From NCBI RefSeq assembly GCF_028368935.1, contig NZ_JAQNDK010000001.1, positions 3,410,001 to 3,474,000 of the forward strand: a DNA stretch of 64,000 nucleotides. The letters run 5' to 3'. Source of the DNA: Sorangium aterium (GTDB taxonomy: Bacteria > Myxococcota_A > Polyangia > Polyangiales > Polyangiaceae). The translations under genes were made by a program, and so were the position numbers. The notes beneath the pieces are model-generated. The model had not been told where the DNA came from, ran no database searches, and saw only the letters and a program-made list of their open reading frames with translations. Below, one piece after another: positions 1-64,000 of this stretch (position 1 is its first letter; each line of letters begins with the position of its first letter).

Positions 1-143
1 GTGAGCGCGGCGCCTGCCACGGGAAAGGCGACCGGCGGCGAACCTCTCGCGCGCGGCGCGCGGCGCGCGGATCGACCCCCCCGCACGGCCGGCGGCGTCC
101 CCGGAACTTGGCCCCGCGCGCGGCGCCGTGGGACTCCTGGACC

Positions 144-2069
144 ATGCCCTCTCGCATCGCCCGCCGCCCCGGGCCGGCGCTGCTGCTCCCGTTCCTGGCG
201 GCGCTCCTGTCGATCGCGTTCGCCCTCCCCGCGCGCGCGTGGGTCGAGGTGCACGTCGCCGGCGACGACGTGCGGCTGTCGATCGATCGGGCCGGCGCCG
301 CCACGGTCGAGCACAAGGTCACGCTGAAGATCTCGGGCGGGCCGCTCCGCGCGCTCGACATCCAGGGCGTCGACCCGGACGCCCAGCTCGACGAGGGCAG
401 CTACGCCGTGCCCTTCAAGGCCGCGGAGGCGGGCTCGCTCGCGTCCGCGACGCCGGTCGCGATCGAGCTCCTGCCGCCCGACCCCCGGCCGCGCGAGGAC
501 GGCACGCGCCGCCCGGCGGCGATGCGGGCCCGCTTCGACGGCAAGGGGCTGAGCCGCGGGGTGTTCGTGCTCTTCTTCCGCTACCGCACGGACCTCATGA
601 AGCGCGGGCTCATCCGGCAGGACGGCCCGAGCTCCCGCGTCTCCTGGAGCGGCCCCGTCTGGGACGACGGCTACGACTCGGCGCGGCTCACCGTCGCGCT
701 GCCGGCCGCGCCCGACGAGCCGCGCGTCGACGAGGCGCGGCCCGACGAGGCGGGCGAGGCGGCGTCCCCCGACGCGCTCCCGGCGCCGACGACGCTCTCC
801 ACGCTCCGCCGCGCGCTCGACAAGGACGAGCTGGAGCTGCTCCGCCCGTACGCCCCCAAGGCCGAGCCGATCCGGTGGGCGGTCCGCGCCGACGCGCGCG
901 CCTTCCAGCCCGAGCCCGCCGCGGCGAAGCCCGGGGCCGACACGCTCGGCCGCATCTCGGACGCCGCGGCCGGCAGCCCCGATCGCAGCCGCACCCTCTA
1001 CGTGGCCGCGGGCGTGGTCCTCTTCGCGCTCTACAGCGCCCTCGTCGCGCTCAAGGCGCGCGAGCACGAGCGCCTCGCCCGCGCCGCGGGCGTCGCGCCG
1101 CGGCCCATCGTCCCGATCCCGCTCGCGCCGCGCGCCGCGCTCGCGGGGCTCGCGCTCGTCGCGGGCGTCGCCCTGGAGCTCCTGCTCACGGACGGCACGC
1201 CGGGCGCCGCGCTCGTGGCCGCGGCGACCGCGCTCGCCGCGCACCGCACGCCCCGCCCGGAGCGCGCCGCCGCGACCTTGCGGCGCCCTGGCAAGTGGCT
1301 CCCCATCGCGGAGGCCGAGGCGTTCCGCGAGCCGCCGCGGGTGCGCGGCGTCTACCTCGACGTCTCGACGCGCGCCGGCAAGGCGCTGCTCGTCGCGCTG
1401 CTCGCCGCGCTCGGCGCGGGCGTCCACGCCGTGGCGGCGGCCTCGCCGTACCACGCCCACCTGCTCGCGCTCGACGCGACGGCGCTGCTCGCGATCTTCT
1501 GTACCGGCCGGCTCGCCGAGCTCCCCGCCGATCCGGCGGCGCGGCCGGTCGCGTTCCTGCGCGACGTCGCGCGGCGCGTGCGGCGCTTGCGGAAGGCCCC
1601 CGCCGGCGCCGCGGCTGCGGCGCAGGAGCTCCGCGTCGTCGGCCGCCTCCGCATCCCGGACGGCAGCCCCGACGCCGACGAGCTCCGGCTCGGCCTCTCG
1701 CCGCGCGCGGCGCTCCCCGGCTTCGTCGCGATCGAGGTCGGCGTCGTCTACGCGCCCGGCGCCGGCGGCGCCATCGGGCTGCCCGAGGTCCTGCTGCGCG
1801 TCGCCCCCGGCTCTCCGTGCGAGCGCGCCGTCGAGGGGGTCGCGAAGAGCGGCCGCTCCTCGCGCGGCCGGCGCCCCGGCGAGCGCGTGCTCGCGTTCAC
1901 GCCGCGCCTGCCGACCGCGAGGATGACGGCGGCCATCGCCGCCGCGCTGGTCCGCGCCGTGTCCACCCCGCCCGCGAGCGCCACACCCACGAAGCCGTCC
2001 GGCGCCGGCGCGGCCGGGGCGACTCGCGCGCCGCGCCCCCGCAAGAAGGCGGTCTCCGCTGCGGCGTAG
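144..2069 (+). CDS. Exported/membrane protein of unknown function
   Basis: About 641 residues if started at the ATG at 144. The frame is open upstream to a TTG at 108, but the 144 start puts an Arg-rich n-region and a hydrophobic core (LLLPFLAALLSIAFALP) at the very N-terminus, ending in a plausible ARA-W signal cleavage site. The next ~260 residues look extracytoplasmic. Further hydrophobic stretches begin near LYVAAGVVLFALYSALVAL and continue as several Ala/Leu-rich segments, so the C-terminal half is probably multi-pass, followed by a soluble region and a basic tail (RPRKK). I recognise no family and no catalytic motif. There is no clear Shine-Dalgarno sequence. It stands alone, with the HPP-CBS gene 118 bases downstream on the same strand. 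The call as a real gene rests on the signal peptide and codon usage. Confidence 0.75.
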   Translation: MPSRIARRPGPALLLPFLAALLSIAFALPARAWVEVHVAGDDVRLSIDRAGAATVEHKVTLKISGGPLRALDIQGVDPDAQLDEGSYAVPFKAAEAGSLASATPVAIELLPPDPRPREDGTRRPAAMRARFDGKGLSRGVFVLFFRYRTDLMKRGLIRQDGPSSRVSWSGPVWDDGYDSARLTVALPAAPDEPRVDEARPDEAGEAASPDALPAPTTLSTLRRALDKDELELLRPYAPKAEPIRWAVRADARAFQPEPAAAKPGADTLGRISDAAAGSPDRSRTLYVAAGVVLFALYSALVALKAREHERLARAAGVAPRPIVPIPLAPRAALAGLALVAGVALELLLTDGTPGAALVAAATALAAHRTPRPERAAATLRRPGKWLPIAEAEAFREPPRVRGVYLDVSTRAGKALLVALLAALGAGVHAVAAASPYHAHLLALDATALLAIFCTGRLAELPADPAARPVAFLRDVARRVRRLRKAPAGAAAAAQELRVVGRLRIPDGSPDADELRLGLSPRAALPGFVAIEVGVVYAPGAGGAIGLPEVLLRVAPGSPCERAVEGVAKSGRSSRGRRPGERVLAFTPRLPTARMTAAIAAALVRAVSTPPASATPTKPSGAGAAGATRAPRPRKKAVSAAA

Positions 2070-2187
2070 CGCCGAGTCGGCCCCCGTCCCGACACGCTCT
2101 CGCGATCCGCGAGCCCCTCGTCAGCGTCCGTGAGCCTTCGTAAGCCTTCGTAGACAGCGCGCGAACATCTCGATATATGGCCGCGCG

Positions 2188-3297
2188 ATGAGCTTCGGAG
2201 TTGCGGGCTCGAGCTTTCTTACGCGGTTCCAGCCCATGCGCACGCCGCTGCTCGTCAGCGAGCGGATCTACGCTGCTGTCGGGGGCTTGCTCGGGCTGCT
2301 GACCACCGGGGTCGTGATGCACGCTTGCCTCGGCCCCACCGCGCACGCTCCGCTCCTGATAGCGCCGATCGGCGCTTCGACCGTGCTCGTGTTCGGGGTC
2401 CCCGCGAGCCCGCTCGCCCAGCCGTGGTCCGTGCTCGGCGGCAACGTGCTGGCGGCCGTCATCGGCGTCACGGCGGCTCGCGTCATCCCCGATCCGCTGT
2501 GCGCCGGCGCCGCCGCGGTCGCGCTCACCATCGCCGTCACGAGCCTGCTCCGGTGCTTGCACCCGCCCGCGGGCGCGGTGGCGCTCACGGCGGTCATCGG
2601 CGGCCCGGTCGTGACGAGCCTGGGCTATCACTTCGCGCTCGTGCCGGTCGCCATCAACTCCCTGCTGCTCGTGGCAGCCGGGCTGCTGTTCAACAACCTG
2701 GTGCGCCGCAGCTACCCGCACGTCGTGACCTTGCCGGTCTCGCCCCACGGCACCGCCGACGCCCCGCCCGAGCTCCGCGTCGGCTTTTCGCCGAGCGACA
2801 TCGACGCCGCCCTCGAGCGCCTGGGTACGCCCCTCGACGTCGAGCGCGAAGACCTGATCGCCCTCGTCCGGCACGTCGAAGAGGAGGCGCACCGGCGGCT
2901 GCGCGGAGGCCTCACCTGCGGCGAGATCATGTCGCGCGATCTGGTCACGATTCACCCCGACGATCCGAGCGCGCTCGCGCTCCGCCGCCTCCGCGAGCGC
3001 GCCCTGCGCGTCTTGCCGGTGGTCGACGAGCGAGGCGTCGTGCACGGCGCGATCGACGTCTCGATCGCGTCTGTCATGCCCGAGGCCACCGTGCGGGACT
3101 TGCCGTCCATCTACTTCGAGACCGCCGGCGAGGACACGCCGATCAACGAGCTCTTCCAGCTCCTCTCCCGAGGGCGCGTGCACGAAGCGCTGATCGTCGA
3201 CGCCAAGATGCGCCTGCGCGGCATCGTGACCCAAACGGATCTCCTGGCCGTGATCGGCCGCGCGCAGCTCGCCAAGGGCTCGGCGCTGGTCGGGTAG
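2188..3297 (+). CDS. HPP family membrane protein with C-terminal CBS pair
   Basis: 369 residues. The N-terminal ~190 residues contain four to five hydrophobic segments and the family-defining HPP tripeptide (about residue 125, in LLRCLHPPAGAVAL), characteristic of the HPP integral membrane family. A cytoplasmic linker leads into two CBS domains at about residues 242-295 (starting TCGEIMSRDLVTI) and 303-362 (ending IVTQTDLLAVIG). CBS pairs usually bind adenine nucleotides and gate the attached transporter or enzyme; HPP proteins have been linked to nitrite transport in plastids and cyanobacteria, but the substrate here cannot be read from sequence. The ATG at 2188 is preceded by an AT-rich tatatg stretch and no strong Shine-Dalgarno. 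No partner gene lies next to it. Confidence 0.9.
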   Translation: MSFGVAGSSFLTRFQPMRTPLLVSERIYAAVGGLLGLLTTGVVMHACLGPTAHAPLLIAPIGASTVLVFGVPASPLAQPWSVLGGNVLAAVIGVTAARVIPDPLCAGAAAVALTIAVTSLLRCLHPPAGAVALTAVIGGPVVTSLGYHFALVPVAINSLLLVAAGLLFNNLVRRSYPHVVTLPVSPHGTADAPPELRVGFSPSDIDAALERLGTPLDVEREDLIALVRHVEEEAHRRLRGGLTCGEIMSRDLVTIHPDDPSALALRRLRERALRVLPVVDERGVVHGAIDVSIASVMPEATVRDLPSIYFETAGEDTPINELFQLLSRGRVHEALIVDAKMRLRGIVTQTDLLAVIGRAQLAKGSALVG

Positions 3298-3396
3298 TGC
3301 GCCCAGGGCAGTACGCCCCCATGCGACACAGGCGCGCATCGCCACAGCGCACCATCCATGCACACGCCTTCACGTGCAAGAACACCTTGCTACGCC

Positions 3397-3428
3397 GGCA
3401 AGACGACAAGACGACAAGACGGCAAGAC
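3397..3428 (+). repeat. Four tandem 8-base units
   Basis: Units ggcaagac, gacaagac, gacaagac and ggcaagac follow one another without a gap, then decay into aacaa. It lies about 100 bases after the HPP-CBS stop codon. Microsatellite-like; no function assigned. Confidence 0.7.
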
Positions 3429-3644
3429 AACAAATCGCGGTCGGCTCCGCTCGAGCGTATAGCGAGCGATGACCGAAGCATGGTAGTCTCGAGATAATCG
3501 TCTTTGTCTCCAGCGCCATCGCTGAAACGGATCGAATCCTGCATGGGTCGGCGCCCTCGCGGCCTCTCCAGCGAGGGTTGAGCGGCCAGTCGACGCTCGC
3601 GACCCCATCGTCGGCCTTGGTCACCTCGGAGTCTGGTCACACGG

Positions 3645-3670
3645 CACATTTGCACGTCACATTTGCACGT
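3645..3670 (+). promoter_or_regulatory. Exact 13-base direct repeat, possible operator
   Basis: The sequence cacatttgcacgt occurs twice, back to back, 90 bases before the CapA start codon. AT-richer, spaced direct repeats in an upstream region of a 70% GC genome are what a DNA-binding regulator site looks like, but nothing else supports this and no cognate regulator is adjacent. Confidence 0.35.
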
Positions 3671-3759
3671 GTTGAGCCGGCCCTGAAGGAGCTCTGGCGC
3701 CCATCACGCCTGTTGCGGTCATCCGTCCTCGAACAGGCCTCAACCGATCGGGAGCGAAC

Positions 3760-6060
3760 ATGGCAGAAAGACCCATTGTCCGCGTCATCACATCCAGGCC
3801 GCTGTCCGTGTGCGCTGCGGCCTGCGCCTGGCTCGCCGCGGGCGATGCGTCGGCGGCGTACCAGTTCGACGCCACGGAGGCCGCGTACGACGCGACCTAC
3901 GCGGCGGCCCCCATCGACGTGACCGGCGTCGTCGTCGACGAGGCGGGATCGCCGGTCGCGGGGGCGGAGGTGACGGCCATCGGCTGGGGGAGCGGCGCGG
4001 TCAACCACGGCGAGATCGCGTTCACCGACGGCGCGGGCGCGTTCACGCTCTCGGCGCTCGCGCGGCGCTCGGTCCTGCTGCGCGTCGAGGTCGACGGGTA
4101 CTACAGCGAGATCATCCCTGCCGACCTGCACCGGCCGCTCGCCGAGGCGGGTGCCGGGGTCGGCCGGGTCGTGCTGACCGAGCAGCGCGCGGGCCGCGCC
4201 CGGATCCTCGTGGGAGGCGACACGATGTTCGGTCGGCGCTTCATCGACAGCGACGAAGACGGCATCGAGGGAGAGGTGGGCGACCTCATCCGCCCCGCGA
4301 CGCGGCAAGCCGACGCGAGCGCCATCCTCACCTTCCTGCGCGACGTCCTCTCGTCGGCCGACTACACCCAGGTCAACCTGGAGTGCCCCGTCACCGCCAA
4401 CCCGCAGACACCCCACCCCTACAAGTCGTTCACGTTCTTCTCCTACCCCGAGACGGTCAGGGCGCTCGCGCTCTCCGGCGTCGACGCCGTGAGCCTCGGC
4501 AACAACCACATGTTCGATTACCTGGGGGCAGGAGTCGCCGACACGCTCACCGCCGTCCCGAACGCCGGCCTCGACTGGTTCGGCGCAGGGCTCGACGAGA
4601 CGATGGCGAAGGGCACCGTGCTCTACCGGACGCTCCGCGGCGTCGACGTGGCCTTCCAGGGGTTCAACCAGATCGTCAACGACGGGACGACGCTCCCGGA
4701 GTACGCGCTCACCGCCTCCGACGGGCCTCCTCCCAAGGCGGGCGCGCTCGAGCTGGGCCTCACGGAGATCAGCGACTTCATGGCGCAGGACGCGGTCGGG
4801 CGCTTCGCCATCCCGGTGGTGCACGGAGGCATCGAGTACAGCGACTATCCGTCGTCCGGCATGCGGCGGCGGTTCACCCAGCTCGTCCAGAAGGGCGCCG
4901 GCATGGTCGTGGCGCACCACCCGCACACGATCCACGGCATCGGGCTGTACAACGCCGGCGCCGGCCCCCGCTACATCTTCATGTCGCTCGGCAACATGGT
5001 CTTCGATCAGGACGTCTTCGAGACGTACCAGTCGTACCTCGCCGCCATCGACATCGACGAGGACGCGAGCGGCAACCGCGCGGTGCACCGCGTGCAGCTC
5101 ATCCCGTTCCAGAACGAGGACTACGTCCCGAAGCTCGTGGGCGGCGCCTGGCTCGGCCGGGCGATCCGCCACATCGGTCACCTCTCCACGACGCTGCCAG
5201 CGGCGCCCGCGCCCGGCGAGGCGGCGGACGGCCTCACCGGGGCCGTCGTGTTCGCGAGCGGCCCGCGGGCCGTCGCGGCGAGCAGCCCCTCGCAGTACAC
5301 GACGAGCGACGCCGTCGAGACGCGGAGCGCGCCGCTCACGAGCCGCCGCACAGCCCCCCTCGCGCACCTGCGCTCGAGCCCGGCGGACTCGCTCGCCGCC
5401 GTCCGGACGACGGCCGCCGCGAGCTGCGACTACGGCCGGGAGATCATGCTCTACGGCGACTTCGAGGACGGCGACATCGACGACACCTCGCACGAAGGCT
5501 CGATGTGGTCGATGAGCGAATACCGCTACATCGAGAACAGCGTCGTCCACGGCGGGACCGGAGCGATGGTGTTCCTGCGCAAGTCGAGCAGCACCTCCGA
5601 GGTCTCCACCTACATGAACAACCGCGTCAAGTTCGAGCCTGGCCGCAAGCTGACCCTGACCGGCTACATGAAGGGAGACAACGCCGGCCAGATGCGTGTG
5701 CAGGTCTACTGGTACACGAGCGGCGGGACCAGCGTGTCGAACAGCGTCGTGTTCACGCGCGCGGCCGGCACCTACGGCTGGCAGCCGTTCACCGTCGACC
5801 TGACCCCGCCGGCGAACGCGGGCTCCGTCCGGTTCTATTTCAGGGCGGGTGTGCCGGCGAGCGGCGAGGCCACCTCGTTCCTCGACGACGTGTCGCTCAT
5901 CGAGTGGGAGGGCACGGTCGCCGACAGCTCCCTCGGGTTCGCGTTCGCCACGCCGAACGACTGGAGCTTCGTGCGTTGCACCGCCACGGATCCCGCGCTC
6001 ACGAGCCTCGGTGTGACGATGACGCACCGGTCGTACGCGCTGGCCCCGGCGACGCCCTGA
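3760..6060 (+). CDS. Secreted CapA-family (PGA_cap) phosphoesterase with carbohydrate-binding-like C-terminus
   Basis: 766 residues from the ATG at 3760, which has a GGGAG six bases upstream. A signal peptide occupies the first ~36 residues. Residues ~47-135 look like a carboxypeptidase-regulatory (CNA-B-like) beta-sandwich (DVTGVVVDEAGSPVAGAEVT). Residues ~150-480 carry all the CapA/metallophosphatase landmarks in order: GGDTMFG (~151), NLECP, GNNHMFDY (~247), HGGIEY (~353) and HHPHTIHG (~386). Residues ~560-720 resemble a CBM4/9-type jelly roll (ENSVVHGGTGAM...DDVSLIEW). CapA proteins were named from poly-gamma-glutamate capsule synthesis, but many stand-alone relatives are uncharacterised. 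No capB/capC is nearby, so polymer synthesis is not implied; an extracellular hydrolase acting on the cell surface is the cautious reading. Its last 62 bases overlap the convergent gene that follows. Confidence 0.88.
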   Translation: MAERPIVRVITSRPLSVCAAACAWLAAGDASAAYQFDATEAAYDATYAAAPIDVTGVVVDEAGSPVAGAEVTAIGWGSGAVNHGEIAFTDGAGAFTLSALARRSVLLRVEVDGYYSEIIPADLHRPLAEAGAGVGRVVLTEQRAGRARILVGGDTMFGRRFIDSDEDGIEGEVGDLIRPATRQADASAILTFLRDVLSSADYTQVNLECPVTANPQTPHPYKSFTFFSYPETVRALALSGVDAVSLGNNHMFDYLGAGVADTLTAVPNAGLDWFGAGLDETMAKGTVLYRTLRGVDVAFQGFNQIVNDGTTLPEYALTASDGPPPKAGALELGLTEISDFMAQDAVGRFAIPVVHGGIEYSDYPSSGMRRRFTQLVQKGAGMVVAHHPHTIHGIGLYNAGAGPRYIFMSLGNMVFDQDVFETYQSYLAAIDIDEDASGNRAVHRVQLIPFQNEDYVPKLVGGAWLGRAIRHIGHLSTTLPAAPAPGEAADGLTGAVVFASGPRAVAASSPSQYTTSDAVETRSAPLTSRRTAPLAHLRSSPADSLAAVRTTAAASCDYGREIMLYGDFEDGDIDDTSHEGSMWSMSEYRYIENSVVHGGTGAMVFLRKSSSTSEVSTYMNNRVKFEPGRKLTLTGYMKGDNAGQMRVQVYWYTSGGTSVSNSVVFTRAAGTYGWQPFTVDLTPPANAGSVRFYFRAGVPASGEATSFLDDVSLIEWEGTVADSSLGFAFATPNDWSFVRCTATDPALTSLGVTMTHRSYALAPATP

Positions 6061-7372
6061 GCGCGCCGCCGCGGCCCGCGACGGCGGGGGGCGCGGCGGG
6101 CGCGCGAACACGCCGCGCGGCGTCGAGCAGGCCGAGCTCGACGCCGAGGCAGAGCTCGGGCCCGCCGCCGACGTCGAGCGCGCCCTCGCCCCGCAACGTC
6201 ATGTAGCCGCCCGCGCAGACGAACGGCGAGAGGCGCTCCGCCAGCGCGTACGAGGCCGAGACGCGCGCCTTGAGCACCTCGTTCCGCCCGGGGAGATCGC
6301 CCTGGAACGGGCCGCGGTGGTAGGCGCCGACATCGGCGCTCAGCGAGAGGTCCTCGACGTCGAGCGGCAGGCGAGAGCCCATCGCGAGGCCCACGGCATA
6401 CAGGGGCTCGCGCTCCGCCGCGCGCCCGTCGTTGGCGTTCGGCGCGCGCGGCTCGCTGTGGAGCCCGAAGCTCAAAATCGTATAGGCATACCGGCTCGAG
6501 AACTTGAGGCCGACGTTGCCGTGCAGGCCAGTGCTCCCCCAGAGCGCGAGCCGGATCCCCCCCTCGCGCGGCAGCGGGATGAGGCCGAGCGACTCCCCCT
6601 CGAGGTTGTCGGTCACGTTGATGACGCCGATCTGGAGCCCGTCGATCTTGCGGGCCACGTTGATGATGCCGATCTGGAGCCCGCGCTGCTCCTGCGAGAC
6701 GTTGATGGCGCCGATCTGGAGCCCGTCGACGCGGCCGATATTGACGGCAGCCGCCTGCACGCCCGTCACCTGTCCGCGAGCGACGTTGACGGCGCCGGCC
6801 GCCTGCAGGCCGTCGACGTCGGCGTACGTCTGGTTGGCGACGCCGGCGATCTGCGCGCCGGCGACCGTCGTGCTCGCCCAGCCGAAGAGCCCCGCGAGCT
6901 GCACCCCCGCGAGCGGAGCGTCCGCCAAGGCGAAGCCCGCCGCGAGCTGCAGCCCCTCGGCGCGCCCCGAGACGACGCTCGCGACCCCGAGCTGTAACCC
7001 GCGCAGATCCCCCGACGTCCACGAGAACAGGCCGATCTGGGCGCCGTCCACGAACCCGACGCGCCCGAGCAGGAGCGCGAGATCGAGGTGGGTCGCGAGA
7101 TCGGGCGCCGTGGCGTTGGTGCTCAGCGGGAAAATGAGCGACAGGTTGACGGGGAAATACGGCGTATCCGGGCCGCGGCGCGCCCGCTCCCCGCCCGCGC
7201 CGCCGGCGCCGGATGGGTCGCTCGGCCCGGCGGATCGGGGCGCGGCGCGCCCGGGCGCCGCGTCCGCCGGCTGCTGCGCGAGAGCGCTGCGCGGCGCCAG
7301 CACGGCCGGAGCGAGCGCGCAGGCCGCGACGATCGGCGCGGTCCGAAGAGAACACCTCGCGCACCGCGACAT
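5999..7372 (-). CDS. Secreted protein with GLQIG-x-INV surface repeats
   Basis: About 457 residues from the ATG at 7372. The frame is open to 7594, but the 7372 start gives a clean signal peptide (APIVAACALAPAVLAPRSALAQQ) and has an upstream TACGAT exactly six bases away. Residues ~60-280 hold many tandem ~10-18-residue units of the type GLQIGxxNV, GVQLAGL, GAQIAGV with alternating small hydrophobic residues, resembling the LA_2272-type surface repeat proteins first noted in Leptospira; such repeats may form a beta-helix or barrel-like surface. The C-terminal ~170 residues look like beta-strands of an outer-membrane protein. The stop lies inside the end of the convergent CapA gene. Function unknown. 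The repeat assignment is from memory of the family's look, not from a search. Confidence 0.75.
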   Translation of the reverse strand: MSRCARCSLRTAPIVAACALAPAVLAPRSALAQQPADAAPGRAAPRSAGPSDPSGAGGAGGERARRGPDTPYFPVNLSLIFPLSTNATAPDLATHLDLALLLGRVGFVDGAQIGLFSWTSGDLRGLQLGVASVVSGRAEGLQLAAGFALADAPLAGVQLAGLFGWASTTVAGAQIAGVANQTYADVDGLQAAGAVNVARGQVTGVQAAAVNIGRVDGLQIGAINVSQEQRGLQIGIINVARKIDGLQIGVINVTDNLEGESLGLIPLPREGGIRLALWGSTGLHGNVGLKFSSRYAYTILSFGLHSEPRAPNANDGRAAEREPLYAVGLAMGSRLPLDVEDLSLSADVGAYHRGPFQGDLPGRNEVLKARVSASYALAERLSPFVCAGGYMTLRGEGALDVGGGPELCLGVELGLLDAARRVRAPAAPPAVAGRGGALRASPGPARTTGASSSHRGS

Positions 7373-7378
7373 CGCACC

Positions 7379-7384
7379 ATCGTA
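7379..7384 (-). promoter_or_regulatory. Putative -10 element for leaderless start at 7372
   Basis: Minus-strand TACGAT followed by exactly six bases and the ATG. No Shine-Dalgarno is present. It matches the same TAnnnT-N6-start arrangement seen at six other genes in the window. Confidence 0.5.
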
Positions 7385-7592
7385 CACGCGTGCAGCGCCG
7401 AAAGGCTGCTCCGCAGGCGATGAATCGAGCCATGGTGCGGCGTCACGCCGCGCGGGTCCATCACGGCGCCGCATGGATCCATCACAGCACCCCTGGCTCG
7501 ACTTCCGCGCGGTGCTTCGATACCCTGCGGGGGCGGCGCTGCGCCGTGGACTCGCCACCTGCGCTGCGCCCACGCACCACGGACTCGCCACC

Positions 7593-8501
7593 ATGAAGCC
7601 ATCGTCTCTCGCGCCCGTGCTGGCCCTCTCCGCGCTCGCCGCCGGCTGCGGCTCGGAGACTGAAGGCCCAGACCTCGTGTGGCCGATCGGAGGGACGGAC
7701 GAGATCCAGCCGATGTCGTCGAGCTTCGGTCCCCGCCTGCAGACCTCGCGCGATGGCGTCTACGACTTCCACCGCGGCATCGATATCCCCACCGTCATGG
7801 GCACCCCGGTGTACGCGGTCGCCGACGGAAAGGTGATACGCGCAGGCCGCTACCAGGACTTCGAGGACGTCGTTGTGCAGATCGAGCACTGCGATCCGCC
7901 GGGCGCTTGCTTCTACAGCACCTATATCCACCTGGCGATGCCGGTCGTCGAGACCGGCGATCAGGTCGGGCGCGGTCAGCACATCGGCTATACCGGCCTC
8001 GCGGCCAGCAGCCTGTTCCCCCACCTGCACTTCGAGATCCGCGAGGGAGGGCACGAGAAGGTGTACTGCGTGCACCCGCTCCGCTTCCTCCCGACGCCGG
8101 GCGGGCTGCCGCCGGCGCTCTCCGCGCGCCGCACCGACGAGGACGCCACGTCGAGCGTCTCGGTCGAGGTCGAGGCCACCCTGCCAGGCATCTCCCCGGG
8201 CCTCGTCGAGGTCGCGGTCGCGACGTCAAGCCGGTCGACCGGAGAGGTCATCGAGGAGCGGGTGTTCAACTACGAGGAGTGGAACCGCAAATATACAGGG
8301 GAGGGAGACGCCGCGACCATCGACGAACAGAGCCTCGGAGGCATCCGGATCGAGCCGGCGAAGTTCAATGCGCAGTCGTCGGCGTACGTGATCGCGTTCC
8401 GCTTCAGCGACCTCGGCGGCACGGCGTCGGCCGACGAGCTCCAGATCACGGCGCGGGCGCGCGACGTCGAGGGCCATGTCGTCGAGGCGAGCGCGCCCTG
8501 A
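7593..8501 (+). CDS. M23 (LytM-type) peptidase lipoprotein
   Basis: 302 residues. The frame extends far upstream, but the ATG at 7593 is the one that yields a lipoprotein signal (LALSALAAGC, cysteine about residue 20). The peptidase core has the two M23 motifs: HRGID (H60...D64) and HLHFEIRE (H144, H146), with the typical GTPVYAVADGKV and GxHIGYTG segments. These enzymes cut peptide cross-bridges of peptidoglycan; with a lipid anchor it would act in the periplasm. Residues ~175-302 are an extra domain rich in beta-strand-like sequence that I do not recognise. All zinc ligands are present, so it is probably an active endopeptidase rather than an EnvC-type activator. No cell-division gene is adjacent. 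Confidence 0.88.
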   Translation: MKPSSLAPVLALSALAAGCGSETEGPDLVWPIGGTDEIQPMSSSFGPRLQTSRDGVYDFHRGIDIPTVMGTPVYAVADGKVIRAGRYQDFEDVVVQIEHCDPPGACFYSTYIHLAMPVVETGDQVGRGQHIGYTGLAASSLFPHLHFEIREGGHEKVYCVHPLRFLPTPGGLPPALSARRTDEDATSSVSVEVEATLPGISPGLVEVAVATSSRSTGEVIEERVFNYEEWNRKYTGEGDAATIDEQSLGGIRIEPAKFNAQSSAYVIAFRFSDLGGTASADELQITARARDVEGHVVEASAP

Positions 8502-8589
8502 GGCGGCGCGGCGCCCGGGCGAGGCGCGCGTGCGCGCTCGCTCGGTCGAGGCGCGAGCGCGCCCCGAGGCGGCGCGGCGCCCGGGCGAG
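8481..8589 (+). repeat. Imperfect ~44-base direct duplication spanning the M23 stop codon
   Basis: A copy at 8481-8523 (last codons and TGA of the peptidase plus following bases) is repeated at 8545-8589 with small differences that change the TGA into CCGAGG. The intervening bases are also GCG-rich. This looks like slippage or recombination duplicating the gene end. Confidence 0.6.
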
Positions 8590-8597
8590 CCCGCGGC

Positions 8598-9542
8598 TCA
8601 GGCCTCGCCGACCAGCGCCGCCATGTCCGCGGGCAGCGACGACGTCACGACGAACGCAGGCACCGCGTCGCTGCCGCCCCACCCGATGTAGTGCGCGTGC
8701 AGCGCGTGGCGGCTCAGCCCCTCCACCGCGGGCCCGCCGTAGAGCACGTCGCCGGCCAGCGGGTGCCCCACCGACGCGAAGTGCGCCCGTATCTGGTGCC
8801 GCAGCGCCCGCGGCGCCCGCGCCTCGACGAGCTCCCAGAGCCCCACCTGCCGCACGCGCTTGTACATCGTCGCGGCCGGCCTCGGGGCGTATCGCGCCAC
8901 GTCGCGCGGGTGGATGCACGGGTAGACCCGCTTCTTGTCCTTCGGGTGCGGCGCGAGCGGCACCTCGATCGAGCCCATCTCGGGGAGATCGCCGATCTGG
9001 CAGATGAGCAGGTAGCGCTTGTCGAGCCGGCCCTCCTTCAGCCCGGCGCCCAGCGCCGCGAACGCCGCGGCCGTGCGCGCCGCGAGCACGAGGCCGCTCG
9101 TGTCCGTGTCGAGCCGGTGGCACAGCCCGGGCTCCCGTGGAGAGAAGCCGATGCCCGCCATCTCGGGGTACCGCGCCACGAGCGCGTTCGCGACCGTCCC
9201 GCGCTCGCCCGGATGGAGCGGCGCCGTCGGCACCCCGGCGGGCTTGTTCACCACCACCAGATCGTCGCGCTCGAGCACCACGTCGAGCGGCGCGGAAGGA
9301 TCCGGCGTCGCCGCGCCGGAGGCCTCCGTGGGCTCGACGTCGACCTCCAGCACCTCGCCGGCCGCCGCGACGTCGCCCTTCGACGCGCGCCGGCCAGCGC
9401 CGCTCTTCCCCACCCCGAGCACACGCACGCGCCCCTCGGAGAACAGCCGCTTCGCGCCCGCCCGCCCCAGCCCGGGGAGAAGCTGCACGAGCAGCTTGTC
9501 GAGGCGCGTCCCTGCATCCAGCTCGGTGATCGTGATCTTCAT
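8598..9542 (-). CDS. RluA-family RNA pseudouridine synthase
   Basis: 314 residues from the ATG at 9542, preceded by GTAGGAG at a good distance. An N-terminal S4-like segment (DAGTRLDKLLVQLLPGLGRA, residues ~8-75) is followed by the catalytic domain with VVNKPAGVPTAPLHP and HRLDTDTSG, where D145 is the catalytic aspartate of the RluA/RsuA superfamily, and LRHQIRAHFASVGHPLAGD near the C-terminus. It would isomerise uridine in rRNA or tRNA in the cytoplasm; the target (RluC-, RluD- or TruC-like) cannot be assigned. It starts 5 bases after the stop of the upstream minus-strand gene, so the two are co-transcribed, although that gene encodes an envelope protein and gives no functional hint. Confidence 0.9.
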   Translation of the reverse strand: MKITITELDAGTRLDKLLVQLLPGLGRAGAKRLFSEGRVRVLGVGKSGAGRRASKGDVAAAGEVLEVDVEPTEASGAATPDPSAPLDVVLERDDLVVVNKPAGVPTAPLHPGERGTVANALVARYPEMAGIGFSPREPGLCHRLDTDTSGLVLAARTAAAFAALGAGLKEGRLDKRYLLICQIGDLPEMGSIEVPLAPHPKDKKRVYPCIHPRDVARYAPRPAATMYKRVRQVGLWELVEARAPRALRHQIRAHFASVGHPLAGDVLYGGPAVEGLSRHALHAHYIGWGGSDAVPAFVVTSSLPADMAALVGEA

Positions 9543-9547
9543 AGCTC

Positions 9548-11047
9548 CTACGGAATCGCCCCCTGCCACCCGAGGCCGAGCGCGGGCGCTCGCCGGCTCC
9601 CGACCACGCTCTCTCCTATCACTCCCAACATGGGCAGGCCGAACCGGTTCCACGAGGGGCCCGCGCTGCGGGCGCCGGCCGTGGTAGGGCGGGTCACGCG
9701 CCACGCGACGCCCGCCCCGAGCAGAAAGCCCGCGGCCGTGGCGCCGACCCAGGCCCGCTGCTGCGCCTCGGTCGGCGACTCGAACACGAGCGGGCTGGCC
9801 AGCGCGGCGGCGCCCAGCCCGCCGAGCATCGCGCCCACGTCGATCGCCAGGATCTCCGACGGCGTGACGTCGAGCTGCGTCGCCGCCGCGGCCGCCGCCA
9901 GCCAGCCGAGCGCCGCGCCGTAGCCCATCCCGGCGATCGGCGTCCGCTGCACGTCGCCCCGCCCCGCCCACTCGACCAGCCCGCCCATCATGAGCCCCAG
10001 CCCGCCGCCCGACTGCGCCATCAGCGCGCCGCCCTCGGACATCCGGCCCAGCGAGAGCCCGAGCGCCGCCAGCGTGATCCCGGCGGTCCCGCCGATCAGC
10101 CCGGAGGCCCAGCGCTCCTGGGCCGGATCCTCCGCGTGCTGCGCGAAGCGGCCCTGGTAGATCAGGTGCCCCGCGATCGTCGGCCACCACGTGCCGGACC
10201 CGAGGTACCACGCGTCGGCCACGCCGACGTCCCACTCCTCCGCGATGATGATCGCGCCGCCGAGCCCGATGCCGGCGCCGACCGCCAGGAGCGGGTAGAG
10301 CAGGCGCGGGTCGTCCGAGCCGCTCGATCGCTGGATCGAGAAGCCCACGAGGCCTCCGTAGAGCGTCGCGTTGGCCGCGAGCGTCGCCTTCCCCATGCTG
10401 CGCGCCGGCGTGGCGAGGCGCCCGCGGCACCGCTCGGGGCACGGCGCCTCGCGGGCCGAGGCAGAGGCCGCGGCGGCGCCGACGTCGAGCTCGGCCAGGA
10501 GGTCGCGGAGCATCACCGCGGCGCGCACCGCGAGGTCGTCCCGCGCGACGCGCTCGACCCGCACCCTCAGCGACCTCGATCCGCCGGACGCAAGGGCGAG
10601 CCTGAGCTCCACCTCGTCGCCGCGCAGCTCGAGGCTCGGCGCGATGAAGAGCTTGTCGCTGGAGCGCGCGCGCTCGATGAGCTCGGCCTCGTCGGGCCGC
10701 GATCGCGAGGCGACGCGGTCCGCCAGATCCACCGAGAGGCCGAGGTCCTGCGCCGTGTCCGAGAGGAGCGCGTCGAGCGCGCTGGCGAGCGGCGCGGCGC
10801 GCTCCTCGGCCTCGGGCGCGACCGCTGTCGCGAGCACCACGGCCGACCTCGACGGCTGCGCGGGTGCCGGCGGCTGCGCCGAGCGCTCGTGTCCTCCGGA
10901 GCGCGCGGGCGACGCGGCGTCTTCAGGCTGAACCGACGCGGGCGACGCCGCGCCTTCAGGCTGAGCCGACGCTGGCAGCGCGGCGGCGAGCGCCGCGGCG
11001 AGCGCCAGGGCGCCCGCGCCACCGCGGAGGTGCCAGGGGTCGATCAT
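9548..11047 (-). CDS. Exported Gly/Ala-rich membrane protein, unknown
   Basis: About 499 residues from the ATG at 11047. A signal peptide (LALAAALAAALPASAQ) is followed by a linker with two ASPASVQPEDA-type near-repeats. Residues ~80-200 look like a soluble region resembling the beta-alpha part of secreted sigma- or lipoprotein-associated domains (DLGLSVDLADRVASRSRPDEAELIERA), and the remaining ~270 residues contain many short Gly-rich hydrophobic stretches (GLIGGTAGITLAALGLSLG and others) that could be membrane helices or barrel strands. No family recognised. It lies 62 bases after an outer-membrane-type gene and 5 bases before the pseudouridine synthase gene, all on the minus strand. Confidence 0.65.
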   Translation of the reverse strand: MIDPWHLRGGAGALALAAALAAALPASAQPEGAASPASVQPEDAASPARSGGHERSAQPPAPAQPSRSAVVLATAVAPEAEERAAPLASALDALLSDTAQDLGLSVDLADRVASRSRPDEAELIERARSSDKLFIAPSLELRGDEVELRLALASGGSRSLRVRVERVARDDLAVRAAVMLRDLLAELDVGAAAASASAREAPCPERCRGRLATPARSMGKATLAANATLYGGLVGFSIQRSSGSDDPRLLYPLLAVGAGIGLGGAIIIAEEWDVGVADAWYLGSGTWWPTIAGHLIYQGRFAQHAEDPAQERWASGLIGGTAGITLAALGLSLGRMSEGGALMAQSGGGLGLMMGGLVEWAGRGDVQRTPIAGMGYGAALGWLAAAAAATQLDVTPSEILAIDVGAMLGGLGAAALASPLVFESPTEAQQRAWVGATAAGFLLGAGVAWRVTRPTTAGARSAGPSWNRFGLPMLGVIGESVVGSRRAPALGLGWQGAIP

Positions 11048-11109
11048 GGGGTTGCTGCTTCGGCCAGAGGCGGCGCTCGCCGCGGTGGCCACGCCGCTCG
11101 GGGCGTCGA

Positions 11110-12696
11110 TCAGAACATGAACGTGCCGCTCGCGAAGAGGTCGAACGTGTTGCTGTCGTTGATGTAGAAGCGGCGGCCGACCGCGTTGATGGTCGGGCGG
11201 TAGTTGGGGTTCGGGCTGCCGGTGACGGTGAGGCGCCCGTCCGCGTCCTGGCGGCGGCAAGGCCCTGCCGCCCCGAGGCTGTCCTTGTACTGGGAGTTGC
11301 ACGGCTGGTCGCCGCCGATGCCGTGCCCGCCATCGTGGCGGAAGCCCGCGCCGATCTGGAACTTCACGAGCTCCGCCGCCCTCCACGTCACGCTCGCCGA
11401 GGCGCGGTACGAGCCGTACGGCTGGACGTCGCTGAGCCCCGTGAAGTACGTCCGCTGCGAGCCCTGGTCGACGACCGACGGCGAGCAGGCCCTCGCATCG
11501 CCGGTCCTGCACAGGTCCGGATCGTACGCGTCGTTGTCGCGGAACGCCGCCCACTGCGGCTGGCGCAGCGAGCTCGCGTCGCTCGAGCCGAGCGCGTCGA
11601 ACAGCTCCGAGTAGTCGCGCCCCTCGGAGTGGTACTCGCCGGTGAAGCGCAGATCGAGCGTGAGCCCGGTGTACTTCTCGCGGTTCTCCCAGGGGACGAT
11701 CATCACGCCGAGCATCACGCTGCCGACGAGCGGCGGGTGGTTCACCAGCGACGTCTTCAGGTCGGTGAGGCCGTAGTCGCTCGACTCCTGCTGGAACTCG
11801 AACAGCGCCTTGAACCCGCCGTACGGCTCGACGTACTTGATCCGCTTCGACAGGTACGTGTGGACCTCGAGGCCGATGGTGCCGCGCGACACGCCGGGGT
11901 CGCGCTGGGCGATCCCCTCCCCCTCGAACTCGCTGTCGCTGCTGTTGTTCCGGTTGACGTCCGTCGGATCGGCGCACTTCACCTGGCCGCTCTTCGGCGC
12001 CTCGGTGCAGGCGTGCATCGGCTCGCTCACGGGGAAGCGCCCCTCGACCCCGAACAGCCAGGTCGGCTTCGTCCGGTCGCGCGCCTGGTTCATGATGTTC
12101 ACGTCGAGGCCGACGGCGAGGTACTCGATGCCGCTCCGGTTCGGCGACGTGAAGGGCATCTGGAACAGCTGCTCCCCCGGGGCTCCCGCGAGCGCGACGG
12201 CCTGCGCCTCCGCCCCGGCGCTGCCGTTGAGATCGGTGAGCTCGCGCGTGTGGTTCAGGATGAGCGGCATCCTGAGGTAGAGCGCCAGGTCCCGGTAGAG
12301 GCCGACGTCGAGGCGCAGGTTGAGCTTCGAGGTCGCCTCGTTGTAGGTCGCCACGTTGAGCAGGTTCGACGTGTAGCCGCCCGACGACAGCCCCGGCCCG
12401 GCGATGCTCGTCTCGCGCCGGATCTTCGCGCTCTTCGACGCGTACTCGAAGCCGAAGCTGAAGTTCAGATCAAAGGTGTCGCCGTCGTCGAACGCGTCGA
12501 CGACGCTCGTGATCTCGCCCGTCTCCATCATGAGCCGCGGCTCGGTGGCGCTCCGCGGCTCGTCGGCGGCCGCGGGGGACGCGGCGAGGAGAGCCGCCGC
12601 AGCGAGCGCGAGCGACGCGAACGCCGAGCCCCCAGCCACGTTGATGGCGACGCGAGCGAGATGGCCTTCGCAGTACCTTCTGCCGTGCATGCTCAT
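11110..12696 (-). CDS. Putative outer-membrane beta-barrel protein
   Basis: 528 residues. The N-terminus has a basic region and a long Ala/Leu hydrophobic core ending ASPAAADEP, a typical signal peptide, though ATG codons at 12696 and 12690 are both possible. The mature part alternates polar and hydrophobic residues with aromatic girdle-like pairs (LNFSFGFEYASKSAK, LRLDVGLYRDLALYLRMPL) and ends in an aromatic/hydrophobic C-terminus (FDLFASGTFMF), the usual terminal signal of outer-membrane barrels. It has disulfide-type cysteines in the loop regions (CTEAPKSGQVKC). No transport function can be assigned. It leads a minus-strand run continuing into the next unknown membrane protein and the pseudouridine synthase. 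Confidence 0.75.
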   Translation of the reverse strand: MSMHGRRYCEGHLARVAINVAGGSAFASLALAAAALLAASPAAADEPRSATEPRLMMETGEITSVVDAFDDGDTFDLNFSFGFEYASKSAKIRRETSIAGPGLSSGGYTSNLLNVATYNEATSKLNLRLDVGLYRDLALYLRMPLILNHTRELTDLNGSAGAEAQAVALAGAPGEQLFQMPFTSPNRSGIEYLAVGLDVNIMNQARDRTKPTWLFGVEGRFPVSEPMHACTEAPKSGQVKCADPTDVNRNNSSDSEFEGEGIAQRDPGVSRGTIGLEVHTYLSKRIKYVEPYGGFKALFEFQQESSDYGLTDLKTSLVNHPPLVGSVMLGVMIVPWENREKYTGLTLDLRFTGEYHSEGRDYSELFDALGSSDASSLRQPQWAAFRDNDAYDPDLCRTGDARACSPSVVDQGSQRTYFTGLSDVQPYGSYRASASVTWRAAELVKFQIGAGFRHDGGHGIGGDQPCNSQYKDSLGAAGPCRRQDADGRLTVTGSPNPNYRPTINAVGRRFYINDSNTFDLFASGTFMF

Positions 12697-12852
12697 GGTT
12701 ATCCGTCGGACGGACGCTACCGGCCGGGGTAGGAGGGTGTCAATCCGCGAATCGCTCGCCCGGCTCGCGCGGTCGCGCCCCGCCGCTCACGCCGCAGCAA
12801 TTCGCTCCGTTCCGCGTCGTCCGCGGCCGCGGGGCGCCGTTCAGGGCGCCGT

Positions 12853-14190
12853 TCAGCGCGCCGAGGAGCGCTCCTCGGGGGCGAACGGGCTCTTCCCCTC
12901 CTCGCTGTCGGGGAAGATCTCGCTCGTGATGTCCTCCGCGGCGAGCTCCTCGCGGGCGGTGCTCAGGTCGCGCGACGTCTGGTCGAGCCGGTCGGCGAGC
13001 ACCCCCAGGAACTGCCAGAGCAGCTTCACGGCGAGCTCGTGCTCCTTGCGGAGGATCTCGAAGAAATCGGCGCGACGGACGGCGATGAGCTCGCTCTGCT
13101 CCACGGCCGAGACGGTGGCCGAGCGCGGCATGCTGCGGATGAGGGCCATCTCGCCGAAGTGCTCGCCCGGGCCGACCTCGCTCAGCACCGATTCGCCGCG
13201 GATGATCCGGACGAGGCCCGAGAGCACGATGAAGAGCTCGTCGCCGCGATCTCCCTCGCGCACCACGATCTGGCCGGGCTCGAACGAGAGCACCTCGGCG
13301 ACCTGCATGACCCGGAGCATCTCGCGCTCCTGCAGGCGCGCGAAGAGCGGCATCTTCGCGAGCACGTCGCGCTTCAGGGCGAGCAGCCGGGCGCGGACGC
13401 TGTCGCGGTGGTCGCCCTGGCCGAGCCGCACGAGGATCGCGGTGATGTTGTCCTTGCCGCCCTTCCTGTTCGCGAGATCGATGAGGCCGTTGGCGGCGAT
13501 CTCGCCGTTCTCCTCCTCGAAGAACGGCTCGAGCTCCGCGGTGTGCGCGATGTACCCGTGGAGCCCGTCCGACGCGAGGAGGAACTGGTCGCCCGGGAGC
13601 ACCTCGATGGTGAGCGTGTCGACCTCGACGCGCTCGTACACGCCGACGGCGCGGGTGATCGCGTTCTTCTGCGCGACCTTCTCGATCTGATCGCGCGTGA
13701 GCTTCCCGCGCTTGATGAGCTCGTTGTAGACGGTGTGATCCTCGGTGACCTGCTGGATGCGGCCCTCGCGGAGGAGGTAGATGCGGCTGTCGCCGACGTG
13801 CGCGATGTAGCCGTGCGAGCCGGCGATGAGGAGCGCGGAGAGCGTCGTGCCCATGCCGCGCTTCGTCGTGTCGGCCTTCGCTTCCTCGTGGATCCGGGCG
13901 CACGCGCGCTGGACGGCGTGCTCGAGCAGGCTGAGGACCTCCTTCATCGCGGCGCGCCGCACGTTGCTGCGCGCCTGGTTCTCGATGAGGTCCCGCTCCT
14001 TCTTCAGCTCCTCGTGGATGATGCGGACGGCGAGGGCGCTCGCGACCTCGCCAGCGGCGTGCCCGCCCATCCCGTCGGCGACCACGAAGAGCGCGAGCTT
14101 CTTGTCGACGAGGTAGTTGTCCTCGTTGTGGTCCCGCATGCGGCCAACATCGGTCGCCGCATAAAACCTGATGTTTTCGGACAGGCCCAT
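12853..14190 (-). CDS. PP2C-type Ser/Thr phosphatase fused to a cyclic-nucleotide-binding domain
   Basis: 445 residues. Residues 1-~250 are a complete PPM phosphatase: RDHNEDNY, VADGMGGHAAGE, GDSRIYLLR, SDGLHGYI and GGKDNITAI supply the metal-binding aspartates and the phosphate-binding arginine-type site. Residues ~275-385 form a cNMP-binding fold with an intact phosphate-binding cassette (FGEMALIRSMPRSATV). Such phosphatases reverse Ser/Thr kinase phosphorylation; the fused sensor suggests control by cAMP, cGMP or a related nucleotide. Two Ser/Thr kinases lie in this window but neither is adjacent, so pairing is unproven. The C-terminus is charged and Ser-rich. It is divergent from the gene at 14455 and transcribed towards the barrel-protein gene 156 bases away. 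Confidence 0.9.
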   Translation of the reverse strand: MGLSENIRFYAATDVGRMRDHNEDNYLVDKKLALFVVADGMGGHAAGEVASALAVRIIHEELKKERDLIENQARSNVRRAAMKEVLSLLEHAVQRACARIHEEAKADTTKRGMGTTLSALLIAGSHGYIAHVGDSRIYLLREGRIQQVTEDHTVYNELIKRGKLTRDQIEKVAQKNAITRAVGVYERVEVDTLTIEVLPGDQFLLASDGLHGYIAHTAELEPFFEEENGEIAANGLIDLANRKGGKDNITAILVRLGQGDHRDSVRARLLALKRDVLAKMPLFARLQEREMLRVMQVAEVLSFEPGQIVVREGDRGDELFIVLSGLVRIIRGESVLSEVGPGEHFGEMALIRSMPRSATVSAVEQSELIAVRRADFFEILRKEHELAVKLLWQFLGVLADRLDQTSRDLSTAREELAAEDITSEIFPDSEEGKSPFAPEERSSAR

Positions 14191-14454
14191 CGGTTCGGGC
14201 AGGCTAACCGAGGGCGCGGGAGGAAATCACTACCGATTGCGCCCACCACGAACCAGGCGGTGGAGGACGTCGACGGACGACCTCCTCCCGTCCATCGCGC
14301 CCTCACCGCGCCCGGGGCGTGGCCGCTGGCGTACGGCGCGTGCGGCGCGTGCGGCGTGCGGCGTCGGGAGACGCTCGGGGGGCGGGTGGGGAATCGACCG
14401 CGTGGCCGCGGTTGCGAGCGGCGGTACATTCAGAGCGCGTAGAATGGGGGTTGT

Positions 14455-15192
14455 ATGCGGCTCATCCTCTTCGATAACACCGACGTCGGGTGGGGTAGCG
14501 CGCGGCGGGCGAACGGCGCGAGGCGGCGCGATGACGCGGCGGCGCGCGCGCGCCCAGCAGCGGCCGACGCCGCCGGTTCCGCCGAGACCGGGGATCTCGA
14601 GGTCCTGGGCGAGGCCGTGGGCGCGACGATCGGGCTCACGCCGATCTGGCGCGCCGGTGCGCTCCTGCACCGCATGACGGGCGCGGCCGACGCGTGGCAG
14701 TCCGCCGCGAGCTGGGCCGAGGCGCTCGGCTGGGCGGCGCGCGCGGCGCGGGAGCGCGGCCGGAAGATCGCGTCGCTGCAGGCCTGGGGGCACGGCGGCT
14801 GGGGGTACATGCGCATGGGCGGGACGCGGCTCGACGAGGCCGCGCTCCGGCCCGGCTCGCCGCTCGATGAGGCGCTCGACGCCCTGAGGGCCGAGCTCGC
14901 GGGGCCGGACGCCCTCGTGTGGCTCCGCTGCTGCAGCGCGTTCGGGCACACCGGCCGGTCCTTCGCACAGGCGCTCGCGAGGCGGCTCGGCTGCCGCGTC
15001 GCGGGGCACACGTACATCATCGCGTTCTACCAGAGCGGGACGCATTCGCTGCGCCCGGGCGAGACGCCGTCGTGGGATCCACACGAGGGCGTGCGCTTCG
15101 CCGGCGGGGCGCCGACCGGCGCCAAGTGGTCGTCGCGCGGGGCGCCGAACACCGTCTCGTGCCTGGCGGGCGATCTCCCGCAGGGCTACTGA
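14455..15192 (+). CDS. Conserved-looking protein of unknown function
   Basis: 245 residues from the ATG at 14455. No signal peptide or membrane segment. An Arg/Ala-rich insertion occupies residues ~14-45, after which the protein looks globular. The segment DALVWLRCCSAFGHTGRSFA...GCRVAGHTYIIAFYQSGTHSL, with adjacent cysteines and clustered His/Tyr, looks like a catalytic or binding core: the 'choose a row of a list, check it against a threshold' layout is reminiscent of DUF4347-like cysteine-protease-related domains, but I cannot support that name. A TAGAAT lies nine bases before the ATG. It is followed 73 bases later by the TPR gene, which has its own promoter-like element. Confidence 0.7.
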   Translation: MRLILFDNTDVGWGSARRANGARRRDDAAARARPAAADAAGSAETGDLEVLGEAVGATIGLTPIWRAGALLHRMTGAADAWQSAASWAEALGWAARAARERGRKIASLQAWGHGGWGYMRMGGTRLDEAALRPGSPLDEALDALRAELAGPDALVWLRCCSAFGHTGRSFAQALARRLGCRVAGHTYIIAFYQSGTHSLRPGETPSWDPHEGVRFAGGAPTGAKWSSRGAPNTVSCLAGDLPQGY

Positions 15193-15253
15193 CGCCGAAG
15201 GCGCGGCGAGGCCCGGCCCGCTCGGGCGCTCGACCCGCGCCGCCGCGCCGGCG

Positions 15254-15259
15254 TACGCT
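15254..15259 (+). promoter_or_regulatory. Putative -10 element for leaderless start at 15266
   Basis: TACGCT, six bases, then ATG; no Shine-Dalgarno and no evident -35 hexamer. Confidence 0.5.
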
Positions 15260-15265
15260 GCCGCC

Positions 15266-16462
15266 ATGACGTCGTCCGGAGCGCAGCGAGCGCGCGCGCT
15301 CGATCTGCTGAGCCGCGGGGACATGGCGGGCGGGATCGCCGGGCTCGAGGCGCACGTCGCGGGCGCGCCGGACGACGCGGGGGCGTGGCTCGCGCTCGGC
15401 GCCGCGTACGCGGCGGAGGAGCGCTGGGCGGACGCGGCGAGGGCGCTCGCGCGCGGGGTGAAAACCGGCGGAGAGGAGCAGATCGAGGCGCGCCTCGCCT
15501 ACGCCCGCGCCCTGGTCCGCCTCGGCCGGCTGGACGAGGCGGCCGCGGAGCTCCGGCGGGGCGCGGCGATCGAGCCGCCCGATCCGCGGGCGCTGCGCGA
15601 GCTCGGGGTCGTGCTCTACGATCTGCGCCTCTACGACGAGGCGGCGCGCTGGCTCGCGCGCGCGTGCGAGGCGGCGCCGGAGGACGCGCGGGCGGCCTTC
15701 GCGCTCGGGCTCGCGCACGAGGCGCGGCGGGAGATCGCGCCGGCCATCGCGGCCTACCGCGAGGCGGTGAGGCGCGCGCCCTCGTTCCCCGACGCCCGGC
15801 TCACGCTCGCGGACGCGCTCGCGTCGATCGGGGAGCATGAGCGAGCGCTGGGCGAGCTCGAGGCGCTGCTCGCGCGCGAGCGGAGCCACGAGCAGGCGGC
15901 GAGGAACCGCGAGGTGCTGCAGCGCGCGCTCGCCGAGATGCGCGCGCGCCGGCTGCTCGGCAAGACGGAGCGGGAGCTCGCGCGGTCGGCGCTCGTCATG
16001 GAGGCGCAGCTCAGGCGCCGCGAGGCGCGCGCGGCGCCCGCGACGGCGGAGGGAGCGGCGGCGCGGCAGATCGTCCGCTACACGGCGCCGCTCCTCGAGC
16101 TCCACGTGACCCTCGACTCCCCGAACAATGGCCCCGGGAGCGGCGCGATCGAGGCGCTGCACCTCGCGCTGACCGATCCGGACCGCGCCGCGCGCGCCGA
16201 GGACGACGTCTTCAAGGTCACGGTGATCGGCGAGGACGGCAGGCAGGCGCCGGTGAGCTACGCGACGGGCGCGTCGCTCACGCTCGTGCGCGAGGCGATC
16301 GGCTGCCCGATGACGCAGGCGAGCGCGCTCTATACCTCGCTGCTGAAGGGGAGCCCCTCGGTCGACTGGGGCGGCGCGACGCTGCGGTTCGCGAGCGTGC
16401 CAGGCACCGGAGGGGCGCCCGGCGGCGAGCGGCACGGCCTCCTGGTCGGCCAGCGCGCCTAG
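15266..16462 (+). CDS. Tetratricopeptide-repeat protein
   Basis: 398 residues, cytoplasmic (no signal peptide). Residues ~5-230 contain about six degenerate TPR units, recognisable by pairs such as AWLALGAAYAAEERWADAAR, LDEAAAELRRGAAIEPPDPR, GVVLYDLRLYDEAARWLARA and GLAHEARREIAPAIAAYREA. TPRs are protein-docking solenoids. A charged linker is followed by an unrelated C-terminal domain (~270-398) that I do not recognise, containing LLELHVTLDSPNNGPGSGAI and SLLKGSPSVDWGGATLRFA. It ends convergently with RadC, the two stop regions overlapping by 4 bases. Confidence 0.82.
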   Translation: MTSSGAQRARALDLLSRGDMAGGIAGLEAHVAGAPDDAGAWLALGAAYAAEERWADAARALARGVKTGGEEQIEARLAYARALVRLGRLDEAAAELRRGAAIEPPDPRALRELGVVLYDLRLYDEAARWLARACEAAPEDARAAFALGLAHEARREIAPAIAAYREAVRRAPSFPDARLTLADALASIGEHERALGELEALLARERSHEQAARNREVLQRALAEMRARRLLGKTERELARSALVMEAQLRRREARAAPATAEGAAARQIVRYTAPLLELHVTLDSPNNGPGSGAIEALHLALTDPDRAARAEDDVFKVTVIGEDGRQAPVSYATGASLTLVREAIGCPMTQASALYTSLLKGSPSVDWGGATLRFASVPGTGGAPGGERHGLLVGQRA

Positions 16463-17238
16463 CCTCGGCTCGGCGGTGCGGCGGCGCGGGGCGCGTCGCC
16501 GGGCGCGATCATCCCGAGATCGAGCAGCGAGGAGTAGTGCCCGTCCGGCGCGAGGATGACGTGGTCGACGAGCGGCACGCCGATCACCTCGCCGGCGGCG
16601 GCGACCGCGTTGGTCATGGCCACGTCCTCGGGCGACGGCGCCGAGTCGCCGCTCGGGTGGTTGTGCACCAGAACGAGCGCCGAGGCCGCGTCCGAGAGCG
16701 CGGCGCGGAGGATGTCCCTCGCCGTGACGGAGCACCCGTGGAGCCCGCCCTGCGCGACCCTGCGCGCTCCCCTCATCCCGTTGCGTCCGTCGAGCGAGAT
16801 CACCCACATCTGCTCGTGATCGAGCGGGCCGAGCTGCGCCGCGCACCACGCCGCGATCGAGGCCGAGGTGCGCACCGGAGGCCGCGGGCGCACGGCGCGC
16901 TCGAAGGCGCGCCGCCCGAGCTCGAGCGACGCGGCGATCCGGAGCGCCTTCGCGAGCCCGAGGCCGGGGTGCTCGGCGAGCGCGTGCGGGCCGAGCCGCG
17001 CGAGCCCCTCCAGCCCCGCGAAGCGCGAGAGGAGCGCGGCGGAGACGAGCGTCACGGGGGTGCCGACCAGCCCTGTGCCCAGCACGATCGCGAGCAGGTC
17101 GGCGTCGCCGAGCGACCAGATCCCCTCCTCGAGCGCTCGCTCTCGCGGGCCGACGAAGGCGGCCAGCGCCGCGGGGTCGTCGGTGCACGTCTCGGGGAGG
17201 TGATCAGGGAGCAAGGCGGCGCGCTTCCACGGGCTCAT
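16459..17238 (-). CDS. radC: RadC-family JAB/MPN protein
   Basis: 259 residues from the ATG at 17238. Residues ~30-110 contain the UPF0758 helix-hairpin-helix-like N-terminal domain (LGDADLLAIVLGTGLVG). The C-terminal JAMM/MPN+ domain has the metal motif HNHPSGDSAPSPED (H192, H194, D205). RadC was named from a supposed repair phenotype in Escherichia coli that was later attributed to recG, so its role is open; JAMM chemistry suggests a zinc-dependent hydrolase acting on a protein or nucleotide. An unusual feature is the DHEQMWVISLDGRNGM strand, close to the family consensus. It is separated from the upstream CinA-type gene by a 194-base gap holding an 18-base tandem repeat. Confidence 0.9.
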   Translation of the reverse strand: MSPWKRAALLPDHLPETCTDDPAALAAFVGPRERALEEGIWSLGDADLLAIVLGTGLVGTPVTLVSAALLSRFAGLEGLARLGPHALAEHPGLGLAKALRIAASLELGRRAFERAVRPRPPVRTSASIAAWCAAQLGPLDHEQMWVISLDGRNGMRGARRVAQGGLHGCSVTARDILRAALSDAASALVLVHNHPSGDSAPSPEDVAMTNAVAAAGEVIGVPLVDHVILAPDGHYSSLLDLGMIAPGDAPRAAAPPSRG

Positions 17239-17337
17239 GCGCGAGCGACAAGCACGCTGCGGGCCCGCCTGCCGGCCCGGGGCGCCGCGGGGACGCGCGC
17301 GCCGGCGAGGCGGCGGAGCGGCGGCGGAGGGTGGCGG

Positions 17338-17391
17338 CCGCCAGGCCCTCGACGGCCGCCAGGCCCTCGGCGGCCGCCAGGCCCTCGCGCC
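17338..17391 (-). repeat. Three tandem 18-base repeats
   Basis: Units at 17338, 17356 and 17374 share ccgccaggccctcg and differ only in the last few bases. They lie in the gap between the CinA-type gene and radC. The strand is given as that of the flanking genes. No function can be read. Confidence 0.7.
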
Positions 17392-17432
17392 GTCGCGCCC
17401 TCGCCCGGAGCGCGAACGACGCCGCGCGCGCG

Positions 17433-18161
17433 TCACTCGACGCGGACGATCGTCTCGGCGGGGAGGCTCTCGGCGAACGCGTCGCGCGCCGCGCGCACCC
17501 TCGCCTCGACGAGGCCGTCGAACGTGAGCTTCGTGCGGTACTCGATGCCGGACCACCTCGGGTAGGAGCCGATGTCGACGTCGCGGTGGGCCTCGACCAC
17601 GCGGTCGAGCATCGGCTTGAGCTGCCCCTCGTCGAGCGTCGTGAACACCGCGAGCGAGACGAACGGCGCCCCGCCGGAGAGCTCCGCCTGGATGAGCGCC
17701 TGCTTCGCCCGGAAGATCTGCGGCACGCCGGGCAGCATCCACACGTTGCGCATCACCACGCCGGGCCACGCGGCGCTGCCGCCGGTCACGAGCCGCGCGC
17801 CCTCCGGGATGCGGGCCATGAGCAGGTGCCCCTCGGTGAGCCGATCACCATAGTAATCGCGCAGGAGGCTCTCGATGTTGGGCGCGCTGACCACCGGCAC
17901 GCCGAACGCGCGCGCGACGCCCGCGATCGTCAGGTCGTCGTGCGTCGGGCCCACGCCGCCGCTCGTGAAGACCCAGTCGTGCGACGCCGCGAGCGCGCGC
18001 ACCTCGGCGGCGATCACCTCGAGCTCGTCGAGCACCATGACCGCCCGCTCCAGCCTGACGCCGAGCGCGCGCAGGGTGCCCGCGAGCACGACCAGGTTCT
18101 CGTCAGCGATCTTCCCGCTGAGCAGCTCGTTGCCGATGATCAGCGCCGCTGCGGTCCTCAT
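17433..18161 (-). CDS. CinA-type molybdopterin-binding (MoCF) domain protein
   Basis: 242 residues. It starts RTAAALIIGNELLSGKIADEN and has FTSGGVGPTHDDLT and LPGVPQIF, the signature of the N-terminal CinA (competence/damage-inducible) domain related to MoaB/MogA. Full-length CinA proteins are ~400 residues and end in a nicotinamide-nucleotide amidase domain; that half is absent here, as in eukaryotic and many bacterial short forms that hydrolyse ADP-ribose or FAD-like dinucleotides. The start ATG has AAGGGTG a few bases upstream. It follows xseB by 16 bases in the same minus-strand operon. Enzyme activity is inferred from family only. Confidence 0.85.
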   Translation of the reverse strand: MRTAAALIIGNELLSGKIADENLVVLAGTLRALGVRLERAVMVLDELEVIAAEVRALAASHDWVFTSGGVGPTHDDLTIAGVARAFGVPVVSAPNIESLLRDYYGDRLTEGHLLMARIPEGARLVTGGSAAWPGVVMRNVWMLPGVPQIFRAKQALIQAELSGGAPFVSLAVFTTLDEGQLKPMLDRVVEAHRDVDIGSYPRWSGIEYRTKLTFDGLVEARVRAARDAFAESLPAETIVRVE

Positions 18162-18177
18162 GTCACCCTTCTTCCGC

Positions 18178-18558
18178 TCAGCTCTCGAACTCGCGCGTCA
18201 CCGGGCGCCCGTCGGCGTCCATCCCGAGCAGCTCCTCGACGCGCTTCTCCGCGCGATCGAGGCGCTCCTGCGCCGAGCGCGAGAGGCGGATGCCCTCCTC
18301 GAAGAGCGAGAGCGCGCGCTCGAGCGGCAGGTCGCCGCCCTCGAGCTCCGCGACGATCTTCGCGAGGCGGCGCGTCGACTCCTCGAACGACATCGCGTCG
18401 GCGCCCGCGGCCGCGCCGCCGCTCCGCGGAGCGCGGTCGGCCTCGGCCTTCGCCGGCGCCCCGGCGGCGCGGGGCTCCGCGCTCGATTCGACGCGTGATT
18501 CGGCGCGTGATTCCACGCCCGCGTCGCCCTCGTCCGTCGCGTTGCTCATCGTCGTCAT
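18178..18558 (-). CDS. xseB: Exodeoxyribonuclease VII small subunit, N-terminally extended
   Basis: 126 residues from the ATG at 18558. The XseB core is the last ~71 residues: SFEESTRRLAKIVAELEGG, LPLERALSLFEEGIRLSR and ERLDRAEKRVEELL form the two-helix coiled-coil hairpin that binds XseA and assists single-strand DNA degradation to oligonucleotides. XseB proteins are usually ~75-80 residues; here ~55 extra residues rich in Glu, Ser and Ala precede the core. The start is chosen because its ATG overlaps the TGA of the upstream HEAT-repeat gene (ATGA). A start at 18393 would give a normal-length subunit. No xseA is visible in the window. Confidence 0.85.
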   Translation of the reverse strand: MTTMSNATDEGDAGVESRAESRVESSAEPRAAGAPAKAEADRAPRSGGAAAGADAMSFEESTRRLAKIVAELEGGDLPLERALSLFEEGIRLSRSAQERLDRAEKRVEELLGMDADGRPVTREFES

Positions 18559-20768
18559 GAGCCAGGGTCCCCCGGGGGTGCGGCCGGCGCAAGCAGGACG
18601 GCGCTCGCGCCGGGCGGCACCGCCGGCACGAGGAGCACGCCGTCGGGATCGGCCACGACGGGGACCGCCAGCCCATCCGGCCGGACGAGCCGTGCCGGGC
18701 GCGAGGAGGCGCTCATGGACGCGCTCCGGTCGTTCGGGACGATGGCCACCCACACGACGCCCGTCGCCAGCGCGGAGCGCGGCCGATCGAGCGCCCGCGC
18801 GTCGACGCCGGAGAGGGCGGCCCGCGCGAGCGCGCGCACCCCTTCGTCAGGATCGAGATCCCGCGCCGCGACGAGGACGCGCCTGCGCTGCACCTCGGCG
18901 CGCCGGGACAGGCCGCGGACGATCGCGCGGCGCACCGCGGGGTCGTCCTCGAAGCGGTACGCGCGGGCGAGAAGGGAGACGCTGTCGGGCATGGGGTCGC
19001 TCCCGAGGCCGAGCGCGACGTGCGCGCGCACGACGGGATCGCTCCCCTCGAGCAGCCGCTCGATCCTGCCGCGGACCACCTCGTCGTCGCGGGCCGCGAG
19101 CGCGCGGGCGGCGAGCGGCGACAGCGGTCCGCCCGCCTCTGCGAGCGCGGCGAGCCGCGAGGTCGCGATCGCCCCGCCCCCGGGCTCCGCGAGCAGCGCG
19201 ACGCCGGCGGAGATCGCCGCCGCGTCGGGCGCCGCGTCGCCGCTCTGCGCGGCGCTCGCGGCGCCGGGCGGCGACGCGGCGAGCGCCGCGAAGAGCGGCG
19301 CGAGGGCGGCGAGGGCGCGCTCGCCCCGGGCGAGCGCGCCGCGCGCCGCCGCGTGGACCGCCGCGCGATCGCAGGAGGACGGGGAGCAGGCGCCGACGAC
19401 ATCGACCGCGTCGCGGAGGCCGAGCGCCACGGCGCCGAACACCCCGACGGCGCGATCGCTCGACCCCTTCGGCGCGGCGAGCGCGGCGAGCAGCCGCTTC
19501 TCGAGCGCCTCGGGCGCGTCGCGCAGCGCGAGCCCGCGGACCACCCCGGCGCGCAGGCCGAGCCTGCGGAGGTCCGCGTCCTTCGCCGCGCGCGGGCCGT
19601 CGAAGAGCTCCGCGACCGCGGCCCGCGCCTCGGCCCCCGGCATCGTCGCCAGCGCGAACGCGGCCGCCGTCGCGAGCTCGGGGCGCTCGCTCGGGAGCCG
19701 GCGCAGCTGCCGCGCCGCCTCCGTGCCGCCCGCGCGGCCGATCGCCGCGACCGCGCGGGGCCGCGCGTCGTCGGGGAGCAGCGGGAGAGAGCGCGCGAGC
19801 GCCGGCACGAGCCGCTCCGCCGGCGCGAGCTCGGCCAGCCTGAGCCCCTCCATCCGCCCGAGCTCGGATCCGAGCAGCGCGGCCACGGCGTCCGGCGCCT
19901 CCGGCGCGCCGAGGTAGACGAGGATCTCCGCGGTCGGCTCGAAGAGCCCCGGCTCTGGCTTCCGGAGCCACGCGCGGGCCTTCGCCAGCGCCGCCTCGTC
20001 GCCGAGGCGCGCGAGGGCGCGCGCGGCGGCCACCTGCGCCGCCCTGTCGCCGCCCTCGAGCATCGGCCGGAGCGCCGCGATCGCCCGGAGATCGCCGAGA
20101 TCGCCGAGGAAGCTCGCGAGCGCCGGCTCGATCCGCTTGCGGCTGCCGAGCAGGAGCTGGAGCGACGCGGGCGGGTGCGCCTTGAGCGCGCGGGCGGCGG
20201 CCTCGCCCGCGGCCCCGCCCTGCACGATCGCGTTCACGAGCACGCCGAGCGCGCGCCGCTCGCCGGTGCGCGCGAGCGCGAGGGCGGCGGTGCCGCGCAG
20301 CACCTCGCCGAGCGGCGAGGCGGCGCCGCGCGCGGGCGCGCTCTCCGAGAGCTCGCGCGCCAGGAGCTGGCGCACGCTGTCGCGCTGCGCGTGCGGCGCG
20401 AGCGCCCGCACCGCCGCGAGGCGCGCCCTGGGATCGCGCGCCCCCGGGGCGCCGTGCTGCTCCAGCGCGGCGAGCAGCGCGCTCACCGCCTCCTCGGTGC
20501 CGATCGCCCCGAGCCGCTCGATGCCGCGGAGCCGCGCTGCCGGGTCGCTCGACGAGAGCAGCCGCTCGCCGACGGGCACGCCGAGGCTGCCGCGCAGCGG
20601 CGTCGCGCCGGCCTCGGCCCCCGCGGGCGCCTTGCCGCCTTCGTCCGCGGCCTGCGGCGCCCGGGCGGTCCGCGCGACCGGCTGAGCCGCTGCCGAGCCC
20701 GCCATCGCGGTGGCCGCGAGCGCCGCGGCGAGGCCCAGGGCGCGGGGGGTTCCAGGGAGGAATCGCAT
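18555..20768 (-). CDS. Exported HEAT-repeat protein
   Basis: About 737 residues from the ATG at 20768, chosen because it opens a signal peptide (GLAAALAATAMAGSAAAQ); the frame is open a little further upstream. The rest is almost entirely helical Ala/Leu/Arg repeats of 30-35 residues (for example ARLRGIERLGAIGTEEAVSA, DAPEALEKRLLAALAAP, VVRAHVALGLGSDPMPDSVS), as in PBS-lyase/HEAT solenoids, with a glycine-rich C-terminal tail. HEAT solenoids bind other proteins; export suggests a periplasmic scaffold. It is the first gene of a set with xseB and the CinA-type gene, with 4-base overlap to xseB, which is an odd functional mix. Confidence 0.82.
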   Translation of the reverse strand: MRFLPGTPRALGLAAALAATAMAGSAAAQPVARTARAPQAADEGGKAPAGAEAGATPLRGSLGVPVGERLLSSSDPAARLRGIERLGAIGTEEAVSALLAALEQHGAPGARDPRARLAAVRALAPHAQRDSVRQLLARELSESAPARGAASPLGEVLRGTAALALARTGERRALGVLVNAIVQGGAAGEAAARALKAHPPASLQLLLGSRKRIEPALASFLGDLGDLRAIAALRPMLEGGDRAAQVAAARALARLGDEAALAKARAWLRKPEPGLFEPTAEILVYLGAPEAPDAVAALLGSELGRMEGLRLAELAPAERLVPALARSLPLLPDDARPRAVAAIGRAGGTEAARQLRRLPSERPELATAAAFALATMPGAEARAAVAELFDGPRAAKDADLRRLGLRAGVVRGLALRDAPEALEKRLLAALAAPKGSSDRAVGVFGAVALGLRDAVDVVGACSPSSCDRAAVHAAARGALARGERALAALAPLFAALAASPPGAASAAQSGDAAPDAAAISAGVALLAEPGGGAIATSRLAALAEAGGPLSPLAARALAARDDEVVRGRIERLLEGSDPVVRAHVALGLGSDPMPDSVSLLARAYRFEDDPAVRRAIVRGLSRRAEVQRRRVLVAARDLDPDEGVRALARAALSGVDARALDRPRSALATGVVWVAIVPNDRSASMSASSRPARLVRPDGLAVPVVADPDGVLLVPAVPPGASAVLLAPAAPPGDPGS

Positions 20769-20870
20769 TCGCTGCACCGCACTATCCCGCGATCGACGGC
20801 CCGCTGTCACGCCCCAGGCCAGGCCGTGTCAGCGCCGCGTGACAGCCTGGAATTTGATGGAAGCACGCGC

Positions 20871-20907
20871 TAGGTCGACCTACCGTGCAGCCGCGATAAT
20901 GCGGCTG
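20871..20907 (+). promoter_or_regulatory. Palindrome and hairpin in the leader of the radical SAM gene
   Basis: A perfect 12-base palindrome (taggtcgaccta, 20871-20882) is followed by a hairpin with a 7-base perfect stem (cagccgc/gcggctg, 20888-20894 and 20901-20907) and loop gataat. The hairpin ends 3 bases before the GAGAGG Shine-Dalgarno of the gene at 20923. An operator plus an RNA structure near the ribosome site are the plausible roles; neither is shown. Confidence 0.4.
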
Positions 20908-20922
20908 TGAGAGAGGTGACGC

Positions 20923-22815
20923 TTGATCGACCTGGTACGGACACTGGAAAAGGCCATCACGGTCTCCGCCGACAAGGCGTGGCCGGTCTTGCGGCGACTG
21001 AGCCGCCTCGGCGGCGAGCCCAGGCCGTTTCACCCGAAGTGGAGCGACAAGCCGATCCCGAGGGGCGGCGAGCGCACGGCGCCCCCGCTCGGCTGGCCTC
21101 GCGAGACGGACAGCCTGTGCCCGCGCTGCGTCAAGGAGGCGCGCGCCGAGATCCTGAGTGGCAGGGCGGACTGGACCAGGCTCATCACGGACAACCCCGG
21201 TGAGATCCGCGCCAGCATCGTCGCGCGCGAAGGGCGCGTGGTCATGGAGAAGACGTGCCCGAAGCACGGCTTCTTCTCGGACACGATCTCGATCGACCCG
21301 GCGTTCCTGGCGCGGATCGAGCGCCTCTTCGGCGGCCGCGACGTCGAGATGACGAAGGACAGGATCCACGACCACGGCTCGAGCACCATCCGTTACGGCC
21401 GCGGCGCGGTGCTCACGGTCGACCTGACGAACCGCTGCAACATGATGTGCGACCCGTGCTTCATGGATGCCAATCAGGTCGGCTACGTGCATGAGCTCTC
21501 CTGGGAGGAGATCACGCGGATCCTGGACGACGCGGCGGCGGTGCGCCCGCGCCGCCAGATGTCGATCCAGTTCTCCGGCGGCGAGCCGACGCTGAGCCCG
21601 CACTTCCTCGACGCGATCCGGTACGCGCGCGAGAAGGGGTACTTCGCGGTGCAGTGCGCGACGAACGGGATCCGCTTCGCGGACGAGCCGGGCTTCGCCA
21701 GGAAGGCCAAGGAAGCGGGCCTCCGGATGGCGTACCTGCAGTTCGACGGGGTCACGAACGACGCGAACGGCCACCGGAAGATCGGGAACCTCTACGACGT
21801 GAAGCTGCGGGCGATCGAGGAGCTCTCGGCCGCCGGGATCGACGTCATCCTGGTCGTGACGATCGTCAACGGGGTCAACAACGATCAGGTGGGGCCCATC
21901 ATCGACTTTGCGGTCCAGAACGCCGACAAGATCACGGTCGTCAGCTTCCAGCCGGTCAGCTTCACCGGCCGCGACGAGGACATCTCCGACGAGCTGCGCG
22001 AGAAGCAGCGCTATACGCTGAGCCACCTCGCGCACGACATCGCCCGGCAGACCGGCGTGACCGACCCGTTGCGCGACTGGTTCCCCCTGTCGGCGCTCAG
22101 CCCCTTCGGCAACGTGACCGACCTCCTCGACGGCCCCGACAAGGACTGGGGGCAAATCAACTGCGGCTGCCACCCGAACTGCGGGATCGGGACCGTGCTG
22201 TTCGTCCACAAGAAGACGAAGCAGATGGTCCCGCTGCTCGACTTCATCAATGTCGAAGGGCTGCTCTCCGACCTTCGCGCGATCTTCGACGCGGGGCGCG
22301 GCCGCGCCATCACGAAGGCGCAGGTCGTCGCGGCGCTGCTGCGCCATTACCAACCGGACAAGGCGCCGCCCGGCTTCCACCTCGCGACGCTCTTGAAGCA
22401 GTTCATGAGCCAGACGGGCGCCGCGCACGCCGGCGAGGGCGACGCCCGCGAGTACGAGTGGCGGGTCCTTTTCGTCGCGGGCATGTGGTTCCAGGATCTG
22501 TTCAATTACGACTTCCGCCGCACCGAGATGTGCATCATTCCGTACGGAACGCAGCTCGGCGAGATCAGCTTTTGTGCGTACAACACCGGGGCTGGATGGC
22601 GGAACATCCTCGAGAAGATGAAGGCCAACGCCACCGTGGCCGAGTGGTACAAGAAGCACGGTAGGCACCCTGTCTATGCGAAGAATCAGGATCTTCCTTT
22701 ACCGGCCTACGACAACCCCCTAACGATCATCGAGCACGACCTTGCGTTGCGCGAGCGCGAGCAGGGCGGCGCGCGCACACGGCGGGCGGCCCGGCGGCTG
22801 CCGATCGTGAGCTGA
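20923..22815 (+). CDS. Radical SAM protein resembling tetraether/membrane-spanning lipid synthases
   Basis: 630 residues from a TTG at 20923 with GAGAGG upstream; no in-frame ATG gives the full domain. The radical SAM cluster motif is CNMMCDPC (C172, C176, C179) and the SAM-contacting GGEPTLS follows. Extra cysteines set it apart: CPRC (C66, C69) and TCPKHG (C112) in the N-terminal ~160 residues, like a rubredoxin-type metal site, and CGCHPNC (C414, C416, C420) after the barrel, as expected for auxiliary Fe-S clusters. The C-terminal region has EMCIIPYGTQLGEISFCAYN. This layout matches COG1964-type proteins including the archaeal tetraether synthase Tes, which joins lipid tails by C-C bonds, and bacterial relatives. 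The lipid role is inference; related proteins of this group may have other substrates. Divergent from the HEAT gene. Confidence 0.72.
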   Translation: MIDLVRTLEKAITVSADKAWPVLRRLSRLGGEPRPFHPKWSDKPIPRGGERTAPPLGWPRETDSLCPRCVKEARAEILSGRADWTRLITDNPGEIRASIVAREGRVVMEKTCPKHGFFSDTISIDPAFLARIERLFGGRDVEMTKDRIHDHGSSTIRYGRGAVLTVDLTNRCNMMCDPCFMDANQVGYVHELSWEEITRILDDAAAVRPRRQMSIQFSGGEPTLSPHFLDAIRYAREKGYFAVQCATNGIRFADEPGFARKAKEAGLRMAYLQFDGVTNDANGHRKIGNLYDVKLRAIEELSAAGIDVILVVTIVNGVNNDQVGPIIDFAVQNADKITVVSFQPVSFTGRDEDISDELREKQRYTLSHLAHDIARQTGVTDPLRDWFPLSALSPFGNVTDLLDGPDKDWGQINCGCHPNCGIGTVLFVHKKTKQMVPLLDFINVEGLLSDLRAIFDAGRGRAITKAQVVAALLRHYQPDKAPPGFHLATLLKQFMSQTGAAHAGEGDAREYEWRVLFVAGMWFQDLFNYDFRRTEMCIIPYGTQLGEISFCAYNTGAGWRNILEKMKANATVAEWYKKHGRHPVYAKNQDLPLPAYDNPLTIIEHDLALREREQGGARTRRAARRLPIVS

Positions 22816-23040
22816 TCGCGCCTCCTCCTCCCACGCCGCGCGCGGCACCACAGCCCCGGATCGCCGACGGACAGGTCACGTGAGCCCCTGGGCTCGGCGC
22901 CTCTGGGCCCGGCGACCAGTCGCAGGGCGCCTCACATCGACACAGAATCCGGTTCTCCTCGCGGCCGTGTGGGCCGTGTGGGAGGAGCACGCGCTCGCGC
23001 GAGCGGCGCGGGAGTCGTGGAGAACGCACCACGCATGGTG

Positions 23041-23046
23041 TAGTCT
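23041..23046 (+). promoter_or_regulatory. Putative -10 element for leaderless start at 23053
   Basis: TAGTCT, six bases, then GTG, the first codon of the kinase; no Shine-Dalgarno. Confidence 0.5.
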
Positions 23047-23052
23047 GGTCAC

Positions 23053-24891
23053 GTGACCTTGCACGCGGGCCGCTATGAGAGCTTGCGCGCCATCGCGTCA
23101 GGCGGCATGGCGACGGTGTATCTCGGGCGTGCCGTGGGCGCCGGCGGGTTCGAGCGCCTCGTCGCCCTGAAGATGATGCACCCGCACATCGCGGCGGAGC
23201 CCGAGTTCGTCGCGATGTTCCTCGACGAGGCGCGCCTCGCGGCGCGGGTCCGCCACCCCAACGTCGTCGCGACGTTCGATCTCGTCGAGGACCCGCTGTT
23301 CCTCGTCATGGAGTACATCGAGGGGCCGTCGCTGCACAACCTGCTCCGCACGTGCGCGCGGGCGAAGCGGCCCGTCCCGCTCGGGATCGCGCTCCGCATC
23401 TTCCTCGACGTGCTCGCGGGTCTCCACGCCGCGCACGAGCTCACGGGGAGCGAGGGCGAGCCGCTCCACCTCGTGCACCGCGACGTCTCGCCGCAGAACG
23501 TGCTCGTCGGCGTCGACGGCATCGCGCGCATCACCGACTTCGGCGTGGCCCGCGCCGAGACGAGGCTCGTGTCGACGCGGGGCAACGCGCTCAAGGGCAA
23601 GCTCGCCTACATGGCGCCCGAGCAGATCCGGGCCGCGAACGTCGATCGTCGCAGCGACGTGTACTCGGCCGGCGTGGTGCTCTGGGAGATGCTCACGGAG
23701 GAGCGCCTGTTCAAGGCCGACAACGACGGCGCGCTGCTCGCGCAGATCCTCGAGGGCGCGCCCACGGGTCCGCGCGGGGTGGTCCCGTCGGTGCCGACCG
23801 CGCTCGACCAGATCTGCCTGCGCGCGCTGCGCACCGACCCCGACGACCGCTTCCCGACCGCCGCGGCGTTCGCCGAGGCGCTGGAAGACGCGGCCACGCA
23901 GACGCCGGGCCTCGCCGTGTCGTCGCCCCGAGCGGTGGAGGCGCTCATCAAGGAGGTCGGTTTGCGCGGGCCGCCGGAGGGCCTCGCCGGGCCGGTCAGC
24001 GCGCGGAGCGGTCCCGCGTCGGCGCCCAGGTCGGCGCGATCGCCGCTGAGCCAGCGCTCTCCGTTGAGCGATCGTCTGCCCCTGAGCCAGCGCGCTCCGT
24101 CGAGCGATCGTCTGCCCCTGAGCCAGCGCGCTCCGTCGAGCGATCGTCTGCCCCTGAGCCAGCGCGCTCCGTCGAGCGATCGTCTGCCCCTGAGCCAGCG
24201 GAGCGCCGAGGCGGCGCCGGACAACTCGGGCGTCGAGGGCAGCGCGCCGGGGCTGGGCGCCGTCGTCTCCGAGGCCGTCTCCCGCGGCCGGCACCACATC
24301 GTGCGTCGCCGCGTGCTCGCCAGCGCCTGCGCGGTCGCGCTCACGCTCGGGGCAGGCGCCTTTCTCGCCGTCGGCCAGCGCGAGCCCGCCGCTCCCTTCA
24401 CGGCGGAGAGCGCCTCTGTCTCCCGGATCTCGTCCTTCTTCCCCGCGGCCGCGGCGGCCAGCGGGCCGCTCCAGGCGATCGCGCCCGGGCATCCCGGCGA
24501 ACCGGCCGGATCCCCGGTCCCCGGCGGCTCCGCTCAGGGCGCTGTTCCCGACAGCTCCGCTCAGGGCGTGATTCCGGGCAGAGCCGCCCAGAGCTCCGCC
24601 CCGGGCTCCGCGGGGAGGCCCGCACAGGTCCCTGCTCCCACCGCCAACCGTGCGACGAGCCCCGCTCCGCGGCCGAGCTCCAGAGCGACCCCGCCCACGG
24701 CCGTCAAGCCCAGGACGAGCCGGCCCGACACGCGCACGACCAGCGGATCCACGGCCCCGACGGCGAAGCCGGCCACCCGCTCATCGACCGCTCGAAGCGC
24801 GGCGCCGAAGACCCCGCCAAAGGCGCCAGAGCCGAAGCGGAGCGCTCCACGGACGACCTCCCGGACGCCCTTCAAGCCATCAGGCCTGTGA
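23053..24891 (+). CDS. Transmembrane Ser/Thr protein kinase (PknB type)
   Basis: 612 residues from a GTG at 23053. The kinase domain fills residues ~7-280: glycine loop ASGGMATVYLG, catalytic lysine VALK (K40), HRDVSPQNVLV, DFGVAR and APEQI are all intact, so it should be active. Residues ~330-385 contain a 12-residue tandem repeat (LPLSQRAPSSDR). One trans-membrane helix follows (VLASACAVALTLGAGAFLAV), leaving a ~150-residue Pro/Ser/Thr-rich C-terminal tail outside the cell that has no recognisable sensor domain. Kinases of this layout are abundant in Sorangium-type genomes. It is transcribed alone; a strong inverted repeat lies ~180 bases downstream. Confidence 0.92.
   Translation: MTLHAGRYESLRAIASGGMATVYLGRAVGAGGFERLVALKMMHPHIAAEPEFVAMFLDEARLAARVRHPNVVATFDLVEDPLFLVMEYIEGPSLHNLLRTCARAKRPVPLGIALRIFLDVLAGLHAAHELTGSEGEPLHLVHRDVSPQNVLVGVDGIARITDFGVARAETRLVSTRGNALKGKLAYMAPEQIRAANVDRRSDVYSAGVVLWEMLTEERLFKADNDGALLAQILEGAPTGPRGVVPSVPTALDQICLRALRTDPDDRFPTAAAFAEALEDAATQTPGLAVSSPRAVEALIKEVGLRGPPEGLAGPVSARSGPASAPRSARSPLSQRSPLSDRLPLSQRAPSSDRLPLSQRAPSSDRLPLSQRAPSSDRLPLSQRSAEAAPDNSGVEGSAPGLGAVVSEAVSRGRHHIVRRRVLASACAVALTLGAGAFLAVGQREPAAPFTAESASVSRISSFFPAAAAASGPLQAIAPGHPGEPAGSPVPGGSAQGAVPDSSAQGVIPGRAAQSSAPGSAGRPAQVPAPTANRATSPAPRPSSRATPPTAVKPRTSRPDTRTTSGSTAPTAKPATRSSTARSAAPKTPPKAPEPKRSAPRTTSRTPFKPSGL
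24046..24199 (+). repeat. 36-base tandem repeat inside the kinase gene
   Basis: Four full copies start at 24046, 24082, 24118 and 24154, plus a partial fifth; the last three are identical. They encode LSQRAPSSDRLP-type 12-residue units in the linker between kinase domain and membrane helix. The identity of the copies indicates recent expansion. Confidence 0.9.
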
Positions 24892-25199
24892 CGCGCACAG
24901 GGCTGTGACGCACGACGTCACTGCGGAGATAGCCCGAGACGGTACCTGCGCATGGCCCCAGCGCGGCCCCCGGGCCGAGCCATGATCCTTTTCGCCACCT
25001 CGTCCAACACTCCGACCATGGAGACACGTCCAATACCCCGACGACCGCGAGCACCCGCGACCTCGGCGCCGATAGCGCGACGTCGGGTCGCGCTATCGCA
25101 CATTGAACGCGCCGCAGCGTGGCCTACATGCTCACGGAAGACAGCAGAACGTCAGTGGTCGCCTCACGAGCGCGATAGGGGAGGTAGGCTATTCTTGTC
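24892..25199 (+). other. Gene-free interval after the kinase
   Basis: 308 bases between the kinase and a small gene. The only structure seen is the 12-base-stem inverted repeat at 25070-25098. A GGGGAGG lies at 25178-25184, rather far from the proposed GTG start of the next gene, and TATTCT lies at 25190. Confidence 0.6.
25070..25098. promoter_or_regulatory. Perfect 12-base inverted repeat, loop of 5
   Basis: Arms cgatagcgcgac and gtcgcgctatcg (25070-25081 and 25087-25098) around gtcgg. There is no following T-run, so it is either a factor-assisted terminator for the kinase mRNA or an operator for the small gene at 25200. Confidence 0.45.
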
Positions 25200-25592
25200 G
25201 TGGGGCGGTATGTGCTCGCCCAAGTGAAAGACGCGCCGCACGTCGGACGTTACCCCGGGGGGAACCAGCTCATGCGCTCGCTTTTCGAGCAGGTCGTCGA
25301 GTGCTGTGGCCTCGCACCCGCGTTCGCCAGAAGGATCATCCAGGAGGCCTGCGAGCGGTGCGACGTGTCGCCGCCCGAAGCGATGACGCCAGCCGATCTC
25401 ATCCGCTCGCTCCCGCACATCCGCCAGGCCCTCGGCGTCTTCCTCGATCCTGGGGAGGTGGCGCTGAAGACGGCCGCGATGCGAGCCCTCGTCAAGGGCT
25501 CCTGGCCGTCGATGGCCGCGGTCGTCCCCCCTGATTCGAACCAGGAGAGCCGGACGGCTCAGGACGAGCCCAAGGTCAAATCGAGCTCGTAG
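25200..25592 (+). CDS. Small protein of unknown function
   Basis: 130 residues if the GTG at 25200 is used; an ATG at 25272 (MRSLFEQVVE) is an alternative. The centre is helical and globular with three cysteines (VVECCGLAPAFARRI, ACERCDVSPPEAMTP), then a hydrophobic ALGVFLDPGEVAL region that reads like a helix-turn-helix-free helical bundle. No signal peptide, no membrane segment, no recognised family. Codon usage favours G/C at third positions, which supports coding. The 3' end overlaps the convergent GNAT gene by 34 bases. Confidence 0.6.
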   Translation: MGRYVLAQVKDAPHVGRYPGGNQLMRSLFEQVVECCGLAPAFARRIIQEACERCDVSPPEAMTPADLIRSLPHIRQALGVFLDPGEVALKTAAMRALVKGSWPSMAAVVPPDSNQESRTAQDEPKVKSSS

Positions 25593-26029
25593 AGCTCGTA
25601 GTGCGAACGCCGCATTCCGAGCGCGACATACGTCGACTGCGCTCGCGCGTTCGCGGTCTCCACGTACAGGCGAATGCCGCATACGTCCCCCGCGTCCGCT
25701 GCCATCTCGTGGACTCGCCGATACAGCGCCCGGAAGACCCCGTTGCGCCGCTGCGCGGGGGTCACATAGACGGACTGGATCCACCAGAAAGTACCGTTTC
25801 TCCAGTCACTCCATTCATAGGTTATCATCAGCTGCCCGGCCATCTCGGACGCGTGCTCAGCCACCAGATAGAACCCTTTGGCCTCATCCACGATCAGCGC
25901 GGCGGCGCCGCGGAGGGTGGTGGCGGCATCCAGCACCTTGCCCTCCGTCTCGAGCGCCATGGCCCGGTTGTTCGCCGCGATCAGCGCGGCGTCGGTGGGC
26001 GCCGCCCGGCGGATCACGAGCGCTGTCAC
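25559..26029 (-). CDS. GNAT-family N-acetyltransferase
   Basis: 156 residues from a GTG at 26029. The frame is open to 26413, but the GTG has GGGAGG seven bases upstream and the acetyltransferase fold begins right there (ALVIRRAAPTDAALIAANN). The acetyl-CoA motif is VYVTPAQRRNGVFRALYRRV, with the Q/R-x-x-G turn, followed by LYVETANARAQSTYVALGM, the usual last strands. Substrate unknown; free amino acids, antibiotics or ribosomal proteins are all possible for this superfamily. It converges on the small gene at 25200. Upstream is a 377-base gap before the acyltransferase gene on the other strand. Confidence 0.88.
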   Translation of the reverse strand: MTALVIRRAAPTDAALIAANNRAMALETEGKVLDAATTLRGAAALIVDEAKGFYLVAEHASEMAGQLMITYEWSDWRNGTFWWIQSVYVTPAQRRNGVFRALYRRVHEMAADAGDVCGIRLYVETANARAQSTYVALGMRRSHYELYELDLTLGSS

Positions 26030-26406
26030 GAGGCGACCTCCCGGCGGGCGTCGCAGGGACGCGCTCGGCCCGTGCGGCCGGAGAGCTCGGGAGCGCTGCG
26101 TCGGATCGACATGGCCGACCCCATAGCGCGGGCAGCACGGCTGCTCAATCACTACGCGCACGCACAACGCGCATGACGCGCGGCGCCTCGATCCAGCGAC
26201 GAGCGCGGCCGGCGACGACCGCTCGCGAAGGCGTCGCCGCGGCGCGTTATGTTTCAAGGAGCGATCCTCGATGGGCGCGCCCGGCGCGCGGCGCGCGGTC
26301 CGTGGCTCGGCCGCGCCGGCGGCCTCTTGCGCCGGTTGGCGGAGGTTGTGCTCCTCGCCCGATCGCGCATACCCTCCGGGCGCCGAAGCCTCCCGGAGGG
26401 TGACCC
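26030..26406. other. Gene-free interval between divergent GNAT and acyltransferase genes
   Basis: 377 bases, presumably holding two divergent promoters. I see no strong palindrome. An AAGGAG followed by ATG at 26271 looks like a start site, but the frame runs out of register through the acyltransferase gene and encodes nothing recognisable. Confidence 0.5.
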
Positions 26407-27270
26407 TTGACACTGCTCGTCAGCGACTCGATTGCCCAGCGCGTCCAGCGGCTGGAGATCCCTTTCAACAGCTTCGGGGTCGATCCTTACGGCATCTCCC
26501 AGAAGCACCTGGGTCTCTTCTTCTCCCTCCTGGACTTCTTCTATCATCACTACTTCTCAGTGGGCGTCACGGGCCTGGAGAACGTCCCCGCGCGCGGTCG
26601 GGCGATGCTCGTCGGCAATCACTGCGGGGGAGTCGCCATCGACGGGGCGATGGTGGTCGCGTCGATGTTCTTCGAGATGGATCCGCCGCGCCTGGCCGAG
26701 GGGATGGCGGAGAAATTCATCAATCGCCTCCCCTTCACCTCGCTCTGGTCGAGCCGCACAGGGCAGTTCACCGGCCTCCCCGAGCACGCGAGCCGCCTCC
26801 TCGAGGACGAGCGGCTGCTCATGGTGTTCCCCGAGGGGGCGCGCGGCACCGCCAAGCTCTACAGCGAGCGCAACTCGCTCGTGCACTTCGGGTCCGGGTT
26901 CGTCCGGCTCGCGATGAAGACGAGGACGCCCGTCATCCCCTTCGGCTTCGTCGGCGGCGGCGAGGCGGTGCCGACCATCGCCAACTCGTACACGATCGGC
27001 CGGCTGCTGGGGGTGCCGTACATCCCCATCACCCCGTACCTCATCCCGGCGCCGCTGCCGGTCCAGCTGGAGATCACCTACGGCGAGCCGATGACGTTCG
27101 CCGGGACCGGCGCCGAGGAAGACGAGGTGATCCTGGGCCACGTCGAGCAGGTGAAGGCGAGGATCGCCGAGCTCATCGAGGCCGGACGAAAGCGGCGCCG
27201 CGGGAAGCTTTCGCTGGACTGGCGCGGCGCCACGCCGCCCAGGCCCGCCTCATCGAAGGAGCACGCATGA
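26407..27270 (+). CDS. PlsC-like lysophospholipid acyltransferase
   Basis: 287 residues from a TTG at 26407 with GAGGGTG upstream. The glycerolipid acyltransferase landmarks are NHCGGVAIDGAM (about residue 73) and VFPEGARG (about 140), followed by TPVIPFGFVGGGEA. The first motif has six residues between His and Asp rather than the four of classical PlsC; this longer spacing resembles the TMEM68/DAGAT-like branch (LPLAT superfamily), so wax ester, triacylglycerol or other neutral-lipid acylation is as likely as phosphatidic acid synthesis. A hydrophobic stretch near residues 35-50 could bind the membrane. Its TGA overlaps the ATG of the next gene (ATGA), so the two are coupled. Confidence 0.87.
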   Translation: MTLLVSDSIAQRVQRLEIPFNSFGVDPYGISQKHLGLFFSLLDFFYHHYFSVGVTGLENVPARGRAMLVGNHCGGVAIDGAMVVASMFFEMDPPRLAEGMAEKFINRLPFTSLWSSRTGQFTGLPEHASRLLEDERLLMVFPEGARGTAKLYSERNSLVHFGSGFVRLAMKTRTPVIPFGFVGGGEAVPTIANSYTIGRLLGVPYIPITPYLIPAPLPVQLEITYGEPMTFAGTGAEEDEVILGHVEQVKARIAELIEAGRKRRRGKLSLDWRGATPPRPASSKEHA

Positions 27271-28202
27271 GGGTCCTCATTCCAGGGATCACCGGCCAGC
27301 TTGGCCGCATGGTCGCGACGCGCCTCCTCGAGGAGGGGCACGAGGTGATCGGCATCGACCGGCGGCCGTGGCCGACCGCCCCGGCCGGCATCGAGATGCA
27401 CAACGTGGATCTGCAGAAGCGCGCCGCCGAGGACGTGTTCCGCAAGGCCCGGCCCCAGGCCGTCATCCACATGGCGACCGTGACGCACCTCGTGGAGCAG
27501 ACGGAGGAGCGGTATCGGATCAACCTCGGAGGCACGCGCGTCGTCTTCGACAACAGCCGCGCCTGCGGGGTCGAGCACGTGATCTTCGTCGGCCGACACA
27601 CCTACTACGGCGCCGGCCCCGAGTCGCCGCTCTACCACACGGAGGAGGATCCTCCGATGGCGGTGTCCACCTTCCCCGAGCTCGCCGACCTCGTCGCGGC
27701 CGATCTCTACGCCTGCACGGCGCTCTGGCGCGCTCCGGAGCTCTGCACGACCGTTCTCCGCATGTGCTACACGCTCGGCCCGACAGGCCACGGCACGCTG
27801 GCGAGCTTCCTCCGCGGCCCCCACGTCCCGTACGTGCTCGGGTTCGACCCGCTGTTCCAGTTCATGCACGAGCAGGACGTCGTCACCGCCATCTGCCTCG
27901 CCCTCGAGAAGCGCATCCGCGGCGTCTACAACGTCTCTGGCCCGCAGCCTGTGCCCCTGTCGCTCATCATCCGGGCGGCGGGCCGGGTGGCGGTGCCCCT
28001 CCCCGAGTTCGTCCTGCGCAACGCGCTCGGCCGCTTCGGCCTGCCGAAGCTCCCGCGCGCGGCGCTGACCCACATCAAGTACCCCGTCGTCGTGGACGGG
28101 GCCGCGTTCCGCGCCGCGACCGGGTTCAAGCACGCCATCGACGAAGCCCAGGCCATCCGCGAGTACCGCGACGCCCACCCGGTCCCAGCGAGCCGCTCCT
28201 GA
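27267..28202 (+). CDS. Atypical NAD(P)-dependent epimerase/SDR-fold protein
   Basis: 311 residues. The N-terminal Rossmann signature is GITGQLGRM (GxxGxxG, residues 7-15), followed by VIGIDRR, NVDLQ and IHMATVTH as in extended SDRs. The active site is not normal: where YxxxK is expected after the FVGRHTYYGAG strand and the acidic loop, the sequence reads PELADLVAADLYA, with no Tyr-x-x-x-Lys. It therefore probably binds NAD(P) without classical dehydrogenase/epimerase chemistry, or uses other residues. Coupled by ATGA to the acyltransferase, it most likely acts on the same lipid or sugar-lipid pathway. No signal peptide. Confidence 0.82.
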   Translation: MRVLIPGITGQLGRMVATRLLEEGHEVIGIDRRPWPTAPAGIEMHNVDLQKRAAEDVFRKARPQAVIHMATVTHLVEQTEERYRINLGGTRVVFDNSRACGVEHVIFVGRHTYYGAGPESPLYHTEEDPPMAVSTFPELADLVAADLYACTALWRAPELCTTVLRMCYTLGPTGHGTLASFLRGPHVPYVLGFDPLFQFMHEQDVVTAICLALEKRIRGVYNVSGPQPVPLSLIIRAAGRVAVPLPEFVLRNALGRFGLPKLPRAALTHIKYPVVVDGAAFRAATGFKHAIDEAQAIREYRDAHPVPASRS

Positions 28203-28238
28203 GCCGGGGATAACCTCTCATGAGATAAGGAGGTCCCG

Positions 28239-29807
28239 ATGTTGTTGTCCGAAAAGGTCAAGCAGTTCGCGCCGGCCAGGCTCACCGCGGACATCGGCGA
28301 TCTGCCCGAGCCGGAGAAGAGAGCGCTCGCCAAGCTCATCGAGGCTTCGCGGCAGCTCGATCCCGTGTTCGATCGGCAGGCCTACGCCGGGAACCCGGAG
28401 CTCCGCGAGGAGCTCGTCGCGGACGGCACCCCGGAGGGGCGGGACAGGCTCGCCTACTTCGACATCATGCGCGGCCCATGGGACAGGCAGGATCACCACC
28501 GCCCCTTCGCCATCGACGAGCCCCATCCGCCCGGCGCCGGCTTCTACCCGGAAGATCTCTCGGCCGACGAGCTCAACGCGTGGATCGAGCAGCACCCGGG
28601 CGACAAGGAGGCCTTCACGAGCCTGTTCACGCTCATCCGCCGGGACCAGGGCCGGCTCGTCGCCGTGCCGTACAGCCAGGCTTATGCGGCGTGGCTCGGC
28701 CCCGCCGGCGCGCTCCTCGAGGAGGCCGCGGCGCTCACCGCGAGCGAGAGCCTGCGACGGTTCCTGAGGTCCCGGGCCGCCGCGTTCCGCTCCGACGACT
28801 ACTATGCATCCGACAAGGACTGGATGGACCTCGACAGCCGCGTCGAGGCGACCATCGGCCCTTATGAGACCTACGAGGACGAGCTCCTCGGCCTCAAGGC
28901 CTCGTTCGAGTCGTTCGTCACGGTGAGCGACCCCGACGCCTCCCGGAAGCTCTCGAAGTACAAGGAGCTCCTCCCGGAGATGGAGCGCAACCTGCCTGTC
29001 CCCGAGGACGTGAAGACGGCGCGCGGCGGGGAGAGCCCCATCCAGGTCGTCGACCTCGTGTTCAGCGCTGGCGACGCCCGCAAATCGGTCCAGACGATCG
29101 CGTTCAACCTGCCGAACGACGAGCGCGTCCGCGCCGAGAAGGGGGCCAAGAAGGTCCTGCTCCGCAACGTCATCGAGACGAAGTTCGAGCTGATCATGCG
29201 CCCCATCGCCGAGCGCATCCTCGACCCGGCGCAGCTCGATCACCTGTCCTCCGACGCGTTCTTCAACGAGACGCTCTTCCACGAGCTCTCGCACAGCCTG
29301 GGCCCTGCGTTCACGACCGTGAGCGGGGAGCGGGTCGAGGTGCGGATCGCGCTCGGCCCGACGTACTCGGCGCTGGAGGAGGCCAAGGCCGACGTGATGG
29401 GCGCTTACAACGTCCTCTTCATGATCCAGCGAGGCCACTTCGCGGCCGATTTCAGGGAAAAGCTCCTCATCTCCTATTTCGCAGGGCTCTTCAGGAGCAC
29501 CCGCTTCGGCGTGGCCGAGGCGCACGGCAAGGGGGCCGCGCTCCAGATCAACCGGTTCCTCGAGGAGCGCGCCGCCCGCTTCGACCCGGCGACACGACGC
29601 TTCACCGTCGACGCCGCGGAGCTCGAGGCCGCGATCACCCGCCTCGTCCGCGACCTCTGCATGGTGCAGCACCGCGGCGACAGGCAGGCCGCCGGCGAGC
29701 TCCTCGCCAGGTACGGAGAGGTCTCGGAGCCAATGCAGCAGGCGCTCGGCGGCCTCGAGGGGATCCCGATCGACATCCGGCCGATCTACCCGCTCGCCGG
29801 CGAGTGA
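28239..29807 (+). CDS. M49 (dipeptidyl peptidase III-like) metallopeptidase-family protein
   Basis: 522 residues from an ATG with a strong AAGGAGG. There is no signal peptide, so it is cytoplasmic. The zinc site reads FHELSHSLGP (H348, E349, H352) with EEAKAD at residues 380-385 as the second glutamate motif, which is the pattern of M49 peptidases (HExxGH and EECRAD) and related Nudix-linked bacterial proteins. Two features are unusual: the first motif is the short HExxH form rather than HExxxH, and the spacing to the second motif is ~30 residues, shorter than in eukaryotic DPP III. DPP III removes dipeptides from peptide N-termini; activity here is untested. It follows the acyltransferase/SDR pair by 36 bases and may be co-transcribed. 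Confidence 0.78.
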   Translation: MLLSEKVKQFAPARLTADIGDLPEPEKRALAKLIEASRQLDPVFDRQAYAGNPELREELVADGTPEGRDRLAYFDIMRGPWDRQDHHRPFAIDEPHPPGAGFYPEDLSADELNAWIEQHPGDKEAFTSLFTLIRRDQGRLVAVPYSQAYAAWLGPAGALLEEAAALTASESLRRFLRSRAAAFRSDDYYASDKDWMDLDSRVEATIGPYETYEDELLGLKASFESFVTVSDPDASRKLSKYKELLPEMERNLPVPEDVKTARGGESPIQVVDLVFSAGDARKSVQTIAFNLPNDERVRAEKGAKKVLLRNVIETKFELIMRPIAERILDPAQLDHLSSDAFFNETLFHELSHSLGPAFTTVSGERVEVRIALGPTYSALEEAKADVMGAYNVLFMIQRGHFAADFREKLLISYFAGLFRSTRFGVAEAHGKGAALQINRFLEERAARFDPATRRFTVDAAELEAAITRLVRDLCMVQHRGDRQAAGELLARYGEVSEPMQQALGGLEGIPIDIRPIYPLAGE

Positions 29808-29825
29808 GCCGCCGGCGAGCGGCGC

Positions 29826-31520
29826 TCACGGCCCGATCTGCACGAGGAACGCGTCGCCGGCGCCCCGGCTCGTGGCCGTGGCCGCCCCGAGATCGAGGAC
29901 GCCGTCGAAGCGGCCGGTCACCCAGCTGTCGCCGAGGAGATCGACGGCGACGGCGGCGCCGCGCTGCTCGCCCGAGTCGCCGAACGAGCGCAGCCAGATC
30001 GGGTTGCTGGCAGGGTCGAGCTTCGCCACGAACACGTCGGCGGCGCCCGTGGCGGAGTCCGCCTCGTTGCCGATGTCGAGGCTCCCCTGGAAGGAGCCGG
30101 TGAGGAGGATGTTGCCCGCCAGATCGACCGCGACGGAGGCGCCCTCCTGATCGGCGTCGTCGCCGAAGTCCTCGCACCACTGGAGGACACCGTTCTCGTC
30201 CAGCCGGAGGAGGAAGATGTCCTTGTCTCCATTGCTCGTGAGCAGCGACTCGCCGAAGGAGATCGCTCTCCGGAACGAGCCGGTCACGAGGATGTTGCCC
30301 GCTCCATCGACGGCCACGCCGAGCGCTTCGGCCGCGTTGGTCGCGTCAGCCGCCTTGCTCCAGACGTGATCGCCCGAGGGGTCGAGCTTCGCGATGAACA
30401 GGTCGGTCTTGGCCTCGGTGGTGAGCGGCTTCTCGCCCCCGAAATCGACCTCCCCGCTGAACCAGCCGACGACGATGATGTTGCCGTCGCCGTCGACGGC
30501 GACGCCCGTGCCGGCCTGATCTCCCTTGCCGCCGAGCCGCTTGGCCCATTCGACGTTGCCGGCGGCGTCGAGCTTGGCCAGGAAGGCATCGCTCCTGCCG
30601 TGGCTCTCCAGGGTGAACCGCTCGCCCTGACGGCCCTCGCCAAAGTCGAGCGTGCCCGAGAACTCGCCGGTGATGAAGGCGTTGCCCGCCTGGTCCACGG
30701 CGACCGCCGCCGCCTGTTGCGTGGCCTCGTCGCCGAAGCGCCGGCTGAACTGGTGCGCCCCGGTCGCGTCGAACCGCGCCACGACGACGTCGGCGCGGCG
30801 GCCGGCGCCCGCGAGCACGCCGCCGCCGAAATCGACGTCGCCGGCCACGCTGCCCGCGAGCACCACGTCGCCCCCCGGCGCGAGCGCGACCGCCCGGGCG
30901 ACGCTGTCCGCGAAGCGGCGGCCGAACCGGAACCGCCCCTCGCGCGTGGAGGCGTCGCGGGAGAACGAGACGAGGAAAGAGTCCGGCTCGGCGAGCGCGC
31001 CCAGCTCGTCCGACGGGCCCGCGCCGAGATCGGTGCTGCCCGACGCCGAGCCGACCACCACGACGGCGTCGGCCGAGGCGGCGATGCCCAGGCCCTGCTG
31101 AGCGCCGGCCCCGCCGAGCGCGACGCTGTGCACGGGATCGCCCGTGCACGCTCGCCCGTCGCAGTTCTCGTCCTCGGGCGTGGCGCAGCTCTCGAACGTG
31201 GGCAGCACCTGGCCGACGCAGGCGCCGACGTCCGTCCCGTCGTCATTGCACGCGGCGACGCCGCCCACGCAGAGGCCGACGCCCTGCGTGCCCTGCGGCC
31301 CCGCGTAGCAGGCCGCCTCGGTACGGGGAACGCAGATCTCCTGCACCTCGCTGCCGCCGCCCGCCCCAACGCCGCCGCCGCCGGCTCCCCCCTCGCCCAC
31401 CGGCACGGGATCCGCCGCCACGTCGGGGAACGGCGCGATGAAGGCGCACGCTCCGAGGCCGGTGCAGGCGAAGGCGAGCGCCGCGACGATGCCCGCTCCG
31501 GGGCGATGGGCGCCGCTCAC
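29826..31520 (-). CDS. Lipoprotein with SBBP-type beta-propeller repeats
   Basis: About 564 residues from a GTG at 31520 whose GTG overlaps the TGA of the upstream gene (GTGA). An ATG at 31565 in frame is possible, but overlaps the upstream gene by 49 bases. The N-terminus is a lipoprotein signal ending LGAC. A cysteine-rich segment (CVPRTEAACYAGPQGTQGVG...CVGGVAACNDDGTDVGACVG) resembles the repeat found in many myxobacterial cell-surface proteins. The remainder is ~7 repeats of about 45-50 residues with AVAVDxxGNxxxTGxFxGxxDFG and FxAKLDxxGxxxWxKxxG, the SBBP/beta-propeller pattern. A secreted or surface-anchored scaffold is likely; no enzymatic residues are evident. Convergent with the M49-like gene, 18 bases apart. 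Confidence 0.85.
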   Translation of the reverse strand: MSGAHRPGAGIVAALAFACTGLGACAFIAPFPDVAADPVPVGEGGAGGGGVGAGGGSEVQEICVPRTEAACYAGPQGTQGVGLCVGGVAACNDDGTDVGACVGQVLPTFESCATPEDENCDGRACTGDPVHSVALGGAGAQQGLGIAASADAVVVVGSASGSTDLGAGPSDELGALAEPDSFLVSFSRDASTREGRFRFGRRFADSVARAVALAPGGDVVLAGSVAGDVDFGGGVLAGAGRRADVVVARFDATGAHQFSRRFGDEATQQAAAVAVDQAGNAFITGEFSGTLDFGEGRQGERFTLESHGRSDAFLAKLDAAGNVEWAKRLGGKGDQAGTGVAVDGDGNIIVVGWFSGEVDFGGEKPLTTEAKTDLFIAKLDPSGDHVWSKAADATNAAEALGVAVDGAGNILVTGSFRRAISFGESLLTSNGDKDIFLLRLDENGVLQWCEDFGDDADQEGASVAVDLAGNILLTGSFQGSLDIGNEADSATGAADVFVAKLDPASNPIWLRSFGDSGEQRGAAVAVDLLGDSWVTGRFDGVLDLGAATATSRGAGDAFLVQIGP

Positions 31521-32626
31521 AGCACTCCCTGCACGGCGACCCCGGCGCCGTCCGCGCCGACCCATGGCGAGAGCGCCGTCGGGCCGGGGGTGCGGGGCGC
31601 GGGCGCAAGCCGCCGCCCGGCGGCGTCCGGAGGAGCCGCGGGCGAGGAGGACGAGGGCCAGAAGAGGTACGTGGCGACGCCGCCTGCGATGAGGGCGGCC
31701 CCGGTGAGCACCGTGCTCGTGACGGCGAGCGCTTGCCCGCGATCGTGCAGCGCCTGCCGCTCGCCCAGCGAGCCCGGGGCAGGGTTCGCGTTCTTCTTCA
31801 GGAAGCTGTGCCGCACGTCGTACGCCACGACGCCCGTGACCACGGCGCCGGCGGCGAGCGCGGCCGCCGTGCCCACGACGACCACCGGCGAGATGCGCGG
31901 GCCGGGCGCGGGCGCGCTGGGCAGCGCCCGGCGCGCGGGCGCGATGGACAGCAGGACCGCGGGCGATCGCTTGCGGCCGAGATCGGCCCGCAGCTCGACG
32001 ACCGCGCCCGTCTCGGCCTGCACCGACGCCTCGAACCGCGCCGCATAGTTCTCGGCCTCCACCACGACCCGCCGCGCCCCGGGGCTCACGAGGATGGCCG
32101 CGCCGACGAGCGCGGCGTGGATCGGCTCACCATCGATCTCGACGCGCACGCCGGTCGCGTCCTCGGGCAGCTGCAGGACGATCTGCGACGTCTTCACGCG
32201 AAGCTTCTCTAGTCGTGCCCGCGACTCCCTGGCGAGCGCGAGCTCGCTCCGCGCGGTCGCGCCGGACGCGGCGAGCTCAAATGCGTTGAGCGCCTCGACG
32301 ACGTGGCCGAGCGCTTCATGACAGACCCCGAGGTGATACCAGAGAGGCGGGGACACGACGATCTTGCTGATGCGCTCGTACGTCTCCAGCGCCTCTGCCC
32401 ACCGGCCGCCGTCCTCCGCGGCGAGGCCGAGCGCGAAGAGGCGCCGCGCGGACGCGAGCTCCGCGGCGCTCGGCTTGTGGGGCGCGGCGAGAGCCGCAGT
32501 GTCGCTCGCGACCGCGGCCGGCGGCGCGCGCCCGGCGTCCTCCGGGGGAAGCTCGGCGAACGCAGCCGGACCGACGCCGACCAGGGCGAAGAATACCACT
32601 CCGCCGATGGTGATCCGATGCTTCAC
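31517..32626 (-). CDS. Exported TPR/PEGA-like membrane protein
   Basis: 369 residues from a GTG at 32626 with AAGGAGG seven bases upstream. A signal peptide (GGVVFFALVGVGPAAFAE) precedes a TPR-type helical region (residues ~55-150; ARRLFALGLAAEDGGRWAEA, LWYHLGVCHEALGHVVEALN). Residues ~150-220 form a PEGA-like beta domain (VRVEIDGEPI, VVVEAENYAARFEASV), and the end has two hydrophobic segments (VVVVGTAAALAAGAVVTGVVAY and LTGAALIAGGVATYLFW) so it is probably membrane-anchored. This arrangement (signal, TPR, PEGA, helices) is common in myxobacterial envelope proteins next to Ser/Thr kinases. It overlaps the beta-propeller lipoprotein downstream and is divergent from the kinase at 32787. Confidence 0.85.
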   Translation of the reverse strand: MKHRITIGGVVFFALVGVGPAAFAELPPEDAGRAPPAAVASDTAALAAPHKPSAAELASARRLFALGLAAEDGGRWAEALETYERISKIVVSPPLWYHLGVCHEALGHVVEALNAFELAASGATARSELALARESRARLEKLRVKTSQIVLQLPEDATGVRVEIDGEPIHAALVGAAILVSPGARRVVVEAENYAARFEASVQAETGAVVELRADLGRKRSPAVLLSIAPARRALPSAPAPGPRISPVVVVGTAAALAAGAVVTGVVAYDVRHSFLKKNANPAPGSLGERQALHDRGQALAVTSTVLTGAALIAGGVATYLFWPSSSSPAAPPDAAGRRLAPAPRTPGPTALSPWVGADGAGVAVQGVL

Positions 32627-32786
32627 CCACGCCTCCTTCCATCACCAAGCGATAGAGGCAGTCTAACCGTACTCACGCAGATCGATCCTCGACAACTGGA
32701 AAATTGTTTGAGATTGGCGTCCGATCCTGGAACGCTCTTGCACGACCCGCCTGGAACGCTCTCCCACTGTCGGTGAGGGCTTCAGC

Positions 32787-34196
32787 ATGGTCGGATTCAC
32801 GACGACACAGGAGTCGCAGGTACGAGCTGTGATAGCGCCCGTCGATCTCGTGCCAGGCCAGCTTCTCGGCCGCTATGAGCTGCTGATCGCCATCGCGCAG
32901 GGCGGAATGGGGACGGTGTGGGCGGCCCGAGAGCGCGGCGGGGCGGAGGGCGACAAGATCGTGGCAGTCAAGACGATGCTGCCGGCGCTCTCCAGCGATC
33001 CGCGCTGCAAGCGCATGTTCCTCACGGAGTCGCGCATCGCGGCCCGGATCAAGCACCCCAATGTGTGCGCGATCCTGGATCAAGGTGAGCAGAGCGGGGT
33101 GCTCTACTTCGTCATGGAGTGGATCGACGGCGACGCGCTCGTGGCGCTGCTCGGCGGCAGCACCCGCAAGCAGGGCAGCCCGCTCCCCCTGCCCGTCGCG
33201 GTGAGGATCGCGATCGAGGCGGCGCGGGGGCTCCATGCGGCCCACGAGCTACGGGACGACGGCGGCGCGCTGATCGGGCTCGTTCACCGGGACGTCTCGC
33301 CGCACAACATCCTGATCACGCGGGACGGCTCGGTCAAAATCGCCGATTTCGGCGTGGCCAAGGCCATGGCGCAGGTGGACAACCCGACGACCAACACCGG
33401 GCACATGAAGGGCAAGATCCTCTTCATGGCGCCCGAGCAGGTCTATAGCGAGCAGCTGGACCGGCGGTCCGACGTCTTCGCGCTCGGGATCGTGCTCTAT
33501 CAGCTGACGACGGGCACCCACCCGTTCGCCGCCAGCCACGACCTCGCGACGATGGCGCGCATCGCGCGGCCCGAGCCGGTCGATCCGCCGGGCCCCCTCG
33601 TCCCCGGGTACCCCGCCGCGCTCGAGGCGGCGGTGATGCGCGCGCTCGCCAAGGATCCGGCCGAGCGCTTCGCGACGATGGCCGAGCTCGCGGACGCGCT
33701 GGAGGCGGTGAGCGCCGCCCTCGGCAGCCGCCCCGGCGAGGTCACGGGGTACATCCGCAATGCGCTCGCCGCGCGCACCGCGCGTCGCGCGGCGCTGATC
33801 AAGGACGCGCTGCGCGCCGCGGAGGGCAGATCGCGGGGGCGCCCCCCCTCGCGCCTGGACCCGCGCCGCCGCGCCCGGACGATCGCCACCGCGGCGGCGC
33901 TCGTCGCCTCGGGCGCGCTGCTCGGGGCGGCGACGCTCCTGTGGATCGGCCTTGGGGAGGGCCCCGGCGCGCCGCCCGTGGCGGTGCCCGCGGCGCCGGC
34001 CATCGCGGTGGAGCCGCGCCCGGGGGTCGTCACCGCCGAGCCGCACGCCCCGGAGCCCGCGCACGTGTCAGAGCCGGCCCCGTCCACCACGCCCGCGGCG
34101 CCGCCGTCCTCCACCCCCGCCGCGAGCGCGAGCCCGCCTCGCTCCCGATCGCCTGGCGAGACCGGGCGCGCCAAGTTCCGCGAGCCCGGCTTCTAG
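32787..34196 (+). CDS. Transmembrane Ser/Thr protein kinase
   Basis: 469 residues from an ATG with a weak GAGGG upstream. The catalytic domain lies at ~28-290: AIAQGGMGTVW, VAVK (K62), HRDVSPHNILI, DFGVAKAMAQ and APEQV are complete. A basic juxtamembrane stretch (RGRPPSRLDPRRRAR) leads to one hydrophobic helix (ATAAALVASGALLGAATLLWI) and a Pro/Ala/Thr-rich C-terminal tail of ~75 residues. Substrate unknown. It is divergent, across 160 bases, from the TPR/PEGA envelope gene, a pairing often seen with kinases that monitor the envelope. The intergenic part holds a duplicated cctggaacgctct motif (see rejected items). Confidence 0.92.
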   Translation: MVGFTTTQESQVRAVIAPVDLVPGQLLGRYELLIAIAQGGMGTVWAARERGGAEGDKIVAVKTMLPALSSDPRCKRMFLTESRIAARIKHPNVCAILDQGEQSGVLYFVMEWIDGDALVALLGGSTRKQGSPLPLPVAVRIAIEAARGLHAAHELRDDGGALIGLVHRDVSPHNILITRDGSVKIADFGVAKAMAQVDNPTTNTGHMKGKILFMAPEQVYSEQLDRRSDVFALGIVLYQLTTGTHPFAASHDLATMARIARPEPVDPPGPLVPGYPAALEAAVMRALAKDPAERFATMAELADALEAVSAALGSRPGEVTGYIRNALAARTARRAALIKDALRAAEGRSRGRPPSRLDPRRRARTIATAAALVASGALLGAATLLWIGLGEGPGAPPVAVPAAPAIAVEPRPGVVTAEPHAPEPAHVSEPAPSTTPAAPPSSTPAASASPPRSRSPGETGRAKFREPGF

Positions 34197-34197
34197 C

Positions 34198-34257
34198 GCG
34201 CGCCGGGGCCCCGCCCCGCGCCGACGAGCGCGCGCCGGGGCCCCGCCTCGCGCCGAG
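34198..34257 (+). repeat. Tandem duplication of a 30-base unit
   Basis: Copies at 34198-34227 and 34228-34257 differ at two positions. They lie directly after the kinase stop codon and before the Bat operon; GC-rich and capable of pairing (ggggcccc), but no clear terminator. Confidence 0.75.
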
Positions 34258-34319
34258 GAATATTCGAGAGGCGCCGGTTGTCCTCGGGCGGCCGGGCTTG
34301 CTATGAGCTCCCACCCGTT

Positions 34320-35306
34320 ATGCACGACGTACGCGCCCTGAACGAGCTGGTCGCCAAAGAGAGCGCCTTCATCGACACCCTGCTGAGCGAGGTCGGCAAG
34401 GTCATCGTCGGTCAGACGTACATGATCGAGCGCATCCTCATCGGGCTGCTCACCGGGGGACACGTCCTCCTCGAGGGCGTCCCGGGCCTCGCCAAGACGC
34501 TCACGGTGCGGACGCTCTGCGACGCCATCCACGCGAAGTTCTCGCGGATCCAGTTCACGCCGGATCTGCTGCCCGCCGACCTCATCGGCACCGTCATCTA
34601 CAACCACCAGAAGGGCGACTTCACCTCCAAGCTGGGCCCGATCTTCGCGAACCTCGTGCTCGCCGACGAGATCAACCGCGCCCCCGCGAAGGTGCAGAGC
34701 GCGCTCCTCGAGGCGATGCAGGAGCGGCAGGTCACGATCGGCGACACGACCTACCCGCTGCCGAGCCCGTTCGTGGTCATGGCGACCCAGAACCCGATCG
34801 AGCAGGAGGGGACCTACCGCCTCCCCGAGGCGCAGGTCGACAGGTTCATGCTCATGGTCAAGGTCGGGTACCCCGCGCGGGCCGAAGAGCGGCAGATCAT
34901 CGACCGCACGACGTCCGCGATCGAGGGCAAGGCCGCGAAGGTGACGACCCCCGAGGAGCTCGTGTCCGCGCGCAAGGTCGTGCGCGACGTGTACATGGAT
35001 GATCGCGTGAAGGACTACATCGTGGACGTGGTCTTCGCGACGCGCGAGCCCGGGCAGAAGGGGATGCGGGAGCTGAGCAGCCTCATCGAGTACGGGGCGA
35101 GCCCGCGCGCCTCGATCGCGCTGGCGCTCGCGGCGCGCGCGCACGCCTTCCTGCGCCACCGGGGCTACGTCACGCCGGAGGACGTGAAGGCGATCGGCCC
35201 CGACGTGCTCCGGCACCGGGTCGTCCTGACCTACGAGGCGGAGGCCGAGGAGGTCACGTCCGAGCAGATCGTCCGGCGCGTGTTCGAGGTGGTCGAGGTG
35301 CCGTGA
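34320..35306 (+). CDS. MoxR-type AAA+ ATPase, first gene of a Bat operon
   Basis: 328 residues from the ATG at 34320 (an upstream in-frame ATG at 34278 adds 14 non-conserved residues). Walker A GVPGLAKT, Walker B VLADEINRA, sensor 1 ATQNPIEQEGTYRLPEAQ and the arginine-finger region are all present. MoxR ATPases act with von Willebrand A proteins as chaperone-like assembly systems. The following seven genes are arranged as an aerotolerance (Bat) operon, as in Bacteroides, Leptospira and myxobacteria, where disruption affects stress and envelope functions. Its TGA overlaps the next GTG start (GTGA). Confidence 0.93.
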   Translation: MHDVRALNELVAKESAFIDTLLSEVGKVIVGQTYMIERILIGLLTGGHVLLEGVPGLAKTLTVRTLCDAIHAKFSRIQFTPDLLPADLIGTVIYNHQKGDFTSKLGPIFANLVLADEINRAPAKVQSALLEAMQERQVTIGDTTYPLPSPFVVMATQNPIEQEGTYRLPEAQVDRFMLMVKVGYPARAEERQIIDRTTSAIEGKAAKVTTPEELVSARKVVRDVYMDDRVKDYIVDVVFATREPGQKGMRELSSLIEYGASPRASIALALAARAHAFLRHRGYVTPEDVKAIGPDVLRHRVVLTYEAEAEEVTSEQIVRRVFEVVEVP

Positions 35307-36211
35307 TCAAGGCCTCCGGCTCGAAGAACCCGCTGCCGCCCGAGCTCCTGAAGCAGCTCCGGCGCATCGAGATCCGGACGCAACGGCTCGCCAACGAGCA
35401 GCTCTCCGGGACGTACTCGTCCGTCTTCAAGGGGCAAGGGCTCTCGTTCCGCGAGGTGCGCGCGTACCTGCCCGGCGACGACGTGCGCTGGATCGACTGG
35501 AACGTCTCGGCCCGCATGAGCGAGCCGTTCGTGAAGGTGTTCGTCGAGGAGCGGGAGATGACCGTCATGCTGGTCGTCGACGCCTCGCAGAGCGAGCAGT
35601 TCGGCACGCGGCGCGCGTCGAAGGCGCGCGTCGCCGCCGAGATCGCCGCGCTCTGCTCCTTCAGCGCCATCAAGAACAACGACCGCGTGGGCCTCGTGCT
35701 CGCGACCGAGGCCATCGAGAAGCTCGTCCCGCCGAAGAAGGGGGACAAGCACGTGATGCGCGTCATCCGGGAGATCCTCGGGCACGAGCCGAAGTACACG
35801 GGGACGAACCTGAAGCTCGCGCTCGAGACCCTGGTGAAGGTGGCCAAGCGGAGGAGCGTGGCCTTCGTGATCAGCGATTTCTTCGCCTCCGGCTTCGAGC
35901 GCTCGCTCTCGCTCGCGAGCGCCAAGCACGACGTGATCCCGGTGATGCTGGTCGACCCGCGCGACGAAGAGCTGCCCGACGTGGGGCTCGCGACGTTCGA
36001 GGACTTCGAGACCGGGGAAGAGGTCGTAGTGGACACCGGCGATCGGGCGGTGCGCGACCACTACCGCGCCGCCATGCGCAAGGTGCGGAGCGACCGCGAC
36101 AAGCTGTTCAAGAAGCTCGCGCTCGACGCCGTGGTGGTGAAGACCGGCGAGAGCTTCGTGAGCCCGCTGCGCGACCTGTTCGCCAAGCGGGCGCGGAGGC
36201 TCAGGCGATGA
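35303..36211 (+). CDS. DUF58 protein of the Bat operon
   Basis: 302 residues from a GTG overlapping the MoxR stop codon. It has the DUF58 hallmarks: an N-terminal helix, SGTYSSVFKGQGLSFREVR, the YLPGDDVRWIDWNVSAR core, and a vWA-like fold with MLVVDASQSEQFG (metal-site DxSxS) and VISDFF. DUF58 proteins are consistent partners of MoxR ATPases. No signal peptide; cytoplasmic. Its TGA overlaps the ATG of the next gene (ATGA). Confidence 0.92.
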   Translation: MIKASGSKNPLPPELLKQLRRIEIRTQRLANEQLSGTYSSVFKGQGLSFREVRAYLPGDDVRWIDWNVSARMSEPFVKVFVEEREMTVMLVVDASQSEQFGTRRASKARVAAEIAALCSFSAIKNNDRVGLVLATEAIEKLVPPKKGDKHVMRVIREILGHEPKYTGTNLKLALETLVKVAKRRSVAFVISDFFASGFERSLSLASAKHDVIPVMLVDPRDEELPDVGLATFEDFETGEEVVVDTGDRAVRDHYRAAMRKVRSDRDKLFKKLALDAVVVKTGESFVSPLRDLFAKRARRLRR

Positions 36212-37461
36212 GGACGCGCCGCTCGGCGGTCCACGCCGCGCGCGGCGCGAGCCCGCTCGCGTGGGCCGCGCTGGCGACGGCGCTCGCGTGCGCGGCGCCG
36301 GCGCGATCGCAGCCGGACGCTGGCGGCGCCGGCGGGCCCGCCGCTGACGACACCCCGCCGCCGCCGGCGCTGCCGGCCCCGGCGTCGGCAGCGCCGGCGG
36401 CGAAGGAGCGCGGCGAGAGCGTGTGGGCCTCGTGCGCGGAGCACGTGCCGCCCGGCGCGACGCGCCCCCGGATCGAGGAGACGTTCCCGAAGAACGGGTT
36501 CAGCGGGTACGCGGCCCACCTCGAGATCACGGTCACGCACGGCAAGGGCGAGACGGTGCTGCCGGAGGGCTTCAAGGTCCAGGGCGACAGCGACGCCGCG
36601 CGCGCGATCCAGAAGGCGGGGTTCGTCCTGCCGGAGGCCGACGCGGGCGCGGGGCCGACCAGCACGACGACGGCGACCGACGCCGGCGCCACGACCAAGC
36701 TCGTCATCCCGTTCGTCCCGCTGCCCAAGGAGCCCGGGAGGAGCGCCCTCCTGCTGCCGCCGGTGCCGATCGCCGTGTCCCGCGCGAGCGGGGAGCTCGT
36801 CACCGTCTGCACCCGGCCGCACGAGATCGTGATCGAGGACCCGATCGCCAACGAGCGGGATCCCAAGGTCAAGCCGAACCCGCCGCCGCGGCCGCAGCGG
36901 GAGGAGTGGGTGCTCGCGAAGCAGCTCACGGTCGGCATCCTCATCGGCGCGGCGCTCGGGCTGCTCGTGGCGTGGCTGGTCCGGCGCTGGCTGCGCCGGC
37001 CCCGCGTCGTGGTCGCGCCGCCGCCCAAGCTGCCGTGGATCGCCGCGCTCGAGGAGCTCGAGGCGCTCCGGCGCTCCGACCTGCTCGGCGAGGGGCGGAC
37101 CGGTGAGTACTTCGACCGCGTGAGCGACTGCGTGCGCAAGTACCTCGGCGCGCGGTACGGCTTCGACGGCCTCGAGACGACGAGCGACGAGATGCGGGAG
37201 CTGCTCGCGCGGGTGCGCCCGCCCGTGCCGGTGCTGCCGCAGATCGCGCGGTTCCTCGCCGACTGCGATCTCGTGAAGTTCGCGCGCCTCCAGCCGAGCG
37301 AGGCCGACTGCCTCACGGCGCTCGACGACGGCGAGAACATCGTGCACCGCACGACCCCGCCGGCGGCGCGGCCCGGCGACGGCGCCGGCCCCCGGAGCTC
37401 GCCCGCCGGCGGGCAGCAGCCGCCCGCTCGCCCGTCCGGGACGCCGGAGGAGGCGCCTTGA
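36208..37461 (+). CDS. Signal-peptide, single-pass membrane protein in Bat operon
   Basis: 417 residues. It starts with a signal peptide (PLAWAALATALACAAPARSQ), then a Pro/Ala-rich linker. Residues ~70-225 are a predicted extracytoplasmic beta-domain (YAAHLEITVTHGKGETVLPEG). A trans-membrane helix follows at ~245-265 (VGILIGAALGLLVAWLV), and the last ~150 residues are cytoplasmic and helical with AALEELEALRRSDLLGEGRT, YFDRVSDCVRKYLGARYGF. The topology resembles the DUF4381-type proteins that sit between DUF58 and the vWA genes in other Bat operons, although I cannot confirm homology. Overlaps both neighbours by 4 bases (ATGA and TTGA). Confidence 0.8.
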   Translation: MRTRRSAVHAARGASPLAWAALATALACAAPARSQPDAGGAGGPAADDTPPPPALPAPASAAPAAKERGESVWASCAEHVPPGATRPRIEETFPKNGFSGYAAHLEITVTHGKGETVLPEGFKVQGDSDAARAIQKAGFVLPEADAGAGPTSTTTATDAGATTKLVIPFVPLPKEPGRSALLLPPVPIAVSRASGELVTVCTRPHEIVIEDPIANERDPKVKPNPPPRPQREEWVLAKQLTVGILIGAALGLLVAWLVRRWLRRPRVVVAPPPKLPWIAALEELEALRRSDLLGEGRTGEYFDRVSDCVRKYLGARYGFDGLETTSDEMRELLARVRPPVPVLPQIARFLADCDLVKFARLQPSEADCLTALDDGENIVHRTTPPAARPGDGAGPRSSPAGGQQPPARPSGTPEEAP

Positions 37462-38603
37462 GCCGCACGAAGCGCGCATCGCTCGCCCTCATCGCGACGC
37501 TCGTCGTCGCCGCGGTCGCCTGCGTGTACCCCTACCTCGCGCGCCGCGAGGCCTGGTCCTCGGCGAGCTGGCAGAACCCCTGGTTCTTGCTCGCGCTCAT
37601 CGCGGTGCCCGTCGTCTGGTACTGGGGCATCTTCGCGGAGGACGCGCGCAGGCCGCGGCTACGGCTCGGCACGGTCGCGCCGCTCGCGCGCGGGCCGCGC
37701 GGCCTGCGCAGCCACCTGCGCGACCTGCCGGGCGTGCTGCGCGCCGTGGCGCTCGCGCTGCTCGTCCTCGCGATGGGGCGGCCGGTCAGCGTGCTCCGCG
37801 AGCAGCGCTCGGACGACAAGGGCATCGACATCGTCGTGGCGCTCGACCTGTCGGGCTCGATGCGCGCGATCCTCGACGCGCGGCCGAGCGACCTCCCCGG
37901 CCAGCCGAAGCTGCCGCGCGGCAAGCGGCTGACCCGGCTCGACACGGCCAAGCTCGTCCTCCAGGACTTCATCAGCCGCAGGAGGACCGATCGCCTCGGC
38001 GTCGTCGTCTTCGGCAAGGCCGCCTACGTGCTGTCGCCGCCGACGCTCGACTACCACCTGCTGACGCAGATGGTCTCGCAGATGACGCTCAACGTGATCG
38101 ACGGCAGCGCGACGGCGATCGGCGACGCGCTCGGCACCGCGGTCGCGCGCCTGCGCAGGAGCGACGCGCAGTCGAAGGTCGTCATCCTCCTGACCGACGG
38201 CGACTCGAACGCCGGGGCCATCTCCCCCGAGTACGCGACCCACCTCGCGACCTCGCTCGGCGCGAAGGTCTACACGATCCAGATCGGCACCGACGACGAG
38301 GTCGAGGTCGAGGACGGCATCGATCTCTTCGGGCAGCCGCGCTACGTGCGCCACCGCTTCCCGGTGAACCCCGCGCTGCTCCAGGAGATCGCGCAGAAGA
38401 CCGGCGGCGCGTCGTACGTGGCGACCGACGCGAAGGGGCTCGCGGCCAGCATGCACGACGTGCTCGACCGGCTGGAGAAGACCCGCTTCGAGGCGTCGAG
38501 CGCCGCGTACGAGGATCTCTTCCCGTTCCTGCTCCTGCCCGGGGTGTTCCTGATCGGGCTCGACGCGCTCCTGCGCGCCTGGCTGCTCCGGAGGTTCCCG
38601 TGA
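37458..38603 (+). CDS. batA: BatA-like von Willebrand A membrane protein
   Basis: 381 residues from a TTG overlapping the previous stop codon. Two N-terminal helices (LIATLVVAAVACVYPYLA, FLLALIAVPVVWYWGIF) anchor it; the vWA domain follows with a complete metal site: VVALDLSGSMRAI (DxSxS) and ILLTDGDSNAGAI (D...DxD). A C-terminal hydrophobic segment (LFPFLLLPGVFLIGLDALL) makes three helices in all. BatA proteins sit in the cytoplasmic membrane with the vWA domain outside. Its stop overlaps the next gene's GTG. Confidence 0.92.
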   Translation: MSRTKRASLALIATLVVAAVACVYPYLARREAWSSASWQNPWFLLALIAVPVVWYWGIFAEDARRPRLRLGTVAPLARGPRGLRSHLRDLPGVLRAVALALLVLAMGRPVSVLREQRSDDKGIDIVVALDLSGSMRAILDARPSDLPGQPKLPRGKRLTRLDTAKLVLQDFISRRRTDRLGVVVFGKAAYVLSPPTLDYHLLTQMVSQMTLNVIDGSATAIGDALGTAVARLRRSDAQSKVVILLTDGDSNAGAISPEYATHLATSLGAKVYTIQIGTDDEVEVEDGIDLFGQPRYVRHRFPVNPALLQEIAQKTGGASYVATDAKGLAASMHDVLDRLEKTRFEASSAAYEDLFPFLLLPGVFLIGLDALLRAWLLRRFP

Positions 38604-39754
38604 ACTTTGCGGCTCCCTGGTTCCTGCTCGGGACGGCGTTCGCCGCGCTGATCGGCCTCCTGCTCATCCTCGGCGGCTTCGGCGTGGCGCGCGCCATCAA
38701 GCGCTTCGGCGACGAAGATCGCGTGAAGGCGCTCACCACCGCCGATCCGGCGAAGCGCCGCGCCTGGAAGGGCGTGCTGCTCGTGCTCGCGACGGCGCTC
38801 GCGTTCGTGGCCGCGGCGCGCCCCCAGTACGGCAAAGGCACGCGGCTCGTGCCGGCGACCAACGTCGACGTGGTGATCGTGCTCGACTACTCGAAGAGCA
38901 TGTACGCGCGCGACGTCGAGCCGTCCCGCATCTTCCGGGCGAAGGTCGAGGTCGCCCGCCTCATCAAGGATCTCGAGGGCGCGCGCTTCGGCGCGGTCGC
39001 GTTCGCCGGCGAGCCGATGGGCTTCCCGCTGACCGCCGACGGCGCGGCGATCGCGCAGTTCTTCCGCCAGCTCGACCCGAACGACATGCCGATCGGCGGC
39101 ACGGCGATCGCGCGCGCGCTCGACCAGGCGAACGAGCTCCTGAGGCGCGATCCGAAGTCCGCCGAGCACAAGCGGATCATCCTGCTCGTCACGGACGGCG
39201 AGGACCTCGAGGGCTACCCGCTGAGCGTCGCGCAGGCGATCGGCGCCCAGGGCACGACGATCCACGTCGTTCAGATCGGCGGGCGCACGCCGGAGCCGAT
39301 CCCGGAGATCGGCCAGGACGGCCGCATCGTTGGGTGGCGGACGGATCGCCAGGGCAAGCCGCTCACGACCGAGCTGTCGCTGTCGGGCGAGCAGCAGCTC
39401 GCGTCGATCGCGCAGGCGACGCCGGGCGGGCAGATCATCCGCGCGGAGAAGGGGACCACGGGCATCGAGACGATCGCCGCGGAGCTCAGGCGGCAGATGA
39501 AGAGCGAGCTCTCGGAGCGGGTCGAGACGGTCTACGCGGACGTCTACTTCTACCCGCTCGGCCTCGCGATCCTGCTCCTCATCGCCGAGGTGTTCCTCAA
39601 GGACGCTCCGCGCCGTCGCTTCGTGGCGACACACCCCGAGGCCGCGCCGAAGCGCGCCGGACTGCTGAAGGGGCGCCCGCTCGGCGCGGACCTCGCGGCG
39701 GGAGCGGGGCCGACGCCTCGGGGCAACGCGGGAGGGCAGCATGCCGCGTCGTGA
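38600..39754 (+). CDS. batB: BatB-like von Willebrand A membrane protein
   Basis: 384 residues from a GTG overlapping the preceding TGA. The first hydrophobic helix is LLGTAFAALIGLLLILGGFG, a second is GVLLVLATALAFVAAARPQ, then the vWA domain with VVIVLDYSKSMYARD (DxSxS) and IILLVTDGEDLEG. A C-terminal helix (FYPLGLAILLLIAEVFL) completes the BatB topology, followed by a basic tail that could interact in the cytoplasm. BatA and BatB form a complex in other bacteria. The gene overlaps the TPR gene by 14 bases. Confidence 0.92.
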   Translation: MNFAAPWFLLGTAFAALIGLLLILGGFGVARAIKRFGDEDRVKALTTADPAKRRAWKGVLLVLATALAFVAAARPQYGKGTRLVPATNVDVVIVLDYSKSMYARDVEPSRIFRAKVEVARLIKDLEGARFGAVAFAGEPMGFPLTADGAAIAQFFRQLDPNDMPIGGTAIARALDQANELLRRDPKSAEHKRIILLVTDGEDLEGYPLSVAQAIGAQGTTIHVVQIGGRTPEPIPEIGQDGRIVGWRTDRQGKPLTTELSLSGEQQLASIAQATPGGQIIRAEKGTTGIETIAAELRRQMKSELSERVETVYADVYFYPLGLAILLLIAEVFLKDAPRRRFVATHPEAAPKRAGLLKGRPLGADLAAGAGPTPRGNAGGQHAAS

Positions 39755-40823
39755 TCGCAAGCGCGTGGATCTCGCCGGGTTCTTCGCGCGCCGGGGGCGC
39801 TGGATCGCGATCGGGCTCGCCGCCGCGTGCCTCACCGGGGCCGCGTTCTCGGCGGCGACCGGGTGCAGCGGGTGGGATCCGACGTCCCCGTTCGAGCGGA
39901 ACGCGCCGGCGGTCGACCAGGCGATCCGCGATCTCGACGCGGGCAACCTCGAGTCTGCCGCGCAGGCCCTCGAGAGCTACCTGGGGACGGGCGCGTGCAG
40001 CGACGCCGGCATCGGGCTGCCGGACTCCGTTCGCCAGAAGCCGAACGGCTCGTTCGATCTCGGGCTGACGCTGTTCCACCTGGCCGAGCGCTACGGTCAT
40101 CGGTTCGGTGACGAGGGGCTCGCGGACGGCGGGCCGGAGCAGGAGCAGAGCGACGCGCTGCGCGGGATCGAGATCGACTGCGCGCTGGTCCTCGTGAAGG
40201 CGATCGGGGCCGATCCGAGCGTGCCGGCCGACCTGCGCGCGCGGGCCCGCTACCTCTCGGGCAACCTCGAGTTCTTGCGGCGCAAGTACGAGGATGCGGT
40301 GACGTATTACGACCAGGCGCTGGCCATCATCCCCGGGGTCCTCGAGGAGGCCGGTGGCGACGGCGTCGGCCGGGACGCGGCCTGGAACCGGGCGATCGCG
40401 CTGCGGCGCATCGAGGACCAGAAGGACGCCGCGCCGCCGGACGCCGAGCCCGATGCGCCGCCGGACGCCGAGCCCGATGCGCCGCCGGACGCCGAGCCCG
40501 ACGCGGGCGACGACGGCGGCGACCAGGACGCGGGCAACGACGGCGGCGAGCCTGACGCGGGCGACGACGGCGGCGGCCAGGACGCGGGCAACGACGGCGG
40601 CGACCAGGATCAGAGCCCCGACGCTGGCCCGCAGGATCAGGCGCCCGACGCCGGCTCACCCGAGCAACCCGAGCCGCCGCGCGAGCAGCCCCAGGAGCCG
40701 CCGCAGACCGGTCGGCAGGACGATCGCATCCTCGACCAGCTCGAGGAGGCGCCGACGTATCAGGAGCAGGAGGCGAAGAACAAGGCCGGTATGCGGCGCG
40801 GCCGCGGCATGGAGGACAAGTGA
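39741..40823 (+). CDS. BatC-like lipoprotein/TPR protein with acidic Asp-Gly-Gly repeats
   Basis: 360 residues from the ATG at 39741. A signal-type N-terminus (GRWIAIGLAAACLTGAAFSAATGC) offers a lipobox-like TGC. TPR-like helices with AVDQAIRDLDAGNLESAAQALESYL and ARYLSGNLEFLRRKYEDAVTYYDQ lie in residues ~50-215. The last ~150 residues are highly acidic: PDAEPDAP repeats, then DAGNDGGDQ/DAGDDGG repeats, then Pro/Glu/Gln-rich. This mirrors the BatC position between BatB and BatD. The acidic tail could bind divalent cations or a basic partner; no such role is shown. Confidence 0.85.
   Translation: MPRRDRKRVDLAGFFARRGRWIAIGLAAACLTGAAFSAATGCSGWDPTSPFERNAPAVDQAIRDLDAGNLESAAQALESYLGTGACSDAGIGLPDSVRQKPNGSFDLGLTLFHLAERYGHRFGDEGLADGGPEQEQSDALRGIEIDCALVLVKAIGADPSVPADLRARARYLSGNLEFLRRKYEDAVTYYDQALAIIPGVLEEAGGDGVGRDAAWNRAIALRRIEDQKDAAPPDAEPDAPPDAEPDAPPDAEPDAGDDGGDQDAGNDGGEPDAGDDGGGQDAGNDGGDQDQSPDAGPQDQAPDAGSPEQPEPPREQPQEPPQTGRQDDRILDQLEEAPTYQEQEAKNKAGMRRGRGMEDK
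40431..40502 (+). repeat. Three 24-base repeats in the BatC-like gene
   Basis: Copies at 40431, 40455 and 40479 are identical or nearly so and encode the PPDAEPDA octapeptide. They are followed by further less regular 12-24-base units encoding DAGNDGG-type sequence. Confidence 0.85.
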
Positions 40824-42757
40824 CGCTCGCGCTCGCCCCCCCGCGCCTCGCGCCGCTCGCGGCCGCGCTGCTCGTGGCGTTGCTCGCGTTGATCGCCCCG
40901 CTCCGCGCGCGTGCCCAGCAGCAGCCGGAGCTCACGGCGCGCGCGAGCGCCACCGACGTCGAGGTCGGCGAGCCGTTCACGGTCGAGGTGAAGGCGCTCG
41001 TCGAGCGCGGCGCCGGCATGCCCTCCGATCCGGAGCTGCGTGTCCCGCCCGACCTCTCCATCGTCTCCGGCCCGAGCATCGGGACGCAGATGAAGACGCA
41101 GCTCGGGGGCGGCGTCATGATCACGCAGCTGGGCATCAGCGCGACGTGGCAGATCGTCGCGAACAAACCCGGCCGCTACACCATCCCGGGGCCGACGATC
41201 TCGTGGAACGGCAGGCGCCTGCCGGCGGCTCCGATCCTGATCAAGGTCGCGCCGGCGAGCGGGCGGCCTCGCCGGCCGAGCAACCCGTTCCTGTTGCCCG
41301 GCGGCCCGCTGCAGGGCTTCCCATGGCCGTTCGGCGGTCCGGGCGGCCTCTTCGACGACGAGGCGACCCAGGACCAGCCCGAGGCCGAGGCGACAGAGCT
41401 GGCGATGCCGCGCGAGCCCGACCCGGTGGTGTTCCTGCGCGCCATCCCCGACAAGACGACCGCGGTGGTCGGCGAGCAGGTCACTGTCTCGTTCTACCTG
41501 TACTTCCGCGAGAACGCCGAGATGACCGAGCCCCGCGCGGCGCCCGCGCCGGACTTCCTTCGCCACACGCTCCTCGAGGACCCCCGCACCGAACGGCCCG
41601 TGTACACGCGGGTCGGCGGGTACCGCTATGCGGCCCGCCTCGTCGACAAGCTGGCGCTGTTCCCGCTGAAGACGGGCGAGCTGCGCACGGGCAGCATGCA
41701 GACGCGCATCACCGGTCGCCGGATCGGCGCGCGCGTGCTGCGCGAATCGAACGACGTCGTCGTGAAGGTCACGGAGCCGCCCCTCGCCGGCCGCCCGTCC
41801 GGCTATGCCGTCGGCGACGTCGGTCAGTTCACGCTCAAGGCGACGGTGCAGCCGCGCCAGATCGAGCAGGGCGGCTCGGTGGCCGTGAACGTGCAGATCG
41901 CGGGCACCGGCAACTTCCCCCAGTCGCTCCGGGTGCCGGAGCGGACCGGGCTCGACTGGCTCGACCCGGAGAAGCGCGACGCGATCGAGCCGCGCGGCGG
42001 CGCGATCGGCGGCACCCGCTCGTTCGGCTACGTCGTCCGGATCCAGGAGAGCGGCGCGGTCGATCTCGGGAAGATCGAGCTCCCCTACTGGGATCCGGCG
42101 CAGAAGCGCTACGTGGTCGAGCGCGCCGAGCTCGGCGTCGTCCAGGTCAGCCCGGTGGCTCCTCCGGCGTCGTCCGGACCGCCGTCCAGGGCGCCTCTCG
42201 CCGAGGGCGACGGCGCCGGCCGCGGCGCGCCGTTCGCCGGCATGCCGGGGCTCCGCACGTCGCTCGGCCCGCACACCCCGCCCGCGACGCTGCCCCTCGA
42301 CGGCGCGCCGTTCTGGCTGCTCCTGGCCGCGCCGCCGCTCGCCGTCACGCTGTTCGGCGCGGGCGATCGGCTCTTGCGCCGGGCGCGCGATCGCCGCGCG
42401 GCGGGCGCGAGCTCGCCCGCCCGGCTCGCGGCGATAGCGCAGCGCGAAGCGGAGGAGGCGGCCGCGCAGGGAGATCTCGGGGCGACGGCCGCGGCGATCG
42501 AGCGTGCGGTGCACCGGGCGATCGAGTCCGCGACGGGCCTCCGCTCGCGCGGCGTCCTGCTCGCGGAGCTCCCTGGCGAGCTCGGCCGGCGCGGCGTCCC
42601 CGAGCCGCTCTCGTCGCGCGCGTGCGAGGCGCTGGCCGCGTGCGAGGCGATCCGGTTCGAGCCGACCGCGCAGGAGGGCGGCGGCGCCGCCGCCGCGGCG
42701 CTCGTCGAGCAGAGCCGCGCCGTCGTGACCGAGCTCTCGCGATGGAAGCCCGCATGA
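40820..42757 (+). CDS. batD: BatD-like oxygen-tolerance protein
   Basis: 645 residues from a GTG overlapping the preceding stop codon. A signal peptide (LAAALLVALLALIAPLRARAQ) precedes repeated immunoglobulin-like beta domains: ARASATDVEVGEPFTVEV, VGEQVTVSFYLYFRENAEM, TLKATVQPRQIEQGGSVAV, each the start of one domain, as in BatD (DUF7507/aerotolerance family). A trans-membrane helix follows at ~495-520 (FWLLLAAPPLAVTLFGAG), and a ~120-residue helical cytoplasmic tail with ERAVHRAIESATGLRSRGV. BatD probably lies in the periplasm on the BatA/B complex. Its TGA overlaps the next ATG. Confidence 0.9.
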   Translation: MTLALAPPRLAPLAAALLVALLALIAPLRARAQQQPELTARASATDVEVGEPFTVEVKALVERGAGMPSDPELRVPPDLSIVSGPSIGTQMKTQLGGGVMITQLGISATWQIVANKPGRYTIPGPTISWNGRRLPAAPILIKVAPASGRPRRPSNPFLLPGGPLQGFPWPFGGPGGLFDDEATQDQPEAEATELAMPREPDPVVFLRAIPDKTTAVVGEQVTVSFYLYFRENAEMTEPRAAPAPDFLRHTLLEDPRTERPVYTRVGGYRYAARLVDKLALFPLKTGELRTGSMQTRITGRRIGARVLRESNDVVVKVTEPPLAGRPSGYAVGDVGQFTLKATVQPRQIEQGGSVAVNVQIAGTGNFPQSLRVPERTGLDWLDPEKRDAIEPRGGAIGGTRSFGYVVRIQESGAVDLGKIELPYWDPAQKRYVVERAELGVVQVSPVAPPASSGPPSRAPLAEGDGAGRGAPFAGMPGLRTSLGPHTPPATLPLDGAPFWLLLAAPPLAVTLFGAGDRLLRRARDRRAAGASSPARLAAIAQREAEEAAAQGDLGATAAAIERAVHRAIESATGLRSRGVLLAELPGELGRRGVPEPLSSRACEALAACEAIRFEPTAQEGGGAAAAALVEQSRAVVTELSRWKPA

Positions 42758-43590
42758 ACGGCCGCCGCAGGCGCCTCCTCGCCGGCGCGCTCCTCCTCGC
42801 CGCCAGCCTCGCGCCGGCGCTGCCGTCGAGCGAGGCGCGCGCGCAGCCGGCGGAGTCCCCGGAAGTGATGTTCCAGGAGGGCACGGCGGCGCTCGGCCGC
42901 GGCGAGTACGGCGCGGCGATCGACACGTTCGAGCTGCTCGCCGACCGCGGCTTCGTGCACCCGGACGCGAGCTACAACCGCGGGCTCGCCTACGTCACGC
43001 GCGTCCGCGAGGGCGCGGATCGCCCCGGAGACCTCGGCCGGGCGGCGGCCGCGTTCGAGGAGGCGCTGCGGCTCCGTCCGGGCGACGCCGACGCGGATCG
43101 CGCGCTGGATCTCGTGCGCGCCGAGATCACCCGCCGGCGCTCGCGCCGCGCCACGGATGCGGTCGACGTGCGCCCGACGCTCGGCCGGGTCATCGTCGGC
43201 CTCGCCTCGGAGCGCACCTGGGCGGCGGCCGCGCTCCTCGCGTCGCTGCTCCTCGCCCTGGGCGTGGTCCTGCGGCGCCGCCCTGCCGGCCCTGCGCACG
43301 TCGCGGGCAGCGTCCTTGCGCCGACGGCGCTCGTCGCGCTGCTCGCGCTGGTGCCGCTCACCTATGCGGCGCGGCACCTCCGCCTCACGACCCGGGCCGG
43401 CGTCGTGGTGGTCCCCGAGGTCCGGCTCCTCGACGAGGACGGGCGCGCGCTGCCCCGCGCGGAGCACAGCGCGATCCCCGAGGGTGCGTCGGTCGAGGTC
43501 GGCAGGAGATCGGGCGGGCTCGCGGAGGTCCGCTGGGGCGCAACGGAGGGGTGGGTTCCGGCGTCGAGCATCCGGCTGCTCGCTCCATGA
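42754..43590 (+). CDS. BatE-like TPR/SH3 membrane protein
   Basis: 278 residues. An N-terminal signal (RLLAGALLLAASLAPALPSSEARAQ) precedes a TPR pair (residues ~35-110; FQEGTAALGRGEYGAAIDTFELL, GRAAAAFEEALRLRPGDAD). Two hydrophobic helices (AAALLASLLLALGVVL and LAPTALVALLALVPLTYAA) follow, and a C-terminal SH3b-like domain (VVVVPEVRLLDEDG...VGRRSGGLAEVRW...GWVPASSI). This is the classical BatE arrangement. It is the last gene of the operon; the ATG overlaps the BatD stop. Confidence 0.88.
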   Translation: MNGRRRRLLAGALLLAASLAPALPSSEARAQPAESPEVMFQEGTAALGRGEYGAAIDTFELLADRGFVHPDASYNRGLAYVTRVREGADRPGDLGRAAAAFEEALRLRPGDADADRALDLVRAEITRRRSRRATDAVDVRPTLGRVIVGLASERTWAAAALLASLLLALGVVLRRRPAGPAHVAGSVLAPTALVALLALVPLTYAARHLRLTTRAGVVVVPEVRLLDEDGRALPRAEHSAIPEGASVEVGRRSGGLAEVRWGATEGWVPASSIRLLAP

Positions 43591-43607
43591 GCCGCGCCAT
43601 CGTGTGC

Positions 43608-43613
43608 TAGGTT
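43608..43613 (+). promoter_or_regulatory. Putative -10 element for leaderless start at 43620
   Basis: TAGGTT, six bases, then GTG. The element lies 18 bases after the BatE stop codon, so the following gene may have its own promoter. Confidence 0.5.
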
Positions 43614-43619
43614 GTCCGC

Positions 43620-44201
43620 GTGTGGGTACGCCGCGCAGCCATTCGCCCCGTCCCCTCGTACGCTCAGGTGCCGGCGCGCGTCCTGTCCGAGATCGAGGAT
43701 CAGCTCGCCGAGGATGACGACGACTCGCGCAAGCAGCTCGACGACGCGTTCACGCGCTTCGAGCAGACGCAGCCTGCGCTCGCGGATCGGATCTCCTCGG
43801 TGCTCTCCGGCCCGCTCGACGAGACGGCGCTCGCCCTCGGCTATTTCCTGACGCTCGCGATCTGGCTCGCCTTCGACGAGCTGTTCGGTCAGGACCTCGA
43901 CGAGGTCACCGAGACGGCGCTCACGGGCGTCGAGGAGTCGCTGAACCTGGACGAGCAGATCCGCCTCCACGATCCTGCCGAGGCGGTCGACTCGGACGAC
44001 GTCATCGCGATGGAGCAGCCCGACGTCCTCGCCTTCGTGCAGGAGCACCTCGACGCGGCGCTCGAGGCGAACGCGCACGAGGTCGACGTCGACGACGTCC
44101 ACGCGATCTACCGGGTGGTGCTGATCGAGGTCCTGGCCCTGAGCTACGCCGTCCGCCCGCCCTCGAACTGGGTAGCGCTGACGACCGAGTTCACCGCGTA
44201 A
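43620..44201 (+). CDS. Acidic helical protein of unknown function
   Basis: 193 residues from a GTG. The protein is markedly acidic (EDQLAEDDDDSRKQLDDAF, EAVDSDDVIAMEQPDVLAF) and probably all-helical, with one moderately hydrophobic stretch (ALALGYFLTLAIWLAFDEL) too amphipathic to call a membrane helix with confidence. I recognise no family. The gene has its own leaderless-type start, 29 bases after batE. It converges on the ExbD-like gene with a 29-base gap. Confidence 0.7.
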   Translation: MWVRRAAIRPVPSYAQVPARVLSEIEDQLAEDDDDSRKQLDDAFTRFEQTQPALADRISSVLSGPLDETALALGYFLTLAIWLAFDELFGQDLDEVTETALTGVEESLNLDEQIRLHDPAEAVDSDDVIAMEQPDVLAFVQEHLDAALEANAHEVDVDDVHAIYRVVLIEVLALSYAVRPPSNWVALTTEFTA

Positions 44202-44230
44202 CTTCCCGCCCGTCTCTAGACGACGCCGCT

Positions 44231-44794
44231 CTATCGTGCTGAGAAGGTGGCTAGGAAGGCTGGCATCTCCGCGCTGCGGCCGTCCTGGAGGAGGACGGTT
44301 CGGCGCGGGGCATTGATCGCGTCGAGCACGGCGACGAGCTCGCGGAACGGCGTCTTGTCGTCGCTGTGGAGCACCGCCTGGTCGGCGCGGCGGTCGCTCG
44401 GCGCGCGGTGCTCGCCGCTCCGCTCCCACTCGCGCTGGATGGCCTCGCCGAGCTCTCTGTAACGGATCGCGGTGGCTCCCGCCCTGCCGATCTCGACAGG
44501 ACGTTTGGGGACGCTCACCTCGCTCAGGACAGTCGCGCCCTGCTTCCACACGAGGTTGAACTGATCCTCGCCGACGTGGACATGCATCGTCCTGAGAGGC
44601 TCCTTCTGGCACTCCTCACCGCACCCCGCGGCAGCAGGCACCTCCGCGCTCGTCTTGAGCCGCGAGTTCGTGACCCACACCGCCGTGATCAGCAGGAAGG
44701 CGATGGTCACCATCAGCAGATCGATGAACGGAATCATGTTGATCTCGCTGTTTCGCGCCCGCCTCTCGCCACCTCCCACGTCGACGCCCGCCAT
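44231..44794 (-). CDS. Orphan ExbD/TolR-family biopolymer transport protein
   Basis: 187 residues from the ATG at 44794, preceded by a good AAGGAGG. It has the ExbD pattern: a short cytoplasmic N-terminus (RRARNSEINMIPFIDLLMVT), one helix containing the conserved Asp (PFIDLLMVTIAFLLITAVWV), then a periplasmic domain that ends like TolR (DQAVLHSDDKTPFRELVAVLDAI). Periplasmic insertion CGEECQKEP carries a nearby Cys pair. ExbD proteins form a proton channel with ExbB/TolQ; no ExbB gene or TonB gene is adjacent here. Whether it uses a distant ExbB is unknown. Confidence 0.87.
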   Translation of the reverse strand: MAGVDVGGGERRARNSEINMIPFIDLLMVTIAFLLITAVWVTNSRLKTSAEVPAAAGCGEECQKEPLRTMHVHVGEDQFNLVWKQGATVLSEVSVPKRPVEIGRAGATAIRYRELGEAIQREWERSGEHRAPSDRRADQAVLHSDDKTPFRELVAVLDAINAPRRTVLLQDGRSAEMPAFLATFSAR

Positions 44795-45293
44795 GGCTGC
44801 CTCCTTGTGTGTTCGTGTTGTCGCGGCGCACTCGCCCTCTCGGCGGCCGCGCTGCGATAGGAGGACAGAGCGCGGCGCGCGCCGGATGTTCCTGGAAAGC
44901 ACCAACGTCCGCTCCCCCCGCCACGGGTGAACCGCTCGCGCGGGTGGGCCGCGCCGGCGATCCCGATGAGCGCGACGAGCGCACTCTCAGGCGGCCCACA
45001 CTCCGCATCGTCCACTATTTCGGAGGCGCTTCGCTCCGCCCAGCCGCAAAAGACGCAACGCGTCAACACAAAGCAGCCTCATCCTTGCACGCCCTGAACA
45101 TGGACAGGGCGGATGAAAAGCTCGATTTTCTCGGCATGGGCGGAGAGGCAGGTGCCCGTCGCCACGGACGAGAGGGCATCGTACCGTCCCCGGGCCAACG
45201 CAGCGTGCCGACCCTCGTGCGTCATGGCCGAGCTGTCCCTTGACAAACAATCCGCTATAACGGATGATGGACCTACGGGTTGGAGGTAAGCGG
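44795..45293. other. Gene-free interval upstream of the small gene and regulator
   Basis: 499 bases. Only small unsupported frames. A weak hairpin (gccctg at 45091, cagggc at 45105) and, near the end, TTGACA and TATAAC hexamers with non-standard 10-base spacing are the only structures. It must contain the promoters for the divergent ExbD-like gene and for the small gene/regulator pair. Confidence 0.5.
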
Positions 45294-45470
45294 ATGCGCC
45301 CCCAGAGTGCTCAAGTGATCGACCTCGAGGAATACCGGCAGCAGCGGCGGGTGGCTCGGAACGAGCATGCTCCCGACAGGAAGCCGTTGCCGGGCAGCTC
45401 ATTGACCATGCAGGTCGCCCTCTGGTGGTTCCCGATGTGGACGTGGATGCCCGTCTGGCAGATGCGATGA
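45294..45470 (+). CDS. Small protein coupled to the XRE-cupin regulator
   Basis: 58 residues from the ATG at 45294, which has TGGAGG seven bases upstream; an earlier in-frame ATG at 45264 lacks such a site. The sequence contains SAQVIDLEEYRQQRRVARNE, a charged amphipathic helix found at the start of many small myxobacterial proteins, and ends with an aromatic stretch (VALWWFPMWTWMPVWQM). Its TGA overlaps the ATG of the regulator (ATGA), so it is either a real small protein translated with the regulator or a leader peptide controlling it. Confidence 0.6.
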   Translation: MRPQSAQVIDLEEYRQQRRVARNEHAPDRKPLPGSSLTMQVALWWFPMWTWMPVWQMR

Positions 45471-46321
45471 AGACCGTCCGTCAGAACACACCACGGAGCT
45501 CTCCTGGGCTCGTTTCCGGCGATGGGCTCGGCGCGTCGTTGCCCGTGGAGGGCTACCAGAACGGCGTGCAAGCGTCCGCCGTATCGGCGGGGCGCCCTTC
45601 ATCGCCCGTTGGACCACGCTCGCAGCGCAGACCGGAGAGCGTCGCTGGCCCCGCGAGCTCGTACTCCAGCCGCGCAAACGGAGAGGGGCCGCAGCGGGAC
45701 GTGGACGAGGCCTCCGGAGACGCCTGGGCCTACGAGATGGCCCCGCAGGACGCCTCCTCGGCGCTCACCGGCATCGTCGGGGCCAACCTGCGTCGCCTCC
45801 GGACCAAGCGAGGGCTCTCCCTCGAGCGGCTGGCGAAGGCGTCTGGCGTGAGCCGGGCGATGCTCAGCCAGATCGAACTCGGCCAGAGCACGCCGACGAT
45901 CAACGTGCTCTGGAAGATCGCGCGGGCGCTCGGCGTGCCCTTCTCGGCGCTGATCAGCGACCAGTCGCTCGGCGGCACATCGCTCATCCTGGCCGCGCGC
46001 GCCAAGGTGTTGACGTCGCATGACGGCTCGTTCACGTCCCGCGCGCTGTTCCCGTTCGACGTGCCGAGGACCGTCGAATTCTACGAGATCACGCTCGCGC
46101 CCCTCGCCACGGAACACGCGGATCCTCACCCACCGGGCACCGTGGAGAACCTCGTGGTGACCTCCGGAACGCTGGAGATGGTCGTCGGCGCCGAGCGCCA
46201 TGTGCTTGCGACCGGCGACGCGATCATGTTCGACGCCGACGTGCCCCATCAGTACAGGAACCTGACCGATCAGCAGGTCATCCTTTACCTGGTGATGACG
46301 TACGTCGAGAAGACGGGCTGA
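45467..46321 (+). CDS. XRE-family regulator with C-terminal cupin domain
   Basis: 284 residues from the ATG at 45467, coupled to the stop of the small gene. Residues 1-~100 are low-complexity Ser/Gly/Pro-rich and not conserved-looking. Residues ~103-160 are an XRE helix-turn-helix (GANLRRLRTKRGLSLERLA, SGVSRAMLSQIELGQ). Residues ~205-275 are a cupin sensor domain (FYEITLAPLATEHADPHPPG, MVVGAERHVLATGDAIMFDA). This is the HTH-cupin type (SutR/PuuR-like), usually controlling small-molecule catabolism or stress genes. The likely target is itself or a neighbour; the Met-rich gene converges on it. Confidence 0.85.
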   Translation: MKTVRQNTPRSSPGLVSGDGLGASLPVEGYQNGVQASAVSAGRPSSPVGPRSQRRPESVAGPASSYSSRANGEGPQRDVDEASGDAWAYEMAPQDASSALTGIVGANLRRLRTKRGLSLERLAKASGVSRAMLSQIELGQSTPTINVLWKIARALGVPFSALISDQSLGGTSLILAARAKVLTSHDGSFTSRALFPFDVPRTVEFYEITLAPLATEHADPHPPGTVENLVVTSGTLEMVVGAERHVLATGDAIMFDADVPHQYRNLTDQQVILYLVMTYVEKTG

Positions 46322-46468
46322 CAGGGGCGCTCGACAGCTCGGATCACCGAGGCGCCAGGACGCCGAGAGGGAAAGGACGTCTCCCGGCGCTGCTCTTCTC
46401 CCTCCGGTGCCGCGGCGATTCCGTGTGTTCTGCGCTGCGCTCGGGAAATGCCGGCCGCGCCGCCGCGC

Positions 46469-46951
46469 TCACCTGGATATGCTGGCGACGTTCGAGCCGG
46501 CGCCCATGTTGCTCGTGCCGCTCGCGCCGACGCCCATGCCGGTGCTCATGCACATCATCATTGGCATGTTGCCGCACATCATCATCATGGGCATGCCCAT
46601 TCCCATCATCTTCATCATGGCTTCGCAGCGCTGGCGCAGCATGTCCATCCCCATGCCATCCATGGGAATCATCTTGCAGACCATACCCTCTTTATCCATC
46701 TCACAGGTCATCCGCGCCATGATCGGCATCTGACCCATCATGCCCATCATCTGCGGCATCATGCCCATCATCTGCGGCATCATGCCCATCATCTGCGGCA
46801 TCATGCCCATCATCTGCGGCATCATTCCCATCATCTGGGGCATCATGCCCATCGTCTGCGGCATCATGCCCATCATCTGCGGCATCATTCCCATCGTCTG
46901 CGGCATCATCCCCATAGGCCCCATCATCGGCAGGCTCATCATCGGCATCAT
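46469..46951 (-). CDS. Methionine-rich repeat protein
   Basis: 160 residues from the ATG at 46951, preceded by a good GGAGGG seven bases upstream. About a third of the protein is methionine. Residues ~11-75 are seven-residue repeats of MGMMPQM/MGMMPQT type encoded by 21-base DNA units. The C-terminal ~85 residues are less regular and hold the cysteines: MTCEMDKEGMVCKM, RCEAMMKMMGMG, MMMMCGN and MMMCMS, ending Ser/Gly-rich. No signal peptide or membrane helix is evident. Met-rich and Met/Cys-rich repeats can bind Cu(I) or act as methionine-based antioxidants; both are inference. The reverse strand is also open and would give a His-rich or Ile/Cys-rich product, but codon third positions favour this strand. 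Confidence 0.7.
   Translation of the reverse strand: MMPMMSLPMMGPMGMMPQTMGMMPQMMGMMPQTMGMMPQMMGMMPQMMGMMPQMMGMMPQMMGMMPQMMGMMGQMPIMARMTCEMDKEGMVCKMIPMDGMGMDMLRQRCEAMMKMMGMGMPMMMMCGNMPMMMCMSTGMGVGASGTSNMGAGSNVASISR
46741..46908 (-). repeat. 21-base tandem repeat, eight copies
   Basis: Eight consecutive units beginning at 46741, 46762, 46783, 46804, 46825, 46846, 46867 and 46888, each differing at zero to two positions. They encode the MMPQMMG-type heptads of the Met-rich protein. Not CRISPR: no spacers. Confidence 0.95.
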
Positions 46952-47431
46952 GGTGTTTCCCTCCGCGCTGCGCTGGTTTCGTTCGCGGTCCAGGCTAGGT
47001 GCTCGCGTAGGTAGGGGCAAGCAACGCCACCTGGCCGCGCCCCTTTTCCTCCGATGGAGCAGACAGGTCGCCGCCCCCGACGGATGCTGCGCCGGTTGAG
47101 CTCGATGCCCACGTGTGGTTGTGCTCGTTCGGACAGTCGATGACAGGTAGGGCCTCATGAACCGCGCGGCCTCACTCCGGGCAAAGGACATGGACGCTAC
47201 GTCTCAGCCCCCGAGATACGCGGGTAGCTCCGCACACCGCTTCTGCCCGAGGACATGAATGTTCGGTGCGGTGCAGCGTCGCCCCTGGCCTGCCGGACGC
47301 GATGGCGGGCCGAGGCGAGGCCCGCGGAATCGACCGCTGACCGACGCCGGCCAAGCATCACGCCGCGGCGTCGCGCGCCCGTCCGCGCTATCATCGCGCC
47401 GCCTCGTCCCGGGCAGCCTGGCCCCCGCCGC
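46952..47431. other. Gene-free interval between Met-rich gene and phospholipase D gene
   Basis: 480 bases, divergent promoters presumed. No strong palindrome or start site was found; short frames on both strands are shadows. A TAGCCT stretch on the minus strand about 55 bases before the Met-rich ATG could be a promoter element. Confidence 0.5.
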
Positions 47432-48571
47432 ATGTCCCAGCCCCCTACCGCGCCCGCGTTCGCCGAGATGACCGTCGGCGCGCACCGCCTCGCGCTCCTC
47501 AAGGACGGCGCGCAGGCGTACCCGGCCATGCTCGAGGCCATCGCCCGCGCCCGGCGCACGATCTGCCTCGAGACGTACATCCTCCGGGGCGATCGCACCG
47601 GCCAGCGCTTCGCCGAGGCGCTCATGGAGCGGGCGGCGGCCGGCGTCGAGGTGAACGTCCTCTTCGACGCCTGGGGCTCTTCCGTGTCGTCGTCCTTCCT
47701 CGACGGGCTCCGCCGCGCCGGCGTCCGCCCCCTCGCCTTCCGCCCCCTCGACCTCTCCGCCCCCCTCGGGAAGGTCGCCCGCCGCGACCACCGCAAGGCG
47801 CTCATCGTCGACGGTGCGGTCGCCTTCACGGGCGGCCTCAACCTCTCCGACGACTACGCCGCTCCGGAGGATGGCGGCGCCGACTGGCGCGATACCCACC
47901 TCCGCATCGAGGGCCCCGCCGCCGCCGAGCTCCAGTACTTCTTCTTGCGCACATGGCAGCGCACAGGCGGCGCTCCCATCGACGACGAGCGCTACGGCTA
48001 CGCCGAGCGCAGGCCCGACCCGGCCGTGCAGATCATCAGCAACGACCTCCCCCGCCGGAGGCACCGCCACGGCATCCGCGAAGCCTACCGGCTCGCCATC
48101 GAGCGCGCCCGGCGCAAGATCTTCATCACCAACGCCTACTTCCTGCCGCCGCTCCGGATCATCCACGCGCTGTCCGCCGCGGCTCGCCGCGGCGTCGACG
48201 TCAGGATCATGGTCGCCGGCACCACCGACGTGCCCGCGGTCCTGCTCGCGTCGCGCGCGATCTACGGCCACCTCCTCGACGCCGGCGCGCGCATGTTCGA
48301 GTGGCGCGGCCGCGTCCTCCACGCCAAGACCGCGGTCATCGACGGCCTCTGGTCCACCGTCGGCTCCACCAACCTCGACAGCCAGTCGCTCCGCATGAAC
48401 CTCGAGGTGAACGCCATCATCTCGCACCGCGGGTTCGCGGGCGCGATGGAGCGGATGTTCGCCGACGACCTCGCCCACTGCCGCGAGATCACCGTCGCGC
48501 GCTGGGCCCGGCGCCCGCTCTGGGAGCGCGCCGCCTCGTGGACGGCCTACCTCGCGCGCGACTGGCTCTGA
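47432..48571 (+). CDS. Phospholipase D superfamily protein, cardiolipin synthase type
   Basis: 379 residues from the ATG at 47432 (the frame is open upstream without start signals). Two HKD motifs are complete: RDHRKALIVDG (H120, K122, D127) and LHAKTAVIDG (H297, K299, D304), each followed by the GGxNLSxD and GSTNLDSQS loops typical of cardiolipin synthases. There is no N-terminal membrane helix, unlike ClsA, so it resembles ClsB-type enzymes that condense phosphatidylglycerol or use phosphatidylethanolamine. The C-terminus has basic residues for membrane association. Followed 46 bases later by an AAA-vWA pair with its own leaderless-type start. Confidence 0.9.
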   Translation: MSQPPTAPAFAEMTVGAHRLALLKDGAQAYPAMLEAIARARRTICLETYILRGDRTGQRFAEALMERAAAGVEVNVLFDAWGSSVSSSFLDGLRRAGVRPLAFRPLDLSAPLGKVARRDHRKALIVDGAVAFTGGLNLSDDYAAPEDGGADWRDTHLRIEGPAAAELQYFFLRTWQRTGGAPIDDERYGYAERRPDPAVQIISNDLPRRRHRHGIREAYRLAIERARRKIFITNAYFLPPLRIIHALSAAARRGVDVRIMVAGTTDVPAVLLASRAIYGHLLDAGARMFEWRGRVLHAKTAVIDGLWSTVGSTNLDSQSLRMNLEVNAIISHRGFAGAMERMFADDLAHCREITVARWARRPLWERAASWTAYLARDWL

Positions 48572-48605
48572 TCCGGCGCTGTCCGCCGCGCTCGGCCGGG
48601 GGTGC

Positions 48606-48611
48606 TACCGT
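48606..48611 (+). promoter_or_regulatory. Putative -10 element for leaderless start at 48618
   Basis: TACCGT, six bases, then ATG. Confidence 0.5.
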
Positions 48612-48617
48612 TGCGGC

Positions 48618-49457
48618 ATGTCCGATTTCCGCCGCTTCCGCGGCACCGAACGCTACCTCACGAGCGAGGCGCTCGAGGCCGCCGTCAACTGCGCGCTGGT
48701 GCTCGAGCGGCCGCTCCTCGTCAAGGGAGAGCCCGGCACCGGCAAGACGCTGCTCGCCGAGGCCATCGCTCGGAGCCTGTCGGCCGAGCTCATCACCTGG
48801 CACGTCAAGAGCACCACGCGGGCCCAGGACGGGCTCTACGTCTACGACACCGTGCAGCGGCTCTACGACGCGCGCTTCGGCGACGGCGACGTCCGCGACA
48901 TCCGCAGGTACATCAAGCTCGGCCCGCTCGGTAATGCGTTCAACGCCTCGGCGCGCGTCGTGCTCCTCATCGACGAGGTCGACAAGGCGGATCTCGAGTT
49001 CCCGAACGATCTCCTCCACGAGCTCGATCGGATGCGCTTCCGCGTCGCCGAGACCGGCGACGAGATCGCCGCGCGGGAGCGGCCTGTCGTGATCATCACC
49101 AGCAACAACGAGAAGGAGCTGCCGGACGCCTTCCTGCGCCGCTGCGTCTTCCACTTCATCGATTTCCCGGAGCCCGAGCTCATGCGGGAGATCATCCGCG
49201 TCCATCACCCCGATCTCGATCGGACGCTCGCCGACCAGGCGATGCAGGTCTTCTACGAGATCCGGAAGAACACCCGGATCCGGAAGCGCCCCTCGACGAG
49301 CGAGCTCATCGACTGGATCGCCGTCCTGCGCAGGGCGGGCGTGGGTGAGGTGAAGCTCGACAAGGCGCTGCCGTTCCTCGGCGCGCTGCTCAAGAAGGAG
49401 CAGGACCTTGTCGCGCTGGCCGATCAGCTGGCGGGCGGCAGGCGGTTCCGGTCGTAG
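48618..49457 (+). CDS. MoxR-type AAA+ ATPase, paired with CoxE-like protein
   Basis: 279 residues. Walker A is KGEPGTGKTLLAEAIA, Walker B LLIDEVDKADLEF, sensor 1 ITSNNEKELPDAF, and the arginine-finger region is VFYEIRKNTRIRKRP-like. It belongs to the AAA ATPase group found with VWA-CoxE genes (CoxD-like), distinct from the Bat-operon MoxR at 34320. Family members help insert metal cofactors or remodel enzymes; CoxD/CoxE act on carbon monoxide dehydrogenase, but no such enzyme is nearby. It is followed after 2 bases by its vWA partner. Confidence 0.9.
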   Translation: MSDFRRFRGTERYLTSEALEAAVNCALVLERPLLVKGEPGTGKTLLAEAIARSLSAELITWHVKSTTRAQDGLYVYDTVQRLYDARFGDGDVRDIRRYIKLGPLGNAFNASARVVLLIDEVDKADLEFPNDLLHELDRMRFRVAETGDEIAARERPVVIITSNNEKELPDAFLRRCVFHFIDFPEPELMREIIRVHHPDLDRTLADQAMQVFYEIRKNTRIRKRPSTSELIDWIAVLRRAGVGEVKLDKALPFLGALLKKEQDLVALADQLAGGRRFRS

Positions 49458-49459
49458 CG

Positions 49460-50662
49460 ATGTTCGTCGCGTTCCTCTACGAGCTCCGGGCCCGCAAGGT
49501 CCCTGTCGGCGCCCAGGAGGCCGTCGGCCTCGCGCGCGCGCTCGCCGCTGGCCTCCACGAGAGCTCGCTCGAAGGCTTCTACCACGTCGCGCGGGCGATG
49601 CTCGTCCACTCGGAGGCGCACCTCGACGACTTCGATCTGGCGTTCGCCCAGCACTTCCGCGGCGTGCACGTGGAGGCCAAGGCGGTCACGGAGGAGCTCC
49701 TCTCGTGGCTCCGGGATCCCATCAAGATGCGCGCCCTCTCGGACGAGGAGAGGGCGATGATCGAGGAGCTCGATCTGGAAGAGGTGCTCCGGCGGTTCGA
49801 GGAGCGCCTCCGCGAGCAGCGCGAGCGCCACGACGGGGGGAGCCGGTGGATCGGGACCGGCGGCACCTCGCCGTTCGGCCGCGGCGGCTTCCATCCGAGC
49901 GGCATCCAGGTCGGCGGCCCCGCAGGCGGGCGCAGCGGCGCCGTGCAGAACGCCGACGCCCGCCGCTACCGCCCCTACCGCAGCGATCTCACGCTCGACG
50001 TGCGCCAGATCGAGGTGGCGCTGCGCAAGCTGCGCGCCTTCGCGCGCGAGGGCGGCGATCGCGAGCTCGACATCGAGGCGACCATCGACGCGACGGCCAG
50101 GAACGCGGGCGAGATCGAGATCGTCACGCGGCCCCCGCGCCGGCCGAACACGCGCGTGATCCTGATGATGGACGTGGGCGGCTCCATGGATCCCAGCGCC
50201 GCGCTCGTGTCGCAGCTCTTCAGCGCGGCGAAGCGCGCGACGCACTGGAAGGAGCTGCGGAGCTACTACTTCCACAACTGCGTCTACGAGAGGGTCTTCA
50301 GGACCGAGGGGCTCCTCGACCCGATCCCGGTGCGCGAGCTCCTCCGCGAGTGCGGGAAGCACCACAAGCTCGTGATGGTCGGAGACGCCTCGATGGCGCC
50401 CTACGAGCTGCTCGGCTCGTCGGGCTCCGGCGGCGGTGCGGGCTCCTCGTTCGACCCCGACGCGCGGCTGCCCGGCGTCGCCTGGCTGATGATGCTCCGC
50501 GACCATTTCGATCGCGCCGTGTGGCTGAACCCGGATGGGATCGGCCCCTACCCCCACCCGACCGTCGACGCGATCAAGGGCATCTTCCCGATGTTCGCGC
50601 TCACGCTGGAGGGCCTGGGAGAGGCCATCGCCGAGCTCGTCCGCGGCCGCGGCCGCGCCTGA
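49460..50662 (+). CDS. VWA-containing CoxE-like protein
   Basis: 400 residues. The N-terminal ~200 residues are helical ([20 protein letters not shown]), with a Gly-rich linker ([19 protein letters not shown]), as in CoxE proteins; the C-terminal ~190 residues are a vWA domain. The metal site reads [13 protein letters not shown], so the usual DxSxS is DxGxS, with the middle Ser replaced by Gly. The vWA fold continues with [12 protein letters not shown] and [16 protein letters not shown]. It forms a two-gene operon with the AAA ATPase just upstream, and presumably acts as its adaptor. Target unknown. Confidence 0.85.
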
Positions 50663-50685
50663 TCCATGCGGCGCGCGGGCCCGGG

Positions 50686-51549
50686 TCAACGGCCCGCGCG
50701 GCGGAACACCTCCGCCGTGGCCGACGCGACGAGCGCGCGGTCGAGCCAGCGGTCGAGCTCGCGCTCGCTCCTGCACGCCGAGATCTTCGCCGCGGCCGCC
50801 TTCGTGAGCCGCAATCCTCGCCGATCGAGGACACGCCTCAGCGCGTCGCGCTTGCCCTCGAGGATCCCCTCCTCGCGCCCCGCTTCACGGCCTTCCTCGC
50901 GCCCCTCTTCGCGACCTTCCTCGCGCCCCTCTTCGCGACCTTCCTCGCGCCCTGCATCGAGCACGGCGTCGAGATCCTCGTATCCACGCCGCTGGAGGAG
51001 GTTGGTCAGCGTGCTCTTCTCCGCCTCGCTTCGATCATAGAGCGCCTCGACGCGGACCGCGTTCTTCAGGATGCCCGGCGCGCTCAGCTGCTCCCCGGGG
51101 AGCGCGACGCGCACCTTCCGGTGCGGCTCGTGCACCTCGACCCGCCGTGGACCGATGAGGCGCACAACCCACAGGAGCTTCGTACCAGCCGCGAGCAGGT
51201 CGGCGATCTTCTCCTTCAGCGCCGCCTCGTCCTGCCCCACGTCGGCGTACTCGATCGCGAGCTCCGGCACGCCCTTCACCCAGCCCGGCCTGTCGGGCAC
51301 GTTCCCTACCGCGACGTCCGGCGCCAGGAGGGTGCCCGGATCTGGGGAGTACCCCGTGTCCACGCCCACCTCCTTGACCGCCGGGTCCCACCCGACGACC
51401 GAGCTGCCCAGGTGGTTCGGCCCCGAGGCGCGCCCCCCCGTGGGGGCGCAGTAGACGGGGTGGCCGTTCGACAGCTCGTACGGATCACCCGCGCGGAGGT
51501 GCTCCGCGCGGAAAGGGCCTCGCTCCGCTGTCCGGCGCTTGACCTGCAT
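50686..51549 (-). CDS. Uma2-family (DUF820) PD-(D/E)xK nuclease-like protein with REEG repeats
   Basis: 287 residues from the ATG at 51549, which has a TAACGT six bases before it. The N-terminal ~170 residues match the Uma2/DUF820 fold: YELSNGHPVYCAPTGGR, LLAPDVAVGNVPDRPGWVKG (catalytic Asp region) and PELAIEYADVGQDEAALKEKI (the E-x-Y strand), KLLWVVRLIGPRRVEV. DUF820 proteins are predicted restriction-endonuclease-like enzymes, abundant in cyanobacteria and myxobacteria; biological role unknown. Residues ~195-225 are six REEG tetrads (GREEGREEGREEG) that would form a charged helix, followed by a helical C-terminus. The neighbours are unrelated. Confidence 0.82.
   Translation of the reverse strand: MQVKRRTAERGPFRAEHLRAGDPYELSNGHPVYCAPTGGRASGPNHLGSSVVGWDPAVKEVGVDTGYSPDPGTLLAPDVAVGNVPDRPGWVKGVPELAIEYADVGQDEAALKEKIADLLAAGTKLLWVVRLIGPRRVEVHEPHRKVRVALPGEQLSAPGILKNAVRVEALYDRSEAEKSTLTNLLQRRGYEDLDAVLDAGREEGREEGREEGREEGREEGREAGREEGILEGKRDALRRVLDRRGLRLTKAAAAKISACRSERELDRWLDRALVASATAEVFRRAGR
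50869..50951 (-). repeat. 12-base tandem repeat encoding REEG units
   Basis: A run of ~7 near-identical 12-base units (cgcgaggaaggt and variants on the minus strand) in the Uma2-type gene. Confidence 0.8.
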
Positions 51550-51555
51550 GAGAGG

Positions 51556-51561
51556 ACGTTA
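51556..51561 (-). promoter_or_regulatory. Putative -10 element for leaderless start at 51549
   Basis: Minus-strand TAACGT, six bases, then ATG. Confidence 0.5.
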
Positions 51562-51608
51562 GCACGTCGAGGTGGCGTCCCGGCGACGCTCGCCACGCTC
51601 CGCGGCCG

Positions 51609-52277
51609 TCACGCGTTCGGCAACCACATGCGGAACGCAGCGCCCCCGCACCGGCCCGCCGTCGCGGCGATCTCGCCGCCGTGCGCCTCGACGATGACCC
51701 GGCTCAGCGCGAGGCCGAGGCCGGTCCCCTTCACCTTGGCGGTCACGAGCGGATCGAAGAGGTGGTCGGCCACGCACGGATGAACGCCGGGGCCGTTGTC
51801 CTCGACCTCGAGGTGCGTGCGCTCATCGCCCCTCCACGCCCGCGTGACGATCACGCCGCCGGCCCCCTCGTCGAACGCCTCGATCGCGTTGAGGTAGAGG
51901 TTCGAGAAGACGCGCTCGAGAAGGATCGGGTCGCACAGGAGCGTGAGGTCGGCCGGCGCGACGGCGACCTCGAACCGGACCGCCGTGCGCAACACCAGCG
52001 CGTGCCGCGCGCTCTCGATGAGCCGGCCGAGGTGCGCCGGCTCGCGCCGCAGCGGCTCGCCGCGCGCCAGCCCGAGGACGCTGCCGATGACCTCGTGCGC
52101 CTTGCGGATCTCGCACGTCACCCGATCGAGGTGGCGCAGCAGGCAAGGCCGATCGTCGAGATCGCGCTGCGCCAGGTAGAGCGACGACTCCGCGACCGCG
52201 AGGGCGTTGCGCAGCTCGTGCGCGACGCTCGCGCCGACCGCCCCCGCCGCGGCCAGGCGCGCGGCGCAGCACGCCAT
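51609..52277 (-). CDS. Soluble sensor histidine kinase (HisKA-HATPase only)
   Basis: 222 residues from the ATG at 52277, chosen over one at 52298 because it has AAGGAGG eight bases upstream. The H-box is SVAHELRNALAVAES (H20), the N-box ERVFSNLYLNAIEAFDEG, the G1 box VEDNGPGVHP and the G2 box GTGLGLALSRVIVEAHGG. There is no sensor domain, no membrane segment and no PAS domain before the H-box (only ~18 residues), so input must come from a partner protein. No response regulator is adjacent. It resembles the NtrB/DevS kinase core; orphan soluble kinases of this type are common in myxobacteria. Confidence 0.9.
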   Translation of the reverse strand: MACCAARLAAAGAVGASVAHELRNALAVAESSLYLAQRDLDDRPCLLRHLDRVTCEIRKAHEVIGSVLGLARGEPLRREPAHLGRLIESARHALVLRTAVRFEVAVAPADLTLLCDPILLERVFSNLYLNAIEAFDEGAGGVIVTRAWRGDERTHLEVEDNGPGVHPCVADHLFDPLVTAKVKGTGLGLALSRVIVEAHGGEIAATAGRCGGAAFRMWLPNA

Positions 52278-52421
52278 CTCGTGACCCTCCTTCGCCATAA
52301 AGCAAAGCCCAGCGTAGCCGATCCACGAGCGATCGCCCGCGCACGCTCCACGCTTCGCGCCCCGTACGCCGCCGCCGCCGCCGCCGGGAGGATCTTTACG
52401 ACGCGACCGTCCCGGGCTGGC

Positions 52422-55472
<3,051 letters not shown>

Positions 55473-55585
55473 GGCGCTTCGGCGCGTAGCATGGCCGGCC
55501 GGCGCCGGCACCCGCGGCTCGCTCGAGCCGGCTCGAGCCGCCGTCCGGGGCCGCAGGCCGGAGCGGCGCGGCGGTCTCCTTGGGC

Positions 55586-55591
55586 TATGCT
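55586..55591 (+). promoter_or_regulatory. Putative -10 element for leaderless start at 55598
   Basis: TATGCT, six bases, then GTG. Confidence 0.5.
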
Positions 55592-55597
55592 CACGAC

Positions 55598-55939
55598 GTG
55601 CGCGAGCGTGATGCCCATCATGTGGAGCTCGACCGGGCGCGGCACGTCGAGTACCGGGACCCCAGCGAGTTCGACCGGATCGCCTTTGCCATGCGCACGC
55701 TGGACCGCCTCCGGCCGAAGCGGATGACGGTGGCCGTCTACCCCGCGCTCGCCGCGATGCGCGTCGAGCGCGGGAGCAACTTGCATCGCGGCGAGGGCGG
55801 CTCGTGGGCGATCGTCGGCATCCCGCCGCACGCGAGCCGCGAGCACATCGCGTACGCCCTCGCCGAGCTCGCGGGCGTCGAGTCGGTGCCTTACGCCGTA
55901 CAGAGCCTCCTCGCCGCCGACAGGAACACCGACGCCTAG
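55598..55939 (+). CDS. Small conserved-looking protein of unknown function
   Basis: 113 residues from a GTG at 55598 (a TTG at 55580 is in frame). The sequence reads as an alpha-beta domain: VELDRARHVEYRDPSEFDRI, MRTLDRLRPKRMTVAVYPAL, GGSWAIVGIPPHASREHIAYALAEL. No motif identifies a family. It is divergent from the fused radical SAM gene, 125 bases apart, and 130 bases before the BrkB-family gene, so its own promoter is likely. Codon third positions are consistently G or C, which supports a real gene. Confidence 0.65.
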   Translation: MRERDAHHVELDRARHVEYRDPSEFDRIAFAMRTLDRLRPKRMTVAVYPALAAMRVERGSNLHRGEGGSWAIVGIPPHASREHIAYALAELAGVESVPYAVQSLLAADRNTDA

Positions 55940-56069
55940 GCGCGCGCGCCGTAGCGTTGGAGCGCCCGAGCGCCGCTGCGCGGACATCGCCGCCGTCCCG
56001 AGATCGGCCGCGCGCGGCGGCGGGGCGGATGGTATTGCGCCCCGCACGAGGGAGAGCGACGCTGCGCCC

Positions 56070-57134
56070 GTGCCTGCTCCGATCCGGCAACACATCGCGC
56101 GCCACCGCGCGGCGAAGGCGGTGTGGAGCGTCATCATCAGCCTGGATCGCCACAACGGGCCGCGGGCCGCGAGCGCGATGGCCTTCGACGCGTTCCTCAG
56201 CCTGATCCCGCTCGCCGCCTTCGCCGGCTATGTGCTCAGCCGGATCCACCAGTGGTCGGATGTGGTGGTGCGGCCCATCCTGCAGGCGGCGCCCCCGGAC
56301 GTCGCGAAGCTCGTCTCGGAGGAGCTCATCCGGCTCTCGCAGTCGTCGGCGGTCGCGCCGATCAGCATCACCGGCTTCCTCTGGATCACGTCCTCCGGGC
56401 TCTCGACCGCCATGGGCGTGTTCGACACGATCTACAACACGCGCGAGCGCCCCTGGTACGTGCGCAGGGCGATCGCGGCGGCGTGCGTGATGGCCAGCCT
56501 CGCCGTGGTGCCCGTGGTCGCAGGCGTCGGCGTGCTGATCGGCACGCTCTCCGGATCGATCGGCGCCCGCATCGTCGCCTTCGCCCTCCCCGGGGGCCTC
56601 GTCATCTGCATGGTCGCCGCCTTCTTCAGGATCTCGATCCAGCGCCCGAACATCGAGCGACGCCGGATCTTCCCGGGCGCGGTGCTCACGGTGGTGCTCT
56701 GGTCCGCCGTGTCGACCCTCTTCTCGCTCTACGTGGCCACGCTCGGCCGCTACGCCACGTTCTACGGGAGCCTCGCGACCGTCGCGATCTTCCTGTTCTG
56801 GCTGTGGCTCCTGGCGCTGGCGCTGCTCATCGGAGGCGAGCTGAACGCGCGCCTGGAGCGAGAGCGCGCCGGCGTGACGTCGATCCCACCCCCCGGCAAG
56901 TGGAGCGCGCTCGCGCTCTCCGACCTGCCCGAGTTCTCCGACCTGCCCCAGGGCGTCACGCCGCCGCCCCAGAGCGTCACGCCGCTGCCCCTGAGCACCA
57001 CCCTCCCCCAGGGCGCAGCGCTCCCCCGCGGGGCCGCGGCGCGGCTCGGCGACGCCCAGGGCGCGGGCGGCGCGGACGAGGACGAAGCGCGCGGCGCACC
57101 GAGCTCGCCGCGCGAGCACCAAGCCGCTGGGTAG
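56070..57134 (+). CDS. YihY/BrkB-family inner-membrane protein
   Basis: 354 residues from a GTG at 56070, without a clear Shine-Dalgarno. Six membrane segments (for example SAMAFDAFLSLIPLAAFAGY, AIAAACVMASLAVVPVVAGV, AIFLFWLWLLALALLIGGEL) and the family residues FYGSLATVAIFLFWLW and GGELNA match the YihY/virulence-factor BrkB (UPF0761) family, formerly taken for ribonuclease BN. Function is not known; transport or envelope roles have been suggested. The C-terminal ~80 residues are a Pro-rich cytoplasmic tail with imperfect LPQGVTPPPQSVTPLP repeats. Followed after 204 bases by the HSP90-like pair. Confidence 0.88.
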   Translation: MPAPIRQHIARHRAAKAVWSVIISLDRHNGPRAASAMAFDAFLSLIPLAAFAGYVLSRIHQWSDVVVRPILQAAPPDVAKLVSEELIRLSQSSAVAPISITGFLWITSSGLSTAMGVFDTIYNTRERPWYVRRAIAAACVMASLAVVPVVAGVGVLIGTLSGSIGARIVAFALPGGLVICMVAAFFRISIQRPNIERRRIFPGAVLTVVLWSAVSTLFSLYVATLGRYATFYGSLATVAIFLFWLWLLALALLIGGELNARLERERAGVTSIPPPGKWSALALSDLPEFSDLPQGVTPPPQSVTPLPLSTTLPQGAALPRGAAARLGDAQGAGGADEDEARGAPSSPREHQAAG

Positions 57135-57338
57135 GCCGAAGCGGCGAAGGCCGACGCCCCCGGCGGCCGCGCGCTGAAGGACGGACGGTCGACGCGCGAC
57201 GGTTCGGCTCGGCACGGGCGGTGAAAGCGCCTTCGCTCGTCCGCCACTCGGCGCTCACTCGGCGCGCATTCGCACGGTGGGTGCGCGCAACTCGCGCAGG
57301 GGCATGTCGAGGGCGGGCGTGAGGGGGAGCAGTCGAGC

Positions 57339-59231
57339 GTGCACGCGCACTACGGAGCGGGGGGTGACGGGGGCGGCGACCGACGCGCCGCGCCTTTGCC
57401 GGGCGACGCCGGGCTGTACTTTCTGGGGGCGCTGCACGAGCTCGTCGCCGTCGGCCTGCACCGCCCCGCGCTCGAGGCGCTGTGCGCAGGGCAGCGCGAC
57501 CTCGCGGAGCCGCCCATCGACCGCGCGTACCTGCTCAAGATCCTCGACGAGGAGATCTGCCGCCAGTTCGGGCATCCGCTCCGGCCGCTCATCGAGCTCG
57601 TGCTCAACGCGGCCGACGCGGCCCGCGCGCCGCAGCCCGTCGTCGACGTCGCCGTCACCGACGGGCGCGTCGAGGTCAGCGACGCCGGCGCCGGCATGGG
57701 GCTCCGGGCAATCCTCTCACGGCTGCTCATCCCGTTCGCGACGGACAAGCGGCCAGGGATCGATCTCGGCCGGTTCGGGGTCGGGTTCTTTTCCGTGCTC
57801 GGGCTGGGGCTCTCGGATCCGGAGAGCTTCAGCCTGCACCTCACCACCGGCGACGGCGTCGAGGGCTGGGCGATCCGCGTCGTGGCCTGGCCCAGCGCGG
57901 GCGACGCGAGCAGCGCGCCTGCGGCCGCCTCGGAGGAGCTCGGGCAAGCCCGCGGCCGCGCGTCGCCCGAGCTCACCGCCGCCCTGATGTGCTCGGTGCG
58001 CCGGATCGCGCCGCTGCTCGGGACGCGCGTGCGCGTCACCTCGGCGCTGCTCGAGACCGCCACGGTCCGCGCTTACCTGCGCGACGCGCTCCACTTCTTC
58101 CCCGCGAGCCGCGCCCTCGTGCTGCTCGACGGCGCGGCCGTGAACGACGGCCGGCTGATCTCCGGCGGGCAGCTCATCCAGGAGCGGGTCGCGGTCGCGG
58201 TCGCGCCCCAGCCCCCCGGCGCGGCCGCGCTGGAGTCGCGGCCCCACCTCGAGGAGGAGCGCGACGACGCGCTCCTCGCGCGGTTCCACGTCGGCGGGCG
58301 AGGGCTGCTCCCGAGCATCTCGGCGGCCACCTTCCATGCCGGGGTCAAGGTCGACGCCTGCCTCGCCCTCGCCGAGCTCGCGCTCATCGATTTCCCGGCC
58401 GCCGTGGAGCTCACCGAGGGGCGGGACGCGCTCAAGGTCGGGCCCGAGTTCACCGCGGTCGCGACGGCGTTCTACCGGCGCCTCATCGAGCTCGCCGCGG
58501 CGAGCGGCGAGGGCCGTCGCACGCGCGACAGGCTCGCCGAGATGGCCGCCCAGATCAGCGCGCTCATGCTGCAATCCGCGGGCTGGGACGAGGTCGCCCT
58601 CGATCTCGCGCGCGCCCTGCTCGGCCCCGGGCGCTGCATGGTGACCCCCGAGCGGCGCGAGGCGCTGCTCGGGTTCCTCGGGCCGAGCGTGGCCGAGCGG
58701 CTGTTCGTGCCGGAGAGCTTCTGGGCGGAGCGCGAGTGGCAGCCTCACCTGCCCGGCGAGCGCGAGCTGCTCGAGGACGAGCTCGAGATCGACGCGCCGG
58801 AGACGCTCTCGGCCCTGGCGCGGCGCCGCGGCGACCTCGGGGGGCTGCCGCTGCTCGTCGCGCGGGCGACGAGCCCGCACACGACGATGGTCGCCCTCTG
58901 CCGGAGCCGGCTCCAGCCGGATCGCGGCGCGGGCGCGGCGGCGCGCCGGGCGCCGGGCGCGCCGCCGCTCCCCGACGCGCCGGGGCGGCGGCCGGCCGGG
59001 CCGCTGCCGTGCCTCGGCACGCGCCGGCTCCTGCTCATCCGCGACGACAGCGCGGCGGTGCGGCGCCCCTCGGGCTGGAGCGACTGGTACGCGCTGCGGG
59101 CCGCCTTCGACCGGGCCTCCGGGGTGCGCGAGGCCGATCTCGAGCGCGATCTCATCGTCGGCGAACCCGTGGACGGGACGGCCTTCGCGGCGCCCCGGCC
59201 CGGCGAAAGGACGTCTGGAGGCGAGCCATGA
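57339..59231 (+). CDS. HSP90/GHKL-type ATPase, first of a tandem pair
   Basis: 630 residues from a GTG at 57339 with GGGGGAG in good position. Residues ~60-160 have the Bergerat ATP-binding fold: ELVLNAADA (E86, N90, D93), DAGAGMG (115-121) and GRFGVGFFSV (144-153), closest in pattern to HtpG/HSP90 and MutL-like ATPases. The rest (~480 residues) is not HSP90 middle or C-terminal domain and has no motif I recognise; segments such as YLRDALHFFPASRALVLL and HAGVKVDACLALAELALIDFPAA are globular. It contains no membrane segment. The TGA overlaps the ATG of the next gene (ATGA), so the two ATPases are made together. Not annotated as a known defense system; role unknown. Confidence 0.85.
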   Translation: MHAHYGAGGDGGGDRRAAPLPGDAGLYFLGALHELVAVGLHRPALEALCAGQRDLAEPPIDRAYLLKILDEEICRQFGHPLRPLIELVLNAADAARAPQPVVDVAVTDGRVEVSDAGAGMGLRAILSRLLIPFATDKRPGIDLGRFGVGFFSVLGLGLSDPESFSLHLTTGDGVEGWAIRVVAWPSAGDASSAPAAASEELGQARGRASPELTAALMCSVRRIAPLLGTRVRVTSALLETATVRAYLRDALHFFPASRALVLLDGAAVNDGRLISGGQLIQERVAVAVAPQPPGAAALESRPHLEEERDDALLARFHVGGRGLLPSISAATFHAGVKVDACLALAELALIDFPAAVELTEGRDALKVGPEFTAVATAFYRRLIELAAASGEGRRTRDRLAEMAAQISALMLQSAGWDEVALDLARALLGPGRCMVTPERREALLGFLGPSVAERLFVPESFWAEREWQPHLPGERELLEDELEIDAPETLSALARRRGDLGGLPLLVARATSPHTTMVALCRSRLQPDRGAGAAARRAPGAPPLPDAPGRRPAGPLPCLGTRRLLLIRDDSAAVRRPSGWSDWYALRAAFDRASGVREADLERDLIVGEPVDGTAFAAPRPGERTSGGEP

Positions 59232-61492
59232 CCCAGATCTCGTACGGGCTTTTCTCGGAGCTCTTGCTCGTGCGGATCCACGGGCGCGCCGAGGCCTACC
59301 TGCAGGCGAGCAGCGCGGAGCGCCTCGCGCTCGTCGCCGCCTGCCGCGGCGAGGCCACGGTGCCCGACCTCGCGCAGCGCATCCTCTCGCGCACCATCTA
59401 CGCGCAGGCGTCGTCGCGCATCGGCCCGCTCCGCGAGCTGCTCCAGAACGCGCTCGACGCGTCGCCGCCGGGCGCCCGCATCGACGTCCGCTCGTCCGAG
59501 GACGGGCGCGAGATCTCGGTCACCGATCAAGGCCGCGGCATGAGCCGGACCGAGCTCCTCGCCGACCTGCTCGTGCCCTTCCGGAGCGGCAAGGCGGGCG
59601 AGCCCGACGCGATCGGCGAGCACGGGATAGGCTTCTTCTCCGTGCTCGAGATCGCGCCGTGGATCGAGGTGGTCACGGCGACGCCCTCGGGCGGGCACCG
59701 GCTGCTCGTCGCGCCGCTCGGCGGGGGGCCGCCCTACGAGGACTTCTCGTGGACGCTCCTGTCCTTGCCCCGCCCCTCGCCCGCGCCGTACGCGGACGGC
59801 GGCCGCGCGGGCGTCCCCGCGTCGCCGCGCGCCTCCGAGCCGCCGCGCCGCCCGACGACGGGCACCTCGGTGAGGCTGTCGCTCGCGCAGCCGATCTCGC
59901 GGCCCGCGCTCGCCGCGGAGGTCGCCGCGGCGGTGGGGCTGGTCGACGCGGCCGTCGCGCGGATCTACGTGGACGGCGCGCTCGTCAACACGGCGCGCGG
60001 GCGCCTCCGCCGCGCCGCGGAGGTGCCGCTCCGGCTCCCGCCGTCGGGCGAGCTCTGCGGGGCGGTCGAGCTGCTCGTGGGCCGGGGCGAGGGCATCGAG
60101 CCGCAGCTCACGATCACCCAGAAGGGGCTCACGGTGGCGGCGCGGATCGATCCCTTCCCCGGCCCCGAGCTCGGGCTTCACCGCGAGCTCGCGCGGGCGA
60201 TCACGGCGGCGGGCTTCGGCCTGGTCGCGGAGCTGCCGCTCGGCGTGCCGCTCAACAAGGGCCGCTCCGCGGTCGCGGCGACCGCGTCCACGGCGGTCGA
60301 GGCGGCGCTCGTCGCGGCCTTCGAGCGGTTCGTCCTGCGCGACGCCCTGTACGACCGCGAGCTCCTGCGCGCGGTCGATCACCGCCTCTCCTCGGTCCTC
60401 GACCGGCTCCTCCACGCGGCGCTGCTCGGCGAGAGCATCACGATCGCGTCCGCGCAGGCGGTGGACGAGATCGATCCGGTCGCGCGCACCCCCACGGTGG
60501 CGGCGCCCGAGCACGTCATCCGCTTCGCGAGCGGGCTGCTCGACGCGCCCCTCTTCCGGTCGATCGTGGTCGACGCCGGCCAGCGGCCCTCGGGGGCGGC
60601 GCTGTCCCCGCCCGGCCAGGTCCACTACCGGAGCGCGCCGCTGACGCTGCGCGAGCTGCTCCAAGCGCACCGGACCGGCGCGCTCCGCCCGCTAGAGGCC
60701 GCGCCGTCGCTGTCGTCGAGCCAGGTCCGCAGCACCGCCCGCTGGCCGCTCGGCGCCTCCGGTCCGGGGCCGGAGCTCGCCGTGGGGCGGGAGACGCCCG
60801 GCGTGCGGCCCGGGGAGCTCGTGTACCTCGCGCTCGACGAGCCGCTCGCGCAGGCGTTCTGGCGGCGCCTCGCGAGCGAGGGCGCGGCGTCGCAGCCCCT
60901 CCAGGCCGCCGCCGGGGCGCCTCCGCGGGCGCCGAGCGCCGCCCCGTGCCCGATGCCCCGCACCTCGCGCGAGGCGCTCCTCAAGACCGCGATCGACGTG
61001 CCCGGCGTCCGCGCCGTGGCCGCGGTGATGACGATCATCGAGCGGCTCGACGCGGCGATCTCCGAGTCCACGGACCTGCCGGCGTCGCCGATCTGGGTGC
61101 ACCAGGACCTCTACGGCCCCGACGAGATGGCGCACACCGACGGGAGCGGGATCAGCGTGAACCTCGCGTCGGCGCGGGTGCGGGCGCTGCTCACCGCGGT
61201 GCTCCTGCGCGACGACGCGGTCGCCTTCACGGCGCTGGCGGATCTCCTGCTCCACGAGAAGACGCACGTCTCGCTGGCGAGCTACGTCCCGCGCCCGACG
61301 GCCGAGCACGGCACGAGCTTCTACCGCCGCAAGGACTGGATGCGCCGCCGCCTGCTCGCGGCGATCGCGAGCGGCGCGGTCGCCGACCCGATGCGCTGGC
61401 TCGCGGTGGCGCGCCGGGGGCTCGCGAGCGCGGCGCTGCCGGCGCCGTCGGAGCTCTCGCGGGCGTTCCTCGCGGCGGCCGCGGCCGCATAA
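59228..61492 (+). CDS. HSP90/GHKL-type ATPase with C-terminal HExxH zincin-like module
   Basis: 754 residues, coupled to the previous gene by ATGA. The Bergerat fold at residues ~60-140 has ELLQNALDA (E70, N74, D77), DQGRGM (100-105) and GEHGIGFFSV (130-139). A central region follows up to ~600 with TITQKGLTVAARIDPFPGPE and GVPLNKGRSAVAAT, reminiscent of HtpG middle-domain loops without convincing identity. The C-terminal ~140 residues contain LLLHEKTHVSLASYV (H676, E677, H680) and, 14 residues on, EHGTSFYRRKDW (H694), the HExxH...HGxxF pattern of minimal zincins such as SprT-like proteases. Fusion of an HSP90-type ATPase to a metalloprotease-like domain is unusual. No signal peptide. Substrate and role unknown. 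Confidence 0.82.
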   Translation: MTQISYGLFSELLLVRIHGRAEAYLQASSAERLALVAACRGEATVPDLAQRILSRTIYAQASSRIGPLRELLQNALDASPPGARIDVRSSEDGREISVTDQGRGMSRTELLADLLVPFRSGKAGEPDAIGEHGIGFFSVLEIAPWIEVVTATPSGGHRLLVAPLGGGPPYEDFSWTLLSLPRPSPAPYADGGRAGVPASPRASEPPRRPTTGTSVRLSLAQPISRPALAAEVAAAVGLVDAAVARIYVDGALVNTARGRLRRAAEVPLRLPPSGELCGAVELLVGRGEGIEPQLTITQKGLTVAARIDPFPGPELGLHRELARAITAAGFGLVAELPLGVPLNKGRSAVAATASTAVEAALVAAFERFVLRDALYDRELLRAVDHRLSSVLDRLLHAALLGESITIASAQAVDEIDPVARTPTVAAPEHVIRFASGLLDAPLFRSIVVDAGQRPSGAALSPPGQVHYRSAPLTLRELLQAHRTGALRPLEAAPSLSSSQVRSTARWPLGASGPGPELAVGRETPGVRPGELVYLALDEPLAQAFWRRLASEGAASQPLQAAAGAPPRAPSAAPCPMPRTSREALLKTAIDVPGVRAVAAVMTIIERLDAAISESTDLPASPIWVHQDLYGPDEMAHTDGSGISVNLASARVRALLTAVLLRDDAVAFTALADLLLHEKTHVSLASYVPRPTAEHGTSFYRRKDWMRRRLLAAIASGAVADPMRWLAVARRGLASAALPAPSELSRAFLAAAAAA

Positions 61493-61558
61493 CGCATCAC
61501 GCTTGTCAGAGATAGGCTGTTCGACCTGCGCGAGATCGCCACGGGGCGTCGCGCGAAC

Positions 61559-61583
61559 GGGCGCTCGGAGGACCCGAGCGCCC
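61559..61583. terminator. Terminator-like hairpin between convergent genes
   Basis: A perfect 10-base GC-rich stem (gggcgctcgg/ccgagcgccc, 61559-61568 and 61574-61583) with a 5-base loop, 67 bases after the end of the HSP90-zincin gene and 150 bases from the end of the convergent DUF3160 gene. No T-run follows on either side, as is common in high-GC genomes. Confidence 0.55.
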
Positions 61584-61734
61584 TCATGAAGCGTTGAAAC
61601 TCCATGTGGCAGCGGACCTGCGCCTCGGTCGGCCCGAGCTCAGGTACGCAAACCATGATCACCGTGACGCGCCGGCACAACCCGACACAGTTCCAGCAAC
61701 GTGGAACCGTTCCGGCGCGCTTCCCCGAACCGGC

Positions 61735-63987
61735 TCAGCGGGAGACGAGGTCCTGCATCCAGGCGACGTCGTCCGGCGTCGTCTCCTGGAGCTCGCCGGC
61801 CCACTCCTCGTCGGTCATGCGCTGGAAGTCTCCGGTGATCTTCTCGAAGTACGAGGAGGCGAGCCCCACGAAGGCGCGCCGCGCGCCGCACGGATCGGCG
61901 GTGACGACCATGAGCCGCGGCCGGCCGGTGCCCACGTGCAGCACGCGCCCGACCGGCGCGCCGCCCTCGTCGGTCGGCTGCGTGTGCACGTCGGCGATCG
62001 TCGGGTCCTCGGCCACGGTCTGGAAGACGTCGTAGAAGAGCCCGGCGTACCAGCCCTCCGCCCCCTCGTCCGAGCCGCAGCCGTGCTGAATCCGGACGGC
62101 CTGGTTGATGAAATCGAGGTGCCCCGCCGTGAGCGGCACCCCGGCGCGCTCGTTCTCGGCCATCTCGCCGAGCGTCCGCGCGACGCTCTGCAGCCGCGCG
62201 AAGTACGCCGGCACCCGCTGGTTCAGCCCCGGCGAGCCCGATAGATCGAGCGCGTCGACGACGCGCCCGCCTTGCTCCGCCAGCTCGGCGATGCGCGCAT
62301 AGAACGCCGGGTACGGGTCGACGTAGGCGTCAGGGAACTCGCACGTGGCGCCGCTCGTGTACGACTGCTTGGCGTAGAGCAGCGTGTCGTGCCGGAGCTC
62401 GGCCCACGAGGCGAGCTGGGTGTTCAGGAGGCGCCGGCCCCACGCCTCGGTCTTCGCCACCGCGGGCAGCCCCGCGGTGTCGGCGAGCGCCTTCGCCGGC
62501 GACAGCTCCCGCAGCGCGCCGAGCCAGCGGTTGTAGAGGTTCTTGCTCCAGAAGTCGCCGGGGTGCGCGTCGACGAGCACGCGCATCATGTGCAGGTCCG
62601 GCGCGTAGGGGAACTGCCCGAGCTCGGGCGCGAGCAGCTGTCCCGCCTGATCGTTGCCGAGCGCGGCGAAGCCCACGTCGAGCGGGCTCGGCATCATGCG
62701 CTTGACGGTGCCGCCCTTCACCCGATCGTAGACCACGTTCGAGAAGACGTGGGAGTCGACGACGTACCGCTGGCCGAGCAGCGCGAAGCTCGACGAGAGG
62801 GGCATCGTACCCTTGTCGAGGCCGTTGATCATGATGTGGCTCGAGATCCGCTGCGTCCCGTGGCCCTTCTTCACCACGACGTCGATGATCTGCTCGTCCG
62901 AGAGCCCGGCGAGGCCGGCGGCGTCGGCGAGGCCGAGGTCCGTGAGCAGGACGTCGAGCTCGGGCAGCGTCATGTAGTCGCTCTCGCCGACGAAGGTCTG
63001 GACCGTGTCGTCGATGCGCGTGTACCGGGCGAGGGTGTTCTGGTCGGCGAGGGCGCGCAGCGCGTAGGCGCCCTCGAGCTGCCGCCGCTGGAGGATCTGC
63101 GTGCCGTCCTGCTGGGTCTCCAGGAAGCGGAAGTCGACGCGGCCGAGCCACATCATGCTGCGGAAGTAGCGCTGGAGCGCCGGTGCGTCGGTGTAGTGGC
63201 CGCGGGGCTCGAACTGTGAAAAGTCCATGATCCGGCCTGTGCCGAAGAGGCGCACGTTGCCCGTGCCCTGGTGGGCCTTGGCGCCCGCGACGAGCTCGTC
63301 GATCTTCGCGGCGTCCGCGCCCGCGACGGGCGCGACGGGCGCGTCGTTCAGGAGCGAGAGCGCCACGGCGGTGAAGAGGTCCACGTCGGCGCGCGCCTCG
63401 GCGCCGAGCTCGCCGGCGGCGCCCGCGGCGAGCCGCGCGCGCATCTCCTCGAGCATGGCCCCGAGCTCGGGCGCGAGCGCGGCGAGCTCCACGTCCTTCA
63501 GGATCGCGTCGTACGAGCGGTGGACCGCGTACAGGATGGAGTCGGCGGACACGTAGAGCGGCAGATCGAGCGCGTAGATGCTCGCGTAGCCGTAAGTGAA
63601 GGTCGGGAAGGCCTTCTTCTCCGAAATGACGAAGCCGTTCGCGGAGAGCTTCGCGAGCTCGTCCTGGTCGAGGGCGAGCGTGGAGCCCTGGACGAGCGAG
63701 AGGCCCTCGGCGTCCGCCGGCGCGTAAGGCAGGCCCGAGGCGAAGGGGACGGCGTACCTCGAGGCGAAGTCCTCCGCGGTCATGTTCGCCGAGGACTCCT
63801 GCTCATCGAGCAGCGCGTTGAGCTCCGCCTGCTGCTCGGGCCCGAGCGGCGCAGGGGGCTGCTCCGATTGCGTACCGCCGCTCTGCGTACCGCCGGTGTC
63901 GGGCTGCTGGTTGCTCTCGCCGGAGCAGCCGCCGGCGAGCGCAAGGAGGATCGGGACGACGTGAAAGTGAAGAAGCATTTTGCGCAT
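61735..63987 (-). CDS. DUF3160 lipoprotein
   Basis: 750 residues. It starts with a lipoprotein signal (FHVVPILLALAGGC) preceded by GAAGGG in Shine-Dalgarno position, then a low-complexity GGTQSGGTQS linker. The body has the DUF3160 features: ANMTAEDFASRY, LPLYVSADSILYAVHRSYD, KIDELVAGAKAHQ, FGTGRIMDFSQFEPRGHYTD, and the C-terminal CGARRAFVGLASSYFEKITG. DUF3160 proteins are secreted and occur widely in myxobacteria and related bacteria; no activity is known. All-helical; no catalytic motif stands out. It ends convergently with the HSP90-zincin gene, separated by a 242-base interval that contains a terminator-like hairpin. Upstream sequence lies outside the window. Confidence 0.88.
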   Translation of the reverse strand: MRKMLLHFHVVPILLALAGGCSGESNQQPDTGGTQSGGTQSEQPPAPLGPEQQAELNALLDEQESSANMTAEDFASRYAVPFASGLPYAPADAEGLSLVQGSTLALDQDELAKLSANGFVISEKKAFPTFTYGYASIYALDLPLYVSADSILYAVHRSYDAILKDVELAALAPELGAMLEEMRARLAAGAAGELGAEARADVDLFTAVALSLLNDAPVAPVAGADAAKIDELVAGAKAHQGTGNVRLFGTGRIMDFSQFEPRGHYTDAPALQRYFRSMMWLGRVDFRFLETQQDGTQILQRRQLEGAYALRALADQNTLARYTRIDDTVQTFVGESDYMTLPELDVLLTDLGLADAAGLAGLSDEQIIDVVVKKGHGTQRISSHIMINGLDKGTMPLSSSFALLGQRYVVDSHVFSNVVYDRVKGGTVKRMMPSPLDVGFAALGNDQAGQLLAPELGQFPYAPDLHMMRVLVDAHPGDFWSKNLYNRWLGALRELSPAKALADTAGLPAVAKTEAWGRRLLNTQLASWAELRHDTLLYAKQSYTSGATCEFPDAYVDPYPAFYARIAELAEQGGRVVDALDLSGSPGLNQRVPAYFARLQSVARTLGEMAENERAGVPLTAGHLDFINQAVRIQHGCGSDEGAEGWYAGLFYDVFQTVAEDPTIADVHTQPTDEGGAPVGRVLHVGTGRPRLMVVTADPCGARRAFVGLASSYFEKITGDFQRMTDEEWAGELQETTPDDVAWMQDLVSR

Positions 63988-64000
63988 CGTGTTTCCCTTC

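Follow-up and report, generated by a model that had tools for sequence, protein, structure and literature searches.

What do two overlapping genes for HSP90-type ATPases do together when only the second ends in a motif like that of zinc proteases? The genes, which we call A and B, lie in a 64,000-nucleotide stretch of Sorangium aterium DNA (the window), and positions below are those of the window unless a genome or locus is named. An initial annotation had described them as adjacent genes with a 4-base stop/start overlap and intact Bergerat motifs in both, the second closing on HExxH and, 14 residues on, HG..F. All of this is borne out: A and B share ATGA at 59228-59231, each carries an N-box, DxGxGM and GxxGxGF, and B ends with H676EKTH680 and E693HGTSF698. 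We consider it about an even bet (probability roughly 0.5) that A and B form an ATP-gated, two-armed clamp with one protease centre in B, a layout resembling that of MutL-alpha. The features of the locus are as follows.

57339..59231, + strand: gene A, 630 aa, GTG start; HSP90-type (GHKL) ATPase that lacks a metal motif
57594..57620, + strand: N-box of A, ELVLNAADA (E86-A94; E86-x3-N90-x2-D93)
57681..57698, + strand: G1 box of A, DAGAGM (115-120)
57768..57788, + strand: G2 box of A, GRFGVGF (144-150)
58407..58430, + strand: ELTEGRDA of A (357-364), invariant; R362 is a candidate second-domain catalytic Arg
59228..59231, + strand: ATGA, overlap of the A stop and the B start
59228..61492, + strand: gene B, 754 aa, ATG start; HSP90-type (GHKL) ATPase with a zincin-like C-terminal domain
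59435..59461, + strand: N-box of B, ELLQNALDA (70-78; E70-x3-N74-x2-D77)
59525..59542, + strand: G1 box of B, DQGRGM (100-105)
59615..59635, + strand: G2 box of B, GEHGIGF (130-136)
60248..60268, + strand: PLNKGRS of B (341-347); R346 is a candidate catalytic Arg
60953..61489, + strand: C-terminal domain of B (576-754), mini-zincin-like by model and profile comparison
61100..61144, + strand: HQDLYGPDEMAHTDG (B 625-639), invariant in 14/14 B loci
61253..61267, + strand: HEKTH (B 676-680), with putative metal ligands and a putative catalytic Glu
61304..61321, + strand: EHGTSF (B 693-698), with candidate third ligand H694

Both proteins carry GHKL ATPase domains

A and B both have the features that define the GHKL/Bergerat superfamily, namely an N-box that includes the catalytic Glu and the Mg-binding Asn, together with DxGxG and GxxGxG. 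Pfam HATPase_c matches B at 9.6e-8 (32.9 bits, above its cut-off of 26.4) and A at 0.006 (17.4 bits, below it), and in NCBIfam the two score best with the sacsin-type N-terminal ATP-binding domain NF047352 (B 8e-10, 39.1 bits; A 4.3e-6, 27.1 bits), with each score under the cut-off of 50. Neither protein matches HSP90 PF00183 at E<=1. For the HtpG equivalog NF003555, B scores 18.7 bits against a cut-off of 371 and A is not among the matches listed; for MutL TIGR00585, B scores 20.3 bits against 180, too low for membership. Three segments that exclude the ATPase core (57938-59228, 59728-60968 and 60968-61489) drew no Pfam match at E up to 10, and the last of them also stayed below the cut-off of the SprT-like family PF10263. 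Homology to the HSP90 middle domain was not detected by profile, despite the conserved PLxKGRS in B and ELTEGRDA in A. Within PLNKGRS of B, residues P341, L342 and K344-S347 are invariant among aligned orthologues, and the motif appears to resemble LPLNxSR of HSP90. The initial annotation had held that the rest of HSP90 is missing from the pair; this stands at the level of family profiles and has to be softened for the C-terminal domain of B, which is somewhat like the HtpG C-terminal domain in fold. Strong membrane segments are absent from both proteins (two windows each, barely above 1.6).

Of 106 family genomes, 87 encode true HtpG (PF00183), and every one of the 14 pair-bearing genomes does so; the pair therefore exists alongside HSP90 and does not replace it. 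There is also a single-gene HSP90-like paralogue of about 600 aa, family C, found for example at G000:C2:289837-291639 (L047:5838-7640, - strand). Its C-terminal LN..H/S..V..AR......LLAR.LL looks HtpG-like by eye. Family C occurs in the home family and is probably widespread in the class: a search with the B profile at E<=1e-12 picked up 58 of 240 class genomes, and outside the genomes with full-length B its matches, via the ATPase domain, include families f3, f5, f6, f18, f22 and f23. Among the loci of these matches that were read, HExxH is absent (0/19; 21 were read, two of them without the C terminus). A separate, true SprT-like protein is encoded elsewhere in the genome (G000:C4).

We placed the N-domains of A, B, family C and HtpG in a tree, using 9 of 10 HtpG sequences and leaving out one without the motif pattern. 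IQ-TREE gave the split {A,B}|{C,HtpG} a value of 73, and FastTree grouped B with HtpG. Because the two programs disagree, the N-domain tree does not settle whether A and B are sisters.

The pair stays together in one clade of one family

The initial annotation had tied its proposal to the two genes being conserved as a pair and to HExxH and H694 being conserved among homologues. With a profile of the B C-terminal domain, 14 of the 108 family genomes sampled for B matched strongly, at E 3e-80 or better. The A profile, searched within the home family (106 genomes, the sample also used for HtpG), matched the same 14 and one more, G019, where the A fragment ends at the contig end and which was counted neither as a pair nor as an exception. 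By genus, the 14 pair genomes are five Sorangium, six g15 and one each of g4, g32 and g39. A and B are neighbours by coordinates in all 13 testable genomes; in the fourteenth, G174, they lie on separate contigs, so that adjacency is untestable there. Outside the home family, the C-terminal profile found no strong match in 96 order, 116 class and 140 phylum genomes, and the full-length B profile found ATPase-domain matches only, among 240 class genomes. Thus both expectations hold, the pairing in 13/13 testable genomes, all from a single clade of one family across our samples, and HExxH with H694 in 14/14 B loci.

Several weaker candidates were set aside. In the family search for B, G143 (E 0.0056) proved to be an unrelated frame that has neither HExxH nor an N-box; six genomes of the class sample gave weak rows at E 0.007-0.07, and G063 of the phylum sample matched in a 54-aa frame, all of which we took as noise.

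Eight further loci have both genes complete, with identities of 51-86% for B and 54-84% for A. Among the nine loci whose genes were read from end to end, with start codons set by hand, seven have the 4-base stop/start overlap; the other two, L043 and L044, belong to one genus (g15), and in them A and B are 41 or 48 bases apart. All 13 A loci that are long enough keep the N-box, G1, G2 and ELTEGRDA, and the fourteenth, the contig fragment L125, keeps the N-box, G1 and G2. HEK[TA]H-x13-HG is intact in every B locus (14/14), so both hallmarks of a zincin, HExxH and a downstream third His, are kept throughout, with H694 as the putative third ligand.

Six comparisons with three Sorangium strains gave dN/dS of 0.34-0.46, as for genes under constraint, which argues that the pair is more than a chance arrangement. 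The identity matrices of A and B correlate at r = 0.98 (36 pairs, nine loci), as expected if the genes are co-inherited. Taken together, the dN/dS values and this correlation suggest that A and B have both been retained, probably by vertical descent.

Two details of the B alignment are recorded here. HQDLYGPDEMAHTDG, which lies before HEKTH, is a run of 15 consecutive invariant residues that includes two His and three Asp. In strain So0157-2, B reads HGTSFISPRRKD (L003:12077-12085), whereas its 13 counterparts have HGxSFYR[RK]K; relative to them it carries two inserted residues immediately past the third-His motif.

Evidence for a zincin-like domain at the C terminus of B

The main challenge to a protease centre in B comes from HSP90 itself. 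B could be a divergent HSP90 paralogue whose C terminus is the HSP90 dimerisation domain, with H676, H680 and H694 forming a structural or regulatory metal site, in which case A and B would make a heterodimeric chaperone and not a protease. The B domain does occupy the position that the C-terminal domain has in HSP90, and a profile of 32 sequences of the related family C, far diverged as it is, aligns with HtpG over 484 columns (E 4.3e-22). In the portion of their paper that concerns this relation, Trame et al. describe the mini-zincin Acel_2062 as resembling E. coli HtpG residues 511-624, a relation unrecognised in SCOP or CATH for which they suggested a common origin in 2014; the same portion notes that one minimal Glu-zincin showed no activity (PMC3890501).

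We therefore compared the B C-terminal domain with both kinds of domain, trimming alignments to domain ranges ahead of some tests; in the HtpG set, two of 12 loci gave no ORF by the pattern used. Against 20 SprT-like proteins of related genomes, the B profile scored 30.2 (pairwise E 3.2e-4), a value reached by none of 150 column shuffles (best shuffle 25.6), with a reversed SprT control at 11.6. The score fell to 17.6 after masking HExxH and to 25.2 after masking EHG; the first of these drops indicates that the match rests largely on the motif. Against HtpG C-terminal domains the B profile scored 11.0, equalled by 121/150 shuffles, and against the family C C-terminal domain 13.5, equalled by 19/150. 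Pairwise alignments compared with shuffles gave a mean Z of 1.64 for B-SprT (180 pairs), 0.46 for B-HtpG (90 pairs) and -0.32 for B-family C (117 pairs). With an SprT HMM, four of nine B sequences exceeded the 99th percentile of shuffles, the best B score (5.3) lying under the best shuffle (7.1), and with HtpG and family C HMMs the B scores stayed within shuffles. A search of the C-terminal profile against solved structures returned nothing below E 1.7, the best being an unrelated helicase subunit.

These comparisons favour the zincin reading of the B C terminus over the HSP90 one, mainly through the motif. A control pairing of family C with HtpG over the C-terminal domain alone was itself weak (pairwise mean Z 0.31; hhalign E 0.0018), so the sequence test has little power against an HSP90 C-terminal domain, and for this reason the chaperone explanation stays in contention.

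An AlphaFold2 model of the B C-terminal domain, built on a shallow alignment of 5 close sequences, reached medium confidence at best (pLDDT 69.4, pTM 0.65; the five models gave pLDDT 69, 63, 44, 41 and 39), and full-length B was modelled at pLDDT 41. The best model runs from a long helix through three short strands and a helix to the HExxH helix and a further helix, which starts two residues ahead of the third His. The three-stranded sheet of a mini-zincin, its active-site helix and a minimal part C-terminal to them are all discernible in this medium-confidence model. Foldseek found no match to it below E 2.5; among the weak rows were zinc proteases and C-terminal domains of HSP90, but also folds unrelated to either. 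We ran VIA-align on 219 of Foldseek's chains. The top match was Wss1 (5xbn) at Z 8.8 over 114 residues and 3.4 Å, followed in second place by 1oz9, which we take to be YbeY, at Z 7.7 and in fourth by 6mdw, presumably SPRTN, at Z 7.0, on a scale where 7-8 is the typical best for models without a clear match and values below 8 may reflect merely a common arrangement. Archaeal minigluzincins (Z 5.2-5.8) and HtpX (5.3) came lower, as did the C-terminal domains of HSP90/HtpG, which reached Z 5.8 at most and for the most part superposed at around 7 Å; one of them, 1sf8_H, gave Z 5.2 over 84 residues and 3.6 Å.

The metal ligands of Wss1 are given as H115, H119 and H125 in the part of the source that describes its site (PMC5557861). 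The aligned range ends at model residue 142 and Wss1 residue 148, an offset of 6 that equals the offset between model His119 and Wss1 His125; as arithmetic on range ends, with residue pairs not displayed, this is consistent with the third His of B superposing on His125. The structural comparison thus bears on the chaperone explanation from both sides: HSP90/HtpG C-terminal domains are level with the minigluzincins, but Wss1, YbeY and SPRTN rank above HtpG. Moreover, the catalytic-type Glu of HExxH, which a structural site would not need, is kept in 14/14 B loci. Weighing these points, we regard the chaperone explanation as unlikely, though one to be taken seriously.

Could HExxH instead be a chance motif in a helical domain, and the pair simply two uncharacterised GHKL ATPases? 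The motif-driven similarity, the medium-quality model and the lack of a significant Foldseek match would all fit. However, HExxH and EHG at SprT-like spacing are invariant over orthologues that are 51-86% identical to B, and the model shows a helix, three strands, the HExxH helix and a third-His helix. We find this explanation quite improbable. The zincin/SprT layout that the initial annotation had proposed for the end of B thus holds in its motif, its likeness to the SprT profile and its best superpositions (Wss1, YbeY and SPRTN); less secure is the fold itself, at pLDDT 69 and Foldseek E>=2.5. We conclude that the C terminus of B is zincin-like, a reading supported by sequence and model and short of proof.

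Genomic neighbourhood and the question of defence

Upstream of A lie a BrkB/YihY gene and, on the other strand, a gene for a radical SAM/DUF2344 protein; downstream of B come DUF3160, then GST, then, about 4 kb on, an ABC-type ATPase with two ABC_tran stretches that we read as ABC-F. The radical SAM/DUF2344 gene occupies the portion of a 1597-aa open frame (52422-57215, - strand) that runs from 55472 down, and the frame outside that portion is partly antisense to BrkB. Also near the pair is a 229-aa protein (51612-52298, - strand; HATPase_c 4.1e-20) that looks to be of histidine-kinase type, and about 7-8 kb upstream of A (48618-50659) a gene for a MoxR-type AAA ATPase precedes one for a VWA_CoxE protein. 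In other genomes, YihY is again near the pair in the g32 genome and two g15 genomes, and in G039 an ABC protein is directly 3' of B. Two g15 loci (L043:3106-12197 and L044:2258-11393) show groES-groEL-yihY, one or two uncertain frames, then A-B, with GroEL assigned by Pfam and the preceding GroES by eye. Among the loci read, groEL adjoins the pair in one genus only.

The initial annotation had also suggested a defence machine, and one could imagine an anti-phage or conflict system whose ATPase detects an intruder and whose protease kills or cuts it. GHKL ATPases do occur in restriction and conflict systems, as described for paraMORC/MORC in the relevant part of PMC2292703. PADLOC matched B to TmtA (3.1e-9, over 83 residues of the ATPase domain), the ABC-type neighbour to mad3 (2.9e-46) and the MoxR-type ATPase to TRIP13 (5.4e-8). 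We take these matches to reflect widely shared ATPase domains; at 1e-5, eight of ten neighbours (8 from this genome and 2 of G056) had no match. The neighbours, namely radical SAM/DUF2344, BrkB, DUF3160, GST, ABC and GroEL proteins, look like ordinary chromosomal genes, which points, not strongly, to a housekeeping or stress role. Plasmids gave no full-length match (one hit, to the ATPase domain alone), phages gave none for the B C-terminal domain, and among viral contigs the C-terminal profile yielded 11 pattern matches and no relatives. With ordinary neighbours, PADLOC matches to general ATPase domains and a single-clade distribution in our samples, as for a vertically kept gene, the defence suggestion finds little support, the mad3 match of the ABC-type neighbour notwithstanding, and we judge it very unlikely.

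Discussion

GHKL clamps, as established for HSP90 and MutL, shut as their two ATPase domains come together upon ATP binding. Under the clamp reading of the pair, A and B would be co-translated and would form a clamp of this type, presumably as a heterodimer, and ATP binding would close the two Bergerat domains on each other. The predicted mini-zincin metal site, of SprT/Wss1 type, would sit at the C terminus of B alone, so the closed clamp would hold a protein substrate at a single zinc protease centre. Adjacent, co-inherited and mostly overlapping genes with one metal motif between them fit such an asymmetric, MutL-alpha-like arrangement. The role of the machine would likely be cytosolic protein quality control, and not phage defence.

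How does this compare with known systems? The well-known ATP-dependent proteases use AAA+ rings, and in FtsH and YME1 an AAA+ ATPase is fused to a HExxH zinc protease; their motor is an AAA+ ring, whereas A and B have a GHKL clamp. With HSP90/HtpG the pair shares the Bergerat N-domain (N-box, DxGxGM and GxxGxGF), the position of the C-terminal domain and, in B, a weak likeness of fold in that domain, but the family-level profile and the middle domain are unrecognised in A and B, and true HtpG coexists with the pair in 14/14 genomes. B has in common with SprT, Wss1 and SPRTN the HExxH, a downstream third His with HG..F and, in the model, a helix-sheet-helix topology; it differs from them in that its domain has no Pfam match (E up to 10) and is joined to a GHKL ATPase. 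Similar in layout is MutL-alpha (MLH1-PMS2), which likewise has GHKL arms and a metal-dependent catalytic module at the C terminus of one arm (in part from PMC2292703), although that module is a nuclease and not a zincin, and sequence likeness to the pair is confined to the ATPase core. The initial annotation knew of no described system with this arrangement, and in the open-access literature we likewise found no described GHKL-zincin system.

The published suggestion of common descent for mini-zincins and HSP90 C-terminal domains, set beside an HSP90-type ATPase that precedes a zincin motif, raises the prospect that B may show the link between them. We put forward tentatively, and with clear doubt, the idea that B is a living HSP90-metallopeptidase link, a zincin with an intact metal site in the place of the dimerisation domain, and that together with A it forms an ATP-dependent protease which, as the first of its kind, is powered by a GHKL clamp. 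The pair is kept by some large-genome soil myxobacteria. If the idea is true, these bacteria would hold a second solution for coupling ATP to protein cutting, with a clamp ATPase instead of an AAA+ ring, and B would make testable the common origin of the HSP90 C-terminal domain and zincins proposed in 2014, as that proposal is set out in the part of PMC3890501 cited above.
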